Shown here: positions 1 through 59,110 of the stretch, piece by piece | Layout: every line of letters begins with the position of its first letter | Numbering within the stretch: position 1 is the stretch's first letter | From: an uncultured Muribaculaceae bacterium | Lineage (GTDB): Bacteria > Bacteroidota > Bacteroidia > Bacteroidales > Muribaculaceae | DNA length: 59,110 nucleotides | NCBI GenBank assembly: GCA_947627615.1 | Contig: CANQWS010000020.1 | Span: forward strand, 1 to 59,110 | Direction of reading: 5' to 3' | Notes under the pieces: model-generated | Databases searched by the model: none | The model's input: only the letters and a program-made list of their open reading frames with translations | Told to the model about the DNA's origin: nothing | Translations under genes and position numbers: made by a program

Positions 1-76
1 GCTCGAACTGCGCGGCATGGTCGCGGCGGTCGGCGTGGTAGCGCGATGGTGTCTTTATCAGTGCGGTGCGTCTCAT
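1..76 (-). CDS. 5' end of an unrecognised multi-copy gene (left copy)
   Basis: An ATG at 76 opens a frame that runs off the left end without a stop. It encodes 25 residues beginning MRRTALIKTPSRYHADRRDH and continuing AAQFE. The codons are GC-rich and look coding, and a TACCTTTG promoter-like box lies just upstream at 82-89. The same 25 codons recur, identical to the base, at the right end of the window on the opposite strand. I do not recognise the family from so short a stretch. Only the start is present, so product and length are unknown. Confidence 0.5.
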   Translation of the reverse strand, partial: MRRTALIKTPSRYHADRRDHAAQFE

Positions 77-77
77 G
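1..77. repeat. Left copy of a 77-nt perfect terminal inverted repeat
   Basis: Bases 1-77 equal the reverse complement of 59034-59110 with no mismatch. Identity stops at base 78 (G here, C-equivalent on the other side). It covers the first 25 codons of an unknown gene plus one base upstream. 77 is a common largest k-mer in de Bruijn assemblers, so the identity probably marks where a longer repeat collapsed, not the true repeat length. Confidence 0.9.
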
Positions 78-81
78 GAGG

Positions 82-89
82 CAAAGGTA
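82..89 (-). promoter_or_regulatory. -7 promoter box (TACCTTTG) of the left-end gene
   Basis: Read on the minus strand this matches the Bacteroidetes -7 consensus TAnnTTTG. It lies only 5 nt before the ATG at 76, so the transcript would be leaderless or nearly so. The right-end copy has TATCTTTG in the equivalent place. Confidence 0.5.
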
Positions 90-159
90 CGACGGCGGAG
101 GCGGGGTCTGAGTGCGAAAAACTAAAAACGGGAGGATGGGAAAGATGGGAGGAATGGGA

Positions 160-204
160 TTAGCTGCCTTAGCTGTTTTAGCTGTTTTAGCTGCATTAGC
201 TGCT
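160..204. repeat. Five tandem 9-bp repeats (TTAGCTGnn), left copy
   Basis: Five consecutive 9-bp units follow the pattern TTAGCTGCC, TTAGCTGTT, TTAGCTGTT, TTAGCTGCA, TTAGCTGCT. The inverted counterpart near the right end also has exactly five units. The array sits upstream of the left-end gene and between it and the nitroreductase gene. Nothing else recognisable lies between 90 and 280. Confidence 0.8.
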
Positions 205-281
205 CCAGTCCTACCGGTGCGATGAGTTTCCAAAATGTCAATGTACTCTCGCCATGATTGGGCACTTTGTTTGTGGCTGCA

Positions 282-312
282 CTTGGATTACGGAAGATTT
301 GATGTATCTTTG
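282..312 (+). promoter_or_regulatory. Promoter of the nitroreductase gene
   Basis: TATCTTTG at 305-312 matches the Bacteroidetes -7 box. CTTG at 282-285 is 19 nt upstream, a near match to the -33 TTTG element. The ATG follows 26 nt after the box. Confidence 0.65.
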
Positions 313-338
313 CACATAATGACAAATTAAAATCGAAA

Positions 339-1094
339 ATGGACGACCTGAAATTTTTCCGCAACAGGCGAACTATTCGCCGATATACTGACCGTGAGGT
401 GACCGATAATGAACTCCGTGACATGCTTGAGGCTGCGTCGCAGGCCCCCACTACGGGCAACATGCAGCTCTACAGTGTGATTGTAACACGCAGCGACGAG
501 GGAAAGCGGGATCTGGCTCCGGAACACTTCAATCAGCCGCAGACCACAAGCTGTAATGTGCTGCTGACATTCTGCGCCGATTTCAACCGATTTGTCCGTT
601 GGTGTGAGGTGAGTGATGCCGAACCCGGTTATGACAATTTCCAGTCATTCGTCACCGCCGTGATCGACACCGTGATTTTCGCCCAACAGTTCTGCACCAT
701 CGCGGAGATGCGCGGTCTCGGTGTATGTTATCTTGGAACCACAACCTACACAGCTCCGCAGATTGCCGCGAAACTGGCATTGCCCGCAAGAGTGGTGCCG
801 GTGATAACCCTTTCGGTAGGTTATCCAGACGGAGAGGCGCCGCTCAGTGACAGGATTCCCGTGAGCGCGATAATGCACTCCGAGACTTACCATGACTATT
901 CCGACGAGGAAATCCGTCAGATATATTCCGAGAAAGAGGCGCGTGAGGACAGCCGGCAGTTTGTGGCCGAGAACGGCAAGAAATCACTGGCGCAGGTTTT
1001 CACCGATGTGCGGTACACCAAAGAGAACAATGAGGTTTTCTCACGCCTTTACCTTGACTTTATTGTCAATCAGAAGTTCGGCCTTCCGGAATAG
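339..1094 (+). CDS. Nitroreductase family protein (NfsA/flavin reductase-like)
   Basis: 251 residues. The N-terminus has the typical nitroreductase opening, RRTIRRYTDREV, followed by ASQAPTTGNMQ, the FMN-phosphate-binding segment of the family. A central GLGVCYLGTT segment and the hydrophobic VVPVITLSVGYPD strand also fit. The family are FMN-dependent, NAD(P)H-using oxidoreductases acting on nitro compounds, quinones or flavins; the natural substrate is not readable here. The C-terminal KQGF-type tail (VNQKFGLPE) is normal for the NfsA-like branch. The last 54 bases overlap tail to tail with the acyltransferase gene on the other strand, and both reading frames look genuine. Confidence 0.85.
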   Translation: MDDLKFFRNRRTIRRYTDREVTDNELRDMLEAASQAPTTGNMQLYSVIVTRSDEGKRDLAPEHFNQPQTTSCNVLLTFCADFNRFVRWCEVSDAEPGYDNFQSFVTAVIDTVIFAQQFCTIAEMRGLGVCYLGTTTYTAPQIAAKLALPARVVPVITLSVGYPDGEAPLSDRIPVSAIMHSETYHDYSDEEIRQIYSEKEAREDSRQFVAENGKKSLAQVFTDVRYTKENNEVFSRLYLDFIVNQKFGLPE

Positions 1095-2072
1095 CCATTG
1101 CCGGAAACTGTCAGCAAAAGCTGAAAACGAATAGACCGCTGCCGTGAAAATCAGGCAGAAAGCGGTGTAGACCAATAGCGAGCCTTGTTGCCATATTCCT
1201 ATGGCAAGAGGGCGGATTGCGCCGCCCCAGACTATGGGATTCTTGTGGATGAGGTTGGCGGCGAAGGCACCGCGGGCCAACGCATTGATTTTAGCCGACG
1301 TCAGCTTCAGAGTGGTGAAGAAAACGAAAGCTGAAACAGACGACAGAATGACCCAGGGCGAGTTATAGGCGTAGACCCTGGCCGGTTCCATCCACACAGC
1401 CAGCAGAGCCGTAAGTCCCACTGACAAGACATAGCCGGAAGCTGACCATCTGCGGATTCTGTCTTCTGGCTGCGAGGTGCGGTCAAGAGTCACCCGGAGC
1501 CATCGACCCACAAGATACATCATGACGAGCTGGACCGGAGTGTAGCCCGACGGATTGAAGTTTCCGCCCCATAGCCATCCCGCCCAGATGTTGGCTGCCA
1601 CGAACAATCCGAGCCACAGGGTGAAATTGCGGTAGGAGAGGGTGTCGGTGGCGGAGTTCAGCATCGGACTCAGAAGATAGAGAAGCATGTAGGCCGGCAC
1701 ATACCAGAGGTCGGTATGCGTGAAAACCATCCATGATTCAATCCAGCCGGTCAGAGAGCATCTGTCGGGGCAGACCAGAAACTTGCAGCTGTAGATGATG
1801 ACCGCATAGAACATGCACATCAGCGTGAATTTCAGGAACCCGCTGATTCTTGCCCTTATACCGAAATAGCCGGATATGAGGGTGAAGCAGTTCACGCCGA
1901 TTATGGTGATTGATTCCACAATTATCCGCCAGACGTCGGCCGCGGTAATGTCGCCGAATGCGCCAGGGGTGGGGAGTCCGACCGAGGCGCCGTCGAGATG
2001 CACCAGTATAACCGCCATCATCGAGAGGATGCGGAGCAGTTCAATGTTGGACTGACGTGGAGCTGTTGCCAT
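1041..2072 (-). CDS. Acyltransferase 3 family membrane protein
   Basis: 343 residues with about ten hydrophobic segments. It opens with RQSNIELLRILSMMAVILVH, typical of acyltransferase-3 (OafA/WecH/OatA-type) proteins, in which the N-terminal R-x10-H pattern marks the active site; the His is in VILVH. These enzymes move acyl groups, often acetyl, across the membrane onto cell-surface sugars. Its ATG overlaps the kinase stop codon (TGATG), so it is translationally coupled and is the last gene of the kinase/SEDS-PBP locus. By analogy with OatA it might O-acetylate peptidoglycan, but it lacks an extra SGNH domain and the substrate is inferred only from context. Its 3' end overlaps the nitroreductase gene. 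Confidence 0.85.
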   Translation of the reverse strand: MATAPRQSNIELLRILSMMAVILVHLDGASVGLPTPGAFGDITAADVWRIIVESITIIGVNCFTLISGYFGIRARISGFLKFTLMCMFYAVIIYSCKFLVCPDRCSLTGWIESWMVFTHTDLWYVPAYMLLYLLSPMLNSATDTLSYRNFTLWLGLFVAANIWAGWLWGGNFNPSGYTPVQLVMMYLVGRWLRVTLDRTSQPEDRIRRWSASGYVLSVGLTALLAVWMEPARVYAYNSPWVILSSVSAFVFFTTLKLTSAKINALARGAFAANLIHKNPIVWGGAIRPLAIGIWQQGSLLVYTAFCLIFTAAVYSFSAFADSFRQWLFRKAELLIDNKVKVKA

Positions 2073-3553
2073 CAGAATGATTTTACGGCCAGAAACAGAT
2101 TTGACATGCCGGATGCGGGAATCTCGCGTCCGAAGCTCAGGCTGAAGGCTTTCTGCCTGTCATCGCCGCTGTCGGTTATCCAGATCGGCGATGTCAGGCC
2201 GAGTTCCCGGGCCGACGGTGCGATTTCTCTGAGTTCGGCGGCCGAGGGCATCCGCGTGCCACGCGGAACAATAAAGCAGTTGGACTCATACCAGAGTCTG
2301 GACTGCGGACCCATGCGGTCGTAGTCTTCCTCGTCGATTCTGCGCAGCCAGGGCATTGGCTGACTCACTTTGACGAGTATCAGTCCGTGGGAACCTGAGG
2401 AATCGATGTGGCATACACGTCCGCCGTTCATCACGTCTCCTATTCTGATTGTGCCGCTGCTGCGTCCGGAGGCTTTCAGGGATTTGATTTCGTCACGTAG
2501 CTTCGCGTTCTCAAGTTTCAGCTGCTCGATGATTTCGGCGGAAGCGCCGTCGGCCGGACGCATGAGTGTTTTCACACGGCGAAGCGCCTCAAGAACCTGC
2601 TTGGCATCGGGATACCGGTCGGCAGGATTTTTCTCAAGGCATTTCATGATCACTTCCTCCAGCTCGTCAGGATAGTCCTTCCCGTATTTTTTGCCGGGAA
2701 AGACGCTCTCGAAAGCCGCCCGACGCAGCGGTTCTATCGGCGCCGGTTTCTCATGGAGCTGACGGTCATATATCCGGCTTATGTCGGCCATGCCGCCTCC
2801 GGTCTCCATTACAAACGGTACGCGTCCGGCAAGCACCTCATAAAGCAGTATGCCGAGACTGTAGACATCGGATGCCGCAGTGATTTCCTTTCCGTCAAGC
2901 TTCTCGGGCGAAGAATATTCGTAGGCGCCGTCGCCGCGCGACGAGCTCTTGACGCAATGTTCCTTCTGGATGGCGAGGCCGAAATCCAGCAGTATGAAGT
3001 TGCCGTCATAGTTGCGCCTCATTATGTTGTTGGAATGGAGGTCATTGTGGTTCACGCAGTAGCGGGCCTTCAGCTCCCGTTCCTTTTCAGGAGTGATTAT
3101 GAATTTGCTACCGTCTTCGGGGTCCATTTCCAGATTGTCGGTATCCGGGTCCATCAGGAATTTGTAAAGGTCGGCATGGCAGTAACCCACGGCCCCGGCA
3201 ATGCCCTCGGCAAACCGCCAGAACTCATCGATGTTTATGAACTTCTGCTCCCGCAGATACTCGTTGAGGGTCTGTCCGTCAATGTAGTCCATCTCCACTA
3301 TGGCATGGCTGTTGATCAGGCGCGGCTGATAGATGTGGACTATATTGGGATGGCAGCCGTTGCCTATCTGCAGCAAAAGCTTGCATTCGTTAAGGAAACT
3401 CTGATAGGCCTTGTCCGATTCGTTGTCGACCATTTCATTTGAAATCTTTATGGCGCGGACATATCCGAGCTTGCGGTGACGGACCTTATAGACAGCGGCA
3501 AAACTTCCGCGGCCTATGAGCATGAGTTTCTTGTATTCTGTTGTAAAAGGCAT
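2072..3553 (-). CDS. Hanks-type Ser/Thr protein kinase with C-terminal coiled coil and extra domain
   Basis: 493 residues. The kinase domain spans about 7-330: glycine-rich loop GRGSFAAVYK (14-23), ATP-binding Lys36, catalytic loop HNDLHSNN with Asp171 and Asn176, and DFG at 190-192. The usual HRD is HND and the usual DLKPEN is DLHSNN, so the kinase is of the non-RD type. An acidic insert of about 40 residues (127-165) separates helix E from the catalytic loop. A short coiled coil (about 345-365) leads into a C-terminal domain (about 372-493) that vaguely resembles the DUF1566/FISUMP fold, with IRIGDVMNGGRV and a closing FSLSFGREIP. No membrane segment or PASTA repeat is seen, so it should be cytosolic, unlike actinobacterial PknB. 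It lies between an FHA gene and the coupled acyltransferase. Confidence 0.9.
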   Translation of the reverse strand: MPFTTEYKKLMLIGRGSFAAVYKVRHRKLGYVRAIKISNEMVDNESDKAYQSFLNECKLLLQIGNGCHPNIVHIYQPRLINSHAIVEMDYIDGQTLNEYLREQKFINIDEFWRFAEGIAGAVGYCHADLYKFLMDPDTDNLEMDPEDGSKFIITPEKERELKARYCVNHNDLHSNNIMRRNYDGNFILLDFGLAIQKEHCVKSSSRGDGAYEYSSPEKLDGKEITAASDVYSLGILLYEVLAGRVPFVMETGGGMADISRIYDRQLHEKPAPIEPLRRAAFESVFPGKKYGKDYPDELEEVIMKCLEKNPADRYPDAKQVLEALRRVKTLMRPADGASAEIIEQLKLENAKLRDEIKSLKASGRSSGTIRIGDVMNGGRVCHIDSSGSHGLILVKVSQPMPWLRRIDEEDYDRMGPQSRLWYESNCFIVPRGTRMPSAAELREIAPSARELGLTSPIWITDSGDDRQKAFSLSFGREIPASGMSNLFLAVKSF

Positions 3554-3570
3554 ATCTCTTGTTCCGGCGT

Positions 3571-4491
3571 TCAGTCTGTAATTTCATTATAGATGAGAAT
3601 CACGTTCTTGCCCAGCTCTATCATGTAGCCGTCGGCCAGCGGGTGTCTGAGCATTGTGTCCATGACCTCATGCTCTTCGCCGTCGTAGATCAGTTTGCTG
3701 CAGGAGCCTCCCATGGGGCGGCATCCCCATTTCAGGGCCTTGAAGTAAAAGCGGCCGTTGCCGGCGATTATGTCCGCGTGGGCGGAGCTTACGTGATTGT
3801 TGCACTCCTGTATGGCCGGGTCCCTGTCATTGTCGCGGACCACGATGTCGTTGGGCCGGTAGGCTCCCGGCTTGTTGGCCATCTGTCCGCGGCCTATGTG
3901 ATAGACCTTCTTGCGGTCCGAGTCCAGTTCGTAGATTTCGCTGGCGAGAGAACCGGTGCCTGTGACCACGCTTATGGTGGCCCTGACACGATCGGCCCTC
4001 TTCGGCGCTGACAGGAAAGAGTAGTAGAGCACGTCGTTGACAATCCTGCGCGCGTTATCGGGCAGCTCGTCTTTTGTCACCATTCTTATGTCAAGGACTT
4101 TGGAGCCTATGTTATCAAGCATGGCATTGTCAAGGCGGAGCCGCAGCTGCTCCTTCATGGTTTCATCGGCCCATGCGTAGTCCTTGACGTTGTAATCCGG
4201 CCTGTCCACTATGACATATATGAACAGGGAACGCAATGACTGTGAGTCAGTGCCCGTGGCCTCCTTGAATTCCTCCAGAATGTAGCCAATGGCCTGGTCG
4301 CGGTTGTCAATAGCGTTGTTGAATATCTGGCCCGGCTCTTTGGCGTTTCTCTTGGGTTTTTCTTCGGATGCAGGGACATTCCGGCCGGAAGAAGGAGTCT
4401 CCGGAGTCTCATCGGCGTCCGGTGATACGGTTCCGTTGATTTTATCGGTCAGATTGCCTATCGCTTTGCCTATTTTTTTTAAGAATGCCAT
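3571..4491 (-). CDS. FHA domain protein, second copy in the locus
   Basis: 306 residues. After an amphipathic, charged N-terminus comes a domain at about 65-185 (LFIYVIVDRPDYNVKDYAW onward) that is similar in layout to the N-terminal domain of the other FHA protein here. An FHA-like domain at about 200-306 shows a GRG after the first strand and the NNHVSSAHADI phosphothreonine-binding loop. FHA domains bind phosphothreonine peptides, so this is a likely reader or substrate of the adjacent kinase, whose gene begins 17 nt downstream. It lies between the SEDS-PBP and kinase genes. Confidence 0.8.
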   Translation of the reverse strand: MAFLKKIGKAIGNLTDKINGTVSPDADETPETPSSGRNVPASEEKPKRNAKEPGQIFNNAIDNRDQAIGYILEEFKEATGTDSQSLRSLFIYVIVDRPDYNVKDYAWADETMKEQLRLRLDNAMLDNIGSKVLDIRMVTKDELPDNARRIVNDVLYYSFLSAPKRADRVRATISVVTGTGSLASEIYELDSDRKKVYHIGRGQMANKPGAYRPNDIVVRDNDRDPAIQECNNHVSSAHADIIAGNGRFYFKALKWGCRPMGGSCSKLIYDGEEHEVMDTMLRHPLADGYMIELGKNVILIYNEITD

Positions 4492-4524
4492 AACTGTCTA
4501 TAGGTTGTGATGGTTAAAAGCGCT

Positions 4525-7500
4525 TCAATACAAGTCATATCCGGCGCCGTTGAGTGTGGGGATTATGGTTGACGACATGGTGCGCAGGGCGCCGCCGGAA
4601 GTGATTGTCTCCGCACGTTCAATGCGCAGCGCAACGGCTATCGGAGCGTTCAGTTTGTTGCTCCACATAAAGCAGGTGTACCATGCGTCATTGTTGTTTC
4701 TTCGTCTGCGGTCCTGCCGTTCGGGAGTACCGGTCTTTCCTCCGATGCTTTTCGAGTCACCGGGCTGCAGGTTCAGGTTGCCGTGACGGGCGCTCTCGGC
4801 CTGCATGAAACTCTTCAGTATTCCGGCTTCCTGCGGGCCTATCACCTCGATCTGTCTGGGGTAGGGCATCTTTTCATTACCGATGCGGTTCACGTAGCGG
4901 GTAGGCGCGAGTTTACCCTCGTTGGCTACAATCGAGGCCACACGGGCCATCATCAGCGGGGTTGCCCGCAGAGCGCCCTGACCCCAGGCAAGCGCCATAG
5001 AGGCGTTGCGCCAGTGGCGGTTGGTGGATTTGGGCCGGAAATCCGGTGCGGTTATCCTTGCATACCATCCGAGGCCGTTGGTGGAGATTTCCGACAGGAC
5101 GCTCCGGAACGGCACGGAATTGTTGAGCTCGTCAACATTGAAGAAGTAGGATGTGACATTGCGGGTTTCCTTGCCGTCGTAATGCAGACGGGCGCCTACG
5201 GCTTCATAGATGTCGCCGAGCTGACTGTAAAGGTTCTTGTCGTTGAGCAGATTGATGAAGTAATTGTTGGAAGAGTAGACAATGGCCTTGCGCATGTCAA
5301 CCGGGCTCAACGGTTCCTTGGCGCCCTCGATGCCCTCCTGGGCGGAGAAGGTGTAGACGATGTCGGCCGCCTCCGGTCCGAATTTTTTCAGGGCGGCCAT
5401 CGAGGTCATCACTTTCGCTGTGGAGCCGGGAGGCGTCTGGAATGTCATACCGAGGTCACGTTCGGTGATTGGTCTGTGGCCGGGCATTGTCTCGAACATG
5501 GCGTCGCCGAATTTGCCACGCTCGTTGAGCATCACTATTGAATCCTGTTCGGGCAGGGGATAGTTGGCCGAGGCCAGAAGGTCGCCGGTTGCGGCATTGA
5601 GCACCACTGCCGAGGCCCGCAGATTGCGGTTGTTACGGAATTCCGAGGTCGGGAAATGGTTTGCCATGGCGTCCTGAAGCATTTTCTGCAGCGTGGCGTC
5701 GACGGTAAGGTACATGTCGCGTTCGTTTCTCCGCGAATTGAATTCGGCGATGAGGGGATTGTTGTAAAGTCCGAATTCAAGGAACGGCACTATGTTGGTA
5801 TAGTCCCTCCTGAGCAGTTTCTGAGTCTTTTCCGATTTCGGGACGAAACGGTTTTCCCGGAATTTGTTCGTGCGCAGTTCAACGCGTTCGGTGGGAATGT
5901 CCAGACCGCGCAGTTTTCCGGCATATCTTTCCTCGGCCATGAATCCTATGGGGTCATCGTCCATGTATCCGAGTACTTTGCGGGTTCCGGCATCGCCGAG
6001 CATGAAAAGCATGTGATCGCCCATGGTATAGTATCGGGCTTTGCGCCGGTGCGCTTCCTTTTTCAGCTTGCCGGCATCGAATCCCAGCCGGCTCATGGAC
6101 GGGATTGCGCTTGTCAGTGAGTCAGGCGAGCTTGTAGCAAGCAGCAGACCGTTGACGTCGTAGATGTTTCCGGCATGGAGGCGGTTGAGCACCATGCGTA
6201 TGCGGGGATTATAGACTATGTCGCGTGCGCCTCTCGTATTGGTTATGTAGGCGGGCCTTATCACGGTTTCGTCCTTGTTGATGAGCTGATAGTTGGCCAG
6301 CACGCCCAATATGACCATGCCGCCTATCATGAACAGAAGCACGCTCGCCGACACTGCGCCCGCGAACGTGGACGCATATTTTTTCTGGCTCTCCGTAGCT
6401 CTGATGCGGGATGCGGCAAGAACTATACCGAAGGCCCCCATGGTGGTTATGAGGCTTGTGCGGCTATAGCTCAGGAACGGGACAGTCACTCCGGTAAGCG
6501 GAACAATGCCCAGCGAGCCGAGAACAATGAACAGAAACTGGACTCCGGTCAGGAGCGCGATTCCCATCACAAGATACATGGTGAACGGCTGTCCGGCCCT
6601 TCTGCCGATGAGCAGGGACCTGTGGACGAGCAGCACGAAACAGAGAATTATGAGCAGGAGACCGATGAAACCCGTCATTTCACCTATGGAGGTGAAAACC
6701 ATGTCGGTGTGGAAAGCCGGGACCACGGAGGGGCTGCCGTTGCCGAGTCCCATGCCTGTGGCTCCGCCTGAAGCCGCGCTCCAGATGCCTTGCGCCACCT
6801 GATCGCCGCCGGGGACATGGTTGTCCCACTGTCCGCCCCATGACATCTCCGTGCGGTTTGTGAGGCGGGCTGCCTCTGATTCGGCTCCCATGAGGCCGAG
6901 AATTGGACCTCCAAGGGCGAAGACCACGATGAGAAGGTTCACTATCAGCGCGCTTTCATAAATCTGCCGTGAGCGGAACCATCCGTAGGCCAGCCATGCG
7001 GCAAACCACAGCACGGCGGCTGTTATGAGCATGAACGGAGTGTTGTTGATGGCGCGGGCAATAAGCATCAGGGCTATGAACGAGAGCAGTCCCAGCAATA
7101 GCTGGGCGAAGTCACGCCGGGCCATGGAATACAGGAATATGAACGTTATAAGCACCACGAGAGCCGGACCCATGTCGCTGAGAACCAACAGGTACATCAT
7201 CATCAGTCCCAACATGACAATGACGGCCACGCTGATGGTGCCCAACTGCCTTCGGGCCGATAACGGCGTCAGTTTCGCCGAGAAAGCCTGCAAAAGAAGG
7301 GCATTCTCGGCAAAGAAGGCTGATACGAATATGAGAATCAGATATTTGCACAGTTCACTCGGCTGAAAGCCTCCGAGGTTAACCCTCGCATCGCTTCCTT
7401 CGGGTCCTGTTCCGAACATTCCGAGAAGCATAATCAGCCCCACTGCCGCAAGAAGATAGGAAAATCCGGACGAGAAGCTGAAGGCCGAGCTGCGTTCGAG

Positions 7501-8715
7501 CGAGCGGGATCTGTTTTTGCTGTGGAAAATACCTGACAGCGGGTCAAATGGAATGATGCCTGCCTGAAGCCGGCTCTTGCCGAGGAAAAATTTGCCCGGA
7601 TTGACGCATGAGACAAGCGCCATAACAACGAGTCCCACTCCGAGAGCGTTGGCCATGGCCGTGCCGTAGGACTTGTCGCCGAGCGGGCTCGACATGGCGA
7701 ACATGGAGACTATGCCTATGCCGGTGAGCATCATTATTATGCCTGCGGTCATGTAGTCCGACCGTGTGCCGAGTCTGCGGTCACGGACAATCATGAATAT
7801 GAAGAACGCAAGCCATCCAATGAGGTAGATTGCGGCGGCTCTGGTCATGTCGTTACGGAAATCGGCCGGGGCGCTTACAGTTATGGCCCGGTCATTCTTC
7901 AGCGCCTGATAGGTGTAGGAGTCAAGCGGAGTGAGAACGTGTTCCTGCTGGCGGAATGTCAGCGTTATACCGTCGGCGGGCATCTGTCCGGTGGCTGTTG
8001 TGCCTTTTTCCCGTCCGTACTGATAACCCTCTTTTATGGGAAGCACACTGTAGCTCTTGCCGGGCTCAACGTGGAAGCGGACTTGTCCGGAGGTATCCGT
8101 TGTCGCAAATCCGAGCGTCTCGGAAACGAGTTTGGTGTCCTTGTCATGATTTTTGGAGCTGTTTTTTTCTCCTACGGAATCCATGCGGTGCTCACGCAGA
8201 CGAACTGTGATTCCTGACAGCGGCGCATCCGGAATCTGCTTCCCGTTGCTGATTTTCACGGTGATTGTGGCGCTTCCGTTGCCGAAATCTGAACCCGGGG
8301 AGCTGTTGGCGGCCTTGTGCCATTCCGAATCCATGCCGAGCAGGTCATAGTCATTCCTTACGCGGTTACGGAATTCTTCTCCGCCTTCCGACATGGCTTT
8401 TGCCGCCGGAATCTTGAAAACCGGTCTGTTGAGCTGGCCCAGATTCTCTATGGAACCGTTGGCCTTTATCCGGGTTACGATCCATCCGGCGGCCAGAGAG
8501 GCGTCCTGGGCGTCGGTCATGTAGCCGGCGCCGAGAAGAAGTTGCTTAAGGCTGTCGGGATTCGTTTTAGGGCCGAGGACAAGTGAGTGTCCCCCGGCCA
8601 TCAGCTTCTGCTGGTCCCGGAACATGGGACTGAAATTGTCGGTAGTGGCAATCATGCCGAGAACGAACATCGCGGCACACAGCAGATATGTTATATAAGG
8701 ATTGGTCTGTTTCAT
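4525..8715 (-). CDS. Fused SEDS glycosyltransferase (RodA/FtsW) and class B penicillin-binding protein
   Basis: 1396 residues in one uninterrupted frame. Residues 1-30 are a membrane anchor. About 45-270 is an extracytoplasmic region with a carboxypeptidase-regulatory-like beta domain (TDTSGQVRFHVEPGKSYSV). About 290-790 is a SEDS polytopic domain. It contains PAFHTDMVFTSIGEMTGF, whose Asp671 corresponds to the catalytic Asp of RodA, and VTVPFLSYSRTSLITTMGAFG, a classic SEDS signature. After another membrane segment (about 800-825) comes a PBP transpeptidase: Ser1098-T-A-Lys1101 nucleophile motif, Ser1148-S-Asn1150, and Lys1327-T-Gly1329. All catalytic motifs are intact. SEDS proteins polymerise lipid II and class B PBPs crosslink the strands; they normally act as separate partner proteins. 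Stand-alone RodA or FtsW is about 380-430 residues. Flanked by PP2C and FHA genes in one operon. Confidence 0.93.
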   Translation of the reverse strand: MKQTNPYITYLLCAAMFVLGMIATTDNFSPMFRDQQKLMAGGHSLVLGPKTNPDSLKQLLLGAGYMTDAQDASLAAGWIVTRIKANGSIENLGQLNRPVFKIPAAKAMSEGGEEFRNRVRNDYDLLGMDSEWHKAANSSPGSDFGNGSATITVKISNGKQIPDAPLSGITVRLREHRMDSVGEKNSSKNHDKDTKLVSETLGFATTDTSGQVRFHVEPGKSYSVLPIKEGYQYGREKGTTATGQMPADGITLTFRQQEHVLTPLDSYTYQALKNDRAITVSAPADFRNDMTRAAAIYLIGWLAFFIFMIVRDRRLGTRSDYMTAGIIMMLTGIGIVSMFAMSSPLGDKSYGTAMANALGVGLVVMALVSCVNPGKFFLGKSRLQAGIIPFDPLSGIFHSKNRSRSLERSSAFSFSSGFSYLLAAVGLIMLLGMFGTGPEGSDARVNLGGFQPSELCKYLILIFVSAFFAENALLLQAFSAKLTPLSARRQLGTISVAVIVMLGLMMMYLLVLSDMGPALVVLITFIFLYSMARRDFAQLLLGLLSFIALMLIARAINNTPFMLITAAVLWFAAWLAYGWFRSRQIYESALIVNLLIVVFALGGPILGLMGAESEAARLTNRTEMSWGGQWDNHVPGGDQVAQGIWSAASGGATGMGLGNGSPSVVPAFHTDMVFTSIGEMTGFIGLLLIILCFVLLVHRSLLIGRRAGQPFTMYLVMGIALLTGVQFLFIVLGSLGIVPLTGVTVPFLSYSRTSLITTMGAFGIVLAASRIRATESQKKYASTFAGAVSASVLLFMIGGMVILGVLANYQLINKDETVIRPAYITNTRGARDIVYNPRIRMVLNRLHAGNIYDVNGLLLATSSPDSLTSAIPSMSRLGFDAGKLKKEAHRRKARYYTMGDHMLFMLGDAGTRKVLGYMDDDPIGFMAEERYAGKLRGLDIPTERVELRTNKFRENRFVPKSEKTQKLLRRDYTNIVPFLEFGLYNNPLIAEFNSRRNERDMYLTVDATLQKMLQDAMANHFPTSEFRNNRNLRASAVVLNAATGDLLASANYPLPEQDSIVMLNERGKFGDAMFETMPGHRPITERDLGMTFQTPPGSTAKVMTSMAALKKFGPEAADIVYTFSAQEGIEGAKEPLSPVDMRKAIVYSSNNYFINLLNDKNLYSQLGDIYEAVGARLHYDGKETRNVTSYFFNVDELNNSVPFRSVLSEISTNGLGWYARITAPDFRPKSTNRHWRNASMALAWGQGALRATPLMMARVASIVANEGKLAPTRYVNRIGNEKMPYPRQIEVIGPQEAGILKSFMQAESARHGNLNLQPGDSKSIGGKTGTPERQDRRRRNNNDAWYTCFMWSNKLNAPIAVALRIERAETITSGGALRTMSSTIIPTLNGAGYDLY

Positions 8716-8724
8716 CAGCGGTAA

Positions 8725-9972
8725 TCAGATGCTACTGGGTTGTTCAGGTCTTTCGGTACGGTTTTGTTCGTTGCCCTGCGGCCCGGGATTTTCAATCTGT
8801 TCTCGGACCTGGCGGTTGATGGTGTCGGCCGTCTGCTCTCCCAGCCTGTGCGGGTCGGCGAACGTACTGTCCGGCTCGTTTTCTATATCTACGACAACAT
8901 CCTGATTCTCCTGCAAAGCCTCTTTGGATTCCTCGGCCATCTGCAAGGTGGTTTGCCGTCCGATGAAATAGCCAACGGTTCCTCCGACAATGAAAGACAG
9001 GGCTATGGCTATTATCATGTAATTGAATCGCCTGAAGTTGAATGATTTTCCTTTGGCTGTGGCCAGGGGCTTGTCATAGACGTGCTTCATGTTGCTGTTC
9101 CCGTCGTCGGCAATGAGGTCGTCGTCATTGTCGATTGTCCGGAACTCCGATTCGGAATCAAGGCTGATGCTGTTGCCCGGAGCCGATGTGGATATTTGCT
9201 GGGGTATATCAATGTTTGCTATCACTACGGTGATGTTGTCCTTGCCCCCGGCTTCCTTGGCCAGATCTATGAGTGTCGAAGCCTCGTTCTCAACGGTCAT
9301 CTTGCGGGATAGGACCTCGGCGATTTCGGCGGAATAGAGCATGTCGCTGAGACCGTCGGAGCAGAACAGGAACTGCGTGGACGAGAATATGGGGAATATG
9401 CCCGCATCGAGAAAATTTCTGTCGTCAGGCTCATGAAATTCCTCGCCGAGCGACCGTTCGATGATGTTGCGCTGCGGATGGGTCATGGCTTCTTCTTCAG
9501 TGAGCAGCCCCATTTCCTCGCGATAACCGACAAGCGAATGGTCATGGCTAAGTTTTTTCAGTCCTTCCTGAGGGGTGAACTGATACAGGCGCGAATCGCC
9601 CACGTGGACCATGTAGAGACGGCGCTCCTTCAGGGAGATTATTGCCGATGACAGCACGCATCCCATGTGGGAGCGGCTCGCATCGGCTTTCTTATGCTCC
9701 ACTATGCTGTTGTTGGCGGCTGTGACAGCTCTTTTCAGGAGCTCAAGGCAGTCCTCGCCCTGATGCGAACTGACAATGCCGGTTATTTCATCGCGGGCTA
9801 TTTCTGCGGCCACCTCGCCGCCTTCGTATCCGCCAATTCCGTCAATGGCGGCAAGCAGCAGATACGAGCCGTCCCATATCCGGCAGGCTATATAATTGTC
9901 CTCGTTGTTCTTGCGGACGTTACCTATGTCGGTAGCTCCGAAGAAACTCGCTGATACTTCTTTCTGGCTCAT
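8725..9972 (-). CDS. PP2C-family Ser/Thr phosphatase with C-terminal membrane anchor
   Basis: 415 residues. The catalytic domain (about 8-255) has every PP2C signature: GNVRKNNEDN, AAIDGIGGYEGG, MVHVGDSRLY, LFCSDGLSDML and GGKDNITVV, giving the metal-binding aspartates. A linker of about 65 residues leads to one membrane helix (about 322-345) and an acidic, Pro/Gln-rich tail of about 70 residues. This matches PstP of actinobacteria, which reverses PknA/PknB phosphorylation. The gene starts inside the stop of a 27-codon frame (ATGA overlap) and ends 9 nt before the SEDS-PBP gene. Confidence 0.92.
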   Translation of the reverse strand: MSQKEVSASFFGATDIGNVRKNNEDNYIACRIWDGSYLLLAAIDGIGGYEGGEVAAEIARDEITGIVSSHQGEDCLELLKRAVTAANNSIVEHKKADASRSHMGCVLSSAIISLKERRLYMVHVGDSRLYQFTPQEGLKKLSHDHSLVGYREEMGLLTEEEAMTHPQRNIIERSLGEEFHEPDDRNFLDAGIFPIFSSTQFLFCSDGLSDMLYSAEIAEVLSRKMTVENEASTLIDLAKEAGGKDNITVVIANIDIPQQISTSAPGNSISLDSESEFRTIDNDDDLIADDGNSNMKHVYDKPLATAKGKSFNFRRFNYMIIAIALSFIVGGTVGYFIGRQTTLQMAEESKEALQENQDVVVDIENEPDSTFADPHRLGEQTADTINRQVREQIENPGPQGNEQNRTERPEQPSSI

Positions 9973-10052
9973 CGCGGCAGGTGTTTAAAGTGATTGACAC
10001 AGAGATAGATTACGAGCAGTACAAGACTTGCTATGAAAATATAGTTCCACAT
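9969..10052 (-). CDS. 27-aa single-span membrane microprotein
   Basis: A short frame, MWNYIFIASLVLLVIYLCVN followed by HFKHLPR, fills the gap between the FHA and PP2C genes. It is one hydrophobic helix with a short basic tail, predicted N-out/C-in by the positive-inside rule. Its TGA overlaps the phosphatase ATG by 4 nt (ATGA), the hallmark of translational coupling. There is no clear Shine-Dalgarno site, which is normal in this phylum. It could be a true subunit or just a coupling leader peptide. I know of no named family. Confidence 0.55.
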   Translation of the reverse strand: MWNYIFIASLVLLVIYLCVNHFKHLPR

Positions 10053-10071
10053 GAGATGGTGAGTTTTTTCA

Positions 10072-11160
10072 TTAATCGGTTGCCGTGAATTTTATCTGGA
10101 CCTCGTCATCAAGGATTATTGTGGATTTCCGTGGAAGCATGACCCACGATGACGGATTGCATTCCATGGTACGCATGTTGAGTGTCGTGGGGCCTATGAC
10201 GCATATCTGGAATGTTCCTGCCGACGGATTGCGCCGGATTTTGACGTGCGGTGAAAGAATGCGGTCGCTGTTGACACGTATGACCTCCACGCCGTCGCTT
10301 CCGCGCATGGCGCTGCGGCCGGAGATGTGGACCTCGTCGGCGGTGACGGCCATTGTGTGTATCACCGAGTTGTCGTTTCCGTCAAGAAACTCTCCGTCCT
10401 GGGCCTCCAGAATGGCATGGTATGGGGCGGGCTGCATTGACGCTGTCCTCACGCCCGGCCCTCCGGCTGTCTCCGGCTTGTTTTTGAATCCGTTTCCTGT
10501 CTGAGAAGGGCGCGGACCGGCCGGCTTGCTGTCGTCAAGCGTCAGCTTAAGTTTCACACGGTCTTTTTCAATCAGATAGAGCTTGTTGAGAATCTCGGGA
10601 TTTATGCAGTTCCTTATGGCCCGCAGGGAGTTGACACCCTGAACTGTGGTGACGACCCTTCCGGTGCCTCTGGATGATTCCTTATTTCCTTCCGAGGGCG
10701 GGAAAAGCGTTGACTGAATCTGTATCACGATTCCGTTTTGCATATCGTCCTCGCTGACGCCGTCAATCTCGGCATCCTCCGGAATTTCCACGAGCTGGAA
10801 CTGCCAGTACTGCGAGTGAGGACTGTAGCCGGGGTATCTGTTTTTTGTGCGTTTTTTAATCTCGTCCACGAGCATCTTCTCGGCGCCTTGGGCCATGAAC
10901 GGGAAACTGTCCGATATCTCGCTGTAGTTGGCTGCTTTCAGGTAAATGGTGAAAGAGGTGTGATATAGGAAGTTATGGTCAGTGGTGAGCTTTTCTATGG
11001 TGGAAATGAAGTGCCTGAACAGAGTGTTGAGAATTTCATTGACGGTCACTTCCTCCGGGTTGATTCCCTGAGGCCGGCCTGCTTCAGCAGCTAATCCCGA
11101 AGTGTTGTTGTCTTCCGGCTCAGGCGAGAGGAAATCCCTTATTCTTCCGAAAAATGACAT
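10072..11160 (-). CDS. FhaA-like FHA domain protein, first gene of the locus
   Basis: 362 residues. The N-terminal domain (about 28-135) begins EVTVNEILNTLFRHFISTIE and includes HTSFTIYLKAANYSEI and the FQLVEIPEDAEI strand. This arrangement recalls the DUF3662 domain at the start of mycobacterial FhaA, though I can judge this only by eye. A linker rich in Pro, Gly and Asn follows, then a C-terminal FHA-like domain (about 275-362) with ISGRSAMRG and NSDRILSPHVKI as the phosphopeptide loops. It is the promoter-proximal gene, with a -7 box 36 nt upstream. The likely role is to bind phosphorylated kinase or cell-wall synthesis partners. Confidence 0.75.
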   Translation of the reverse strand: MSFFGRIRDFLSPEPEDNNTSGLAAEAGRPQGINPEEVTVNEILNTLFRHFISTIEKLTTDHNFLYHTSFTIYLKAANYSEISDSFPFMAQGAEKMLVDEIKKRTKNRYPGYSPHSQYWQFQLVEIPEDAEIDGVSEDDMQNGIVIQIQSTLFPPSEGNKESSRGTGRVVTTVQGVNSLRAIRNCINPEILNKLYLIEKDRVKLKLTLDDSKPAGPRPSQTGNGFKNKPETAGGPGVRTASMQPAPYHAILEAQDGEFLDGNDNSVIHTMAVTADEVHISGRSAMRGSDGVEVIRVNSDRILSPHVKIRRNPSAGTFQICVIGPTTLNMRTMECNPSSWVMLPRKSTIILDDEVQIKFTATD

Positions 11161-11195
11161 AGAGTATGTGTTGGCTTATTGATGTATGTTATCCG

Positions 11196-11203
11196 CAAAA
11201 ATA
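11196..11203 (-). promoter_or_regulatory. -7 promoter box of the kinase/SEDS-PBP operon
   Basis: TATTTTTG on the minus strand fits TAnnTTTG and lies 36 nt before the FHA start. No convincing -33 element is seen. It is back to back with a plus-strand box at 11217-11224, so the two promoters overlap. Confidence 0.55.
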
Positions 11204-11216
11204 CAAAAAAAATTCG

Positions 11217-11224
11217 TAATTTTG
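11217..11224 (+). promoter_or_regulatory. -7 promoter box of the EEP-family gene
   Basis: TAATTTTG fits the Bacteroidetes -7 consensus and lies 30 nt before the ATG at 11255. Confidence 0.6.
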
Positions 11225-11254
11225 GACCATCATATAAAATTGCAATGATTTCCC

Positions 11255-12559
11255 ATGAAAAAAATCTTCCTTTTCACGCTGGCTGTGGCAGTAAGCGTAA
11301 TTGCCATGGCGTCAGCACCTCAGAAACCGGCAACCATAGTTGCTGCAAGTTACAATCTCCGTCAGGCAAACCACTCCGATTCCGTGGCCGGCAACGGCTG
11401 GGGGCGTCGTCTGCCAGTGCTTGCTGACCTTATCCGTTTCCACGGATTTGAAATCTTCGGAACGCAGGAAGGATTCAAGCCTCAGCTTGAGGGACTCAAA
11501 GCCCTGTTGCCCGGATATGAATACACCGGAAAAGGGCGTGATGACGGAAAAGATGCCGGCGAACATTCGGCTATATTCTACCGCACCGATCTGTTCGAAC
11601 TGCTTGACAGCGGCGATTTCTGGATGTCGGAGACTCCGGAAGTTCCCGGTAAGGGATGGGATGCGGTACTGCCGCGAATCTGCTCCTGGGGAAAATTCCT
11701 GCACTATCCTTCAGGCCGTGTGTTTGTGTTCATGAGCCTTCACATGGACCATGTGGGCAAACAGGCCCGCATTGAGAGCGCGAAACTCGTGAAGGAAAAA
11801 ATCAAGGAGATAGCGGGAGACGAACCGGCAATTGTGACTGGCGATTTCAATGTCGACCAGACACACCAGTCCTACCGCACCATGACCGGCAACGGAGACA
11901 TGCTCGATTCATACGAGGTGGCCGCGATACGTTTTGCGCCCAACGGCACATTCAACTCCTACCAGACTGACAATTACACCGAATCGCGTATTGACCATGT
12001 CTTTATCACCCCCAATATAAAGGTTGAGAAATACGGCGTGCTTACAGACACTTACCGCACTGACGACGGAGAGGCGAGCGATGTTTCTCTCAATGCGGCT
12101 CCGAGCGAGATTTCAGCGAAGAAATACACTGCAAGAACACCGTCGGACCATTTCCCCGTGATGGTTGTTCTGGAACTGCCGAAGCCGGAAGGTTTCACCT
12201 CTCTGAAATCAGTATTCGATGAAATAAAGGAAATTCCCGGAATGGATTATCTTGACAGCAAGGAACTGAAAAAGAGCGGATTGGTTGACAAACAGGTTGC
12301 AGAGGCCGTATTCCATGCCAATGCCGAACCGAGGGGACAGCTGCTTGAAATCGTTTCACGCATTCCCGATTCGCTTGTTGAACGCGAGGAAGAGGATGAT
12401 ACACACCGCATCTGCCGCCGTTATTTCAATCCCCTGACTCCTGATTCAAGCGTAGGCGAAGCCCTGTTTTTCGTTGTGGGACATGGCGGAAATGACACAG
12501 TTGTGCTTTATTCACCCAAAATAAAGGCTTCAGACCTTGAACGATTCTTTATTAATTAG
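11255..12559 (+). CDS. Secreted endonuclease/exonuclease/phosphatase family protein with C-terminal DUF4252-like part
   Basis: 434 residues with a clear signal peptide (MKKIFLFTLAVAVSVIAMAS). Residues about 28-310 are an EEP fold: ASYNLRQ, GTQEGFKP (metal-binding Glu), VTGDFNVDQ, SRIDHVFITPN and the closing TPSDHFPVMVVLEL. The family cleaves phosphodiester or phosphomonoester bonds in nucleic acids, lipids or inositols; the close secreted relatives in Bacteroidetes have unknown substrates. Residues about 315-434 form a separate alpha/beta domain with KEIPGMDYLDSKELK and a hydrophobic VVLYSPKIKASDLERFF end, which reminds me of DUF4252 proteins. That assignment is tentative. Confidence 0.8.
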   Translation: MKKIFLFTLAVAVSVIAMASAPQKPATIVAASYNLRQANHSDSVAGNGWGRRLPVLADLIRFHGFEIFGTQEGFKPQLEGLKALLPGYEYTGKGRDDGKDAGEHSAIFYRTDLFELLDSGDFWMSETPEVPGKGWDAVLPRICSWGKFLHYPSGRVFVFMSLHMDHVGKQARIESAKLVKEKIKEIAGDEPAIVTGDFNVDQTHQSYRTMTGNGDMLDSYEVAAIRFAPNGTFNSYQTDNYTESRIDHVFITPNIKVEKYGVLTDTYRTDDGEASDVSLNAAPSEISAKKYTARTPSDHFPVMVVLELPKPEGFTSLKSVFDEIKEIPGMDYLDSKELKKSGLVDKQVAEAVFHANAEPRGQLLEIVSRIPDSLVEREEEDDTHRICRRYFNPLTPDSSVGEALFFVVGHGGNDTVVLYSPKIKASDLERFFIN

Positions 12560-12586
12560 AGATAATTACCCCAGCTGGTAAAAATA

Positions 12587-12623
12587 AATCCGGGCTCCTT
12601 GTCAGTGACATGGGGCCCGGATT
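12587..12623. terminator. Bidirectional terminator between the EEP and Tpx-fusion genes
   Basis: A perfect 9-bp stem, AATCCGGGC (12587-12595) with GCCCGGATT (12615-12623). On the minus strand it is followed by TTATTTTTACC, a good U-run for the Tpx-fusion transcript. Confidence 0.75.
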
Positions 12624-12651
12624 GAATTATCAGTCTATAATAGTGCAGGAA

Positions 12652-14499
12652 TCAATATTTGCCTTTGAGCACGTTGATGGCTGCTTCATAGTCAGGTTCT
12701 TCGGTGATTTCATTGACGAGTTCGCGGTAAATGACCTCACCATCGGGATTGATCACTACGACGGCACGTGTCAGAAGTCCGGCAAGAGGACCGTCGACGA
12801 GCATCACTCCATATTTCTCTCCGAACTGGGGCGAGCGGAAAGCCGATGCTGGAATCACGTTCTTGAGACCTTCGATGGTGCAGAAACGTCCCATTGCGAA
12901 AGGCAGGTCCTCGGACACGCATACAACTTTGGTGTCTTTCAGGCGGCCGGCCTCTTCATTGAATTTACGCACGCTGCGGGCGCATACATCGGTATCGAGA
13001 CTCGGGAAAATATTCAGTACTACATACTGGCCTTTGAAATCCTCGCTCTTGACCGGCTGAAGACCTAATCCGGTGAGGTTGAACGCGGGAGCTTTTGACC
13101 CTACGGCGGGAAGTGAGCCATAAGTATGGCAGGGTTGTTCTTTGAAATTTACAGTTTCCATAGATGTTGCTATTGAGTTATTGTTATGTTCGGTATTGTC
13201 TTGGGTATTTTTGTTCACGGATACACTTGTCGACGGTATGAGGGCCATCTTTTGTATAACATCGGAAGCGAGGTCATTGTTGTAACCCACAATCACATTC
13301 CTGACAATTCCGTCGGCGTCGGCTATGATCACGGCCGGCAGGGAGGCGGCTCCGCAGTCACGGGCCAGAGGACTGGCGCCCATCAGCAGATGCTCTCCGG
13401 GCCTGATTTCAGGAACGGTCTCTTCAATCATTTCAACATGCTTGTCAACAAAAGCCATGATGAAATCGGCGTTGAAGGGGAGTGCGTCAATTGCGGAACG
13501 GAGCGACGCTATCATTTCAGGCGTGAAACCATGGGAGGCGTCAAGCAGCGCCACTACCGTCGGGACCGCGAATGAATCGGCTGTGCGGCGCATGTAGCGC
13601 TCGCCGGTGGTGGTAAGCAATGCGAATCCGGGCAACCGGCTCCCCGGTAGATTTTCTATTCTGAAATTGCTCTCGCGGAAATTCTCGAATACGTCAGGAT
13701 ACCGTTTCATCAGCGATTCCTCTGTGATGGGAACGCATTTCGCCGACAGCCGTGTGTCGCTGTATCTTACGGTCACAGTCTGTTCGCTGACCGCGCCGGG
13801 ATTGTTCTCAAGAAATGCCGCCACGGGCATCAGGTCAGTTTTGTTGAAGACGTAGGTAGCCTCCATGGCAACGGTGCCTTTAAGTCTCATCACGGCTTCA
13901 AGGGTAATCCGCCGCTGGCCGTCAATCAGTGTGTCAGGGTGAGCGGTTATCTGATAGCCGTCGGTCGCCGACATGTGCCGCAGTTCTTCGGCGAGAGTTG
14001 CGGGCAGCAGATTAGCGAACTGGGCTGTGCGTTGTACGCCCGAAAATCCCTTGCGTCCTTTGGCCGGAGCGATGAAAGGCATGGGGTCCCATTTCAGGTG
14101 ATATTCCTGAAGCCGCTCGCCAGCATAGCGGTAATGGTTTCCGTCATAGTAGGCGGCGAATCCGCTGACAGGATCTTCGCGTGAAGTCATGGTCCAGTCA
14201 ATCAGATAGCTGCAGGAGAGCAGAGTGTCGGCCTTATCGGAAATCTGTGTGAGATCAATGTCGTAGACAACGTCATCGTTCAGCTGAGGCATCGTCACGG
14301 AGAATGAAGCCTTGGACTGGTAGCACTCTATGTTTTCAAGAGCGGATATGATGTCGGCTACAGCCACATTGCCGGCTGTTTTCGCGGCTGATAATTCGTT
14401 GGCGGGGCTTAGGGCCATCAGGCAGGCCAATAGCATTGCATTGCGTTGCATGATTGTGGTTTTTGGTGATGAATCTGAAGTTTCAACATTCATGTTCAA
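12652..14499 (-). CDS. Exported protein fused to a complete thiol peroxidase (Tpx)
   Basis: 615 residues from the first ATG; the second Met (Met17, position 14451) gives a better signal peptide, MQRNAMLLACLMALSPANEL. About 45-270 is a LolA-like beta-rich region. About 300-425 is thioredoxin-like (SRLPGFALLTTTGE, later SLPAVIIADADG) but lacks CxxC at the usual place. An Asn-rich, AT-rich linker (428-446) leads to Met447, where a full-length 169-residue Tpx begins (METVNFKEQPCHTYGSLPAV). Peroxidatic Cys506 lies in DTDVCARSVRKFN and resolving Cys540 in DLPFAMGRFCTIEGL. Tpx reduces hydroperoxides and is normally a separate protein. The linker looks like translated former leader DNA, so Met447 could also act as an internal start. 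Confidence 0.85.
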   Translation of the reverse strand: MNMNVETSDSSPKTTIMQRNAMLLACLMALSPANELSAAKTAGNVAVADIISALENIECYQSKASFSVTMPQLNDDVVYDIDLTQISDKADTLLSCSYLIDWTMTSREDPVSGFAAYYDGNHYRYAGERLQEYHLKWDPMPFIAPAKGRKGFSGVQRTAQFANLLPATLAEELRHMSATDGYQITAHPDTLIDGQRRITLEAVMRLKGTVAMEATYVFNKTDLMPVAAFLENNPGAVSEQTVTVRYSDTRLSAKCVPITEESLMKRYPDVFENFRESNFRIENLPGSRLPGFALLTTTGERYMRRTADSFAVPTVVALLDASHGFTPEMIASLRSAIDALPFNADFIMAFVDKHVEMIEETVPEIRPGEHLLMGASPLARDCGAASLPAVIIADADGIVRNVIVGYNNDLASDVIQKMALIPSTSVSVNKNTQDNTEHNNNSIATSMETVNFKEQPCHTYGSLPAVGSKAPAFNLTGLGLQPVKSEDFKGQYVVLNIFPSLDTDVCARSVRKFNEEAGRLKDTKVVCVSEDLPFAMGRFCTIEGLKNVIPASAFRSPQFGEKYGVMLVDGPLAGLLTRAVVVINPDGEVIYRELVNEITEEPDYEAAINVLKGKY

Positions 14500-14547
14500 A
14501 TATTTGTTCGCTGCGTTTAACTATGCTTTTCAGCCTGTATTGCACGG

Positions 14548-14555
14548 CAAAATTA
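14548..14555 (-). promoter_or_regulatory. -7 promoter box of the Tpx-fusion gene
   Basis: TAATTTTG on the minus strand, about 50 nt before the first ATG of the fusion. No similar box precedes the internal tpx ATG at 13161. Confidence 0.55.
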
Positions 14556-14753
14556 TGTATTCTTGTGGAAAAGGCAGATTTGTCCGTACGGTTTTTAATA
14601 AATTTTGTCTTTTTTGTACCTTGGAGTGGTTAAAATGGGATATTCAGTCATAAAATTTAAGGTTCGTGTTAAATTCTTTGAACAAATCCGGAATGACTGT
14701 GTTAACTTAAGAAAACATTCAATCACTTTCTTTTAACCTAAAATTACAAATCG

Positions 14754-15308
14754 ATGAAAAAGTTATTAGCAATCGCTTTAGTAGCATTAGTATCTCTTGG
14801 AGTTTCTGCCCAGAATAAATTCTATGTAGGCGGCGAGGCCGGCTTTGTTCATGATGGCGAAGACAACACCAACGAACTCTCGCTTCTGCCTGAAATCGGC
14901 TACAATCTGACCGACAATCTGGCTGTGGGAACAGTCATAGGCTGGCAATACAAGCACTTCAACGGCGAGGGCATCTCCACCAATCTTTTCCGTTTCAACC
15001 CCTATCTCCGTTACACTTATTTCAAAACTTCCAACAATCTTGTCAATCTTTTCATTGACGGTGCCGTTGGTGTAGGTCTTGGCTGGACCAGTACGGACGA
15101 TGACGATTCGGACACTGCCGTAGTATGGGAAATAGGTCTGAAACCGGGCGTTGCCATTAACCTTACCGACAGGTTCTCACTCGTGGCCCACATAGGAATG
15201 CTCGGCTACAGGGGAGTGAACGACGCAGCCAAGCCCGCATATCATTCCAAAGGCGGTCTTGACCTCAGCGGAAATAATCTTAGCTTCGGATTCTACTATC
15301 ACTTCTGA
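14754..15308 (+). CDS. Small outer-membrane beta-barrel protein
   Basis: 184 residues. A signal peptide, MKKLLAIALVALVSLGVSAQ, precedes about eight amphipathic strands with alternating aromatic residues (KFYVGGEAGFVH, LAVGTVIGWQYK, FNPYLRYTYFK, LFIDGAVGVGLGW). It ends in FGFYYHF, a C-terminal aromatic of the kind recognised by the BAM complex. This is the OmpX/OMP_b-brl class of 8-strand barrels, with no function readable. It is transcribed alone; the 254-bp gap upstream shows no promoter I could assign with confidence. Confidence 0.85.
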   Translation: MKKLLAIALVALVSLGVSAQNKFYVGGEAGFVHDGEDNTNELSLLPEIGYNLTDNLAVGTVIGWQYKHFNGEGISTNLFRFNPYLRYTYFKTSNNLVNLFIDGAVGVGLGWTSTDDDDSDTAVVWEIGLKPGVAINLTDRFSLVAHIGMLGYRGVNDAAKPAYHSKGGLDLSGNNLSFGFYYHF

Positions 15309-15432
15309 TAGATAATCACATAATTACCAAACCTGAGTATCATGGGGCCGTGAGCTTTTGCCACGGCCTTTGATGTGTCCGAGCAACCTTTATGTCATGC
15401 GGATTGTTGTAACATCGAAAAAACAACCCGCT

Positions 15433-15885
15433 ATGAAAAAGTTTCTTTTAATTCTGTTATTATTGGTGGCCTGTGCGGGCACTTCTTCGGCTTTCCCTTT
15501 TGACAAATATACCCTTGACCGCAAGGACCTGCCGGAAGCCGCGCGCGAAATGCTCGACAAATATTTCCCCAAGGCCAAAATCGGTATGATAAAGGTTGAC
15601 CGTCATTTTCTGAAAAAGACGGATTATGACGTGCGAATGGTCAACGGCACCACTATCGAATTCAAGAATTTAGGCAAATGGTCGTCGGTTGACTGCAAGA
15701 ACCGCGAGGTGCCCGAAGAGCTTATCCCGGGCGCAATCAAGAGGTATGTCAAGAAAAATTTCAGCGAACTGAAGATTAATATGATCAAGAAAAAATCGTC
15801 GGGCTACGAAATCAGACTGTCCGATGACGTTGAACTGAAATTTGACCTTCTCGGCACGTTCAAAGGCGCGGTGATTGACAACTAA
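15433..15885 (+). CDS. Secreted PepSY-like protein
   Basis: About 150 residues when started at MKKFLLILLLLVACAG, which gives a proper signal peptide; an earlier in-frame ATG at 15358 would put 25 unlikely residues in front. Two repeats follow (about 30-85 and 95-150), each with a helix carrying FPKAKIGMIK or FSELKINMIK and then strands such as DYDVRMVNGTTIEFK and GYEIRLSDDVELKFD. This is the double PepSY-like (DUF2874) layout common in Bacteroidetes. Function is unknown. The stop codon is part of the following terminator stem. Confidence 0.8.
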   Translation: MKKFLLILLLLVACAGTSSAFPFDKYTLDRKDLPEAAREMLDKYFPKAKIGMIKVDRHFLKKTDYDVRMVNGTTIEFKNLGKWSSVDCKNREVPEELIPGAIKRYVKKNFSELKINMIKKKSSGYEIRLSDDVELKFDLLGTFKGAVIDN

Positions 15886-15917
15886 GAGCCGGTTCGACAA
15901 CAAAAACCGGCTCTTAG
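15882..15917. terminator. 13-bp hairpin sharing sequence with the IS5-like terminal repeat
   Basis: CTAAGAGCCGGTT (15882-15894) pairs perfectly with AACCGGCTCTTAG (15905-15917). The left arm and loop read GAGCCGGTTCGACAA, identical to the first 15 bases of the inverted repeats at 21701 and 22418. The stem starts inside the stop codon of the PepSY-like gene. It serves both converging genes and is followed by TTTA. Confidence 0.75.
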
Positions 15918-15939
15918 TTTACGGATATGTCTTTTATTC

Positions 15940-16923
15940 TCATTCTATTGTGATAAGAACATATTTCTGAGTGCCGAGGCCGAGGCTTTCGGCATAGTCA
16001 AGCGCATGGATTCCGTTGCGGTCGGCCATTCTCTTTTCGAGATGTACTTTACCGTGGTCGGTGGAATTGCGCACGGCATCAACGCAAGCACGGTCAAGGG
16101 CAACCGGGTCGAGGGAAGCGAATATGCCTATGTCCGACATCTGTACCGGAGCCGGTTTTGCGACACAGTCACAATCCACGGAGAGATTGTTGGCCACGTT
16201 GATGTAGAGGATATTTTCGCCGGCATGGTCTACGACCGCTTCGGCAGCTTCGGTCATGGTCTCCAGAAAGACATCCTGCGTGGCGGCATGGTCCCAGAGG
16301 GTCTTCACATCGGTTGTCACTCCGCCGGAATGTACCCATGCTTTGCCGGCGCTTGACTGGACGCCTATGCCCATGTTCTTGATGGCGCCGCCGAATCCGG
16401 CCATGGGATGACCCTTGAAGTGTGACAGGATTATGGCGAAATCGTAGTCAAGCCAGTCCTTGCCGATGAGAGCGTAGTTGATGTGGCGTCCTTTCTTCAC
16501 CGGAATCGCAGTCTCTCCGTTCTCGTCAAGCAGGTCGAAGGGTGCTATTTGAGTGAACCCGTGTTCGCGGGCCAGTTCAAGATGGTCCTTGTTGTCCAGT
16601 CTGGCACCGGCGTAGGCGGTGTTGCACTCCACTATGGTAGCGTCAAGACCGTTTACCAGCGGACGGATCAGGGCGGGGGAGAGGTGGTTGGGATTGCCCT
16701 TTTCGCCGGTGGAAATCTTCACGCAGACTTTACCTTTGGCCTTGCGGTCAAGTGCGTTGTAGATCTTGATGAGATTCTCGGGCGTGATTTCCTTTATGAA
16801 ATAGACTGTGGCCACGGAGTCCGAAGTAGTGGGGGCCACCTGCTGGGCTTTTACTCCTACGGCATTGAAGCTCAGTGTCAGTAATGCGATGGCAGTCAGT
16901 CTGAGAAACGTTTTCGCTTTCAT
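15940..16923 (-). CDS. Secreted DUF362 family protein
   Basis: 327 residues with signal peptide (MKAKTFLRLTAIALLTLSFN, cleavage near KAQQ). The DUF362 core shows VCVKISTGEKGNPNHLSP, LILSHFKGHPMAGFGGAIKNMGIG-type residues around 165-190, and a DPVALDRACVDAV segment near 275. DUF362 proteins are often fused to ferredoxin domains or linked to Fe-S chemistry; this one has no ferredoxin domain, and a CDC motif is near 255. The biochemical role is unknown. It lies 27 nt downstream of the MFS gene on the same strand, so the two probably form an operon. Confidence 0.8.
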   Translation of the reverse strand: MKAKTFLRLTAIALLTLSFNAVGVKAQQVAPTTSDSVATVYFIKEITPENLIKIYNALDRKAKGKVCVKISTGEKGNPNHLSPALIRPLVNGLDATIVECNTAYAGARLDNKDHLELAREHGFTQIAPFDLLDENGETAIPVKKGRHINYALIGKDWLDYDFAIILSHFKGHPMAGFGGAIKNMGIGVQSSAGKAWVHSGGVTTDVKTLWDHAATQDVFLETMTEAAEAVVDHAGENILYINVANNLSVDCDCVAKPAPVQMSDIGIFASLDPVALDRACVDAVRNSTDHGKVHLEKRMADRNGIHALDYAESLGLGTQKYVLITIE

Positions 16924-16950
16924 GATTAATCGGTCTAAATAGGTGACGGA

Positions 16951-18654
16951 TTATTCCTCTACGGCAACGGCTTCGGCTTCCTCTACCTGAGCGGGTTCGG
17001 TTATGTTCGGACGTTCAAGGCCGAGATTCTTCTTGCGGTCAACCACCTTGAGGACCAGACCCAGCACAAGGGCTGCAACACCGAGGCTCGCGAGCATTAT
17101 GAGCGGTGCGGTGTAGTTGTAGCTCACGGCAGCTTCCTCGGCTGTCATGGTGCCGTTGGCCACGCCCTGGGCAATGTCGGGGTTGGTGTTGTCAAGGACC
17201 TTACCGATGAGAAGGGGGAACAGCCAGAGACCTATGTTCTGAATCCAGAAGATAAGCGCGTAGGCCGAACCGATGATTTTTGAGTCAACAAGCTTGGGAA
17301 CACTGGGCCAGAGTGAGGCGGGAACCAGAGAGAAGGAAGCGCCGAGCACGAGAATGGTGATGTAGGCTATGGTTATGGACAGAGCCGGAGTGGATTTGAA
17401 CTGCGGGAGAATGAAGGCGAATGTCAGGTGGCAGAGGATGAGAAGCAGCGAACCAAAAACAAGCATGGATGCCGCTTTGCCCTTGTAATCCACATAGTGG
17501 CCGAGAATGGGGGTGATACCCACGGCGAGCAGGGGGAACACGGCGAACATGGCTGCTGCCGACTGGCATTTGTAGCCCATGTAGCAGTAAACCACGAGAG
17601 CCACTATGGCCACGGCCATGAACAGATATTTGAGACCCTTGTTTTTCTGGAAGTTGCTTGCGAATGCGGCTGCGGCAACGATGAGCATTATCACGTACTG
17701 GATGATGGTGGCGGTGTTGCTTGCCCAGAATTCGCTGTCGGGGGTGGTGAACGCGATGTTGCACTGAAGCATGTTCACGGCATACTTCTGGAACGGGAAT
17801 ATGGCGGAGTAGTAGAGCACGCAAAGGAGTGCCACAAGCCAGAAACCGCTGCTTGAAAGAATCTTGCCGAGGTCGCGGATACGGAAGGGATCGTCCTTTT
17901 CCTCTTCGGCGCCCGTCTGCTTGTCAAGCTTGCGGTCCATGAAGAAGTAAACGATGAACATGATGAGGGCAATCAGAAGGAGTATCACGCCGAATGCCAC
18001 TGAACGGGATACGCTGATGTCTCCGCCGAGGTTGGCGAACAGGGGCGAGAATATCATACACGTGGCGACACCAAGACGGGCAAGAGCCATTTCCGAACCC
18101 ATGGCAAGAGCCATTTCGCGGCCCTTGAACCACTTGACAATACCGCGGCTCACCGTGATTCCGGCCATCTCCACGCCGCAGCCGAATATCATGAAGCCTA
18201 TGGCAGAGAATTTGGCTGAAGCGGGCATGCCTTCATAGAAGGGCGACACGCCGAGCTGGTCGAACACCGGAATATAGTTGAGGTGATTTGTGAACCACTG
18301 GTAGAGCGGGTTGGCGGGGTTGCAGAAGTCATCGGTGAGGGCATACCAGTTGATGGTAGCGCCGACGAGCATCACCGCTCCCGAGAGAAGGGCGGTGAAT
18401 CTGACGCCCATTTTGTCAAGAATGATACCTGCGAATATCAGGAAGAAGATGAATACGTTGAGGAAAGTCTCCGAGCCCTGCATGGTGCCGAAAGCCAGAG
18501 AATCCCATCCGCGGGTTTCCTGAAGAAGATTCTTGATAGGCGAGAGTATATCCATGAAGATATACGAACAGAACATGGCCAGAGCAAGGAGAGCAAGGGC
18601 GGTCCAACGGGCCCACGCCTTGTCATTCAATGCCATCGCTTTTGTTGTAGACAT
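16951..18654 (-). CDS. Major facilitator superfamily transporter
   Basis: 567 residues with 12 or so membrane helices. It opens with WARWTALALLALAMFCSYIFMDI and has the MFS loop FAGIILDKMGVRFTAL between helices 2 and 3, and again ILGHYVDYKGKAASMLVFG in the second half. A long periplasmic loop is at about 95-145, and the C-terminus is a Glu/Val-rich cytoplasmic tail. The substrate cannot be read. A -7 box (TAATTTTG) lies about 46 nt upstream of the start, and the DUF362 gene follows closely. Confidence 0.88.
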   Translation of the reverse strand: MSTTKAMALNDKAWARWTALALLALAMFCSYIFMDILSPIKNLLQETRGWDSLAFGTMQGSETFLNVFIFFLIFAGIILDKMGVRFTALLSGAVMLVGATINWYALTDDFCNPANPLYQWFTNHLNYIPVFDQLGVSPFYEGMPASAKFSAIGFMIFGCGVEMAGITVSRGIVKWFKGREMALAMGSEMALARLGVATCMIFSPLFANLGGDISVSRSVAFGVILLLIALIMFIVYFFMDRKLDKQTGAEEEKDDPFRIRDLGKILSSSGFWLVALLCVLYYSAIFPFQKYAVNMLQCNIAFTTPDSEFWASNTATIIQYVIMLIVAAAAFASNFQKNKGLKYLFMAVAIVALVVYCYMGYKCQSAAAMFAVFPLLAVGITPILGHYVDYKGKAASMLVFGSLLLILCHLTFAFILPQFKSTPALSITIAYITILVLGASFSLVPASLWPSVPKLVDSKIIGSAYALIFWIQNIGLWLFPLLIGKVLDNTNPDIAQGVANGTMTAEEAAVSYNYTAPLIMLASLGVAALVLGLVLKVVDRKKNLGLERPNITEPAQVEEAEAVAVEE

Positions 18655-18699
18655 GATAATGAAGGTTGTATTTAGAGTTTATATTTATGAATTATGCCA

Positions 18700-18707
18700 C
18701 AAAATTA
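18700..18707 (-). promoter_or_regulatory. -7 promoter box of the MFS-DUF362 unit
   Basis: TAATTTTG on the minus strand fits TAnnTTTG, with a leader of about 45 nt to the ATG at 18654. Confidence 0.55.
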
Positions 18708-18739
18708 CGCATTTTCTGGCTATAAATGTCATAAATTGC

Positions 18740-18747
18740 TAATTTTG
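18740..18747 (+). promoter_or_regulatory. -7 promoter box of the AI-2E-type transporter gene
   Basis: TAATTTTG on the plus strand, 51 nt before the ATG at 18799. It lies within the longer frame that starts at 18694, which argues for the later start. Confidence 0.55.
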
Positions 18748-18798
18748 CATGTCAGTTTTTTAGCTTTTAAAAGATTCCCGTACCAATTTAATAGATTT

Positions 18799-19953
18799 AT
18801 GCCGAACCGTCAGCCTTTTACACTCGACAGAATTGCACGTCTTCTGATTACTCTTGCCATTATTTTCTGTGCCTTGTGGCTCGTCAATATCCTCAAAGGG
18901 GTTCTTCTCCCGTTTCTCGTAGCTTTCCTCGTGGCCTATCTTTTCGAGCCGTTTGTACAGCATAACCGTCGGCTTCTCAAACTCAAGGGGAGGGTGCCCG
19001 CAGTGTTCATCACGTTGTTCGAGGCTCTTTTTCTCTTCGGTCTGGTAATCTACTTCATAACCCCTATGATTGTGGCCGAGATGGAGCAGATGGGGGTGAT
19101 ACTGAAGAGTTACGCGTCATCGAAAATGACGGTCAGTTTCCTGCCTGTAGAGTTGCAGCATACTTTGCGTCAGAGCATTGACTATGATAAAATCAACAGT
19201 CTGCTTTCGCAGCAGGACTGGATGAAGATAATCTCGGATGCGCTTAAGGCTACATGGGAGGTTATTTCCGGCGGATGGGAAGTTGTGCTCGGTATAGTGA
19301 GCTGGCTTATAGTTGTGCTTTACGTGGTGTTCATCATGGTTGACTACGAAAAGCTCGGAAACGGTTTCAAGTCAATGATTCCCAAGAAAATGCTTCCCGT
19401 GACTTCTAAAATATCCAGGGATATAGAGACCAATATGAACCGCTATTTCAGAGGTCAGGCCCTGATAGCGCTCATAGTTGGAATCCTGTTCTCGATAGGT
19501 TTCTCGATTGTGGGTCTGCCAATGGCCATCCTTCTCGGACTGTTCATAGGCATGCTTAATCTCGTGCCTTATCTGCAGGTTATCTCCATACCGGTGACGG
19601 CTTTGCTCTGTCTGGTCTATGCCGTTGGCGGCGGAGGCGAGTTCTGGTCGCTGTTCTGGCAGTGTGTAGCTGTCTACTGCATTGTGCAGGGCATTCAGGA
19701 TTTCTTCCTGACGCCTAAAATCATGGGAAAGGCCATGGGACTCAATCCGGCGATTATTCTTCTGGCCCTTTCGGTGTGGGGCACGCTTCTCGGCTTTATC
19801 GGTCTTATTATAGCGCTGCCGCTGACCACCATGCTTATTTCCTACTACCGCAACTATATTGTGGCGGGAATAGACAACCGTGACGACGGCAAGCCCGGAG
19901 CCACGCAGGAGGAACTCAGGGCGTTTGACGATATTGTCGACAGCAATTTGTAG
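18799..19953 (+). CDS. AI-2E family transporter (PerM/TqsA-like)
   Basis: 384 residues from MPNRQPFTLDRIARLLITLA. An earlier in-frame ATG at 18694 precedes the promoter box and would add 35 poor residues. Two hydrophobic hairpins at the start (ALWLVNILKGVLLPFLVAFLVAY), a central soluble region, and five C-terminal helices with GLPMAILLGLFIGMLNLVPY and the PKIMGKAMGLNPAIILLAL signature define the family. Members export autoinducer-2 or act as Na+/H+ antiporters; the substrate here is unknown. It ends 4 nt before the convergent mltG gene. Confidence 0.87.
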   Translation: MPNRQPFTLDRIARLLITLAIIFCALWLVNILKGVLLPFLVAFLVAYLFEPFVQHNRRLLKLKGRVPAVFITLFEALFLFGLVIYFITPMIVAEMEQMGVILKSYASSKMTVSFLPVELQHTLRQSIDYDKINSLLSQQDWMKIISDALKATWEVISGGWEVVLGIVSWLIVVLYVVFIMVDYEKLGNGFKSMIPKKMLPVTSKISRDIETNMNRYFRGQALIALIVGILFSIGFSIVGLPMAILLGLFIGMLNLVPYLQVISIPVTALLCLVYAVGGGGEFWSLFWQCVAVYCIVQGIQDFFLTPKIMGKAMGLNPAIILLALSVWGTLLGFIGLIIALPLTTMLISYYRNYIVAGIDNRDDGKPGATQEELRAFDDIVDSNL

Positions 19954-19957
19954 GGTC

Positions 19958-21028
19958 TTAGTGGATCTGTCGGCGGTCAAGCTCGGCCTGATAGCGGCGG
20001 GCATTGGCTATGTGTGTCTGATAATCTCGGGCAAAGTTATGATAGCCTGAGAAGTCTTCCTTGGCGCACATGTAGATGTAATCATGTTCAGGCGCGGTGA
20101 GAACCGCGTCAATTGCTTTCTTTGACGGGATTCTGATTGGTCCGGGAGGAAGTCCTTTAATCCGATAAGTGTTATAAGGCGATTCAGTTGCGAGCATGGC
20201 CCCGGTTATTCTCTTTATTGAGAAATCGCCAATGGCGAATTTGACTGTAGGGTCGGCCTGCAGGGGCATTCCTTTGCGGAGGCGGTTGATGTAAAGACGC
20301 GCCACCTTGGGCAGCTCGTCGCTTTTGGCTGTCTCTTCCTCGGCTATGGAGGCTATTGTGGCCGCTTCCTGAGGCGTCAGGCCAAGGGCCTCCGCGGCTT
20401 TGATCCGCTTGGTGTCCCAGAATGAGTTGTAATATTCGTGAATCTTCCTGACAACATCGGCCGGCGGGGTGACCCAGTAGAATTCGTAGGTATCCGGCAG
20501 GAAAACGGCCGGATATGTGGCTTCGCTGAATCCGGCGGGCGCAAGAACGGAATCGCAGGCGGCCATCAGGTCGTCAGGCCCGAAGTCAAGGTTGGCCGAA
20601 ATAACATCGGCAAGCTGGTCCATGGTGCGGATGTTGTTCCATGTCACTCTGACCGGGGTCTGGCGTCCGCGTGAAATGTTCCGGGCTGTACGCCATGCCA
20701 TCTGGCCCTGTTCAACCCTGTAGGCTCCGTGTGATGTGACGGGATCGCCGCCCATTACGCTCCAGAGCCAGGCTACCTTCTCGCCCTCGCCGTTGCCGAG
20801 AGCCGATATTATGGAATCCTTCACCGCTTTTTCCGATGCGCCTCCGGGGATTTTCACCCATACGGCCTCGCCGCCATGACTGCTGAACGCATAGCTCGCT
20901 CCCCATATAGCAAGGAACAGAACTGCCGCTATGCCAACGGTGGATATGACAAACAGCGGACTCTGAAACAAGCCTTTGCGGCCTTTCTTTTTATTTTTGC
21001 CTTTCGTTTTCTGCTTTTTCTTTTCCAT
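19958..21028 (-). CDS. mltG: Endolytic murein transglycosylase MltG (YceG-like)
   Basis: 356 residues from MEKKKQKTKGKNKKKGRKGL; a Met three codons earlier falls within the promoter box. A lysine-rich cytoplasmic start is followed by one membrane helix (about 30-50) and the YceG domain. The active-site region reads IASIAEEETAKSDELPKVAR with the catalytic Glu, followed by YINRLRKGMPLQADPTVKFA and TESPYNTYRIKGLPPGPI, all diagnostic. MltG cleaves nascent glycan strands and sets their length. TAATTTTG is only 6 nt upstream, implying a leaderless or nearly leaderless mRNA. Confidence 0.93.
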   Translation of the reverse strand: MEKKKQKTKGKNKKKGRKGLFQSPLFVISTVGIAAVLFLAIWGASYAFSSHGGEAVWVKIPGGASEKAVKDSIISALGNGEGEKVAWLWSVMGGDPVTSHGAYRVEQGQMAWRTARNISRGRQTPVRVTWNNIRTMDQLADVISANLDFGPDDLMAACDSVLAPAGFSEATYPAVFLPDTYEFYWVTPPADVVRKIHEYYNSFWDTKRIKAAEALGLTPQEAATIASIAEEETAKSDELPKVARLYINRLRKGMPLQADPTVKFAIGDFSIKRITGAMLATESPYNTYRIKGLPPGPIRIPSKKAIDAVLTAPEHDYIYMCAKEDFSGYHNFARDYQTHIANARRYQAELDRRQIH

Positions 21029-21034
21029 ACGTTG

Positions 21035-21042
21035 CAAAATTA
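21035..21042 (-). promoter_or_regulatory. -7 promoter box abutting the mltG start
   Basis: TAATTTTG on the minus strand ends 6 nt before the ATG at 21028. Transcription would begin at or next to the start codon. Confidence 0.55.
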
Positions 21043-21119
21043 GCGAAATATTCTCAACCGTAATGCCTCGAATTTTAAATTCGGCATTATTTTATTTGGT
21101 CTTAGTCATGGAATCTTCG

Positions 21120-21127
21120 TAAATTTG
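21120..21127 (+). promoter_or_regulatory. -7 promoter box of the lipoprotein gene
   Basis: TAAATTTG fits the consensus and precedes the ATG at 21154 by 26 nt. Confidence 0.55.
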
Positions 21128-21153
21128 TAGCACAAACCAATATGTAAGAAACA

Positions 21154-21693
21154 ATGAAACTGCTCAATATTCTCGTTGTTGCGGCGCTTGCGGCCGTATC
21201 CCTGTCATGTTCCGACAAAAAGACCTCCGGAAATTCAACCGAGACATCCATAGATGTGTCGGAATTCACCGGGTCAAATGCCGTGGCTTCTTCATCGAAG
21301 ATTGACTCTCTGGCTCTGGAGGCTGATTTTCTTACTCCCGAGCAGGGTGTGAACGTGCTTGTGGGACTGAGCGAGATAGTCAAGGCTGAGCAGGAAAAGG
21401 GCAAATCCTCGAAAAAGCTCGAATATATGCGCAAGTATATCGACACCTACGACATTCTTGCGGACCGCTCCGAAGAGTTCCGTCAGACCTTGGCCGAAGC
21501 CGGAAGCACAACAGGTATAGACCTTGCGGCTATTTTCAGACAATATCGTGAAGTGCTGTCAAACGAGGCCGACGGTACGGCAATAGAGGGCGAGGACGGA
21601 GGCACCACTCAGGTTGCGGCTCCGGCCAAAGCCGATTCTTCGGAAGTGAAAGCCGAAAGTGTTTCCCCGGCACCGGCCGATTCCGTCATATAA
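21154..21693 (+). CDS. Putative lipoprotein of unknown function
   Basis: 179 residues. The N-terminus MKLLNILVVAALAAVSLSCS carries a lipobox (SLSC) so Cys19 should be lipidated. The middle (about 55-140) is helical and charged (LTPEQGVNVLVGLSEIVKAE, then KKLEYMRKYIDTYDILADRS). The tail is Ala/Pro/Ser-rich. I recognise no family. It stands alone and ends 8 nt before the IS5-like remnant. Confidence 0.7.
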   Translation: MKLLNILVVAALAAVSLSCSDKKTSGNSTETSIDVSEFTGSNAVASSSKIDSLALEADFLTPEQGVNVLVGLSEIVKAEQEKGKSSKKLEYMRKYIDTYDILADRSEEFRQTLAEAGSTTGIDLAAIFRQYREVLSNEADGTAIEGEDGGTTQVAAPAKADSSEVKAESVSPAPADSVI

Positions 21694-21700
21694 AAATTTA

Positions 21701-22418
21701 GAGCCGGTTCGACAATAAATGATAACTGCAGGGCGGTCAATCGTTGAGTGATTTTCTTTAGCTCTTGAGGGAGCGATGGGGGGCTCCATCGTGACCGAAA
21801 GAGATGAAGAAAAGCGCCAACGAGTGGCCGGGGCTAAGGTATCTTTCGTCCCGTCAAATAAATATCTGGGGCATGATGTGTGTGATAGTCAGTCAGCAGT
21901 ACCGGAGCATGAAAAGCATCGCGGCAAGATATGTCATTGTCAGGGCCGAGGACAGATAACTCTACATAGTCGCAGATAATTTTTGAGCCATGAGTTTGTG
22001 CGTTCCACCACCCAGCGACCTGACAGCGGGCGAAATATACTGTCCCCGGCGGCGGATAATATCGGGGCAGCATCTTCCACTGACATCCGGTGTAAACCAG
22101 ATACGCAATAGCTGTGAATATTTTAGAAAGGTCTGTACACTTCTTTCCATGACAGCCTGGCAGGAACTTGCGGATGCGCTTCCGCTGACAAGGCTTAAAC
22201 TTTATTCTCATGGGCTCAATGATTTATGTTACTGAGATATAACACAAACCACACTTATTTCCCTTTTGATTGAACCGAAATTACCGTCGCCTCGCATATT
22301 GCGGGCGCTTTTTGGCCTGTTCGTCAGTCGTGTACATCCAGTACACTCCTTCCTTGCAGCCCCAAAAGCAATCCACACTATGCGACCCTGCCGTTAACAT
22401 TTATTGTCGAACCGGCTC
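21701..22418. mobile_element. Decayed IS5-like element with intact 21-bp terminal inverted repeats
   Basis: The ends are perfect 21-bp inverted repeats: GAGCCGGTTCGACAATAAAT plus G at 21701-21721 and its complement at 22398-22418. The similarity continues for another dozen bases with a few mismatches. Both sides are flanked by TTA (21698-21700 and 22419-22421), fitting the 3-bp TNA duplication of the IS5/IS427 type. At 718 bp it is shorter than typical IS5 members, and the transposase is broken. The right-hand TTA is also the stop codon of the neighbouring araC-type gene. Confidence 0.85.
21834..22211 (-). pseudogene. Remnant of an IS5-family transposase
   Basis: 125 codons. The first 65 residues (IFTAIAYLVYTGCQWKMLPR then YYPPPGTVYF) match the N-terminal helix-turn-helix region of IS5/IS427-type transposases, which usually read TGCQWRMLP. 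After about residue 68 the sequence loses resemblance, and no DDE catalytic motif is left. Internal deletion plus frameshift is the simplest reading. Confidence 0.75.
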
Positions 22419-23309
22419 TTACACCAAAACTCTGTGGCGTTTGTAGAATTCCCTGAATTCCTTGGGGGCGCATCCTTTTTTCTTCTTGAAGATGCGGTTG
22501 AAATAGCTCACGTTGTTGAAACCGCAGTCATAGCATATTTCTGACACGGAGTTTGTGCTGTCGACCAGCGCACGCGAGGCATATCCGAGCCTTACGTCAA
22601 TCACATAGTCGCTTACCAGACGTCCGGTCCTTAGTTTGAAGAAACGGCTGAAAGCGGTGGGTGACATGCCCACAAGGTCGGCGAGGTCGCTCAGGCGTAT
22701 TTCCTCTCTATAGTGTTTGTTGATGTAGTTCTGGACTTTGACCACACGCCTTGAGTCGGTGCTGTGCGGGACATTGGCGAATGACGAGTTTGACAGCACC
22801 TGATAACCGTCGTTGGTGGCAAGTTCATGAAGAATGGTCAGAAGCTCCAGTACTCTGTAGAAATCGCTTGACATGGAGGCGAGGCGTTCAATGCGGTGGT
22901 AGACCCGCATGATGCACAGCTGCGAGAACGCTATTCCGTTCGACGATTTGTCAAGCATCTCCCTGATTGGCGCCATCTGGTTCTTGCCGAGAAACACCTC
23001 TCCGAAAAGGTTGCGCGAGAACTGAATGGTGATTTCGTGGATTTTTCCGGAATTGCAGTTGTGTTGCTCCCAGGCATGTTCCATGTTGTTGCCAACAAGC
23101 ACAAGATCATAGTCGCCGATTTCAACCACCGAGTCGCCAACAACACGGGCCGCTCCTTTGCATCCGGAGACGAAATTCAGTTCAAATTCCTCATGACGGT
23201 GTATGGGGTAGTTGAAGCGCTCTTTATAGCGGTCAACGAGATAAAAACAGTCTTTGTCAGATAATGGTGTAATTTCGGTGATAATGCCGGGGAGTGATGT
23301 TTCAGACAT
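22419..23309 (-). CDS. AraC family transcriptional regulator
   Basis: 296 residues. A cupin-like N-terminal sensor half (about 30-150; NYPIHRHEEFELNFVSG, VGNNMEHAWEQHN) is followed by the two-helix-turn-helix AraC domain (about 190-290) with LSDLADLVGMSPTAFSRFFK and ICYDCGFNNVSYFNRIFKKK, then GCAPKEFREF. It diverges from the GH36 gene and is its likely regulator, probably answering to a sugar or to glycan breakdown products. Its TAA stop lies in the target duplication of the adjacent IS5-like remnant, so the insertion did not change the protein or changed only its last codons. Confidence 0.88.
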   Translation of the reverse strand: MSETSLPGIITEITPLSDKDCFYLVDRYKERFNYPIHRHEEFELNFVSGCKGAARVVGDSVVEIGDYDLVLVGNNMEHAWEQHNCNSGKIHEITIQFSRNLFGEVFLGKNQMAPIREMLDKSSNGIAFSQLCIMRVYHRIERLASMSSDFYRVLELLTILHELATNDGYQVLSNSSFANVPHSTDSRRVVKVQNYINKHYREEIRLSDLADLVGMSPTAFSRFFKLRTGRLVSDYVIDVRLGYASRALVDSTNSVSEICYDCGFNNVSYFNRIFKKKKGCAPKEFREFYKRHRVLV

Positions 23310-23473
23310 GGTATTTTAATTTAGAGAGGTGGAAGAGAAATGGATAGAGCCAAGTAAAATTTCGGTAAAGATAATGGTTTTATTTTGTTTTCCATTAAAT
23401 AACTGAAAATAATATTACGGTTTCAATAATTGTGACTCCCTTTTGACAACATCTCTGTCCCCCTGATGGCTTA

Positions 23474-23511
23474 GACCCCGTTCCCATTAACAAATATTGG
23501 GGAACGGTGTC
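23474..23511. promoter_or_regulatory. Long dyad in the AraC/GH36 intergenic region, possible operator
   Basis: GACCCCGTTCCC (23474-23485) pairs with GGGAACGGTGTC (23500-23511) with one mismatch, around a 14-nt centre. It lies between two diverging genes, so it cannot end either transcript, and it sits about 55-95 nt upstream of the GH36 promoter box. An operator role is inferred. The rest of this 346-bp gap (23310-23655) shows only AT-rich DNA and the GH36 promoter. Confidence 0.5.
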
Positions 23512-23565
23512 TTATTTGGTCAACAAATAGTTGGAAAAGTGTAGCTTTCTGCAAGAATTTATGTA

Positions 23566-23573
23566 TAAATTTG
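23566..23573 (+). promoter_or_regulatory. -7 promoter box of the GH36 gene
   Basis: TAAATTTG fits TAnnTTTG and gives a leader of about 75-80 nt. The -33 region is weak, consistent with an activated promoter. Confidence 0.55.
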
Positions 23574-23655
23574 CATTCGAACAATCTTCACGTTCCTTAC
23601 CGGAATCGTATCACATCACTTACCTTGACTAACCATAAACAAAATAACACAAAAA

Positions 23656-25854
23656 ATGAACCTAAGAATCGTTTCGCTCCTGTCGGCCATGGCTATGACC
23701 GTGACAGGTACGATGGCTGAGAACATTCACATTTCCACTCCCGGGACATCTCTGGTGGTCGATGCCACAAAAGGGGAGCCCATGAAATTTCTTTATTACG
23801 GTGCCGCGCTGAATCCTTCCGATGTCGGCAATCTGACATTCGGAGGCGCTTCTTCGCTGAACGCTTATCCGGTCTACGGTCTCAATCCGGAGAGGGAAGC
23901 CGCTTTCAGTGCGGTGCACTCCGACGGTAACATGACTCTTGACATGGTGGTTTCCGACGTGACGACAAGGACCGATTCCGACGGTTCCAAAGTGACTACC
24001 GTGACCATGAAGGATAAGGTCTATCCGTTTACCATTGATGTCAACTACAGGACATATCCTTCAGAGGATGTGATAGAAACCTGGACCGAAGCTTCGCATT
24101 CCGAAAAGGGAACAGTCAGCCTGACCCGATTCATGTCGGGCTATATGCCGGTCCGACGCAGCGATGTCCATGTGTCGCAGCTCTATGGCTCGTGGGCCAA
24201 TGAAGGACGTGTTGAAGAGGCTCCGCTTCCTCACGGTGTTAAAATCATAAAGAACAAGGATGGGGTGCGCAATTCACACACCGCCCACGGCGAGGTCATG
24301 ATGTCGCTTGACGGAAAAGCACGCGAGAACGAGGGCCGTGTAATCGGCGCCGCATTATGCTACGGAGGCAACTACAAGCTCATGTTTGACACCGATGACA
24401 GTGATTTCCATCATTTCTTTGCCGGAATCAATGAAGAGAATTCCTCTTACAATCTGAAAAAAGGAGAGAAATTCACCACTCCCGCTCTTGCATTCACATA
24501 CTCCGAGGAAGGTCTGAGCGGAGCGAGCCGCAACTTCCACCGCTGGGGACGCAATCATCGTCTCGCCCATGGCAAGGACCTCCGCAAGGTGCTCCTTAAC
24601 AGCTGGGAGGGAGTCTACTTTGATATCAACGAGGCCGGAATGCAGCAGATGATGGACGATATCTCCTCGATGGGCGGCGAGCTGTTTGTGATGGACGACG
24701 GCTGGTTCGGCGAAAAATATCCCCGCAACAATGACCACTCAAGCCTCGGTGACTGGACCGTGGATACCCGCAAGCTTCCCAATGGAATCAAGGGATTGTG
24801 TGACGCGGCAGCCGACAAGGGCATCCGGTTCGGTATCTGGATTGAGCCCGAGATGGCCAATACCGTTTCGGAACTCTACGAAAAACATCCCGAATATATT
24901 CTGAAGGCCGACAAACGCGAGCCGGTTCTCGGCCGCGGCGGCACACAGGTGGTGCTTGACATGGCCAACCCCAGGGTGCAGGACATAGTGTTCAATATCG
25001 TGGACACTCTCATGACCCGTTATCCGCAGATCGATTACATCAAATGGGACGCAAACGCTCCCGTGATGAACCATGGTTCGCAATATCTGACGGCCGACAA
25101 CCAGAGCCATCTCTACATTGACTACCATAAAGGCCTCGAAGCAGCCCTCAAACGCATCCGCGCCAAATATCCCGATGTCACCATCCAGGCATGTGCCAGC
25201 GGCGGCGGCCGTGCAAACTGGGGCATCCTACCTTACTTCGATGAATTCTGGGTGAGTGACAACACTGATGCCCTCCAGCGCATCTACTTGCAGTGGGGAA
25301 CGAGCTACTTCTTCCCGGCAGTGGCTATGGCCTCGCATATCTCGGCTACGCCCAATCACCAGACCGCCCGCAGGGTGCCGCTCAAATTCCGCACCGATGT
25401 GGCCATGAGCGGACGCCTCGGCATGGAGATACAGCCCAAAAACATGTCTGACGATGAAAAAGCCCAGACTAAAAAAGCCATAAGCGAGTATAAGGACATA
25501 CGGCCCATCGTTCAGCAGGGCGACATTTATCGTCTCCTTTCCCCGTATGACCGCAAGGGAGCCGCATCGCTGATGTACGTGTCTCCCGATAAAGAAAACG
25601 CTGTGTTCTTCTGGTGGAAAACCGAGCAGTTTGCCAACCAGCAGCTTCCTCGCGTGACAATGGCCGGTCTCGACCCCGACAGAATGTACACCGTTACAGA
25701 GCTTAACCGCATAGATAACAAACCGTTGCCATTTGAAGGTAAAAGTTATTCGGGACGCTATCTCATGTCAAACGGTCTTGAAATGCCGCTCAGTCATGAT
25801 GCGTCATGGGACAAAGCCGGCGATTACTCGTCGAGAGTGCTTCTCTTGAAATAA
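23656..25854 (+). CDS. Secreted GH36 alpha-galactosidase
   Basis: 732 residues with signal peptide (to about AMTVTGTMAE). The N-terminal beta-sandwich (about 25-300) precedes the (beta/alpha)8 barrel: FVMDDGWFGEKYPRNNDHSS, FGIWIEPEMANTVSELYEKH, the nucleophile Asp465 in DYIKWDANAPV, QACASGGGRANWGIL, and acid/base Asp535 in WVSDNTDALQR. All are clan-D signatures of GH36. A C-terminal beta domain ends with SSRVLLLK. These enzymes remove terminal alpha-1,6-galactose from raffinose-type oligosaccharides or galactomannan. Expression is probably under the divergent AraC regulator. Confidence 0.93.
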   Translation: MNLRIVSLLSAMAMTVTGTMAENIHISTPGTSLVVDATKGEPMKFLYYGAALNPSDVGNLTFGGASSLNAYPVYGLNPEREAAFSAVHSDGNMTLDMVVSDVTTRTDSDGSKVTTVTMKDKVYPFTIDVNYRTYPSEDVIETWTEASHSEKGTVSLTRFMSGYMPVRRSDVHVSQLYGSWANEGRVEEAPLPHGVKIIKNKDGVRNSHTAHGEVMMSLDGKARENEGRVIGAALCYGGNYKLMFDTDDSDFHHFFAGINEENSSYNLKKGEKFTTPALAFTYSEEGLSGASRNFHRWGRNHRLAHGKDLRKVLLNSWEGVYFDINEAGMQQMMDDISSMGGELFVMDDGWFGEKYPRNNDHSSLGDWTVDTRKLPNGIKGLCDAAADKGIRFGIWIEPEMANTVSELYEKHPEYILKADKREPVLGRGGTQVVLDMANPRVQDIVFNIVDTLMTRYPQIDYIKWDANAPVMNHGSQYLTADNQSHLYIDYHKGLEAALKRIRAKYPDVTIQACASGGGRANWGILPYFDEFWVSDNTDALQRIYLQWGTSYFFPAVAMASHISATPNHQTARRVPLKFRTDVAMSGRLGMEIQPKNMSDDEKAQTKKAISEYKDIRPIVQQGDIYRLLSPYDRKGAASLMYVSPDKENAVFFWWKTEQFANQQLPRVTMAGLDPDRMYTVTELNRIDNKPLPFEGKSYSGRYLMSNGLEMPLSHDASWDKAGDYSSRVLLLK

Positions 25855-25875
25855 ACGGGTAGGAACAATAATATG

Positions 25876-25915
25876 AGCGGGGATGTCAGAGCCTGATGGA
25901 GCTGACATCCCCGCT
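25876..25915. terminator. Bidirectional terminator after the GH36 gene
   Basis: A perfect 14-bp stem, AGCGGGGATGTCAG with CTGACATCCCCGCT, around a 12-nt loop, between the 3' ends of the GH36 gene and the ferredoxin gene. Confidence 0.8.
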
Positions 25916-25935
25916 GATTCTGTCATTATAGGCCG

Positions 25936-26115
25936 TCACGATCTGCTGACGGCCTTCATGGGGCATGATCTCACGCACTTGCCGCAATCTATGCACTTTT
26001 CGTGGTCTATTATCGGGTAGCCGTCTTCGCCCTGTGAGATAGCGCCTACGGGACAAAGTCTTATCAACGGACAGACATGGTCATGAGGGCACACGTTTCT
26101 GTTTACTTTTATCAT
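25936..26115 (-). CDS. Small 4Fe-4S ferredoxin-like protein
   Basis: 59 residues, MIKVNRNVCPHDHVCPLIRL then CPVGAISQGEDGYPIIDHEK and CIDCGKCVRSCPMKAVSRS. The second half has a complete C-x2-C-x2-C-x3-CP cluster motif (Cys41, 44, 47, 51). The first half has Cys9, Cys15 and Cys21-Pro, a pattern seen in short Bacteroidales ferredoxins. The start lies 3 nt after the true stop of the NapH-like gene, so the two are one unit, and an electron-transfer partnership with that membrane protein is likely. Confidence 0.85.
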   Translation of the reverse strand: MIKVNRNVCPHDHVCPLIRLCPVGAISQGEDGYPIIDHEKCIDCGKCVRSCPMKAVSRS

Positions 26116-26118
26116 GGC

Positions 26119-26822
26119 TTACTGTTTTGGAGTTGTTATGCTGATTATTTTCAGATGGCATGAGGCCACGCATTTGCCGCATTTGATACAGTCGGGCGCA
26201 GGTATCCCGAATCCGAGCCGCGGCCTTCGTAGGGAGTGATCTGCATGGGGCAGACCCTCGCGCAGAGTTTGCAGCCCACGCACGAATTTTCCACGCTCAC
26301 ACTTTTGAACGCCTTTGGGAAGGGACCTTTTTTAGGCGTAGCCCATGCAGATAGCGTGCCCATGGGGCAGAAGGAACACCACGTGCGGGGTGCATAAATA
26401 AATGAAAGCGCCACGCCTACTATTGTTGTGATGAGGATTATTGTCCAGAAAACGCGCCCCATAGCGCCTATGTCGCCCCATGCGAAATACATCTGCGTGC
26501 CGAACATGGCAAAGATGAATATCACCATGAATATACGGAATCCTTTTGTGCGTACGAATGGCGGAATGGGTCTGTGGGGAGAGTATTTTGCCAGCAGGCG
26601 GTCGTACATGTTGCCTCTCGGGCAGGCGTTTCCGCACCACCAACGGCCGCGGCTCACGGCGAATGCAACGGGAGCAATCATGCATATCAGCGCCAGCAAT
26701 CCTATGACCGGATAGAAATATCCTAAAACCAGGTATGCGAACAGTATCCAGTAAAACGAGTTTCCGGCAGTGGGGAAATAGCGGTGAAATCTCCGCTTCG
26801 GTTTTGTTTCTTTTGCTTTCAT
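26119..26822 (-). pseudogene. NapH-like 4Fe-4S membrane protein, interrupted by a one-base frameshift
   Basis: The frame from 26822 encodes four or five membrane helices, a WWCGNACPRGN motif (about 62), APRTWCSFCPMG (about 145) and one ferredoxin cluster CVGCKLCARVCP (about 181). It then runs into unrelated residues and stops at 26151. Another frame resumes at about 26206 with APDCIKCGKCVASCHLKIIS, a second cluster, and stops at 26119. Adding one base to the GGG at 26206-26208 joins them into a 234-residue protein with two 4Fe-4S clusters. NapH/YccM-type proteins pass electrons across the membrane. A real mutation and a sequencing or assembly error are both possible. Confidence 0.85.
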
Positions 26823-26826
26823 GCTG

Positions 26827-26834
26827 CAAAATTA
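26827..26834 (-). promoter_or_regulatory. -7 promoter box abutting the NapH-like start
   Basis: TAATTTTG on the minus strand ends 4 nt before the ATG at 26822, again implying a leaderless or nearly leaderless transcript. Confidence 0.5.
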
Positions 26835-26868
26835 TATATCCGATGATAGACGTACAACAGATTTTCCT

Positions 26869-26876
26869 TATCTTTG
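26869..26876 (+). promoter_or_regulatory. -7 promoter box of the OxyR-like gene
   Basis: TATCTTTG fits the consensus, 17 nt before the ATG at 26894. It lies 35 bp from the divergent NapH-like box, so a regulator bound here could affect both. Confidence 0.6.
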
Positions 26877-26893
26877 CATTGAATTAATCTATC

Positions 26894-27808
26894 ATGACAT
26901 TACAGCAACTCAGATACATCATAGCCATCAACCGGCACCGCAGTTTCGCCAAGGCGGCAGCCGAGCTTGATGTCACACAGCCCACCCTTAGCTCTCTCCT
27001 TGTTAAACTGGAGGACGAACTCGGCGTGCGCATATTCGAGAGAAACAACAGGACAGTGACGCCTACAGCCATAGGTGAGACCATAATCCGGCAGGCCGAA
27101 AAGACTGTGGGTGAAGCCGAAAGGATTACGGAGGCCGTCGCCGAACAGAAGGGAGATGTGGCCGGACTGCTTGCCATAGGGATTGGCCCCACCATAGCTC
27201 CCTATCTCATGCCCTGGTTCATAAAGAAGTATTCCGACGCATTTCCCAAGGTGAAACTGAGCGTCAACGAAATGAAGGGCGAATCTATAGTGGAGGCCCT
27301 CCGGCTCGGCAGGATTGACATGGGAATAGCCATGAGCGGCCATGACTATCCGTGGCTGAATGCCATACCTCTATATACCGAACCATTTCATGTCTACATG
27401 GCCGGAGATTGCCGGGAGAGGAAAAAGGTGTTCAATCCTTCCGATCTGCTGCATGAGAAAATGTGGATAATGAAGGAATCGCAGTGCATGCGCGAAAGCG
27501 CCTTCAGTTTCTGCAAGGCGCGGAGCATAGGCCGGCACATCTACGAAGCCGGAAGCATAGACACTCTCATAAGAATCGTGGACGTCAACGGGGGATTCAC
27601 AATCATACCGGAAATGCATCTGCAATTCCTTACCGAATCGCAGCGGGAAAACGTAAGGCCCATCGGCGGCGAGTATGTTTCCAAGAGAAGTGTCTCAATC
27701 TACACCCGCAACGATTTTATCCGCAGGAATCTGTTGCGGAGCGTGACGGACACACTGGTCTCGTTCATACCCGGAAATATGGTCAGCCCCGAGCTTAAGG
27801 CCTATTGA
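26894..27808 (+). CDS. oxyR: OxyR-type LysR family regulator
   Basis: 304 residues. The N-terminal winged helix (1-60) reads LQQLRYIIAINRHRSFAKAA then LDVTQPTLSSLLVKLEDELG, the classic LysR start. The substrate-binding half has MKESQCMRESAFSFCKARS, with Cys198 and Cys207 placed almost exactly as the redox pair Cys199/Cys208 of E. coli OxyR. DVNGGFTIIPEMHL matches the segment after it. OxyR senses peroxide through that disulfide and activates defence genes. It diverges from the ferredoxin/NapH-like unit and ends 7 nt inside the convergent acyl-CoA synthetase gene. Confidence 0.88.
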   Translation: MTLQQLRYIIAINRHRSFAKAAAELDVTQPTLSSLLVKLEDELGVRIFERNNRTVTPTAIGETIIRQAEKTVGEAERITEAVAEQKGDVAGLLAIGIGPTIAPYLMPWFIKKYSDAFPKVKLSVNEMKGESIVEALRLGRIDMGIAMSGHDYPWLNAIPLYTEPFHVYMAGDCRERKKVFNPSDLLHEKMWIMKESQCMRESAFSFCKARSIGRHIYEAGSIDTLIRIVDVNGGFTIIPEMHLQFLTESQRENVRPIGGEYVSKRSVSIYTRNDFIRRNLLRSVTDTLVSFIPGNMVSPELKAY

Positions 27809-29466
27809 TAGAGGTAACGTTTGATTGATCTTTTGGGGGTCTTTTCAAACTCGTTGCCGCGCAACTGAATCTCGTCAATGCGTTCGTAGGGCGCTGTAAG
27901 CCGGTTGAGTTCCTGACGAACCTTTTCCATGACCATGGGCATCATGGCCATGGAGAGCTTGGATTTGTCCATGGCCTCCACGTCGGGATAAACCAGAGCG
28001 ACGAGTTTATTGCCGCGCTGAACGACAAGACTCTCCGAAACGTAAGGCAGATTGTTGAGCTTGGCCTCGATTTCTTCGGGATAGATATTCTGTCCGCTTG
28101 ATGACAGCAGCATGGTCTTGTATCGGCCTTTAATAAATATGGTGCCGGCATCGGAGAGGGTGCCCATATCGCCGGTGTGGAGCCATCCGTCCTTGTCAAT
28201 CACCTCGGCTGTAGCCTTGGGATTCTTGTAATATCCTTTCATGACATTCTCGCCTTTGACGCATATCTCGCCGGGAATATAGGCTTCGTTGTCGGATATT
28301 ATCTTGGAATACATCAGGCCGGGCAAAGTGCGTCCGGATGAGCCGGGGATGAAGTTGCGCCATGGAGTGAAGCTTATCAGAGGGCCGCACTCGGTCATGC
28401 CGTAACCCACCGAGAACGGGAATTTTATCTTGTAGAGAAACGCTTCCACATCGGGATTAAGTGCGGCTCCGCCCACGATTATCTGTTCGAAGGACCCGCC
28501 GAAAGCCTCTATGAGTTTTTTGCGGATTTTGGAATAGACGGTCTGGCGCAGGAACGGTATGGCCATCATGCGTTTCACCGATGGCTTCGAAATGATGGGC
28601 AGCAGCTGCTTCTTGTAGATTTTTTCAAGAATCAGAGGCACGCACAGAATCAGCGTGGGCTTCACCTCCTGCAGGGCCTTGATGAGAAGTTTCGGGGTGG
28701 GAAGTTTGCCGAATACTGTAATGTGGGAGCCAACGGCCAGCGGAGCCAGCATGTCGAAGGCGCATCCGTAGGCATGGGCCAGCGGCAGGAATCCGAGCGA
28801 GCGCGAGCCGCGGTAGTGGAGTTTGGAGCGGATGCCGTAGACCACATTGCCGCACAGGTTGTTGAGCGTCAGCATCACTCCCTTGGAGAATCCGGTGGTG
28901 CCTGAGGTGTAGTTTATCTCGGCTATGGAGTCTTTCGGGAACATGCCGTAGGCCACGTTGGACGGACCGAAGCCGTGGGGGTAGCGGCGATGGAAAGTCT
29001 TGTGCAGGCTGTCGGTGATTTTCTGGAGCTTTCCCTGATTGGGCATATTGTTGCCGAGCACCTGATTGGATTCAAGTGACATGGCGAGCTTTATTGACGG
29101 CAGCTGCTCGAAATCCAGATGCTCGAATATGCTGTCGTTGACGAAAAGCATCACCGAGTCGCTGTGGTTTATGATGTGCTGGGCGTCCTGCGGGTTGAAC
29201 TCGGGCAGGATAGGTACTATGATGGCCCCGTAAGTAAGTGTGGCCATGTAAGTCACCACCCAGTGCATGGAGTTTTTGCCAAGCAGGGCTATTTTATCGC
29301 CGGGCTTGACGCCGCAGAGTTCGAAGAAAATGTGAGTGCGTGCTATGCGGCGGGCTAAGTCCCCGTAGGTAAGGCTCTCGCCGGTAACATAGTCCGTCAG
29401 GGCTGTAAGGTCCCAATTGTCACGGAAACTGCCGGCATATATCTGAAGAAGGTCCTCGCTTAACAT
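27802..29466 (-). CDS. Long-chain acyl-CoA synthetase family (AMP-binding) protein
   Basis: 554 residues. The adenylate-forming motifs are all present: INYTSGTTGFSKGVMLT (about 182-198, phosphate loop), SVGYGMTECGPLISF (about 350), and WLHTGDMGTLSDAG with IFIKGRYKTMLLSSSGQNIYP (about 430-465). A C-terminal Lys lies in TPKRSIKRYLY. The enzyme should activate fatty acids to acyl-CoA or acyl-AMP for lipid synthesis or turnover; chain length is not readable. It is transcribed from a TAAATTTG box at 29570-29577 with a leader of about 100 nt, and converges on oxyR. Confidence 0.9.
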   Translation of the reverse strand: MLSEDLLQIYAGSFRDNWDLTALTDYVTGESLTYGDLARRIARTHIFFELCGVKPGDKIALLGKNSMHWVVTYMATLTYGAIIVPILPEFNPQDAQHIINHSDSVMLFVNDSIFEHLDFEQLPSIKLAMSLESNQVLGNNMPNQGKLQKITDSLHKTFHRRYPHGFGPSNVAYGMFPKDSIAEINYTSGTTGFSKGVMLTLNNLCGNVVYGIRSKLHYRGSRSLGFLPLAHAYGCAFDMLAPLAVGSHITVFGKLPTPKLLIKALQEVKPTLILCVPLILEKIYKKQLLPIISKPSVKRMMAIPFLRQTVYSKIRKKLIEAFGGSFEQIIVGGAALNPDVEAFLYKIKFPFSVGYGMTECGPLISFTPWRNFIPGSSGRTLPGLMYSKIISDNEAYIPGEICVKGENVMKGYYKNPKATAEVIDKDGWLHTGDMGTLSDAGTIFIKGRYKTMLLSSSGQNIYPEEIEAKLNNLPYVSESLVVQRGNKLVALVYPDVEAMDKSKLSMAMMPMVMEKVRQELNRLTAPYERIDEIQLRGNEFEKTPKRSIKRYLYQ

Positions 29467-29569
29467 GGTTACAAGGGGGTAATGTAGTGTAGTTTAATTT
29501 TATAAACGCATTCTCAGGCGTGTTGGTTTGAAATGGCCAAGTAATGCCGTTCCTTTTTATATTGCATGG

Positions 29570-29577
29570 CAAATTTA
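29570..29577 (-). promoter_or_regulatory. -7 promoter box of the acyl-CoA synthetase gene
   Basis: TAAATTTG on the minus strand. The divergent mtaB box starts only 24 bp away at 29601. Confidence 0.5.
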
Positions 29578-29600
29578 GCTAAAATCTCGCGATTTTGTTA

Positions 29601-29608
29601 TAAATTTG
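29601..29608 (+). promoter_or_regulatory. -7 promoter box of the mtaB unit
   Basis: TAAATTTG on the plus strand, 22 nt before the ATG at 29631. Confidence 0.6.
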
Positions 29609-29630
29609 CATCACTCTTTTTAAACTGACA

Positions 29631-30950
29631 ATGACAGACCCCAATATAACCGGACAGTACAAGGCGCTGTATCACACGTTTGGCTGCAAATTGAATTTTG
29701 CGGAGACCTCCACTCTTGCCGGTCAGCTTCAGCGTTATGGAGTGACCGCTATCACGGGGAAGGAGGCGCCGGATGTTATTGTTATAAACTCCTGTTCCGT
29801 AACGGAGCTTGCCGATAAGAAATGCCGTCAGACCATCCGGTCTTTTGCCCGGCGGTACCCGTCGGCCGGCATCGTGGTCACCGGCTGTTATGCCCAGCTC
29901 AAGCCGGCCGAGGTCATGGCTTTGCCGGGAGTGGTCATTGTTGCCGGGGCCGACCAGAAAGGAAAGCTCCCCGCGATGATAGCGCGCTGGCTCGATGACC
30001 GCAAGGCCGTTTCGGAAATCACTGCTTTGCCTGATATACGGACGTTCGTGCCATCATGTTCGCGCGGCGACCGCACGAGATATTTCCTCAAAGTGCAGGA
30101 CGGATGCAATTATTATTGTTCCTACTGCACCATACCTATGGCCAGAGGCCGCAGTCGCAGCGGTGAGATTGGCGATATAGTGGACCAGGCCCGGAGAGCT
30201 GCCGCCGAAGGAGGCAGGGAAATTGTGCTTACAGGTGTCAATATAGGCGATTTCGGCAACGGACGTCAGGACAATTTCTTTGACCTTATCCGCAGGCTCG
30301 ATGAGGTTGAAGGAATAGAACGGTTCCGCATCTCGTCGATAGAGCCTAATCTGCTCACGGATGAAATGATTGAGTGGGTTGCGGGAAGCCGGGCTTTCAT
30401 GCCGCATTTCCATCTGCCGTTGCAGTCAGGTGACGATGAGGTGCTCAGGCTGATGCGCCGCCGATATGACACGGCTCTTTTCCGTCATCGTGTGGAGACC
30501 GTGCGCCGTTTCATTCCTGATGCGTTCATCGGAGTGGACCTGATAACAGGAGCACGCGGCGAAACTCCCGAAAGATTTGAAAATTCGCGCGAATTCATTG
30601 AATCGCTTCCAATATCCCGACTTCACGTGTTTCCGTATTCGGAACGTCCCGGAACCAGGGCTTTGACCGATATTGACTACGTGGTCAGTCAGGAAGAAAA
30701 ACATTTGCGTTCCCACAGAATGATAGAAATCTCCGACCGCAAACTGGCTGATTTCACGGCATCGTTTTTGGGTACCGTCAGACCGGTACTTCTGGAACAC
30801 ACCGTCCACACTGACGGCTCCATGAGCGGATTCACCGACAATTATCTGAAAGTCCGGGTCAAGGCTGACGGGTCATTGGCCAATACCGTTGTGCCCGTGC
30901 GGCTCGTGCGGCAGGAAAATGATGAGATTATAGGAGAAATAGAGCAATGA
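29631..30950 (+). CDS. mtaB: tRNA t6A37 methylthiotransferase MtaB
   Basis: 439 residues with the three-domain MiaB-family layout. The N-terminal UPF0004 domain has cysteines in YHTFGCKLNFAET, VINSCSVTELADKKC and VVTGCYAQ. The radical-SAM domain has CNYYCSYCTIPMARGRSRSG, the C-x3-C-x2-C cluster site. The C-terminal TRAM region ends at about 439. KLN after the first Cys and MARGRSRS fit MtaB better than MiaB. It adds a methylthio group to t6A37 of ANN-decoding tRNAs. Its TGA overlaps the next ATG by 4 nt. Confidence 0.9.
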   Translation: MTDPNITGQYKALYHTFGCKLNFAETSTLAGQLQRYGVTAITGKEAPDVIVINSCSVTELADKKCRQTIRSFARRYPSAGIVVTGCYAQLKPAEVMALPGVVIVAGADQKGKLPAMIARWLDDRKAVSEITALPDIRTFVPSCSRGDRTRYFLKVQDGCNYYCSYCTIPMARGRSRSGEIGDIVDQARRAAAEGGREIVLTGVNIGDFGNGRQDNFFDLIRRLDEVEGIERFRISSIEPNLLTDEMIEWVAGSRAFMPHFHLPLQSGDDEVLRLMRRRYDTALFRHRVETVRRFIPDAFIGVDLITGARGETPERFENSREFIESLPISRLHVFPYSERPGTRALTDIDYVVSQEEKHLRSHRMIEISDRKLADFTASFLGTVRPVLLEHTVHTDGSMSGFTDNYLKVRVKADGSLANTVVPVRLVRQENDEIIGEIEQ

Positions 30951-31978
30951 AAGACAAGACATCAACTCCGGACACACCTCAGGTTGCCGTAATTATCCTC
31001 AACTGGAACGGTTCCGCTCTGCTCCGAGAGTTCCTTCCGCCTCTTATAGCCAATACGGATCCACGTCTGGGGCGGGTGATTGTGGCCGACAATGGCTCGA
31101 CCGATGACTCGCTTGAAGTCCTGACCTGTGAATTTCCTAAGGTTGAAGTGCTTAAGTTCGATAAGAACCATGGCTTTGCCGAGGGTTACAACAAGGCTAT
31201 CAGACATTATGCCGACAGGTATCCCTACGTGGTGCTGTTCAACAGCGATGCAACTGCTTTCGGCGAATGGCTCGCACCTTTATATGATTTCATGGTGAAG
31301 CATCCTGACTATGCCGCATGCCAGCCTAAGCTCAAAGCCTACCGTCAGCGTGACAGTTTTGAATACGCCGGTGCATCCGGAGGCTTCATTGACCGCAACG
31401 GGTATCCCTATTGCCGCGGACGTATTTTCGACACGGTGGAACCCGACAGCGGGCAGTATGACGGGATTACGGATGTTTTCTGGGCCACGGGCGCTTGCCT
31501 TATGGCACGTTCCGACATCTATCTCGCCTGCGGCGGTCTTGACAGCCGGTTCTTTGCCCACATGGAGGAAATAGACCTGTGCTGGAGGATGCAGATAGCG
31601 GGTTATAAGATTGCCGCGGTGCCGGAGGCTGAGGTGTATCATCTCGGCGGGGGCAGTCTCGACGCAGCCAACCCGCGGAAAACATATCTCAATTTCCGCA
31701 ACAATCTTCTGATGCTTCACAAAAACCTTCCGGATTCATCGAGGAAGTCAACGCTTTTGCGTCGCCGGCTGCTTGACACCATTGCCTGGGCCAAGTTTGT
31801 GGCTACTCTGGATTTCGCCAATGCACGCGCCATAATCAAGGCCCACCGTGACTTTGCACGGATGAGAAAAGACTACACGGAGCATCCTGACACCGATCTG
31901 CTGCACACCTCGCCGCGTCGGCCCAACATACTGATAGAGTATTTTATGCGTGGCCGCAAGCGGTACAGCGACCTATGA
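30947..31978 (+). CDS. GT2 family glycosyltransferase
   Basis: 343 residues. The GT-A fold opens with QVAVIILNWNGSALLREFLP and VIVADNGSTDDSLEVL, and the metal/nucleotide-binding region is YVVLFNSDATAFGEW. Further on, ATGACLMARSDIYLACGGLDSRFFAHMEEIDLCWRM-like residues (about 180-210) match rhamnosyl- or WcaA-type transferases. No membrane segment is seen. It would add a sugar to a surface glycan such as lipopolysaccharide or capsule. Translationally coupled to mtaB through ATGA, though no functional tie is evident. It overlaps the convergent tcdA by 6 nt. Confidence 0.87.
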   Translation: MKDKTSTPDTPQVAVIILNWNGSALLREFLPPLIANTDPRLGRVIVADNGSTDDSLEVLTCEFPKVEVLKFDKNHGFAEGYNKAIRHYADRYPYVVLFNSDATAFGEWLAPLYDFMVKHPDYAACQPKLKAYRQRDSFEYAGASGGFIDRNGYPYCRGRIFDTVEPDSGQYDGITDVFWATGACLMARSDIYLACGGLDSRFFAHMEEIDLCWRMQIAGYKIAAVPEAEVYHLGGGSLDAANPRKTYLNFRNNLLMLHKNLPDSSRKSTLLRRRLLDTIAWAKFVATLDFANARAIIKAHRDFARMRKDYTEHPDTDLLHTSPRRPNILIEYFMRGRKRYSDL

Positions 31979-32719
31979 CTGTCTGACGGCATCGGATATC
32001 ACAAGCCATGCGAGTGTCATTCCGTATATCGCCGTGATGTGACACATAGCTCCGTTGAATGCCACCTTGTCAAAGGTCATGGCTCCGGAATCATCGGTGT
32101 TATCCCCCAGATTGGGCAGAAGTTCTTCGGAATAGACACATTTGAATTTTCTGCGGGGCATCACTCCGCTTTTCTTGAATTTGCGCCGGAGCGCCGCCGC
32201 GAGCGGGCATCCTTTGACTTTCCAGAATTCAGCTGTGCCTATCCGTGACGGGTCCATCTTCATGGCGGCGCCCATTGACGAGAACAGCCGAGTTCTTGCC
32301 GACGTGGCCTGCAATATCAGAAGCGCTTTGTCGGCGAGAGAATCTATGGCATCAATCACGTAATCGAATTCGTTGAAGTCAAACTGCGATGCTGTCGAAC
32401 TGTCGAACCTCATGGTCCTTACGGTTATCTCCGCCTCGGGTGCTATCTCGAGCAGCCGCTCGCGCATCACTTCCGTTTTGGCCCTCCCTACGGTCGAAGT
32501 CATGGCCGGAAGCTGGCGGTTGATGTTGGAGGCTGCCACCGTGTCGGCATCCACTATTGTGAGTTTTCTTATTCCGGAGCGTACAAGAGCCTCCGCGGTC
32601 CAGCTGCCCACACCTCCGAGTCCGAACAGAATTACGGATCTGGATCTGATGCGTTCAACTCCTTCCGGTCCCAGCAGGCGGGTCACCCGGCTCAGACGCT
32701 GTTGCTCGCTCCCGGTCAT
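31973..32719 (-). CDS. tcdA: tRNA threonylcarbamoyladenosine dehydratase (TcdA/CsdL)
   Basis: 248 residues of the ThiF/E1-like fold. SVILFGLGGVGSWTAEALVR is the nucleotide-binding loop, followed by LTIVDADTVAASNINRQLPA and the conserved ATP-binding Arg/Lys further on. IDAIDSLADKALLI is the second Asp region. FSSMGAAMKMDPSRI and the RRKFKCVYSEE segment match the TcdA branch. The enzyme cyclises t6A37 to ct6A using ATP. Its ATG overlaps the stop of the NlpC/P60 gene (TGATG), so it is the second gene of that unit. Confidence 0.9.
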   Translation of the reverse strand: MTGSEQQRLSRVTRLLGPEGVERIRSRSVILFGLGGVGSWTAEALVRSGIRKLTIVDADTVAASNINRQLPAMTSTVGRAKTEVMRERLLEIAPEAEITVRTMRFDSSTASQFDFNEFDYVIDAIDSLADKALLILQATSARTRLFSSMGAAMKMDPSRIGTAEFWKVKGCPLAAALRRKFKKSGVMPRRKFKCVYSEELLPNLGDNTDDSGAMTFDKVAFNGAMCHITAIYGMTLAWLVISDAVRQS

Positions 32720-33606
32720 CAGTCAAAGAAATCAGGGTCCGGTTCTTCTTCATCGAACTGCTCAGGCGAGGCGGGAGCGGGCGATGCCGGTTTGGTCTCG
32801 GTAGCATTGTCCCTGGACGCAAACACCTGCGATGGCAGAGGCGCATCGTTGTGTGGTTTCTCCATGGGATTCTCAATGCTTTTTGCCTTGGGTTTCGGTT
32901 TGGGCGCCGCCTTCGGAGCAGCCTGTGGCGCGGGCTTTTTGTCGGCCTTTGCCATCAGGTTACCGGATTTTGAAATCTGTGAGGGGGAGGTGGACGGCTT
33001 CTTTCCTGACGGTCTGGCTTTGTCCATCAGGGCGTAATATTTCTCCACACGTCCCGACGAATGGTAATTCCTGACAAAGTAGGGGTTGTCAAGCGGCGTA
33101 ATCACAACTCCTTTGCTTGACGACGAGTGAATCATGTTGCCCTCGCCGATGTAAATGCCCACGTGACCCACTTTGTCGCTCCCCCTGACGGTGAAGAACA
33201 CAAGGTCGCCGGGCCGGAGCTGGTCCTTGTTTATCTCGCTGCAGTATTCCTGCTGTCTGGCCGAGTTACGCGGCAAATCTATTTCAAGTGACTTCAGATA
33301 GACCTGCAGGACAAATCCGGAGCAGTCAACGCCGTTGCGGTCGTTCCCGCCCCACAGATACGGGGTCCCGAGCCAGCTGTCGGCTTCCTTGAGCAGATTG
33401 GCCGTGACGGGGTTTTCGGTACTCTTGATGTTGATGTGCCTTACTACCGGAGCCGGTTTCTTCGGCTTCGGAGTGACTGTGGCCGAAGTCTTGGATTTGC
33501 CGGACTGACGGGCTGTGTGCCGGGTGGAACCGCATGATGCCAGACCTAAGGCAATTATTGTCGTTACAGTGATTATCAGGGTCTTTTTAAAAAGGAATCC
33601 TTTCAT
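32719..33606 (-). CDS. NlpC/P60 family lipoprotein, peptidoglycan endopeptidase
   Basis: 295 residues from MKGFLFKKTLIITVTTIIAL, ending in the lipobox LASC; an earlier Met at 33645 falls inside the promoter box and is rejected. A Ser/Thr/Lys linker precedes the NlpC/P60 domain (about 55-170): catalytic Cys in NGVDCSGFVLQVY, His in SDKVGHVGIYIGEGNMIHSS, a third polar residue soon after. The enzyme class cuts gamma-D-Glu to diamino acid bonds in stem peptides. The C-terminal 120 residues are a Pro/Ala/Lys-rich tail, unusual for the family and probably wall-facing. It lies just upstream of tcdA. Confidence 0.9.
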   Translation of the reverse strand: MKGFLFKKTLIITVTTIIALGLASCGSTRHTARQSGKSKTSATVTPKPKKPAPVVRHINIKSTENPVTANLLKEADSWLGTPYLWGGNDRNGVDCSGFVLQVYLKSLEIDLPRNSARQQEYCSEINKDQLRPGDLVFFTVRGSDKVGHVGIYIGEGNMIHSSSSKGVVITPLDNPYFVRNYHSSGRVEKYYALMDKARPSGKKPSTSPSQISKSGNLMAKADKKPAPQAAPKAAPKPKPKAKSIENPMEKPHNDAPLPSQVFASRDNATETKPASPAPASPEQFDEEEPDPDFFD

Positions 33607-33644
33607 AGGAGATGTTTTGTCAGGTTCGATTTCAGAGAATGACA

Positions 33645-33652
33645 CAAAGATA
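33645..33652 (-). promoter_or_regulatory. -7 promoter box of the NlpC/P60-tcdA unit
   Basis: TATCTTTG on the minus strand, 39 nt before the lipoprotein ATG at 33606. It decides the start: the upstream Met codon lies within the box itself. Confidence 0.65.
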
Positions 33653-33778
33653 GTGAGAATTATTCATAGTTTATACACTTTTTTACTTTTTGAGCATAAT
33701 TTTATTAAATTTTTCACCCTCTCCTATTAAATCATTTTAAATCAGGGCCGGCCCGTGTCATTGGTATGATAATTGCAT

Positions 33779-33786
33779 TATCTTTG
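33779..33786 (+). promoter_or_regulatory. -7 promoter box of the HtrA gene
   Basis: TATCTTTG fits TAnnTTTG, giving an 80-nt leader to the ATG at 33871. The 225-bp gap before it is otherwise AT-rich with no gene. Confidence 0.6.
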
Positions 33787-33870
33787 TGCCGTGGAGAGTC
33801 TTGACATACTGTCAGTTCTGACATATATGTAATACCACGAGAATATTCATCAGAAACACAATAGCAAAAA

Positions 33871-35370
33871 ATGAAAACGAAGAACAAATTACTGCTTTTA
33901 GCCGGAAGCGTTGCCGTCTTTGCGGTGTTTGCAACGGCAGGTTCATCCGAAGATGCGAGTGAGAATCTTTATACCGTTTCCCAGCATCCGGGTATGAACA
34001 ATGATTTCACTAAAGCGGCCGAATCGACAATCAATGGCGTTGTCAGCATCAAGAGCTTCGCCACTCCGCGTCAGCGCGGTTACAGCGGTGGCGGAGAAGA
34101 TTTCTTCAATGACCCGTTTTTCGATTTCTTCTTCGGCAATCCTTACGGTGGGGGAGGCCAGCAGCCTCGTCGCCGTCAGCAGCAGCCCAGGAACAGTGAG
34201 GAATCGCAGCAGCCGCTCGGTCTCGGATCCGGCGTCATCATATCGGCTGACGGATATATTGTAACCAACAACCACGTAATCGATGGCGCGGAGCGCCTTG
34301 AAGTGACGCTGAATGACAACCGCCAGTTCAACGCCACGGTAGTGGGCGCCGACCCCAACACCGACCTCGCTCTGATCAAAATCGACGCCAAGGAGCTACC
34401 CGTAATACCTATGGGCAACAGCGATGTGCTCAAAGTGGGCGAATGGGTCCTTGCCGTGGGAAATCCCTTCGGTCTGACTTCGACCGTGACCACCGGTATC
34501 GTATCGGCTAAGGCGCGCAGCATCTCGTCGGCCACCAACGGTCGTCCCATGGGGCTTGAGTCTTACATCCAGACCGATGCCGCCGTCAATCCGGGCAACT
34601 CGGGCGGAGCCCTTGTGAATCTCAACGGCGAGCTTGTGGGCATCAACACCGCCATCTATTCCCAGACTGGAAGCTATGCCGGATACTCTTTCGCCATACC
34701 AACGGCCATCGTCACCAAAGTGATAACCGACCTCCGTCAGTACGGAACCGTGCAGCGTGCGTTCCTTGGAATCAGCTACACTCCGCTTGATGCCAAATCG
34801 GCCAAGGAAAAGGGCATCAAGGACCTCGTTGACGGTCTGTATGTAGAGTCCGTCAATGACAGAAGCACCGCCATGGAGGCCGGCCTTCAGAAGGGCGACG
34901 TGATAACCGCCATAAACGGTAATCCCACCCATAATTCCGCACAGCTTCTGGAACAGGTGGCCCGTCTGCGTCCCGGCGACAAGGTGTCGATAACTTTCGT
35001 CCGTGACGGAAATAAGAAGACTGTGACCGCCACCCTCTATAATTCGCAGGGCAGCACGAAGATGACCCAGGCCTCGACCATCAGCGACCTCGGATGTGCG
35101 TTTAAGACGCTCGATGAAGAGACACGTCGTCAGCTCAAAATCAACGGCGGTCTGCAGGTTTCGGGCCTCAAGGACGGCAAATTCAAGTCCAACGGCATCA
35201 AGGACGGATTCATAATCCTCGACATCAACAACATGAAAGTTTCATCGGTGGATGACGTGGAGAAAATCTACAATGCCATCATCAAGAGCACTGATGACCA
35301 TGTGATGTTCATCACCGGCATTTATCCTACCGGCAAGAAGATGTACTATGCCGTGGACCTCAATGACTGA
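33871..35370 (+). CDS. Periplasmic serine protease of the HtrA/DegP (Do) family
   Basis: 499 residues with a signal peptide (MKTKNKLLLLAGSVAVFAVF). A low-complexity Gly/Gln/Arg stretch (about 68-115) resembles the DegP LA loop. The catalytic triad is His135 (TNNHVIDGA), Asp165 (NTDLALIKID) and Ser244 (NPGNSGGALVN). Two PDZ domains follow (about 300-390 and 400-499), the first with GLYVESVNDRSTAMEAGLQK. The protein degrades or refolds misfolded envelope proteins. Transcribed alone, with its own promoter and terminator. Confidence 0.94.
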   Translation: MKTKNKLLLLAGSVAVFAVFATAGSSEDASENLYTVSQHPGMNNDFTKAAESTINGVVSIKSFATPRQRGYSGGGEDFFNDPFFDFFFGNPYGGGGQQPRRRQQQPRNSEESQQPLGLGSGVIISADGYIVTNNHVIDGAERLEVTLNDNRQFNATVVGADPNTDLALIKIDAKELPVIPMGNSDVLKVGEWVLAVGNPFGLTSTVTTGIVSAKARSISSATNGRPMGLESYIQTDAAVNPGNSGGALVNLNGELVGINTAIYSQTGSYAGYSFAIPTAIVTKVITDLRQYGTVQRAFLGISYTPLDAKSAKEKGIKDLVDGLYVESVNDRSTAMEAGLQKGDVITAINGNPTHNSAQLLEQVARLRPGDKVSITFVRDGNKKTVTATLYNSQGSTKMTQASTISDLGCAFKTLDEETRRQLKINGGLQVSGLKDGKFKSNGIKDGFIILDINNMKVSSVDDVEKIYNAIIKSTDDHVMFITGIYPTGKKMYYAVDLND

Positions 35371-35405
35371 CAATTTCCTCTGAAACAGTAGACTTTAAAG
35401 CACTG

Positions 35406-35439
35406 AAAGCTGTCCGGACCATCAATTCCGGGCAGCTTT
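35406..35439 (+). terminator. Terminator of the HtrA gene
   Basis: AAAGCTGTCCGG (35406-35417) pairs with CCGGGCAGCTTT (35428-35439), one G-U pair, followed by TTAGTGTATTTT. Confidence 0.75.
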
Positions 35440-35461
35440 TAGTGTATTTTACATCTAATCA

Positions 35462-35493
35462 TTTGACAGAGATTGAGGAAATGATTAATTTTG
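35462..35493 (+). promoter_or_regulatory. Promoter of panC-panD
   Basis: TTTG at 35462-35465 and TAATTTTG at 35486-35493 with a 20-nt spacer match both Bacteroidetes promoter elements. Confidence 0.75.
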
Positions 35494-35575
35494 CGGTGGA
35501 TTTTCGGCTCATACCTGCCGTTTGTCATTAAAAAACATTCAGATAACTCAGCTCATATTCACAAAGAGAAAGAGA

Positions 35576-36427
35576 ATGAAAGTGTTAAGAACCGTCGGCG
35601 AACTGCGTAAGGCCATGGAAGGCCACCGCGAAGCCGGCCAGACCATAGGTCTTGTGCCCACAATGGGTGCTCTCCATGCAGGCCATATTTCACTTATGAA
35701 ACGCGCCCGCGATGAAAACGACATCGTGGTTGCGAGTGTGTTTGTCAATCCCACGCAGTTCAATAATCCTCAGGACCTCCAGACATATCCCCGCACGGAA
35801 AAGGAGGATTGCGCCGCTCTCACGGAAGCTGGAGTGGACTATGCGTTCATCCCCTCGGTCGAAGAGATTTATCCCGAACCTGACAACCGGGTGTTCGATC
35901 TCGGTCCCGTGGCCGAAGTCATGGAAGGCGCCATGCGTCCCGGTCATTTCAACGGCGTGGCCCAGATAGTTAGCAAACTTTTCGGCTATGTCAACCCCAC
36001 GAGAGCCTATTTCGGCGAGAAGGATTTTCAGCAGATTGCCGTGATTCGCCGGATGGCCGAGATCGAGGGATTCGGCTTTGACATTGTGGCATGCCCAATA
36101 GTGCGCGAGCCTGACGGCCTTGCACTGTCAAGCCGTAATGTGCGCCTCACTCCCGAGCAGCGTGCCGTTGCGCCGGCCATTCACCGTGTGCTCGCCGAGA
36201 GCCTTGAAAAGGCCGGGTCCATGACGGTTGCCGAAGTGAAGAAATGGGTGGTTGAAAAGATAGATTCCTATCCTTTCATGACCACCGAATATTACGAGAT
36301 TGTCAATCCGCTGACAATGCAGCCCGCCGACGAATGGATGACTCCCGACGGTCCGGCCGTGGGATGCGTTACTGTCTATTGCGGCGATGTCCGGCTTATC
36401 GACAATATAACCTATAGCAAGAAATGA
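35576..36427 (+). CDS. panC: Pantothenate synthetase (pantoate-beta-alanine ligase)
   Basis: 283 residues from [16 protein letters not shown], the usual family length; a frame extension to 35522 adds a poor 18 residues. [18 protein letters not shown] holds the HxGH ATP-binding motif, followed by [48 protein letters not shown] and [15 protein letters not shown]. It joins pantoate and beta-alanine with ATP in coenzyme A synthesis. The stop overlaps the panD start by ATGA, so its two substrates' enzymes are coupled: PanD makes the beta-alanine. Confidence 0.96.
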
Positions 36428-36780
36428 TACAGGTCCAGATGCTTAAATCCAAGATTCACCGGGTCACCGTTACCCAGGCTGATCTTGACTATATTGGAAG
36501 TATAACCATTGATGAGGATCTAATGGACGCTGCCGGAATTTTCCCCGGCGAGCGTGTATATATAGTTGACAACAACAATGGCGAACGCTTTGACACCTAC
36601 GTCATAGCCGGCCCGAGAGACAGCGGTGTGATCTGTCTTAACGGCGCCGCCGCCAGAAAGGTCCACACCGGTGACATTGTGATCATAATGAGCTATGTCA
36701 CCATGACTCCGGAAGAGGCGCGTACTTGGAAACCCACCGTGGTGTTCCCCGATACAGCCACAAACCGGCTTGTGAAATAA
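36424..36780 (+). CDS. panD: Aspartate 1-decarboxylase proenzyme
   Basis: 118 residues. [20 protein letters not shown] then [18 protein letters not shown] contains the Gly25-Ser26 self-cleavage site that gives the pyruvoyl group, and [16 protein letters not shown] and [17 protein letters not shown] are typical. It makes beta-alanine from aspartate for pantothenate. A start at Met6 is also possible and closer to family length, but the ATGA overlap with panC favours Met1. Confidence 0.95.
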
Positions 36781-36823
36781 TTAACCAGTAACAATCTAAA
36801 AAAATTAACCATCCCCGCCCGAT

Positions 36824-38158
36824 ATGTTTGAAAATCTAAGCGAAAGACTTGAACGAAGCCTAAAGATACTGAAAGGTCAAGGCAAGATCACCGAAATAAA
36901 TGTAGCCGAAACGCTTAAGGACGTGCGCCGTGCGCTGCTCGACGCCGACGTCAATTACAAAGTTGCCAAGCAGTTCACAGACACGGTGAAAGCCAAGGCC
37001 ATAGGCCAGAACGTGCTCACAGCCGTCAAGCCGGGCGAGATGATGGTCAAGATTGTCCATGACGAGCTTGCCGCCCTCATGGGCAGCGAGACCGCGCAGG
37101 TGAATCTGTCAGGCAATCCCACGGTCATCCTCATGTCGGGTCTGCAGGGTTCCGGTAAGACCACCTTCTCCGGTAAACTCGCCCGCAAATACAAGAGCGA
37201 GAAGGCCCGCCGTCCTCTCCTTGTGGCAGGTGACGTATATCGTCCCGCCGCCATTGACCAGCTCAAGGTTCTCGGCGAGCAGATAGGAGTTCCGGTCTAC
37301 ACCGAGGACGGAAACAAGAATCCGGTAGAGATAGCCCGCAACGGTATAAAATATGCCAAGGCCAATAACCTCGACCTCGTGATTGTCGATACCGCCGGAC
37401 GTCTGGCCGTCGACGAGCAGATGATGGATGAGATTGAGGCTATTAAGAAAGCCGTTAATCCTCAGGAAACGCTCTTCGTTGTCGATGCCATGACCGGTCA
37501 GGACGCCGTGAATACCGCCAAGGAATTCAATGACCGTCTGGATTTCGACGGAGTGGTGCTCACCAAGCTCGACGGTGATACCAGAGGCGGTGCCGCGCTC
37601 TCTATCCGCACCGTTGTGACAAAGCCCATCAAGTTTGTGGGTACCGGCGAGAAGCTTGACGCCATTGACCTGTTCCATCCTTCGCGTATGGCCGACCGAA
37701 TCCTCGGCATGGGCGACATTGTCTCGCTCGTTGAGAAGGCCCAGAACGCTTACGACGAAGAGGAAGCCCGGAAGCTCTCGCGCAAGATTGCAAAAAATCA
37801 GTTTGACTTCAATGATTTCCTCGGTCAGATACAGCAGATCAAGAAAATGGGTAATCTGAAGGACCTCGCGTCGATGATTCCCGGCGTAGGCAAGGCCATC
37901 AAGGACATAGACATCGATGACAATGCCTTCAAGGGCATCGAGGCCATCATACAGTCAATGACCAAGGAAGAGAGAGCCAATCCGCAGATCATAAACCAGA
38001 GCCGCCGCCAGCGCATAGCTCGCGGTTCGGGCACGACCCTCGTCGAAGTCAACCGCATGATAAAGCAGTTTGACCAGATGCGCAAGATGATGAAGACTGT
38101 GACTTCTATGAAAAATCCCATGAAGATGATGAAAGGGATGCGTGGAGGACGCCGTTGA
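36824..38158 (+). CDS. ffh: Signal recognition particle protein Ffh
   Basis: 444 residues. N domain, then the GTPase G domain with GLQGSGKTTFSGKLARKY, DVYRPAAIDQLKVL, VIVDTAGRLAVDEQMM and VLTKLDGDTRGGAAL, then the Met-rich M domain (about 330-444) with MGNLKDLASMIPGVG and a final MRKMMKTVTSMKNPMKMMKG. It binds signal peptides and 4.5S RNA for co-translational targeting. No SRP RNA gene was recognised in the window. Confidence 0.97.
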   Translation: MFENLSERLERSLKILKGQGKITEINVAETLKDVRRALLDADVNYKVAKQFTDTVKAKAIGQNVLTAVKPGEMMVKIVHDELAALMGSETAQVNLSGNPTVILMSGLQGSGKTTFSGKLARKYKSEKARRPLLVAGDVYRPAAIDQLKVLGEQIGVPVYTEDGNKNPVEIARNGIKYAKANNLDLVIVDTAGRLAVDEQMMDEIEAIKKAVNPQETLFVVDAMTGQDAVNTAKEFNDRLDFDGVVLTKLDGDTRGGAALSIRTVVTKPIKFVGTGEKLDAIDLFHPSRMADRILGMGDIVSLVEKAQNAYDEEEARKLSRKIAKNQFDFNDFLGQIQQIKKMGNLKDLASMIPGVGKAIKDIDIDDNAFKGIEAIIQSMTKEERANPQIINQSRRQRIARGSGTTLVEVNRMIKQFDQMRKMMKTVTSMKNPMKMMKGMRGGRR

Positions 38159-38225
38159 CGGATTCTGACAAAACTTTGAAAATAGATTTAAATATTCACA
38201 TACCCACCCAATTAATTGATTTTTT

Positions 38226-39125
38226 ATGCTTATTGACGGAAAGAAGATATCCGCCGATTTGAAATCGGAAATCGCCGCCGAGGTTCAGCAGATGGTTGAC
38301 CGCGGTGAAAAACGTCCGCATCTGGCCGCTATTCTCGTGGGTCACGACGGCGGAAGCGAGACTTATGTGGCCAACAAGGTCAAAGCCTGCGAGCAGTGTG
38401 GTTTCAAGTCAACTCTCATTCGGTTTGAGGACACTGTGACGGAAGAGGAACTGCTCTCTGCCATAGACTCGCTGAACCGGAACGCCGATGTCGACGGTTT
38501 CATTGTGCAGTTGCCGTTGCCGCGTCACATCTCCGAACAGCGTGTGATCGAGGCCATAGATTACCGCAAGGATGTCGATGGATTCCATCCGGTCAATGTG
38601 GGTCGTATGTCAATCGGTCTCCCTTGTTTCGTGTCGGCAACTCCGTTCGGCATCATGGAGCTTCTGCGCCGCTACAACGTGCCCACACGCGGAGCCAGAT
38701 GCGTGGTGCTCGGCCGCAGCAACATCGTTGGCAAGCCGGTGGCTACTCTGATGATGCAGAAAGCCGAGCCGGGCAATGCCACAGTCACGGTGTGCCACAG
38801 CGCCACGCCGGACATCAAGGCTATATGCCGCGAGGCCGACATTATCATCGCCGCCCTCGGAAGCCCCGGTTTTGTGACCGCCGACATGGTCAAGCCCGGA
38901 GCCGCCATTATTGATGTCGGTACAACACGCGTTCCTGATTCAACAAGAAAGAGCGGATTCCGTCTGTGTGGCGACGTGGATTTCGCAAATGTGGAACCGC
39001 TGTGCTCATTTATCACCCCCGTGCCCGGCGGTGTAGGGCCCATGACCATCGCTTCACTCATGCACAATACTCTTCTGGCTGCGCGTCACGAAGTTTATCC
39101 TGCTGTGGATGCCCCTGATTTATAA
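38226..39125 (+). CDS. folD: Bifunctional methylenetetrahydrofolate dehydrogenase/cyclohydrolase FolD
   Basis: 299 residues. [25 protein letters not shown]-like residues at the start hold the catalytic Tyr-x3-Lys, [14 protein letters not shown] follows, then [16 protein letters not shown], and [18 protein letters not shown] with [26 protein letters not shown] at the end. It oxidises methylene-THF to formyl-THF. Transcribed with the same orientation as ffh, 67 nt downstream. Confidence 0.97.
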
Positions 39126-39164
39126 TTGTTTGAAAAATATTGGCGTATTTTTCTTCATAATTCC

Positions 39165-39195
39165 ATTGCCGAAACGAAAAATATGCTTAACTTTG
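39165..39195 (+). promoter_or_regulatory. Promoter of tRNA-His
   Basis: TAACTTTG at 39188-39195 with ATTG at 39165-39168, 19-nt spacer. Confidence 0.65.
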
Positions 39196-39245
39196 CAGCG
39201 CAAAACCGCAGAACAAGTCCTTAGGGCTTCGCGGTCTGCTTAAAT

Positions 39246-39320
<75 letters not shown>

Positions 39321-39452
39321 CCCACCAATCAATAACCAATGTCTCAAGTCATTCCCGGCTTGAGACATTCTGCTTTTATATCCGTCGCTGTTTCCTGCGC
39401 GTGCCCGTTTCTTGCCTTATTTGACAATCTTTTGACGAAAAGAGACATTCGT

Positions 39453-39483
39453 TTTGAAATGCGTTGGAATGTATATAAATTTG
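39453..39483 (+). promoter_or_regulatory. Promoter of the acetylesterase-mannanase unit
   Basis: TTTG at 39453-39456, 19-nt spacer, TAAATTTG at 39476-39483: both Bacteroidetes elements at good spacing. Transcription would start near 39487, which excludes an ATG at 39454 and supports the start at 39505. Confidence 0.75.
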
Positions 39484-39504
39484 CCGCACAAACCAATCGA
39501 AACC

Positions 39505-40944
39505 ATGCATACCCGAATATTTACATTTCTCGTTATAGCTTTGACAGCAGCGGTCTCTGAAGCCGCAGTGAAACTCCCGCATGTATTTACCGACCATCTT
39601 GTCCTGCAGGCCGACACCGCCGTAGCCTTGTGGGGTAAAGCAACTCCGGGCGCGGAGGTCACGGCATCCGGCTCATGGGGCGCCCGCTCGTCGGCAAAAG
39701 CCGGCGCCGACAGCTGCTGGCGGATGATGCTGCGCACTCCCGTGGCTTCGTACACTCCGCTTGGTCTTGAAGTGACCGATATGGCCGACAAGACCTCGGT
39801 AAGACTCACCGACGTGCTCGCCGGCGAGGTCTGGGTGGCTTCGGGGCAGAGTAACATGGAAATGCCGCTGCGCGGATTCTGGAATCAGCCCGTTGAGGGC
39901 GGGGGAGAGCAGATAACTTTTGCCCGCAGTCTCGGAAAGGGAATCCGGTTCCTGACTGTTCCGAAAGCTCTCAGCTATGAACCGCAGTATGATTTCGAAG
40001 GCGGCTGGAAGACAAGCGACCCGGAGAATGCCGCCGATTTTTCTGCGGTGGCCTGGTATTTCGCCACGGCTCTCCGCGACATGCTGGATGTTCCGGTAGG
40101 CATCGTTTGCTGTGCCTACGGCGGCTCCAAGGTCGAGGGATGGGAACCGGCATCGGTCCTCGCCACGTATCCTGACTGTGATATGGAAGCGGAGCGTAAC
40201 AATACCGAAATGAGTGACTGGTACAGAATAGGGTGCATGTACAATGCGATGCTTCTTCCCGTTGCCGGCTACACGGCCCGCGGATTCCTGTGGAATCAGG
40301 GTGAGTCCAATGTTGGCGCCCATGACGTGTATCCGCAGCGACAGGCCGATATGCTGAAAGTGTGGCGTTCGCTCTGGGGCAATGACAACATGAAATTCTA
40401 TTTCGTCGAGCTTCCCGGATGGGTCTACAGCGGTGTCGACGGAACCGAGTGCGCTGTCTTCAGGGAAGCGCAGCACAAGGCAGCTGCCGAGACCCCGGGC
40501 GCATATATAGTATGCACTTCCGACCTTGTCTATCCCGACGAGCCGGATGACATTCATGCCCGTAACAAGCGGCCCATAGGCCTGCGTCTCGCTCAGGCTG
40601 CCGCTACACATACCTACGGACTCAAAGGCGTTCCGCACACATATCCCACCTTCAGGAATGTGGATTTTCAAGGCGCTAAGGCTGTTCTGATCTTCAATGA
40701 CGCCGGACGCGGATTCACTCCCAACGAAAATCTTCAGGGATTCGAAGTGGCCGGCGAGGACCGGAAGTTTTATCCGGCCGAGGCCGTGCTTGACGGCAGC
40801 AACTTCACCATCCATGTGAGCGCGCCTCAGGTCAGCGACATAAAGTCCGTACGCTACTGCTTCAAGAATTTTGCCATAGGCAAGGTGCATGATATGTCAG
40901 GCATACCGCTGGTGCCGTTCAGGACTGATGACTGGAATGAATAA
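39505..40944 (+). CDS. Secreted SGNH-type carbohydrate acetylesterase (sialate O-acetylesterase-like)
   Basis: 479 residues from MHTRIFTFLVIALTAAVSEA, a good signal peptide. VKLPHVFTDHLVLQAD and a beta-sandwich come first, then the SGNH blocks: VASGQSNMEMPL with the catalytic Ser, VPVGIVCCAYGGSKVEGW (Gly), GFLWNQGESNVG (Asn), and DDIHARNKRPIGLRLA with the Asp-x2-His pair. Related enzymes remove acetyl from sialic acid, xylan or mannan. Directly followed, 21 nt on, by a GH5 mannanase-like gene, so acetylated mannan is the best guess for the substrate. Confidence 0.88.
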   Translation: MHTRIFTFLVIALTAAVSEAAVKLPHVFTDHLVLQADTAVALWGKATPGAEVTASGSWGARSSAKAGADSCWRMMLRTPVASYTPLGLEVTDMADKTSVRLTDVLAGEVWVASGQSNMEMPLRGFWNQPVEGGGEQITFARSLGKGIRFLTVPKALSYEPQYDFEGGWKTSDPENAADFSAVAWYFATALRDMLDVPVGIVCCAYGGSKVEGWEPASVLATYPDCDMEAERNNTEMSDWYRIGCMYNAMLLPVAGYTARGFLWNQGESNVGAHDVYPQRQADMLKVWRSLWGNDNMKFYFVELPGWVYSGVDGTECAVFREAQHKAAAETPGAYIVCTSDLVYPDEPDDIHARNKRPIGLRLAQAAATHTYGLKGVPHTYPTFRNVDFQGAKAVLIFNDAGRGFTPNENLQGFEVAGEDRKFYPAEAVLDGSNFTIHVSAPQVSDIKSVRYCFKNFAIGKVHDMSGIPLVPFRTDDWNE

Positions 40945-40965
40945 TCCCGATTATACTCCCCATAT

Positions 40966-42231
40966 ATGCTAAGAAAAGTCAATATTTCGCTTATAATAGT
41001 ACTATTTGTTATGTCGGTACTCTCTGTTTCCGCTAATGATTTCGTGACCGTCAACAAAGGTGAGTTCATCCTGCGAGGAAAACCATATCGTTTCGTGGGA
41101 ACCAATTTCTGGTACGGCCCCATTCTCGGGTCCCGTTCCGCAGGAGGCGACAGAAACCGGCTGATGGCCGAACTCGATTCCCTGAAAGCCATGGGATTGG
41201 ATAATCTGCGTGTTCTTGTGGGCGGTGACGGTGACCGCCGGATGGAGAGCCACATAGAGCCTACGCTTCAGAAAGCGCCGGGAGTCTATGATCAGGACCT
41301 CCTTGAGGGACTCGACTTCTTTCTGGCCGAGATGGAGAAGCGTGACATGCGCGCGGTGCTTTATCTCAACAACTCATGGGAATGGAGCGGCGGTTACGGC
41401 ACTTATCTTGAATGGACCGGCCACGGGGAGTGTCCGCTTCCCAACCGCGACGGCTATCAGGCCTATATAAGCCATGTCAGCAAGTTCATAACCTCTCCGG
41501 AGGCAAAGGCCCTCTATGCGTCGCATGTACGGAACATCGTGGGCCGCATGAATTCAATTACAGGACGCCCTTACAGCGAATCGCCCGCCATAATGTCATG
41601 GCAGATAGCCAATGAGCCCCGTTGTTTCGATTCCGCCAACAAACAGGAATTTGAAAAGTGGCTCGTGGAGACCGGCAGACTCATAAAGAGCATTGACGGC
41701 AACCACCTAGTTTCCACCGGAAGCGAAGGGTACAACGGCTGCGAGGGCGATATAGAGCTGTGGGCCCGGATTCATAATTCCGATGCCATAGATTATGCCA
41801 ATATTCATATATGGCCTTACAACTGGCGGTGGATAACGTCCGACAGTCTTAAGGAAAAACTGCCTCAGGCACTTGAAAACACTTCCGATTACATAAGCCG
41901 TCACCGCCGGCTTACGGAGAAGCCGCTCGTGCTTGAGGAATTCGGATACCCGCGTGACAATATGGCCGTTTCGCCTGATTCATCAACGGAATGCAGGGAC
42001 GCCTACTATGAACACGTGTTCCGCCTCGTCTCGGAGTCCGCCGATCTCAACGGCGTCAATTTCTGGGGGTGGGGAGGTATGGCCAAGCCGGCCCACAGGA
42101 CATGGCAGCCGGGCGATGACTACACCGGCGACCCGGCTCAGGAGGACCAGGGCCTCAATTCGGTATTCATTTCTGATAAATCCACAATAGAGATAATCCG
42201 CAAAGCTGCCGGTTCCATAAATAAATACTGA
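40966..42231 (+). CDS. Secreted GH5 endo-beta-1,4-mannanase-like glycosidase
   Basis: 421 residues with signal peptide (to about VLSVSAND). The barrel starts with FILRGKPYRFVGTNFWYG, has LKAMGLDNLRVLVGGDG, acid/base Glu217 in SWQIANEPRC, ANIHIWPYNWRWI, and the nucleophile Glu within VLEEFGYPRD (Glu324 or Glu325). These features point to GH5 subfamily 7 (beta-mannanases), also with NSWEWSGGYGTYLEW. It would cut beta-mannan or related glycans in the periplasm or outside. It forms a pair with the acetylesterase. No SusC/SusD genes are nearby. Confidence 0.87.
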   Translation: MLRKVNISLIIVLFVMSVLSVSANDFVTVNKGEFILRGKPYRFVGTNFWYGPILGSRSAGGDRNRLMAELDSLKAMGLDNLRVLVGGDGDRRMESHIEPTLQKAPGVYDQDLLEGLDFFLAEMEKRDMRAVLYLNNSWEWSGGYGTYLEWTGHGECPLPNRDGYQAYISHVSKFITSPEAKALYASHVRNIVGRMNSITGRPYSESPAIMSWQIANEPRCFDSANKQEFEKWLVETGRLIKSIDGNHLVSTGSEGYNGCEGDIELWARIHNSDAIDYANIHIWPYNWRWITSDSLKEKLPQALENTSDYISRHRRLTEKPLVLEEFGYPRDNMAVSPDSSTECRDAYYEHVFRLVSESADLNGVNFWGWGGMAKPAHRTWQPGDDYTGDPAQEDQGLNSVFISDKSTIEIIRKAAGSINKY

Positions 42232-42281
42232 CCGGATTATTCACAGAGTTTATATAAGGTAAATTTAGGTTGTACGGTTGT

Positions 42282-42320
42282 TGCCAGAGTATCCGGAACA
42301 CACATTCAGATACTCTGGCA
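42282..42320 (+). terminator. Hairpin terminator of the mannanase unit
   Basis: A perfect 12-bp stem, TGCCAGAGTATC with GATACTCTGGCA, 15-nt loop, about 50 nt after the stop codon. Confidence 0.7.
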
Positions 42321-42418
42321 GCAAAGTTTATCACTCCTTTTTCTTCATTTTGCACTCATTAGACAAAAAAAGATAAATTGATGATAAAATAGTGTAAATA
42401 TTAACTGTGTTTGTACAT

Positions 42419-42426
42419 TACTTTTG
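42419..42426 (+). promoter_or_regulatory. Orphan -7 box (TACTTTTG) leading into the insertion sequence
   Basis: The box fits TAnnTTTG, but no good -33 element or gene is linked to it. About 150 nt of leader-like AT-rich DNA follow before the IS starts at 42576, with no open frame of note. It may drive a gene that was lost when the IS arrived, or the transposase. The rest of the 344 bp between the mannanase gene and the IS holds only the terminator. Confidence 0.4.
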
Positions 42427-42575
42427 CACCAGTAAAAACCATGTAAGAAACATCTTTTCTTGCCTTAAATAAAAATCATAACATAACATTTATCAAAATC
42501 AATCATTTCCACCTGACTTCGCCGCATAAAAAATTGGAAAACGCAATTGGTTAACTATCAATTGTTTTGTAAATC

Positions 42576-44167
42576 TGCGTACCCTGATTTGGGGTACGTA
42601 AGCTGTTTTTTACCATGTTTATTAAGAAAAAGAAGAATCGCACTGGAACAGTCAGCATTGTAATCGCTGAAAAAATCTCTGGCAGATATTCGGAGCTGAC
42701 CACTATCGGCATCGCAAGAGATGAGTCGGAGATAGAAGATATCGTAGCCAAAGGCAAGGAATGGATTGACCGGGAGCAGCAACGCAGACATCCCCGGCTT
42801 GACTTGTTCGGAGATGAGCGCGGAAGATGCGAGCAGGAACTGATGAATGCCGATCAGCTTTTGAACAGTATAACCAACATTACCATCGACGGAGCTGACC
42901 TGATACTCGACAGGGTGTTTGACAATGTCGGGTTCAACCGTATCGAAGATGATGTATTCCGGAAACTGGTCAAGGCCAGGTTGTCTTATCCGGCGAGCAA
43001 ATCGGCCACGACGGAGTATCTGAAGAACCATTTTGACGATGACGTGAGCCTGTCGAAGATTTACCGCTACCTTGACAAACTGAGTGACAGTCAGCACCGC
43101 ATAGTTCAGGACATAAGTGTGGAACATACCCGGAAGATACTTGGCGGTCATATCGGAGTGCTGTTCTATGACGTCACCACGCTTTACTTTGAGGCTGATT
43201 ATGAGGACGAATTGCGTAAGACTGGGTTCTCCAAAGAAGGGCGCCACAAGAACCCTCAGATAATATTGGGCCTTCTGGTAAGTCTGGGCGGCTATCCTCT
43301 GGCCTATTGTATCCATGAGGGCAACAAATACGAAGGGCATACGATGCTTCCGGTCGTGACGGAATTTGTACGCAAATACAATCTGGAGGATTTTATCGTA
43401 GTGGCCGATTCGGGACTGATGAACGGCGACAATATTGCTGATCTCGAGGCAAACGGCTACAAGTATATAATAGGAGCCAAGATCAAGACTGAAAGCAAGA
43501 AGATCAAGGAATGGATACTGAAACAGCCAAGGGACGACCGCCGGATGGTGGAATACGACAAGGGCGACGGCAGGCGGCTGTTGGTGGGATATACCGACGA
43601 CCGAGCCCGCAAGGATGCCTATAACCGCGAGAAAGGAATCCGCAGACTTGAAAAGGCCTACCGCAGATGCACACTCACAAAAGACCACATAAATAAGCGC
43701 GGCTATAACAAGTTCCTTACAATGGAGGGCGATGTGAAAGTATCTATTGACTACGACAAACTCGAAACAGACGCAAAATGGGACGGCCTCAAAGGGTATC
43801 TCACAAACACCGACATACCGGCCTCACAGGTATATGCCGCCTACCACAACCTATGGCATGTGGAGCGGGCATTCCGTATATCCAAGTCCAAAATAGAGAT
43901 ACGGCCTATGTTCCACTTCACCCGACGGCGAATCGAAGCACACGTCTGCATCTGCTTCGTCGCACTGAAAGTCTATAAGGAACTGGAGCGTCTGCTGAAA
44001 CTGGCAGGCATCAACATGAGTGTAGACAAAGTACTGGCTCTCGCCCAGACAATCGTTACTATACAGCTTACTCTTCCTCAAAACAAGCAGACCATCTCCC
44101 GGACCATGCTCATGAAACGGCATCAACGCATCGCCCCTCTCTTCTCAGATGATTTTTGGGGTACGCA
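42576..44167 (+). mobile_element. IS1634-family insertion sequence
   Basis: Bounded by TGCGTACCC at 42576-42584 and GGGTACGCA at 44159-44167, imperfect beyond 9 bp. Just inside the left end, CGTACCC (42578-42584) also pairs with GGGTACG (42592-42598) as a hairpin that could block read-through from outside. The right boundary falls at the end of the transposase frame. I see no clear target duplication, so the exact outer boundary is uncertain by a few bases. Confidence 0.8.
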
Positions 44168-44171
44168 TTGA
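42615..44171 (+). CDS. IS1634-family DDE transposase, intact
   Basis: 518 residues. The DDE triad can be placed: Asp186 in GVLFYDVTTLYFEAD, Asp265 in DFIVVADSGLMNGDN, and Glu417 in NLWHVERAFRISKSKIEIRP, with the Y-x2-R-x3-E-like spacing of IS4-type enzymes. The opening FIKKKKNRTGTVSIVIAEK and NPQIILGLLVSLGGYPLAYCIHEGN-type residues fit IS1634 members. It is uninterrupted and probably active. The TGA stop lies 2-4 bp past the inferred inverted repeat, so it comes from, or abuts, host DNA. Confidence 0.92.
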   Translation: MFIKKKKNRTGTVSIVIAEKISGRYSELTTIGIARDESEIEDIVAKGKEWIDREQQRRHPRLDLFGDERGRCEQELMNADQLLNSITNITIDGADLILDRVFDNVGFNRIEDDVFRKLVKARLSYPASKSATTEYLKNHFDDDVSLSKIYRYLDKLSDSQHRIVQDISVEHTRKILGGHIGVLFYDVTTLYFEADYEDELRKTGFSKEGRHKNPQIILGLLVSLGGYPLAYCIHEGNKYEGHTMLPVVTEFVRKYNLEDFIVVADSGLMNGDNIADLEANGYKYIIGAKIKTESKKIKEWILKQPRDDRRMVEYDKGDGRRLLVGYTDDRARKDAYNREKGIRRLEKAYRRCTLTKDHINKRGYNKFLTMEGDVKVSIDYDKLETDAKWDGLKGYLTNTDIPASQVYAAYHNLWHVERAFRISKSKIEIRPMFHFTRRRIEAHVCICFVALKVYKELERLLKLAGINMSVDKVLALAQTIVTIQLTLPQNKQTISRTMLMKRHQRIAPLFSDDFWGTH

Positions 44172-44187
44172 CGAAGTCAGGAATACC

Positions 44188-44219
44188 GGGAGGACGCCGT
44201 CACTTGACAGCGCCCTCCC
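44188..44219 (-). terminator. Terminator of the C1B peptidase gene
   Basis: GGGAGG, CGC and GTC (44188-44201) pair with GAC, GCG and CCTCCC (44206-44219) with two mismatches, about 30 nt past the peptidase stop. Confidence 0.6.
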
Positions 44220-44250
44220 TTAACATATCGGATAGATTTATTCCGGAGTT

Positions 44251-45456
44251 TTACTTCACGTTGAGTTTCTTAAGGATGTCCTTGGGAACGGCTTCCTTGT
44301 TGACATAGATGTCAAGTGTCTTGGCACGGAAATAGGGAACCGACACATAGAAATAACCGTCGTAGATCTGATTGGTGTCCCATGAGTTCTTCACCTTGTA
44401 GTAGGGATTGCCTTTCTGGTCAACGGCCTTGCCTACGATTACCATGCCGTGGTCGTCGGTGGTTTCCTGAGAGTCAAACATCTCCTGACGCACTTCCTGG
44501 GTTATATCCATCTCTTCTGTGGGGCCGTTGAATTTGAAACGCTCATTCTGGCGGTCTTTGTCCGAGAGTTTCACCCAGCGCGCAAGTTCAGTTCCTTCCA
44601 GACCTTCGCCTGTTTTCTCCTTAGGCATCACTGCGAATCCGTTGTTCCATTTGAAGCCGCCTTCGCTCACGTCGGCTGCCCAGTTCACGGAATAACCGTT
44701 TTCTATAGCGTTGTCAACAATGGCCTGCATCTCGTCGATGGGCACGTTGTAATACTGTCCCGAGAGCCAGTTGTCAGGTACTTCCAGAACAAAAGGTTTG
44801 TAGAACGGATGGTGGGTGAACGATGTGATGGCTATGTAGTCATCCACATTGATGGGAAGAGAGGCAGCGAATGTCTTGGGGGTGTAGGTCTTGCCCTCGT
44901 AGGTGAATGTCTCGGGCAGTTCGCCGAAATAGGCGTCGAGCACTCCGTTGAAGCCGTTGCGCCATGCGGTGGAAACCTTTTTCGACGGCTTGCGGGCCAC
45001 GGCTTTCACATAACCTTCCAGAATGTCGGCCAGTTCATAGTGCGAGTGTTTCTTTTCTCCGTAGTTCAGTCCGCGGTACACTTCCTCGGGTACTATACCG
45101 TATTCGGCCCATGCGTAAGGAACGTCGAGGCCGCTTCCGCCCTGACCGAAGTTGGCCTGTCCGTACATTCTCACGAAATGGTCGGCCTTGTCGTCATAGC
45201 AGTGACGGACAATGAACATTTCCGAAAGGTCCATCTCCTTGCCGGTCTTGCGCAGGATTTCATCCTCATAGAATGAAATGCCCGAGAAGCACCAGCATGT
45301 GCCTGACTTGTTCTGGTCTTTGACGGGTGTGGTCTTTACGAGTTTGGTATCGGTGAACTTGAATCCCATGCTGTCAGGGGCGGTGGCTTTGTCATCGGCG
45401 GCCCACATTGACGCTGTGGTCATCACCGCGAGAGCGCCGGCTAATAATTTCTTCAT
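44251..45456 (-). CDS. Secreted C1B cysteine peptidase (bleomycin hydrolase/aminopeptidase C-like)
   Basis: 401 residues with signal peptide (MKKLLAGALAVMTTASMWAA). The papain-fold residues are Gln and Cys54 in PVKDQNKSGTCWCFSG, His in TTDDHGMVIVGKAVD (about 340) and Asn in YYKVKNSWDTNQIYDGYF. EMFIVRHCYDDKADHFVRM, with SGLDVPYAWAEYGIVP, fits the C1B subfamily. Cytosolic relatives are hexameric aminopeptidases; this one is exported. It is transcribed alone from a TAAATTTG box. Confidence 0.9.
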   Translation of the reverse strand: MKKLLAGALAVMTTASMWAADDKATAPDSMGFKFTDTKLVKTTPVKDQNKSGTCWCFSGISFYEDEILRKTGKEMDLSEMFIVRHCYDDKADHFVRMYGQANFGQGGSGLDVPYAWAEYGIVPEEVYRGLNYGEKKHSHYELADILEGYVKAVARKPSKKVSTAWRNGFNGVLDAYFGELPETFTYEGKTYTPKTFAASLPINVDDYIAITSFTHHPFYKPFVLEVPDNWLSGQYYNVPIDEMQAIVDNAIENGYSVNWAADVSEGGFKWNNGFAVMPKEKTGEGLEGTELARWVKLSDKDRQNERFKFNGPTEEMDITQEVRQEMFDSQETTDDHGMVIVGKAVDQKGNPYYKVKNSWDTNQIYDGYFYVSVPYFRAKTLDIYVNKEAVPKDILKKLNVK

Positions 45457-45508
45457 GCGTTATTCGTTATTGTTACTGTATTTTTAAGTTTGATTGATTT
45501 ATCTTTCG

Positions 45509-45516
45509 CAAATTTA
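45509..45516 (-). promoter_or_regulatory. -7 promoter box of the C1B peptidase gene
   Basis: TAAATTTG on the minus strand, about 53 nt before the ATG at 45456. Confidence 0.6.
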
Positions 45517-45670
45517 CGCTTTTTTCTTCAGATTTGCATAATTATCGGGGAATTACTATTTTTACGGAGATTATAAATCCCGCTCTGGATAATGATTCCT
45601 CTTGCTGACCCAAATGCCGCCGGCAGCCCCTAACAGCACAATAAAGAAAACAACCCGGAAATAAAAAGAT

Positions 45671-45853
45671 ATGTTTACCTTCGCTCTGATATGGTTCGCC
45701 CTTCTCATTATTGTATTGCTCATTGTCCCCGATAAGTACTTTCCAAAACAAAAACCTCGTAAAAAGAAGCACAAGTACGAGGAAGAATATTGGACCGGTC
45801 TCCCATGGATGGGCGGGGAGAAGAAAAAGAAAAATGACTTCTGGGACGACTGA
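45671..45853 (+). CDS. Small membrane protein with basic tail, unknown
   Basis: 60 residues: one hydrophobic helix, FALIWFALLIIVLLIVPD, then a Lys-rich cytoplasmic tail with Trp/acidic patches (EEEYWTGLPWMGGEKKKKND, FWDD). The composition looks like a real small protein rather than chance. No family is recognised and no promoter could be assigned. A frame on the opposite strand overlaps it, but its sequence is less protein-like. Confidence 0.5.
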   Translation: MFTFALIWFALLIIVLLIVPDKYFPKQKPRKKKHKYEEEYWTGLPWMGGEKKKKNDFWDD

Positions 45854-45960
45854 TATTAATTCCTTTGGTGTGATATTCTCGGTATAATATGTTGGGTTAT
45901 CATAAACAATGGAACTTCTTGCTGTGTTAAGATATTAAAATCTTTTCAATTATTTATCTG

Positions 45961-47658
45961 ATGGGCTGGCTTATAGAAATATTCCGTGATAATCCGGTGA
46001 TACCGATATTCCTCACTCTCGGTCTTGGATTCTGGCTCGGAGGACTTAAGTATAAGTCTTTCTCGCTGGGACCGGTCACAGCTACCCTGATTGTTGGCGT
46101 GATAATAGGCCAGATGGGGATAGTCATTTCTCCTGCGGTAAAGTCACTTGCATTCATGTTGTTTTTGTTTGCCATTGGCTATAGCGTAGGTCCCCAGTTT
46201 TTCAGGTCGCTCAAAGGCGACGGCCTCAAGCAGATATGTTTTGCACTCATAGAGTGTGTGCTGTGTATATTCACATGTGTGGGAATATCATGGCTTATGG
46301 GTTATAACAAGGGTATCACGGTGGGCGTGTTTGCCGGGTCTCAGACGGTTTCGGCCGTGATAGGCGTAGGCGGCGATACCATAAAATCTCTTGGGTTGCC
46401 GGAAGCAGAGACAGAGCACCTTCTTGAAATCATTCCGGCATGCTATGCGGTGTGTTATGTGTTCGGAACTATAGGTTCAGCATGGATCATTGCTAATCTC
46501 GGCCCCATTCTGCTTGGGGGACTAAAAAAGGTCAAGGCTGAGACAGCAAGGATTGAGGAAGAGATGGACTCGGGCGATTTTGTGCCTGACCCGGGAATGT
46601 TTGTGGCAAATCGCCCCATCTCGTTCAGAGCATACAGGGCCGAGTCTCCTTTTTTTAACCGTTCAAGATCGGTCGAAGAAATTGAAAATCATATTTCTTC
46701 TCTTGGTTTACGGCATTTTGTGGAACGTCTTCGCATCAAGGGCGAGACCTTAGATCCTGATCCCGGACTTATAGTGAGGAAAGGTGATGTGATAGTGCTC
46801 GGAGGTAAGAGAGAAACTATTGTCGATGAGGCCGGTTGGATAGGACCGGAAGTAACAGACCATGACCTGCTGAATTTCGCCTCGGAAAATCTGCCGGTCA
46901 CAGTCTCTAAATCAGGAGCTGCAGGGCTCACTGTCGGAGAGCTGAAACAGGAATCGTTCATGCGCGGGGTGATGGTACATAAAATTTTGCGTAACGGGAA
47001 TGCTTTGCCGGTGAGAAACCGTGTGGTACTTGAGAAAGGAGATATAATAACACTCGTAGGGCTGCCGCAGGATGTTGCAGCCGCTGTGCCTGAGATCGGC
47101 TATTCCGACAGGGCCACGGGTGAGACCGACATGGTGTTCATAGGACTCGGTATTGCCATAGGTTGTCTGATAGGAGCGATTGTTATTGATATAGGTGGAA
47201 TCCCGGTTTCTCTGAGCACGAGCGGCGGAGCCATACTTTCCGGGCTTATACTTGGTTGGATCAGGTCTCGCCGTCCGACGTTCGGCCACATTCCTCGCCC
47301 TGTCATCTGGTTCATGGACAATGCCGGACTCAATCTGTTCATAGCCGTAGTGGGGTTGAGCGCGGGTCCATCGTTCATCTCCGGTCTCAGAGAAGTGGGT
47401 CTCGAACTCTTTTTCATAGGAATGTTCTGCACGGCTGTACCGCTGATAATTTCCATCTATATGGGATATAAAGTGTTTAAATTCCCTGCCGCCGTCACTC
47501 TCGGATGTGTCGCCGGTAGCCGTAACGCTGTGGCTGCGCTTGGCGCAATTCAGGATAACCTTGATAGCACGCTGCCTGTGATGGGTTACACTGTGACCTA
47601 TGCCGTGGGCAGTATCTCGCTCATTATCTCGGGTATTGTGGTGGCGTTGCTCTCATGA
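45961..47658 (+). CDS. AspT/YidE/YbjL-family transporter with two RCK_C domains
   Basis: 565 residues. Five N-terminal helices start with PVIPIFLTLGLGFWLGGLKY and include FAIGYSVGPQFF. Two TrkA-C (RCK_C) modules lie at about 215-375, with GLIVRKGDVIVLGGKRE and VLEKGDIITLVGLPQDV. Five or six more helices end in GSRNAVAALGAIQD and YAVGSISLIISGIVVALLS. This is the aspartate:alanine exchanger superfamily; the substrate is unknown. The histidine kinase gene begins 24 nt later, so both are likely one unit. Confidence 0.9.
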   Translation: MGWLIEIFRDNPVIPIFLTLGLGFWLGGLKYKSFSLGPVTATLIVGVIIGQMGIVISPAVKSLAFMLFLFAIGYSVGPQFFRSLKGDGLKQICFALIECVLCIFTCVGISWLMGYNKGITVGVFAGSQTVSAVIGVGGDTIKSLGLPEAETEHLLEIIPACYAVCYVFGTIGSAWIIANLGPILLGGLKKVKAETARIEEEMDSGDFVPDPGMFVANRPISFRAYRAESPFFNRSRSVEEIENHISSLGLRHFVERLRIKGETLDPDPGLIVRKGDVIVLGGKRETIVDEAGWIGPEVTDHDLLNFASENLPVTVSKSGAAGLTVGELKQESFMRGVMVHKILRNGNALPVRNRVVLEKGDIITLVGLPQDVAAAVPEIGYSDRATGETDMVFIGLGIAIGCLIGAIVIDIGGIPVSLSTSGGAILSGLILGWIRSRRPTFGHIPRPVIWFMDNAGLNLFIAVVGLSAGPSFISGLREVGLELFFIGMFCTAVPLIISIYMGYKVFKFPAAVTLGCVAGSRNAVAALGAIQDNLDSTLPVMGYTVTYAVGSISLIISGIVVALLS

Positions 47659-47682
47659 TAAATATGTTATAATAATAAACGG

Positions 47683-49110
47683 ATGTCAGGCAATTACTTT
47701 TCACGTCTTCATTGGAAATTGTTTTTCCCCCTTATCGGGTTGTTGTGGCTCATAATAGGCATTACGATAACTTATTTTGTCACGCATGAAAAGCAGAGGC
47801 AGAAAGAGAATCTTGAAAACCGTCTGATGAATGTGAACACCACGGTTATAGATGCCTATGACCGTAATGTTAACCTGAAGGAAACAGTTGACTTTATCAG
47901 GCTGTTTACGGACAATACCACTCTTGCTCCGCTACGGATAACCGTCTACGATAAAAATGGCCGGATGTTGGCCGATAATGCCGAAGCTACAATCCCGTTC
48001 AATAACGGTAACGGGAACATGGATTCGGACTACGACGCCATGTCGGCGCCTGATGGAAGGCCTTCGGTGAGTGAGGTTGTGCAGGACGGCCGGAAGATTA
48101 TGGTGAGCTCCATGAAAAGTGCCGACGGCAATGTGTATTCTTTTGCGGCGCTTCCTTACGCCGAAGAGGTTACTGATTTTCTGAGCATCGATCCCATGGT
48201 GTGGATTGTGGTGCTGGTTCTCGGTATGGTCATCACCGTGATTGCGTTCTTCGGGGTGAGGGCGGTTTGCCGCAATGTGTATACCCTTAGGGATTTCGCC
48301 CGGACTGCATCGTCGGACACGCTTCCTGACAATGCTGACCGATGGCGGTTTTCCAACGATGAGCTCGGCGATGTGTCAAGAGACCTGCTTGCTCTTTATC
48401 GGGACAAGATACATGCGGAACGGGAGAAAATCTATCATGAACAGCAGATAGCTATGAACGTAAGGCATGAACTCAACACCCCGGTGGGAATAATCAAGGG
48501 CTATCTTGACACGGTGCTCAACGATGACTCCATGCCTGAGACAATGAAAATGACATTTCTTCGCCGTGCGCAGCAGAACGCTGACCGCCTGGCGTCGCTT
48601 ATAAAGGATGTCAGCATGGTCATGAATCTTCAGGACGGAGGTGAGTCCATAGATGTCGAGCCGGTTGATTTCCAGCTGCTGGCCGGGCGTATAGCCGACG
48701 ATATTGTTCAGGGACACATATCGGACAACATGAAGTTTGTCTATGATATCCCGGCTGACTGCCGCGTTATGGTCCATGAATCTCTGCTTATAAATGCCTT
48801 GCTTAATCTGGTGTATAACGCCGCCAGATATTCCGGAGGCTCGAAGATAGAGCTGAAGTGGCTGCGGCGCTCCGGCGGAATGCACTGGTTCTCGTTTGCC
48901 GACAATGGCAGCGGAGTAGCTCCGGAACATCTCGAACGTCTGTTCGACCTGTTCTATCGCGTTGATAACGGACGGGCCCGTCGCTTCGGAGGCTCCGGTC
49001 TCGGACTTCCGCTTGTGCAGCGTATAATCGTCGCGATGGGTGGAACAATAGATGTGGATAATAAGGAAGGTGGCGGTCTGCGCTTTACTTTCAGCCTTCC
49101 CACAGCCTGA
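47683..49110 (+). CDS. Membrane-bound sensor histidine kinase
   Basis: 475 residues. A membrane helix at about 12-32 and another at about 172-195 bracket a periplasmic sensor (about 33-170). The H box is NVRHELNTPVGIIKGYLD with His262, followed by the N box LINALLNLVYNAARYSGGSK, G1 FSFADNGSGVAPEHL, and G2 RRFGGSGLGLPLVQRI. No response regulator gene is adjacent. The gene sits behind the AspT/YidE-type transporter, suggesting that the kinase may read the transporter's substrate or activity. The 3' end converges on nqrF across a strong terminator. Confidence 0.92.
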   Translation: MSGNYFSRLHWKLFFPLIGLLWLIIGITITYFVTHEKQRQKENLENRLMNVNTTVIDAYDRNVNLKETVDFIRLFTDNTTLAPLRITVYDKNGRMLADNAEATIPFNNGNGNMDSDYDAMSAPDGRPSVSEVVQDGRKIMVSSMKSADGNVYSFAALPYAEEVTDFLSIDPMVWIVVLVLGMVITVIAFFGVRAVCRNVYTLRDFARTASSDTLPDNADRWRFSNDELGDVSRDLLALYRDKIHAEREKIYHEQQIAMNVRHELNTPVGIIKGYLDTVLNDDSMPETMKMTFLRRAQQNADRLASLIKDVSMVMNLQDGGESIDVEPVDFQLLAGRIADDIVQGHISDNMKFVYDIPADCRVMVHESLLINALLNLVYNAARYSGGSKIELKWLRRSGGMHWFSFADNGSGVAPEHLERLFDLFYRVDNGRARRFGGSGLGLPLVQRIIVAMGGTIDVDNKEGGGLRFTFSLPTA

Positions 49111-49120
49111 GGATATGACA

Positions 49121-49145
49121 ACGGCGCCGGTCATTCCGGCGCCGT
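49121..49145. terminator. Bidirectional terminator between the histidine kinase and nqrF
   Basis: A perfect 10-bp GC-rich stem, ACGGCGCCGG with CCGGCGCCGT, and a 5-nt loop. Confidence 0.8.
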
Positions 49146-49169
49146 CAGGTGTATTGCAGGGGAGGGGGA

Positions 49170-50468
49170 TTATCCTCCGAAGTTGTCGTAGTGGATGTTT
49201 TCGGGGTCAACGCCGAGCGAATCGAGCATCTTGTTCACGGCTGCGCTCATGGGGCCGGGGCCGCACATGTAGTATTCGATATCCTCGGGGTTTTCGTGGT
49301 TCTTGAGGTAGGTGTCAAGAATCACCTGGTGGACGAATCCGGGTGTGTACTTCACGCCTTCGGCATCGGCCACGGGGTCGGGACGGTCAAGGGCCAGATG
49401 GAAATGGAAGTTGGGGAACTGCTTCTCGAGTTCAAGGAAGTCCTGAAGATAGAACACCTCGTTGAGGGCTCGGGCACCGTAGAAGAAGTGCATTTCGCGG
49501 TCGCGGGTGTTGAGCGTCTTGGTCATGTGCATGATTTGTGCGCGGAGGGGAGCCATGCCGGCGCCGCCGCCTATCCACATCATCTCTTTCTTGGAGTCGA
49601 AGATGGGGTGGAAGTCGCCGTAAGGGCCGCTCATGATCACCTTGTCGCCGGGCTTGAGGGTGAATATGTAGCTCGAGGCAATACCGGGCATCACGTCCTG
49701 GAATCCCACCTCGGGTTTCGGCTTGAACGGCGGGGTGGCTATTCGCACCGTGAGCATGAAGCGGTCGCCCTCGGCCGGATAGTTGGCCATGGAGTAGGCG
49801 CGCACGGTTGTTTCCTCGTTGCGGCATTTCAGCCCGAAGAGTCCGAATTTCTCCCACGCGGGCAGGTATTCGGCGCCGATGGAGTCTTTGTCAATGTCCT
49901 TGTCATAGTCCATGGTGTAGGGCGGTATCTTTATCTGTGCGTAGGAGCCGGGGATAAAGTCCATGTGCTCGCCTTCGGGGAGTGCCACAATGAATTCCTT
50001 GATGAATGTGGCCACGTTTTTGTTCGATATAACGGTACATTCCCATTCCTTGACGTCGAGAACCGAGGCCGGTACGGCGAGTTTCATGTCTTCCTTCACC
50101 TTCACCTGACAGGCCAGACGCCAGTTGTCCTTGATCTGCTTGCGGGTGAAGTGGACCGTTTCGGTGGGGAGTATGTTGCCGCCGCCTTCAAGCACCTGCA
50201 CCTTGCACTGTCCGCAGCTGCCTTTGCCGCCGCAGGCCGAGGGGAGGAACACGTTGTTGTCAGCCATGGTCGAGAGCAGCGCTTTGCCTGAATCGGCCTC
50301 AACGGTGGTGTCGTTGTTGATTGTTATTGTAACCTTTCCCGAATGCACCAGATAATGCTTGGCCGTGAGAAGCACGGCTACAAGCAGCAGTGTTATTATC
50401 AGGAATATGCCTACGCCGGTGACTATTGTCAGCGTGGATAGATTCAAGAGTATGGTTGTCAGTGTCAT
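49170..50468 (-). CDS. nqrF: Na+-translocating NADH:quinone reductase subunit F
   Basis: 432 residues: one N-terminal membrane helix, a 2Fe-2S ferredoxin domain with SACGGKGSCGQCKVQVLEGG, then the FAD domain (VRAYSMANYPAEG) and NADH domain (MIWIGGGAGMAPLRAQIMHM, and EYYMCGPGPMSAAVNKML). It is the electron entry subunit, passing electrons from NADH through FAD and the 2Fe-2S cluster to the rest of the complex. Last gene of the six-gene operon. Confidence 0.97.
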   Translation of the reverse strand: MTLTTILLNLSTLTIVTGVGIFLIITLLLVAVLLTAKHYLVHSGKVTITINNDTTVEADSGKALLSTMADNNVFLPSACGGKGSCGQCKVQVLEGGGNILPTETVHFTRKQIKDNWRLACQVKVKEDMKLAVPASVLDVKEWECTVISNKNVATFIKEFIVALPEGEHMDFIPGSYAQIKIPPYTMDYDKDIDKDSIGAEYLPAWEKFGLFGLKCRNEETTVRAYSMANYPAEGDRFMLTVRIATPPFKPKPEVGFQDVMPGIASSYIFTLKPGDKVIMSGPYGDFHPIFDSKKEMMWIGGGAGMAPLRAQIMHMTKTLNTRDREMHFFYGARALNEVFYLQDFLELEKQFPNFHFHLALDRPDPVADAEGVKYTPGFVHQVILDTYLKNHENPEDIEYYMCGPGPMSAAVNKMLDSLGVDPENIHYDNFGG

Positions 50469-50515
50469 CTTCTTCTTGTCTTTGTAGAGTGTTGTTTGTC
50501 ACTTCATGCGGGCCG

Positions 50516-51133
50516 TCAGAGTTTTATTCCGAGGAAACTCATGAATGCTATGCCCATCAGGGCGGTGAGTATGAAAGTGATGCCAATGCCGCGCAGGGGC
50601 TTGGGTATGTTGGAGTATGTGGCCAGACGCTCGCGTATGGCGGCTATGGCTGTGATGGCCAGAAGCCAGCCCAGACCCCATCCGCCGCCGGCGCAAACGG
50701 CCGTGAACACGCTCGAGAACTCTCTCTGCTGCATGAACAGCGAACCGCCGAGTATGGCGCAGTTCACGGCTATCAGAGGCAGGAAGATTCCCAGTGACGC
50801 ATAGAGCGACGGCGAGAATTTCTCCACGGCCATCTCCACAAGCTGTGTCATGGAGGCTATTACGGCAATGAACATTATCAGTGACAGGAAGCTGAGGTCA
50901 ACATCGGCATATTCCGGTCCGAGCCATGTCAGGGCGCCGGCCGAGAGCACGTAGGTGTTGAGCAGATAGTTGATAGGGAGGGTGACCACGAGCATGAATG
51001 TCACGGCCACTCCGAGACCCAGGGCTGTCTTGACATTTTTCGATACCGCCAGAAACGAGCACATGCCCAGAAAGTAGGCGAATATCATGTTGTCGACGAA
51101 TATCGATCGGATGAATAGATTGAGATTTTCCAT
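50516..51133 (-). CDS. nqrE: Na+-translocating NADH:quinone reductase subunit E
   Basis: 205 residues with six membrane helices, opening ENLNLFIRSIFVDNMIFAYFLGMCSFLAVSK. The Cys in LGMCSFLAVS and the later AVNCAILGG Cys form the membrane iron site shared with NqrD. The tail IGITFILTALMGIAFMSFLGIKL is typical. 47 nt upstream of nqrF. Confidence 0.96.
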   Translation of the reverse strand: MENLNLFIRSIFVDNMIFAYFLGMCSFLAVSKNVKTALGLGVAVTFMLVVTLPINYLLNTYVLSAGALTWLGPEYADVDLSFLSLIMFIAVIASMTQLVEMAVEKFSPSLYASLGIFLPLIAVNCAILGGSLFMQQREFSSVFTAVCAGGGWGLGWLLAITAIAAIRERLATYSNIPKPLRGIGITFILTALMGIAFMSFLGIKL

Positions 51134-51169
51134 CGTTTTGTCTGTTTCTTTAGTTCAACTGCGGTTGTT

Positions 51170-51796
51170 TCAATCCTCCTGTAGGTCTTTGTTGCACAGA
51201 CGGTGAACCCAGATGATGCAGGCCACAACTATGAGAGCCATCGGCGGCAGTATCATCAGGCCGTTGTTGACATATCCGTGTTCGTAGCACCACTGGGGAA
51301 CCACCTGATAGCCCAGAAGGGTTCCGCTGCCCAGAAGCTCGCGGAAGAATCCTACTATGACAAGTATGATCGTATAGCCTATGCCGTTGCCTATTCCGTC
51401 AAGAAACGACGGCCACGGTTTGTTGGCCATGGCGAAGGCCTCCAGACGGCCCATGAGGATACAGTTGGTGATGATCAGGCCTATGAACACCGACAGCTGC
51501 TTGCTGACATCGTAGGTGTAGGCCTTCAGCAGCTGGTCAACGATAACCACCAGACCGGCCACCACAACGAGCTGTACTATGATTCGGATGTTCGTAGGTA
51601 TGGTGTTGCGTATCAGCGATATGATTACGTTGGAAAAAGCCAGCACGGCTATCACGGATATGCCCATCACTATTGCCGGTTCCAGTTTGGCGGTGACGGC
51701 AAGCACCGAGCAGATGCCGAGCACCTGCACTATAACGGGGTTATTCTTCGAAAACGGGTTGAAGAATACGCTTTTGTTGTTAACTTTTTCAGCCAT
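51170..51796 (-). CDS. nqrD: Na+-translocating NADH:quinone reductase subunit D
   Basis: 208 residues with six helices. FSKNNPVIVQVLGICSVLAV carries one iron-site Cys, and LIITNCILMGRLEAFAMANK the other. It is homologous to NqrE and sits in the membrane core. Its start overlaps the 3' end of nqrC by 8 nt. Confidence 0.96.
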   Translation of the reverse strand: MAEKVNNKSVFFNPFSKNNPVIVQVLGICSVLAVTAKLEPAIVMGISVIAVLAFSNVIISLIRNTIPTNIRIIVQLVVVAGLVVIVDQLLKAYTYDVSKQLSVFIGLIITNCILMGRLEAFAMANKPWPSFLDGIGNGIGYTIILVIVGFFRELLGSGTLLGYQVVPQWCYEHGYVNNGLMILPPMALIVVACIIWVHRLCNKDLQED

Positions 51797-52505
51797 TGCT
51801 TGAGTTTTTCAGTTTTTCGAGATATGACTTATAGGGGGTCAGGCAGTTGTCGAGCATGGCGCCTACGCCCTTGCTCGTGATGGTGCCTCCGGATATTCCG
51901 TTCACATAGTCAGCGCCGTTGGCCGGTGCCACACCGCCTTTCACCACTTCTATCGGCAGGAATTTGCCGTCTTTGAACAGGTGCAGCTTCTCATTGAACT
52001 GGTCCGTGAACGCCGGTTTCTCTATTTCGGCTCCCAGACCGGGTGTCTCGCCCTGGTGTGCGAAATAGGCTCCGTAGACCGTGGAACCGTCCGAATCAAG
52101 CGCTATGTAGCCCCATATCGGGCCCCAGAGACCTGCTCCGTAGGCCGGAAGGATATATTTGCGGCTTCCGCTTTTCAGCTCGCACACGAACACCGGCAGG
52201 CTGCGCTCGTCGGGGCTGAGTTTCACCTGCTCGGCCATATTGATGGTGAAGGCATTGCCTTCGATGGTCTCTCCTTTGGTATTGACTACTGTCTGCTCCA
52301 CTATGTAGCGGTTGAATTCTGCCACCACATCGTCTGCCGAAGGTGTCTCATGGACTGCGGCGAGTATCTGGCGCATCTTGTCGGCGTCTATGTTCTCCTG
52401 CTGCTTGGGCCTGAGTGCCAGGGAGGTGGCCGCAAGAGCCGTACCCACAACGAGAACGAGCACTATGATGTAAATCGTAGTATAAACGTTGCTTTGCTTA
52501 TTCAT
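51789..52505 (-). CDS. nqrC: Na+-translocating NADH:quinone reductase subunit C
   Basis: 238 residues from MNKQSNVYTTIYIIVLVLVV, one N-terminal helix; the longer frame to 52556 runs into nqrB and is rejected. The periplasmic domain ends with NGISGGTITSKGVGAMLDNC, which carries the Thr to which FMN is covalently attached. PAYGAGLWGPIWGYIALD is also typical. Confidence 0.95.
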   Translation of the reverse strand: MNKQSNVYTTIYIIVLVLVVGTALAATSLALRPKQQENIDADKMRQILAAVHETPSADDVVAEFNRYIVEQTVVNTKGETIEGNAFTINMAEQVKLSPDERSLPVFVCELKSGSRKYILPAYGAGLWGPIWGYIALDSDGSTVYGAYFAHQGETPGLGAEIEKPAFTDQFNEKLHLFKDGKFLPIEVVKGGVAPANGADYVNGISGGTITSKGVGAMLDNCLTPYKSYLEKLKNSSNG

Positions 52506-52548
52506 GATTGTTCTTTTGTTTTCTGATTTATGTGCTGTGTTGCTCTTT

Positions 52549-53739
52549 TCAGGCACGGAGACGTTTCATTCGCTGTGATATGTTGGCCTGTACCACACAA
52601 TAGTCTATCAGCGGGGCAAGCGCGTTCATCAGAAGCACTGCGAGCATGGCGCCTTCGGGATAGCCGTTGTTGTAGACTCGGATTATGATGGCTATGACTC
52701 CAACGAGGAATCCGTAGATGTACTTGCCTATGCCCGTCCTTGCTGCCGTAACGGGGTCCGTGGCCATGAACACTGCCGCAAAGGCGAATCCGCCGTAAAC
52801 CAGCTGGTCTATGGGCAGGATTGCCGAACCCGGATATATCGGACTCTGGAACGTGTAGGCTATCCATCCCATGAACAGTCCGCCGGCAAATACCGATGCC
52901 ATGATTTTCCAGCTTGCTATGCCGGTTATTAGCAGAAGCGCGGCTCCTAAGAGCACACACAGGGTCGATGTCTCGCCGAACGAGCCGGGATAGAGTCCGA
53001 GGAAGGCGTCCCATGTCGACAGGATGTGGCCCGCGGCGTCAGTCGCCGCATCGGCACCGTTGGCAATCTGGTTGAGGGGGGTGGCGCCGGTGAAGGCGTC
53101 GCTGTATTCAACGGTGCCTCCAAGTCCGCAAATCGGGCTTGATGCTATGAATGCCCTGTCGCCGCTCATCTGGGCCGGGTAGCCGAAGAAGAGCACGGCG
53201 CGGGTCACCAGGGCCACGTTGAATATGTTGAATCCGGTTCCTCCGAACACTTCCTTGACGAATATCACCGAGAATGCGGTGGCTACTGCCAGCATCCACA
53301 CCGGTGTCTCTATCGGACAGATCAGCGGTACCAGTATTCCGGTCACGAGAAATCCTTCCTGAATCTCTTCGCCGCGCCACTGGGCCACAATGAATTCAAT
53401 TCCGAGGCCCACCGCGTAGGTCACTATGATTTTCGGCAGTATGGCAAGGAATCCGTAAAGCATTATGTGCCAGAAGTTGAGGTCGGTTATGCCGGAACCT
53501 ATGAAGTTCTGGTAGCCCGTATTGTACATGCCGAATAGCAGACACGGCATCAGGGCGGCCACAACTATGATCATCACTCGTTTCGAGTCTATGCTGTCAT
53601 GCACATGGACTCCTGACTGTGACGTGGAGCGTGGCGTGTAAAGGAATGTTTCAAAGCCGTCAAACACGGAGCGGAGCGACTGATATTTGCCGCCCGGCTC
53701 GAAGTTGGGCTTTATTTTGTCGAGATATTTGCGTAGCAT
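52549..53739 (-). CDS. nqrB: Na+-translocating NADH:quinone reductase subunit B
   Basis: 396 residues from MLRKYLDKIKPNFEPGGKYQ; the first ATG of the frame at 53811 would overlap nqrA and is unlikely. Ten or so helices. DAFTGATPLNQIANG holds the Thr carrying covalent FMN. VHVHDSIDSKRVMIIVVAAL and PVWMLAVATAFSVIFVKEVFGGTGFN-type residues are family signatures. It is a Na+-translocating core subunit. Confidence 0.95.
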   Translation of the reverse strand: MLRKYLDKIKPNFEPGGKYQSLRSVFDGFETFLYTPRSTSQSGVHVHDSIDSKRVMIIVVAALMPCLLFGMYNTGYQNFIGSGITDLNFWHIMLYGFLAILPKIIVTYAVGLGIEFIVAQWRGEEIQEGFLVTGILVPLICPIETPVWMLAVATAFSVIFVKEVFGGTGFNIFNVALVTRAVLFFGYPAQMSGDRAFIASSPICGLGGTVEYSDAFTGATPLNQIANGADAATDAAGHILSTWDAFLGLYPGSFGETSTLCVLLGAALLLITGIASWKIMASVFAGGLFMGWIAYTFQSPIYPGSAILPIDQLVYGGFAFAAVFMATDPVTAARTGIGKYIYGFLVGVIAIIIRVYNNGYPEGAMLAVLLMNALAPLIDYCVVQANISQRMKRLRA

Positions 53740-53816
53740 TGCTTGGCTGTTTGTTTTATTCTTGCTTGATTGTTTGTCTGTGTGCTGTCCGGAATCAGGC
53801 GTCGGGGTCATTCAAG

Positions 53817-55163
53817 TTACTTGCGCACATAGTCAAGGCCCTGTCTCACTATCTTCTGGAGTTCCAGTTTTGACGGGTCTATGTACTCGCACAGGGCGAA
53901 ATCCTCCGGAGCCACTTCGTAGATTCCGAGTTTCTCCATCTGCTCTATGTCGCGTGACAGTATGGCTTTTATCAGATACTCGGGCAGTATGTCCATAGGC
54001 ATCACCTTGTCATACTGTTCCGACATTATCATTGCTCGCCGGCCGCCGTTCAGACGGGCGTCGGGAGCGAATTTCTTTCCCTTGAACAGACTTGACACAA
54101 ACGAACGGCTGGCGCTCATCTTGTTGGGACTCATCGAGGCCCAGCCCATGAACTCGTCAACGTCATCCCCCTCGGGAATCACGGTGACCTGACGGTAGGG
54201 ATAGTGCAGATAGCCGTTGGCACTTTCCTTGTCTCCCGTCAGGACATTGCCCGAGATAACCCGGTGGTTACGTCCGTCCTCCTTCACGTTGCCTTTCAGA
54301 ACAGGGGAGAGGCTGGAGCCGGCCACGGTCCTCACCGTCATGGGGTCCTTCACCTCGGAGCCGGTCACGGCCACCGCCGTTTCCCATTCGGGATAACCGT
54401 AGAGCATCAGTTCGCCTATTCTCACTGCGGTCACAATATCCAGAGTCCAGATGGTCTCGCCCTTGTTGACCGGAGCTATGTTGGCGGCCTGGACTCCGGC
54501 GTTGCCGGCCGGATGCGGGCCTTCTATAATAATATGGTGTACTTCGGGCGGAAGAGCCAGGCTCCAGTCATCGCGTGTCGACACATAGACCTTCCCGCCG
54601 GTAAGTTTGGCCAGCGTTTCCAATCCCTTGGCCATCTCCTTTCCCTTGCCTGTGACCTCCCTCTCGAGCGACGGTGCCAGAGGCGCCGAATCGAATGCCG
54701 TCACAAATATGTTGACCGGCTCCGTTCCGGGCACGGGAACTATGTCGTAGGGGCGCTGACGCATCATGGCCCACAGACCCGATTCCATCATGGCGTTCAT
54801 TATCTCTTCGCGTCCGGCGTCAGGCGCTATGCTGAATTTCTTGCGTCCGGCGCTCTGGCCTTCCTCGGCTGCCACCTCTATGCGCAGAATCTTGCGGCGC
54901 TCGCCGCGTACTATCGCCTTGACCGTTCCGTCCGTCGGCGACACGAGACATATCCTCTCGTTGATCTTGTCATGCATCAGAGGGGCGCCTTTTACTATGG
55001 TGTCGCCCTCCCTCACACTTGGCTTGGGCGTGAATCCCGGAAAATCATCGGGAATGATTGCAACGGTGGCCGGCTTGACAACTTTCACAGGCGACTCGGG
55101 CGTCAGTCCTCCCTGAAGCTGCAGGTCAAGGCCCCGGTGAAGTCTTATGCTGGTTTTGCTCAT
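53817..55163 (-). CDS. nqrA: Na+-translocating NADH:quinone reductase subunit A
   Basis: 448 residues, soluble. IRLHRGLDLQLQGGLTPESP at the start, then GDTIVKGAPLMHDK and TDGTVKAIVRGERRKILRI (biotinyl-lipoyl-like region), and VHHIIIEGPHPAGNAGVQ. The C-terminus carries LEYIDPSK-type residues (ALCEYIDPSKLELQKIVRQG). It is the ubiquinone/menaquinone-side soluble subunit and first gene of the operon. Confidence 0.96.
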   Translation of the reverse strand: MSKTSIRLHRGLDLQLQGGLTPESPVKVVKPATVAIIPDDFPGFTPKPSVREGDTIVKGAPLMHDKINERICLVSPTDGTVKAIVRGERRKILRIEVAAEEGQSAGRKKFSIAPDAGREEIMNAMMESGLWAMMRQRPYDIVPVPGTEPVNIFVTAFDSAPLAPSLEREVTGKGKEMAKGLETLAKLTGGKVYVSTRDDWSLALPPEVHHIIIEGPHPAGNAGVQAANIAPVNKGETIWTLDIVTAVRIGELMLYGYPEWETAVAVTGSEVKDPMTVRTVAGSSLSPVLKGNVKEDGRNHRVISGNVLTGDKESANGYLHYPYRQVTVIPEGDDVDEFMGWASMSPNKMSASRSFVSSLFKGKKFAPDARLNGGRRAMIMSEQYDKVMPMDILPEYLIKAILSRDIEQMEKLGIYEVAPEDFALCEYIDPSKLELQKIVRQGLDYVRK

Positions 55164-55201
55164 GGCTTTAAGCTTGTTGTTTGTTGGTATAATAATGACT
55201 G

Positions 55202-55209
55202 CAAAGTTA
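55202..55209 (-). promoter_or_regulatory. -7 promoter box of the nqr operon
   Basis: TAACTTTG on the minus strand, about 39 nt before the nqrA ATG. Confidence 0.6.
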
Positions 55210-55343
55210 TTGATATTTTTCGACTTTTTATGGATTCTTCACTAAAAAACTTTCATCCTTTTATCGCCATTTTACCCTTTTGCCCTCACCGCTTAAAAAA
55301 ATACTTAATTACTTGCCAAAAGTGAGATTTTTGCATCGAAAAG

Positions 55344-55375
55344 TTTGGAAGTTGTAAAATTTATCAATAATTTTG
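55344..55375 (+). promoter_or_regulatory. Promoter of the exbB-exbD-exbD-tonB operon
   Basis: TTTG at 55344-55347, 20-nt spacer, TAATTTTG at 55368-55375. Both elements match the Bacteroidetes consensus. Confidence 0.75.
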
Positions 55376-55536
55376 CGTAATCCTTACTGACAATCATAAC
55401 CTGTTAAGTTTAGTGACATGCCATGAAATCTCGCTTCCACCAGTGAATTTCCAAGGATGAACTTATTGAAAATTAATAAACTAACTAACTTAAATAAATA
55501 ACCACTTAAATCATCAAAATTTAGTAATTATCTATT
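55376..55536 (+). other. Long 5' leader of exbB
   Basis: About 155 nt separate the promoter from the exbB ATG, longer than most leaders in this window. The sequence is AT-rich, with short repeats (ACTAACTAACTTAAATAAATA) near its end and no open frame. I see no known riboswitch. The rest of the 373-bp gap back to nqrA holds only the two promoters. Confidence 0.4.
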
Positions 55537-56370
55537 ATGGAAGCTCAAAAGCCCACTCAGCAGCCGCAGGCCAAAGCCGCAAACAAAGCTGCAAAAACCG
55601 GTAGCAACGTTTCTGGTATCAAGAATGCTTTCTTGGTAATCATTGCTTGCTTTGTCGTTGCCGTTTGCCTCTTCATTTTCTGGTTCGGCGCCGATATCCA
55701 CTTCGAAGAAGGTCATCCGATCGACATCTGGGGTACTATCTACAAAGGCGGTTTCATCGTGCCTATCCTCCAGACCCTCTTCCTTACCGTTATCGTTCTC
55801 TCTGTTGAGCGTTACATCGCTATGAAGACTGCCAAAGGTAAAGGTAACATCACCAAATTCGTTGCAGGTGTGAAATCTTGCCTTCAGAAAAACGACATCG
55901 CCGGTGCCAAGAAACTTTGCGCCGCTCAGAAAGGTTCAGTTGCAGCTGTTGTTGCCGCCGCTCTCGTTAAATACGAGGAAATGGACAAGAACACCGAACT
56001 GACCAAAGAACAGAAAGTTGCTATGCTTCAGAAAGAAGTTGAGGAAGCAACAGCTCTCGAAATGCCTGCTCTCCAGCAGAATCTCCCCATCGTCGCTACT
56101 ATGACAACCCTCGGTACTCTCGTCGGTCTTCTCGGTACTGTGATGGGTATGATCAAATCATTCCAGGCTCTTGCTCAGTCAGGTGCTCCTGACCCTACCG
56201 AACTCTCTACCGGTATCTCCGAGGCCCTTATCAACACCGCCTTCGGTATCGCAACCGGTGCGTTCGCCGTTATCTCTTATAACTTCTATACCAACAAAAT
56301 CGATAACCTCACCTACGCTATCGACGAAATCGGCTTCTCGATTGTTCAGACATTCGCAGCTACCCACTAA
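55537..56370 (+). CDS. exbB: MotA/TolQ/ExbB family proton-channel protein
   Basis: 277 residues. Membrane helices at about 28-48, 68-86, and two C-terminal ones: LPIVATMTTLGTLVGLLGTV and ISEALINTAFGIATGAFAVI. The second is the conserved Thr/Gly-rich TolQ/ExbB segment. The central cytoplasmic part (about 95-180) is helical. It forms a proton-driven motor with ExbD that energises TonB for outer-membrane uptake. First gene of its operon. Codon use is strongly biased (ATC, GTT, CTC), suggesting high expression. Confidence 0.94.
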   Translation: MEAQKPTQQPQAKAANKAAKTGSNVSGIKNAFLVIIACFVVAVCLFIFWFGADIHFEEGHPIDIWGTIYKGGFIVPILQTLFLTVIVLSVERYIAMKTAKGKGNITKFVAGVKSCLQKNDIAGAKKLCAAQKGSVAAVVAAALVKYEEMDKNTELTKEQKVAMLQKEVEEATALEMPALQQNLPIVATMTTLGTLVGLLGTVMGMIKSFQALAQSGAPDPTELSTGISEALINTAFGIATGAFAVISYNFYTNKIDNLTYAIDEIGFSIVQTFAATH

Positions 56371-56420
56371 TCCCTGTTACTTATAATATTATAACCTAAT
56401 CTTTCTATTATTTAAGTAAT

Positions 56421-57137
56421 ATGGGAAAAGTAAAAATTAAAAGAAAAAGTACCCTCATCGACATGACCGCGATGAGTGACGTAACTGTTCTTTTGCTTAC
56501 TTTCTTCATGTTGACCTCTACCTTCCTTCAGAAAGAACCTGTGACCGTGATCACTCCTTCTTCTGTTTCTGAAACGAAGGTGCCTACCGCCAACCTCGCT
56601 TCTGTGCTCGTCAGCCCCGAAGGTAAAGTGTTCATCTCTATCGCCGGTGAAGCTGACCCCAATGTGGCAGGTGGTGAATGGGCCACGGAGCCTATCCGCA
56701 AGGAAGCTCTCAAGAACGCAATTGCCGAATACAACAAAAACCACTCCAACAAAGTTTCTCTCACCGAATCTGAGCTCGAGACTTTCTCTAAGATTGGTTC
56801 ATTCGGAGTTCCTTTGAGAGACATGAAGAAGTTCTTGAACATGTCGCAAACCGAACAGGACAAGTACATCTCTGATATGAACAACCCCGGCGTGGGTATT
56901 CCTATCGATGACAACAAAGACCTTCAGAAACCCAACGAATTCCAGATCTGGATGCGTGCCATCTACTCTGCCGGCAACGAAAACCTCCAGAGCCAGATGA
57001 AGAAAGGTGAAGGTATCGCTGTCAAAGCCGACAAGGACACCCCCTACGAAACCGTTCATAACGTGCTTGACAACCTCCAGACCCTCAAGATGAACCGCTT
57101 CAGCTTGATGACTGCACTTAAAACCGAACAGGATTAA
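56421..57137 (+). CDS. exbD: ExbD/TolR family protein, first copy
   Basis: 238 residues. VKIKRKSTLIDMTAMSDVTV then LLLTFFMLTSTF contains the membrane helix with the critical proton-carrying Asp in MSDVTVLLL. The periplasmic part is longer than in E. coli ExbD (141 residues), with an added stretch at about 100-185 including SKIGSFGVPLRDMKKFLNMS. The usual end, PYETVHNVLDNLQTLKMNRF, is present. Next to a second ExbD. Confidence 0.92.
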   Translation: MGKVKIKRKSTLIDMTAMSDVTVLLLTFFMLTSTFLQKEPVTVITPSSVSETKVPTANLASVLVSPEGKVFISIAGEADPNVAGGEWATEPIRKEALKNAIAEYNKNHSNKVSLTESELETFSKIGSFGVPLRDMKKFLNMSQTEQDKYISDMNNPGVGIPIDDNKDLQKPNEFQIWMRAIYSAGNENLQSQMKKGEGIAVKADKDTPYETVHNVLDNLQTLKMNRFSLMTALKTEQD

Positions 57138-57142
57138 TCATT

Positions 57143-57901
57143 ATGGCACAGATAGAACAATCAGACAAGGGCGGCAAAAAGAAAAAAGGCGCCCAGAAAA
57201 AGATTCCTATCCATGTGGACTTCACGCCCATGGTGGATATGAACATGCTTTTGATTACATTCTTTATGCTTTGTACCACTATGATTAAGTCCCAGACTCT
57301 GCAGATCACCCTCCCTACCAACGAGAAGGTCGATCAGACTGAGATGACACAAGCTAAAGAATCCGAAGCCATAACTCTCATTGTTGACACCGAACGCGAC
57401 GCCGACGGTAACATCAAGAAAGATGAAAATGGCAAACCCCTGAACATCGTTTACTACTATGAAGGTAAACCCGAAGTAACCAACGAGACAATCGACGCAG
57501 CTTCAGGTCTTCTGACCGCCAACAAGCTCCAGCGCGAAGCTTTCGTAGGTAACGAAGGTGACATCCAGCGTGGTATCCGCAAAATCCTCCATGACCGCAA
57601 TGCTGAAGTTCTCAAACGCATCGACGTCCTCAAAAAGGACTGGCGCGAAAAGAAATTCTCGTCCAACAAGGATATCAACGACAGCATCTACCAGGCTCGT
57701 GCTAAAGAAATCCGCAATGACTCCACTCTGACCCGTCCGGTTGTAGTCATCAAGGCTACTCCCCAGGCTTCGTGGGAAGGTCTTATCGGTGCTCTCGACG
57801 AAATGCAGATCAATCAGATTTCACGTTATCAGATCGATAACATGAACAACATTGACTCTCTTATGGTTATTGACTACGTGGCTCGCCACGGTAAGAAATA
57901 A
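57143..57901 (+). CDS. exbD: ExbD/TolR family protein, second copy
   Basis: 252 residues. A Lys-rich start, then IHVDFTPMVDMNMLLITFFM with the conserved Asp in the membrane helix. The periplasmic domain is extended (about 60-252) and ends in LIGALDEMQINQISRYQIDN. It begins 5 nt after the first exbD, so the two are co-translated and may form a heterodimer. Confidence 0.92.
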   Translation: MAQIEQSDKGGKKKKGAQKKIPIHVDFTPMVDMNMLLITFFMLCTTMIKSQTLQITLPTNEKVDQTEMTQAKESEAITLIVDTERDADGNIKKDENGKPLNIVYYYEGKPEVTNETIDAASGLLTANKLQREAFVGNEGDIQRGIRKILHDRNAEVLKRIDVLKKDWREKKFSSNKDINDSIYQARAKEIRNDSTLTRPVVVIKATPQASWEGLIGALDEMQINQISRYQIDNMNNIDSLMVIDYVARHGKK

Positions 57902-57944
57902 TTGATGTCAGATTTTATATGTTTAACTGTAAAAAAGCAAAGAA

Positions 57945-58814
57945 ATGGCTAAAGATGTAGATCTTTCATCAAAAGAATGGCGTGACCTTGTCTTCGAAGG
58001 CAAGAACAAAGACTATGGTGCGTATGAAATGCGCAGCAATTCAGTCAAGCGTCATAACCGTGCAATGCTCGTAATCCTTATTATTCTTGCTCTCGTTGCC
58101 GTTCTCGGAGTTCTCGTAAACACCGTGATCGCAGCAGCCGAAGCTCGCCCTGAAGATGAGAACGAACAGGCTCTCGTTGAAATGGCAGTTGAGGAAACTC
58201 CTGAGGAAGAAGAACAGGAACCTGAGGAACAGCGTTACGAAGAACCCGAACCCGAGGTTATCAAGGAAGAGCTTCTCAACACTGTGAAACTCACCGAGAT
58301 TGCCATCACCGAGGACGATAAGGTTACTGAAACCATCAAGAACCAGGATGAACTCAAGGAAACCGAAACCGCTGTCGGTGTAACCAACGAAGACCGTGGT
58401 GTCGACGACATCATCAACGCTGAAGTTCACCGTGACGTGGTTGTTGTCGAGGAAAAGAAACCCGAACCCATCGTAGAGAAGAAAGAAGATGACAACAAAG
58501 TCTTCACTTCTGTAGAGCAGATGCCGGTTTATCCCGGTGGTGAAGGTGCCCTTCTCGCTGACGTATCCAAGAACATCCGTTACCCGAGCGTAGCTCAGGA
58601 AAATGGTATCGAAGGTAAAGTAATCGTACAGTTCGTTGTAACCAAAAACGGTACCGTAGGCGAAGTCAAGATTGCCCGTGGTAAAGACCCCGACCTTGAC
58701 AAAGAAGCCAAACGCGTGGTGAAGACCCTCAAGAAATTCACCCCCGGTAAGATGAACGGTAACCCCGTCAACGTATGGTACACCCTCCCCATCACCTTCA
58801 AACTCCAGAAATAA
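57945..58814 (+). CDS. tonB: TonB family protein
   Basis: 289 residues. Cytoplasmic start (SSKEWRDLVFEGKNKDYGAY EMR, a typical Bacteroidetes TonB opening), one helix at about 46-66, a Glu/Pro/Val-rich spacer (about 75-190), and the TonB C-terminal domain (about 205-289): VFTSVEQMPVYPGGEGALLA, YPSVAQENGIEGKVIVQFVV and WYTLPITFKLQK. It passes energy to TonB-dependent receptors. Last gene of the operon. Confidence 0.95.
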   Translation: MAKDVDLSSKEWRDLVFEGKNKDYGAYEMRSNSVKRHNRAMLVILIILALVAVLGVLVNTVIAAAEARPEDENEQALVEMAVEETPEEEEQEPEEQRYEEPEPEVIKEELLNTVKLTEIAITEDDKVTETIKNQDELKETETAVGVTNEDRGVDDIINAEVHRDVVVVEEKKPEPIVEKKEDDNKVFTSVEQMPVYPGGEGALLADVSKNIRYPSVAQENGIEGKVIVQFVVTKNGTVGEVKIARGKDPDLDKEAKRVVKTLKKFTPGKMNGNPVNVWYTLPITFKLQK

Positions 58815-58838
58815 CGCATATTTCACCCTCCCGATAAG

Positions 58839-58867
58839 AAAGGCGGACCCCACCCGGGCCCGCCTTT
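58839..58867 (+). terminator. Terminator of the exb-tonB operon
   Basis: AAAGGCGGACCC (58839-58850) pairs with GGGCCCGCCTTT (58856-58867), one mismatch, 5-nt loop, followed by CCCTTTTT. Confidence 0.85.
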
Positions 58868-58917
58868 CCCTTTTTCCCCCCTATTTCACCCTCTCCCCCG
58901 TATTTACTCCCTTCTAT

Positions 58918-58962
58918 AGCAGCTAAAATAGCTAAAACAGCTAAAACAGCTATGTCAGCTAC
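58918..58962. repeat. Five tandem 9-bp repeats (nnCAGCTAA), right copy
   Basis: AGCAGCTAA, AATAGCTAA, AACAGCTAA, AACAGCTAT, GTCAGCTAC. This is the inverted counterpart of the array at 160-204, at the same distance from the terminal gene. The flanking DNA is also alignable. Confidence 0.8.
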
Positions 58963-59021
58963 CACAATTCCCATCCCTCCCATTTTTAGCTTTTCGCACA
59001 CCAACCCCGTCTCCGCCGTCG

Positions 59022-59029
59022 TATCTTTG
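59022..59029 (+). promoter_or_regulatory. -7 promoter box of the right-end gene
   Basis: TATCTTTG fits the consensus, 5 nt before the ATG at 59035, as in the left copy. Confidence 0.6.
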
Positions 59030-59033
59030 CCGG

Positions 59034-59110
59034 CATGAGACGCACCGCACTGATAAAGACACCATCGCGCTACCACGCCGACCGCCGCGACCATGCCGCG
59101 CAGTTCGAGC
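59034..59110. repeat. Right copy of the 77-nt perfect terminal inverted repeat
   Basis: Reverse complement of bases 1-77 with no mismatch; see the left copy. Confidence 0.9.
59035..59110 (+). CDS. 5' end of an unrecognised multi-copy gene (right copy)
   Basis: The same 25 codons as at 1-76 (MRRTALIKTPSRYHADRRDH onward), running off the right end. The promoter box here matches the consensus well. Product unknown. Confidence 0.55.
   Translation, partial: MRRTALIKTPSRYHADRRDHAAQFE

Follow-up and report, generated by a model that had tools for sequence, protein, structure and literature searches.

A candidate accessory peptidoglycan synthase operon with Ser/Thr kinase, PP2C and FHA genes in a Muribaculaceae genome, and its relation to the actinobacterial pkn locus

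The window, a stretch of 59,110 nucleotides from an uncultured Muribaculaceae bacterium, contained an operon in which a single-chain SEDS-class B PBP fusion was accompanied by a Ser/Thr kinase, a PP2C phosphatase and two FHA proteins. We consider it probable that this module works as an accessory peptidoglycan synthase controlled through Ser/Thr phosphorylation, that it shares ancestry with the actinobacterial fhaA-fhaB-pstP-rodA-pbpA-pknA-pknB locus, and that retention, loss or transfer has left it patchily distributed in Bacteroidota.

The operon and its putative fused synthase

As the first-pass annotation had proposed, seven ORFs on the minus strand (positions 1041-11160) formed an operon; the gaps measured here were 33 nt or less (Table 1). 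In gene order from FHA1 to the acyltransferase, the junctions were 19 nt, an ATGA overlap, 9 nt, 33 nt, 17 nt and a 1-nt overlap. Pfam matches were obtained for the phosphatase (PP2C, 1.4e-11), the kinase (Pkinase, 4.6e-39) and the acyltransferase (Acyl_transf_3, 1.6e-18), and a single frame matched both FTSW_RODA_SPOVE (2.4e-33) and Transpeptidase (1.3e-21). A promoter and terminator scan of positions 900-11300 gave no evidence of either, finding 5 and 7 where 6.9 and 10.6 were expected, and an Rfam scan at gathering scores detected only a single feature, a tRNA. The G+C content of the operon (51-56% in 2-kb steps) was not set apart from that of the window (46-56%).

Table 1. Features of the operon and of the SEDS-PBP fusion (positions in the window)
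Feature	Position	Strand	Description
FHA1, FhaA-like	10072..11160	-	362 aa; FhaA_N-like domain about 36-212, degenerate FHA about 244-362
One-helix membrane microprotein MWNYIFIASLVLLVIYLCVNHFKHLPR	9969..10052	-	27 aa; occupies actinobacterial FhaB position
PP2C phosphatase	8725..9972	-	415 aa; one hydrophobic helix (316-334), C-terminal tail
SEDS-class B PBP fusion	4525..8715	-	1396 aa; 14 hydrophobic segments (hydropathy)
Fusion N-terminal helix, predicted periplasmic beta domain, second helix	7759..8715	-	
Fusion SEDS glycosyltransferase domain	6316..7758	-	HTD motif Asp671, codon 6703-6705
Fusion class B PBP part	4525..6315	-	helix, then transpeptidase: S1098xxK1101, S1148xN1150, K1327TG
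FHA2, C-terminal FHA domain	3571..4491	-	306 aa; Arg and Ser present, as expected of a phosphothreonine binder
Ser/Thr kinase	2072..3553	-	493 aa; catalytic loop HND...H; no Pfam match in the C-terminal part
Acyltransferase-3	1041..2072	-	343 aa; overlaps kinase gene by 1 nt

Across loci the fusion measured 1322-1542 aa. Besides its Pfam match, the SEDS domain possessed the HTD aspartate, which was invariant in 25/25 fusions (the alignment held 25 of the 29), as were the three transpeptidase motifs of Table 1. The second half had the architecture of a class B PBP, a helix followed by a transpeptidase with SxxK, SxN and KTG, and no class A glycosyltransferase domain was found in it. The N-terminal region of the window fusion gave no Pfam match of its own; CarboxypepD_reg was matched by 7 of 25 fusion relatives, at residues 157-240 in the two that were checked. 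Since the genome also encodes FtsW and RodA, the fusion looks like a supernumerary synthase. Three further transpeptidase proteins were present in the genome.

We propose that the SEDS domain would polymerise lipid II and the transpeptidase domain would crosslink, one chain taking the place of the RodA-PbpA pair, and that the added periplasmic beta domain may act as a sensor of the wall or attach to it. Phosphorylation would be set by the kinase together with the PP2C, which is membrane-bound. FHA2 would read phosphothreonine and, jointly with FHA1 (FhaA-like) and the microprotein, would dock or switch the synthase. Phospho-control of the synthase is inferred here, and so are its enzyme activity, the signal, the identity of the phosphorylated proteins and what FHA1 and the microprotein do.

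Occurrence in Bacteroidota

Occurrence was patchy, with 13 of 297 family genomes and 15 of 395 phylum genomes positive (G1393, found separately, lay outside the loci read). In all 23 loci with enough flank, the FhaA-like protein, PP2C, fusion and kinase were encoded on one strand; these loci ranged from the window's own genus to further orders of its class and a plasmid of Spirosoma (cultured carrier S. oryzicola RHs26), which carried a complete copy of the module. Six more distant loci were less complete. L090-L092 possessed the fusion, FHA1 and a weak FHA2 match, and neither PP2C nor kinase was found in the 18-19 kb read. The first-pass annotation had asked whether the genes are linked in related genomes: they were in these 23 loci, though most related genomes lacked the genes and L090-L092 showed no linked PP2C or kinase. 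Gene order was preserved in relatives; the number and place of kinases varied between lineages. Natural fusions were detected in L094 (PP2C-SEDS-PBP in one chain) and L089 (kinase-FHA). In L093, the gene after the fusion encoded a Swt1-like HEPN domain joined to FHA. The acyltransferase-3 was found at the module only in three own-genus copies (the window, L031 and L032).

If Bacteroidota had recently acquired the actinobacterial locus by horizontal transfer, this would account for the patchy occurrence and the complete Spirosoma plasmid copy, and the flanks of L054 were unlike those of the other own-genus copies. We nevertheless regard such a transfer as unlikely. The fusions formed one deep clan with an internal structure of its own and a long stem, and every member of the Bacteroidota set had SEDS and PBP fused, which makes any arrival from elsewhere an old one. 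An empty-site test was made with five own-genus loci that had a flanking endonuclease gene (L150-L154); nitroreductase was not found within the flank, and therefore no insertion site could be read.

Kinase, phosphatase, FHA proteins and microprotein

PASTA repeats were absent from all 30 module kinases scanned, in agreement with the first-pass annotation. The window kinase, like its two closest relatives, fitted the description as cytosolic. Of the 37 module kinases, however, 27 had one or more hydrophobic helices, and the L054 kinase, from the same genus, had five hydrophobic segments. The kinase alignment held 30 of the 37 (without those of L055, L094 and L095 and both kinases of L084 and of L085). 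When the 30-kinase profile was compared with solved structures, StkP, 4eqm (which we take to be Stk1), PknB and PknA came out on top (3.6e-65 to 2.6e-51), followed by PknE (2.2e-48), among the best 60 of 2012. Against NCBIfam NF033483 the window kinase scored 138 bits, under the cut-off of 450. Module kinases were not a single clan in the kinase tree and joined neither PknA nor PknB in any well-supported branch.

A role other than growth, as an anti-phage or conflict system or in making a polymer other than peptidoglycan, appears very improbable. The kinase did match defence-kinase models (mad6 at 2.4e-45 and PD-T4-6, among the best 25 of 33 families), such systems are often sporadic and plasmid-borne, as the module is in part, and the HEPN-FHA gene of L093 could be read in the same way. 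However, the best stretches of these matches fell in the kinase domain, and the window kinase reached 122 bits with the MAD6 model, under its cut-off of 460. Among five other proteins scanned, the PP2C alone matched defence models (4e-8), and no MADS partner was present among the matches listed for the six proteins. The SEDS and transpeptidase active sites, moreover, were intact in 25/25 fusions.

The module PP2C possessed a PstP-like trait, one hydrophobic helix after the catalytic domain: 24 of the 25 module copies had it, as did 3 of the 4 actinobacterial copies tested. The catalytic residues checked were kept in 25/25, except one Glu (in 22). The window PP2C scored 199 bits with the Stp1/IreP model NF033484, under the cut-off of 230. 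The grouping with actinobacterial homologues that the first-pass annotation had put up for checking was recovered for neither the kinase nor the PP2C; the PP2C tree resolved no sister group and no clade with PstP.

The FHA calls failed for the window proteins alone, FHA1 and FHA2 matching no families at E 0.05 in Pfam and NCBIfam scans, but they passed at the family level. At E 0.01, Pfam FHA was matched by 7 of the 27 FHA1-family proteins and by 13 of the 23 in the FHA2 family. Compared profile to profile with FHA domains from actinobacteria, the families gave 87% for FHA1 and 93% for FHA2, against 3.1% or less for six decoy profiles. FhaA_N was matched by 5 of 27 FHA1-family members (best 4.9e-6); L090 scored above the FhaA_N cut-off and L093 below it. 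The FHA1 family matched the actinobacterial FhaA_N profile at 71%, a value that needed Bacteroidia and distant-class rows combined (14% with the 22 Bacteroidia N-termini alone, 40% with the five distant-class rows). An FhaA_N search of the window's own genome gave no match. Judged from these profiles, FHA1 appears to be a remote relative of FhaA. Its predicted structure had a mean pLDDT of 37.2, from a two-row alignment. The binding Arg has been lost from the FHA domain of FHA1 in many rows (R282 in 8 of 27, with R one column earlier in 7 more). In FHA2, Arg201 was present in 22/23 and Ser235 in 23/23; no hydrophobic helix was found in this protein, and its N-terminus was not related to FhaA_N (3.1% or less).

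In 22 of 23 loci tested, a complete ATG ORF for a one-helix microprotein of 22-32 aa lay between the genes for the FhaA-like protein and PP2C. Under a strict test, 16 of 22 loci had it, whereas shuffles led one to expect 0.18 and the antisense strand gave none; the 30-nt limit of this test cut six ORFs, and the count of 22/23 is without that limit. The microprotein is thus conserved beyond chance. In the actinobacterial pkn locus FhaB, a helix with an FHA domain, lies between fhaA and pstP, whereas the module has only the short helix there, without FHA. We entertain, though with some hesitation, a broader reading in which single-chain SEDS-PBP synthases are phylum-wide and partly mobile, carry their own phospho-relay and have a common origin with the actinobacterial locus, the microprotein being a reduced or split-off FhaB anchor and a conserved working part.

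Relation to the actinobacterial locus

In the SEDS tree, 29 fusions and four RodA sequences from actinobacterial pkn loci clustered together (100/99), apart from ordinary FtsW and RodA, a grouping that the first-pass annotation had put forward for checking. This tree had no confirmed actinobacterial FtsW, drew a program warning of long branches meeting and excluded L029 and L104 (short or partial). A reduced tree, from which six fusions, twelve ordinary Bacteroidota rows and both Rhodococcus fusions were also excluded, united 23 fusions, the four RodA and one Embleya protein, again at 100/99. Constraining the fusions with ordinary Bacteroidota SEDS (FtsW, RodA) was rejected (AU p 0.00019), the group having been chosen after the first tree was seen. 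The fusions were sister to the actinobacterial rows (four or five) and none was nested inside them. The PBP tree, without L084, L085, L091 and L095, resolved no sister group.

Convergence, in which Bacteroidota assembled a kinase-phosphatase-FHA-synthase operon independently because the parts are useful together, agrees with the lack of a specific actinobacterial sister in the kinase, PP2C and PBP trees, with the missing PASTA repeats and with the differing number and position of kinases among lineages. The SEDS grouping and the AU rejection, FhaA_N in FHA1 relatives, and the agreement in gene order with a one-helix protein at the FhaB position all speak against it. Because the fused SEDS groups with pkn-locus RodA and not with the ordinary FtsW and RodA, the trees favour shared ancestry over convergence, which we consider doubtful and rank, like recent transfer, below it. 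We read the evidence as speaking for an old module that was kept patchily, and against coincidence.

The likeness to the actinobacterial locus (records NZ_CP116225.1, NZ_LR134456.1 and NZ_LN868939.1) was borne out in the order FhaA-like protein, one-helix gene, PP2C with helix, SEDS, class B PBP and kinase. Unlike that locus, the module encodes SEDS and PBP as one protein that carries an extra periplasmic domain, its second FHA gene sits downstream, and its kinase is from another branch than the PknB type. It is also accessory and patchy, in a genome that has FtsW and RodA besides. A published account (PMC6554272) describes how pstP, rodA, pbpA and a kinase gene are linked in Actinobacteria, and how pknB clusters with fhaA in some Firmicutes. 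The Firmicutes PrkC/Stk1-Stp1 pair (L102, L106-L108) resembles the module in that PP2C adjoins a cell-wall kinase, but the stretches read had no FHA, SEDS or PBP, and their kinases were annotated as PASTA kinases. Rhodococcus plasmid fusions (L098, L099) likewise join SEDS and PBP in one chain, but are 941-946 aa as annotated, had no kinase or PP2C among the neighbours listed and fell outside the module fusion clan in the SEDS tree.

Literature searches, in open-licence full texts only, found no report of the Bacteroidota module among the papers listed. A colinear and partly homologous module in this phylum would make kinase control of wall synthesis older and wider. Assays may be easier with the fused synthase than with a complex of two proteins, and the module offers two further subjects for tests, its input without PASTA and its microprotein.

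Composition and linkage of the module

The operon comprised seven ORFs with intergenic gaps of 33 nt or less. Domain scans of these ORFs detected a PP2C phosphatase, a protein kinase and an acyltransferase-3, and placed the SEDS and transpeptidase domains in a single 1396-aa frame (the fusion). Neither FHA protein (FHA1, which is FhaA-like, and FHA2) had a match of its own in Pfam or NCBIfam at E 0.05. Among relatives scanned singly at E 0.01, FHA matched 7 out of 27 FHA1 proteins (best 2.4e-12) and FhaA_N matched 5 out of 27 (best 4.9e-6). An FHA match was found in 13 of the 23 FHA2 relatives. Two distant-class rows were checked by name against the FhaA_N cut-off of 25 bits, with L090 scoring above it (26.5) and L093 below it (19.9).

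Linkage was assessed in 23 loci with sufficient flanking sequence (the window, L031, L032, L054-L062, L080-L089 and L096; L-numbers denote compared loci in other genomes or plasmids), each located via its fusion or its FHA1. FHA1, PP2C, the fusion and at least one kinase were co-stranded in all 23, and FHA2 was present in 22; the L055 sequence stops within the kinase. The kinases differed in number and position between loci, with two in L060, L062, L081-L089 and L096, and both preceding the fusion in L086, L087 and L096. Extra ORFs separated PP2C from FHA1 (two) and the fusion from the kinase (one) in L058, and the kinase from FHA2 (four) in L056. In L033, which contains FHA1 and PP2C, a contig end truncates the fusion. 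An acyltransferase profile made from the window, L031 and L032 had no match in any other locus scanned, including L054 from the same genus. A Spirosoma oryzicola plasmid, NZ_CP089545.1, carries a complete module copy, with an FHA domain annotation on each of the two flanking proteins.

Six more distant loci (L090-L095) departed from this pattern. L090-L092 had FHA1, the fusion and a weak FHA2 match, with neither a PP2C nor a kinase match in the 18-19 kb covered. L093 contained an ORF with FhaA_N and FHA matches, PP2C, the fusion and a HEPN_Swt1-FHA protein, which may substitute for FHA2. L094 had FHA1, a PP2C-SEDS-PBP chain and a kinase at the edge of the locus, and L095 a kinase fragment and a fusion without a match to the fusion N-terminal part.

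With the fusion as query, 41 genomes were searched. Of the 25 from the genus of the window, 4, counting the source genome, contained full or contig-cut copies; the remaining 16, which belong to different families of the same order, yielded nothing beyond partial matches to SEDS or PBP. Profile searches covered overlapping genome samples. In the family, the FHA1 profile matched 13 of 297 genomes. A profile of 12 fusions matched 2 of 393 genomes in the order and 15 of 395 in the phylum; the phylum matches were full-length in the source genome and in nine more genomes of its class, and part-length in five from other classes. A 25-row fusion profile matched 10 of 395 genomes in the class. The closest named record found was the 'Bacteroides sp.' MAG JAMPBC010000006.1 (identity 67%).

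Coordinates of the operon features and of ORFs in compared loci
Locus	Coordinates	Feature
Window	1041-11160 (-)	Operon
Window	10072-11160 (-)	FHA1
Window	9969-10052 (-)	Microprotein, 27 aa, one helix
Window	3571-4491 (-)	FHA2
Window	2072-3553 (-)	Kinase
L056	13003-14124	Radical SAM protein adjoining module (Pfam 7.3e-9)
L080	18642-19499	Radical SAM protein adjoining module (1.1e-6), second family of the order
L056	15750-16001	Cys-rich ORF
L058	2648-3328	GYF_2 protein (1.4e-15) between fusion and kinase
L058	8871-11736	Two ORFs between PP2C and FHA1, housekeeping-like by eye
L093	9435-10805	ORF after fusion; Swt1-like HEPN domain (1.5e-25) joined to FHA domain (2.5e-8)
L094	7262-11416	Single 1384-aa chain of PP2C, SEDS and PBP; genome of another class, same phylum
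L094	11479-12753	ORF after fusion; resembles L093 HEPN-FHA ORF by eye
L098	8077-10902	Stand-alone SEDS-PBP fusion, about 940 aa, Rhodococcus plasmid
L099	7477-10317	Stand-alone SEDS-PBP fusion, about 940 aa, Rhodococcus plasmid

Relationship to the actinobacterial pkn locus

The first-pass annotation had likened the operon to the actinobacterial locus fhaA-fhaB-pstP-rodA-pbpA-pknA-pknB. The order in Actinomyces oris is DUF3662-FHA, FHA, PP2C, FtsW/RodA, PBP2, kinase and pknB; that in the window is FhaA-like, one-helix ORF, PP2C, SEDS-PBP, FHA2 and kinase. Tsukamurella has the A. oris order, its PP2C being unannotated, and the same order was read from open frames and profile matches in an unannotated Nocardia record.

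In a 63-row SEDS tree, for which the tool warned of long branches meeting, 29 fused SEDS domains stood alone on one side of a branch (100/99). Among references of which none is a confirmed actinobacterial FtsW, they split off together with four actinobacterial pkn-locus RodA (100/99) from 25 ordinary Bacteroidota SEDS, E. coli FtsW and RodA, SpoVE and two Rhodococcus plasmid fusions. The Rhodococcus fusions lay outside the module clan and had no kinase among their listed neighbours. The same grouping was obtained in a 51-row tree, from which 20 long or redundant rows were dropped and to which Firmicutes and own-genome SEDS were added; an Embleya protein joined the pkn-locus RodA group. Constraining the fusions to ordinary Bacteroidota SEDS, a group chosen after the first tree was known, was rejected (p 0.00019, 51 rows). 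Plain SEDS profile scores agreed with the trees, ranging from 1.2e-31 to 2.7e-40 for the four full pkn RodA and from 7.8e-16 to 1.1e-25 for ordinary Bacteroidota SEDS, with E. coli FtsW at 1.5e-26, RodA at 7.5e-24 and Bacillus SpoVE (5e-30) near the weakest pkn RodA.

In profile-profile comparisons with FhaA of five actinobacteria, the FHA1 N-terminus reached 71% (27 rows, E 3.7e-5), and its subsets 14% (22 Bacteroidia rows) and 40% (five distant-class rows); six decoy profiles gave at most 3.1%. The two subsets matched each other at 86%. The C-terminal FHA domains matched actinobacterial FHA at 87% (FHA1, 22 rows) and 93% (FHA2).

In 22 of 23 loci tested, a set differing slightly from the linkage set (L033 included, L058 omitted), the region between FHA1 and PP2C contained a complete ORF that starts with ATG, spans 22-32 codons and encodes a single hydrophobic stretch. 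In 8 of the 22 this ORF overlapped the PP2C start, and the overlap of a few bases matched that of the window. The ORF was absent from L080, where FHA1 and PP2C overlap. A strict shuffle test recovered it in 16 of 22 loci against 0.18 expected (antisense 0). In the six misses, for which the PP2C start was set at the furthest upstream position, the ORFs extend 36-63 nt into the PP2C frame. Looser start codons yielded similar ORFs after FHA1 in L090 and L094 and none in the stretches searched of L058, L080 and L093. The incomplete gene table of the Spirosoma plasmid does not list it. FhaB occupies this place in the actinobacterial locus and has, by eye, a hydrophobic stretch at its start (four N-termini and Nocardia). 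We infer that the microprotein may be a remnant of FhaB.

The module PP2C and PBP (25 rows each) each formed one clan, with the sister group not resolved in either tree. The module kinases as a whole were not one clan, and no starred branch united them with PknA, PknB or PASTA kinases. The case for a common origin with the actinobacterial locus would therefore rest on SEDS, on FhaA and on the order of the genes. The module kinase may have been replaced, or may be fast-changing. Among the matches listed for a profile of 30 module kinases, StkP, 4eqm, PknB and PknA ranked above other solved kinases.

Active sites and putative function

The HTD aspartate of SEDS (Asp671), catalytic in RodA, and the transpeptidase motifs SxxK, SxN and KTG were present in 25/25 fusions. 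The checked PP2C residues were kept in 25/25, except Glu24 (22/25). Kinase residues Glu56, His169, Asp171, Asn176 and DFG were found in 30/30 and Lys36 in 29/30. An HND...H catalytic loop replaced HRD/HGD...K in 14 kinases, comprising the window kinase and all others aligned from its order; kinases from outside the order had HGD or HRD with Lys, and one had HND with Asn. Hydropathy indicated at least one helix in 27 of 37 module kinases and none in that of the window. The fusion starts with a helix, followed by a predicted periplasmic domain and a second helix; the SEDS core and then the PBP make up the rest. The periplasmic region had a CarboxypepD_reg match in 7/25, located at residues 157-240 in L086 and L096, with a score below the cut-off in both.

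At the columns presumed to bind phosphothreonine, FHA2 kept Arg in 22/23 and Ser in 23/23, while FHA1 had Arg in 8/27, with Arg shifted one column earlier in seven. FHA2 is therefore, as judged from these residues, the better candidate reader.

Among the matches listed in the literature search, we found no earlier description of this module. PMC6554272 describes the locus for Actinobacteria and also refers to some Firmicutes, and its main text lacks the string 'Bacteroid'; the main text of PMC8406291 contains none of 'fused', 'fusion', 'Bacteroidetes' and 'kinase'.

Besides the module, the genome encodes an FtsW and a RodA as well as three more transpeptidase proteins, so the fusion would be an extra synthase. 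Module parts are naturally fused in L094 (PP2C-SEDS-PBP) and in L089 (kinase-FHA), which supports their joint action. We take the fusion for a putative phospho-controlled accessory peptidoglycan synthase.
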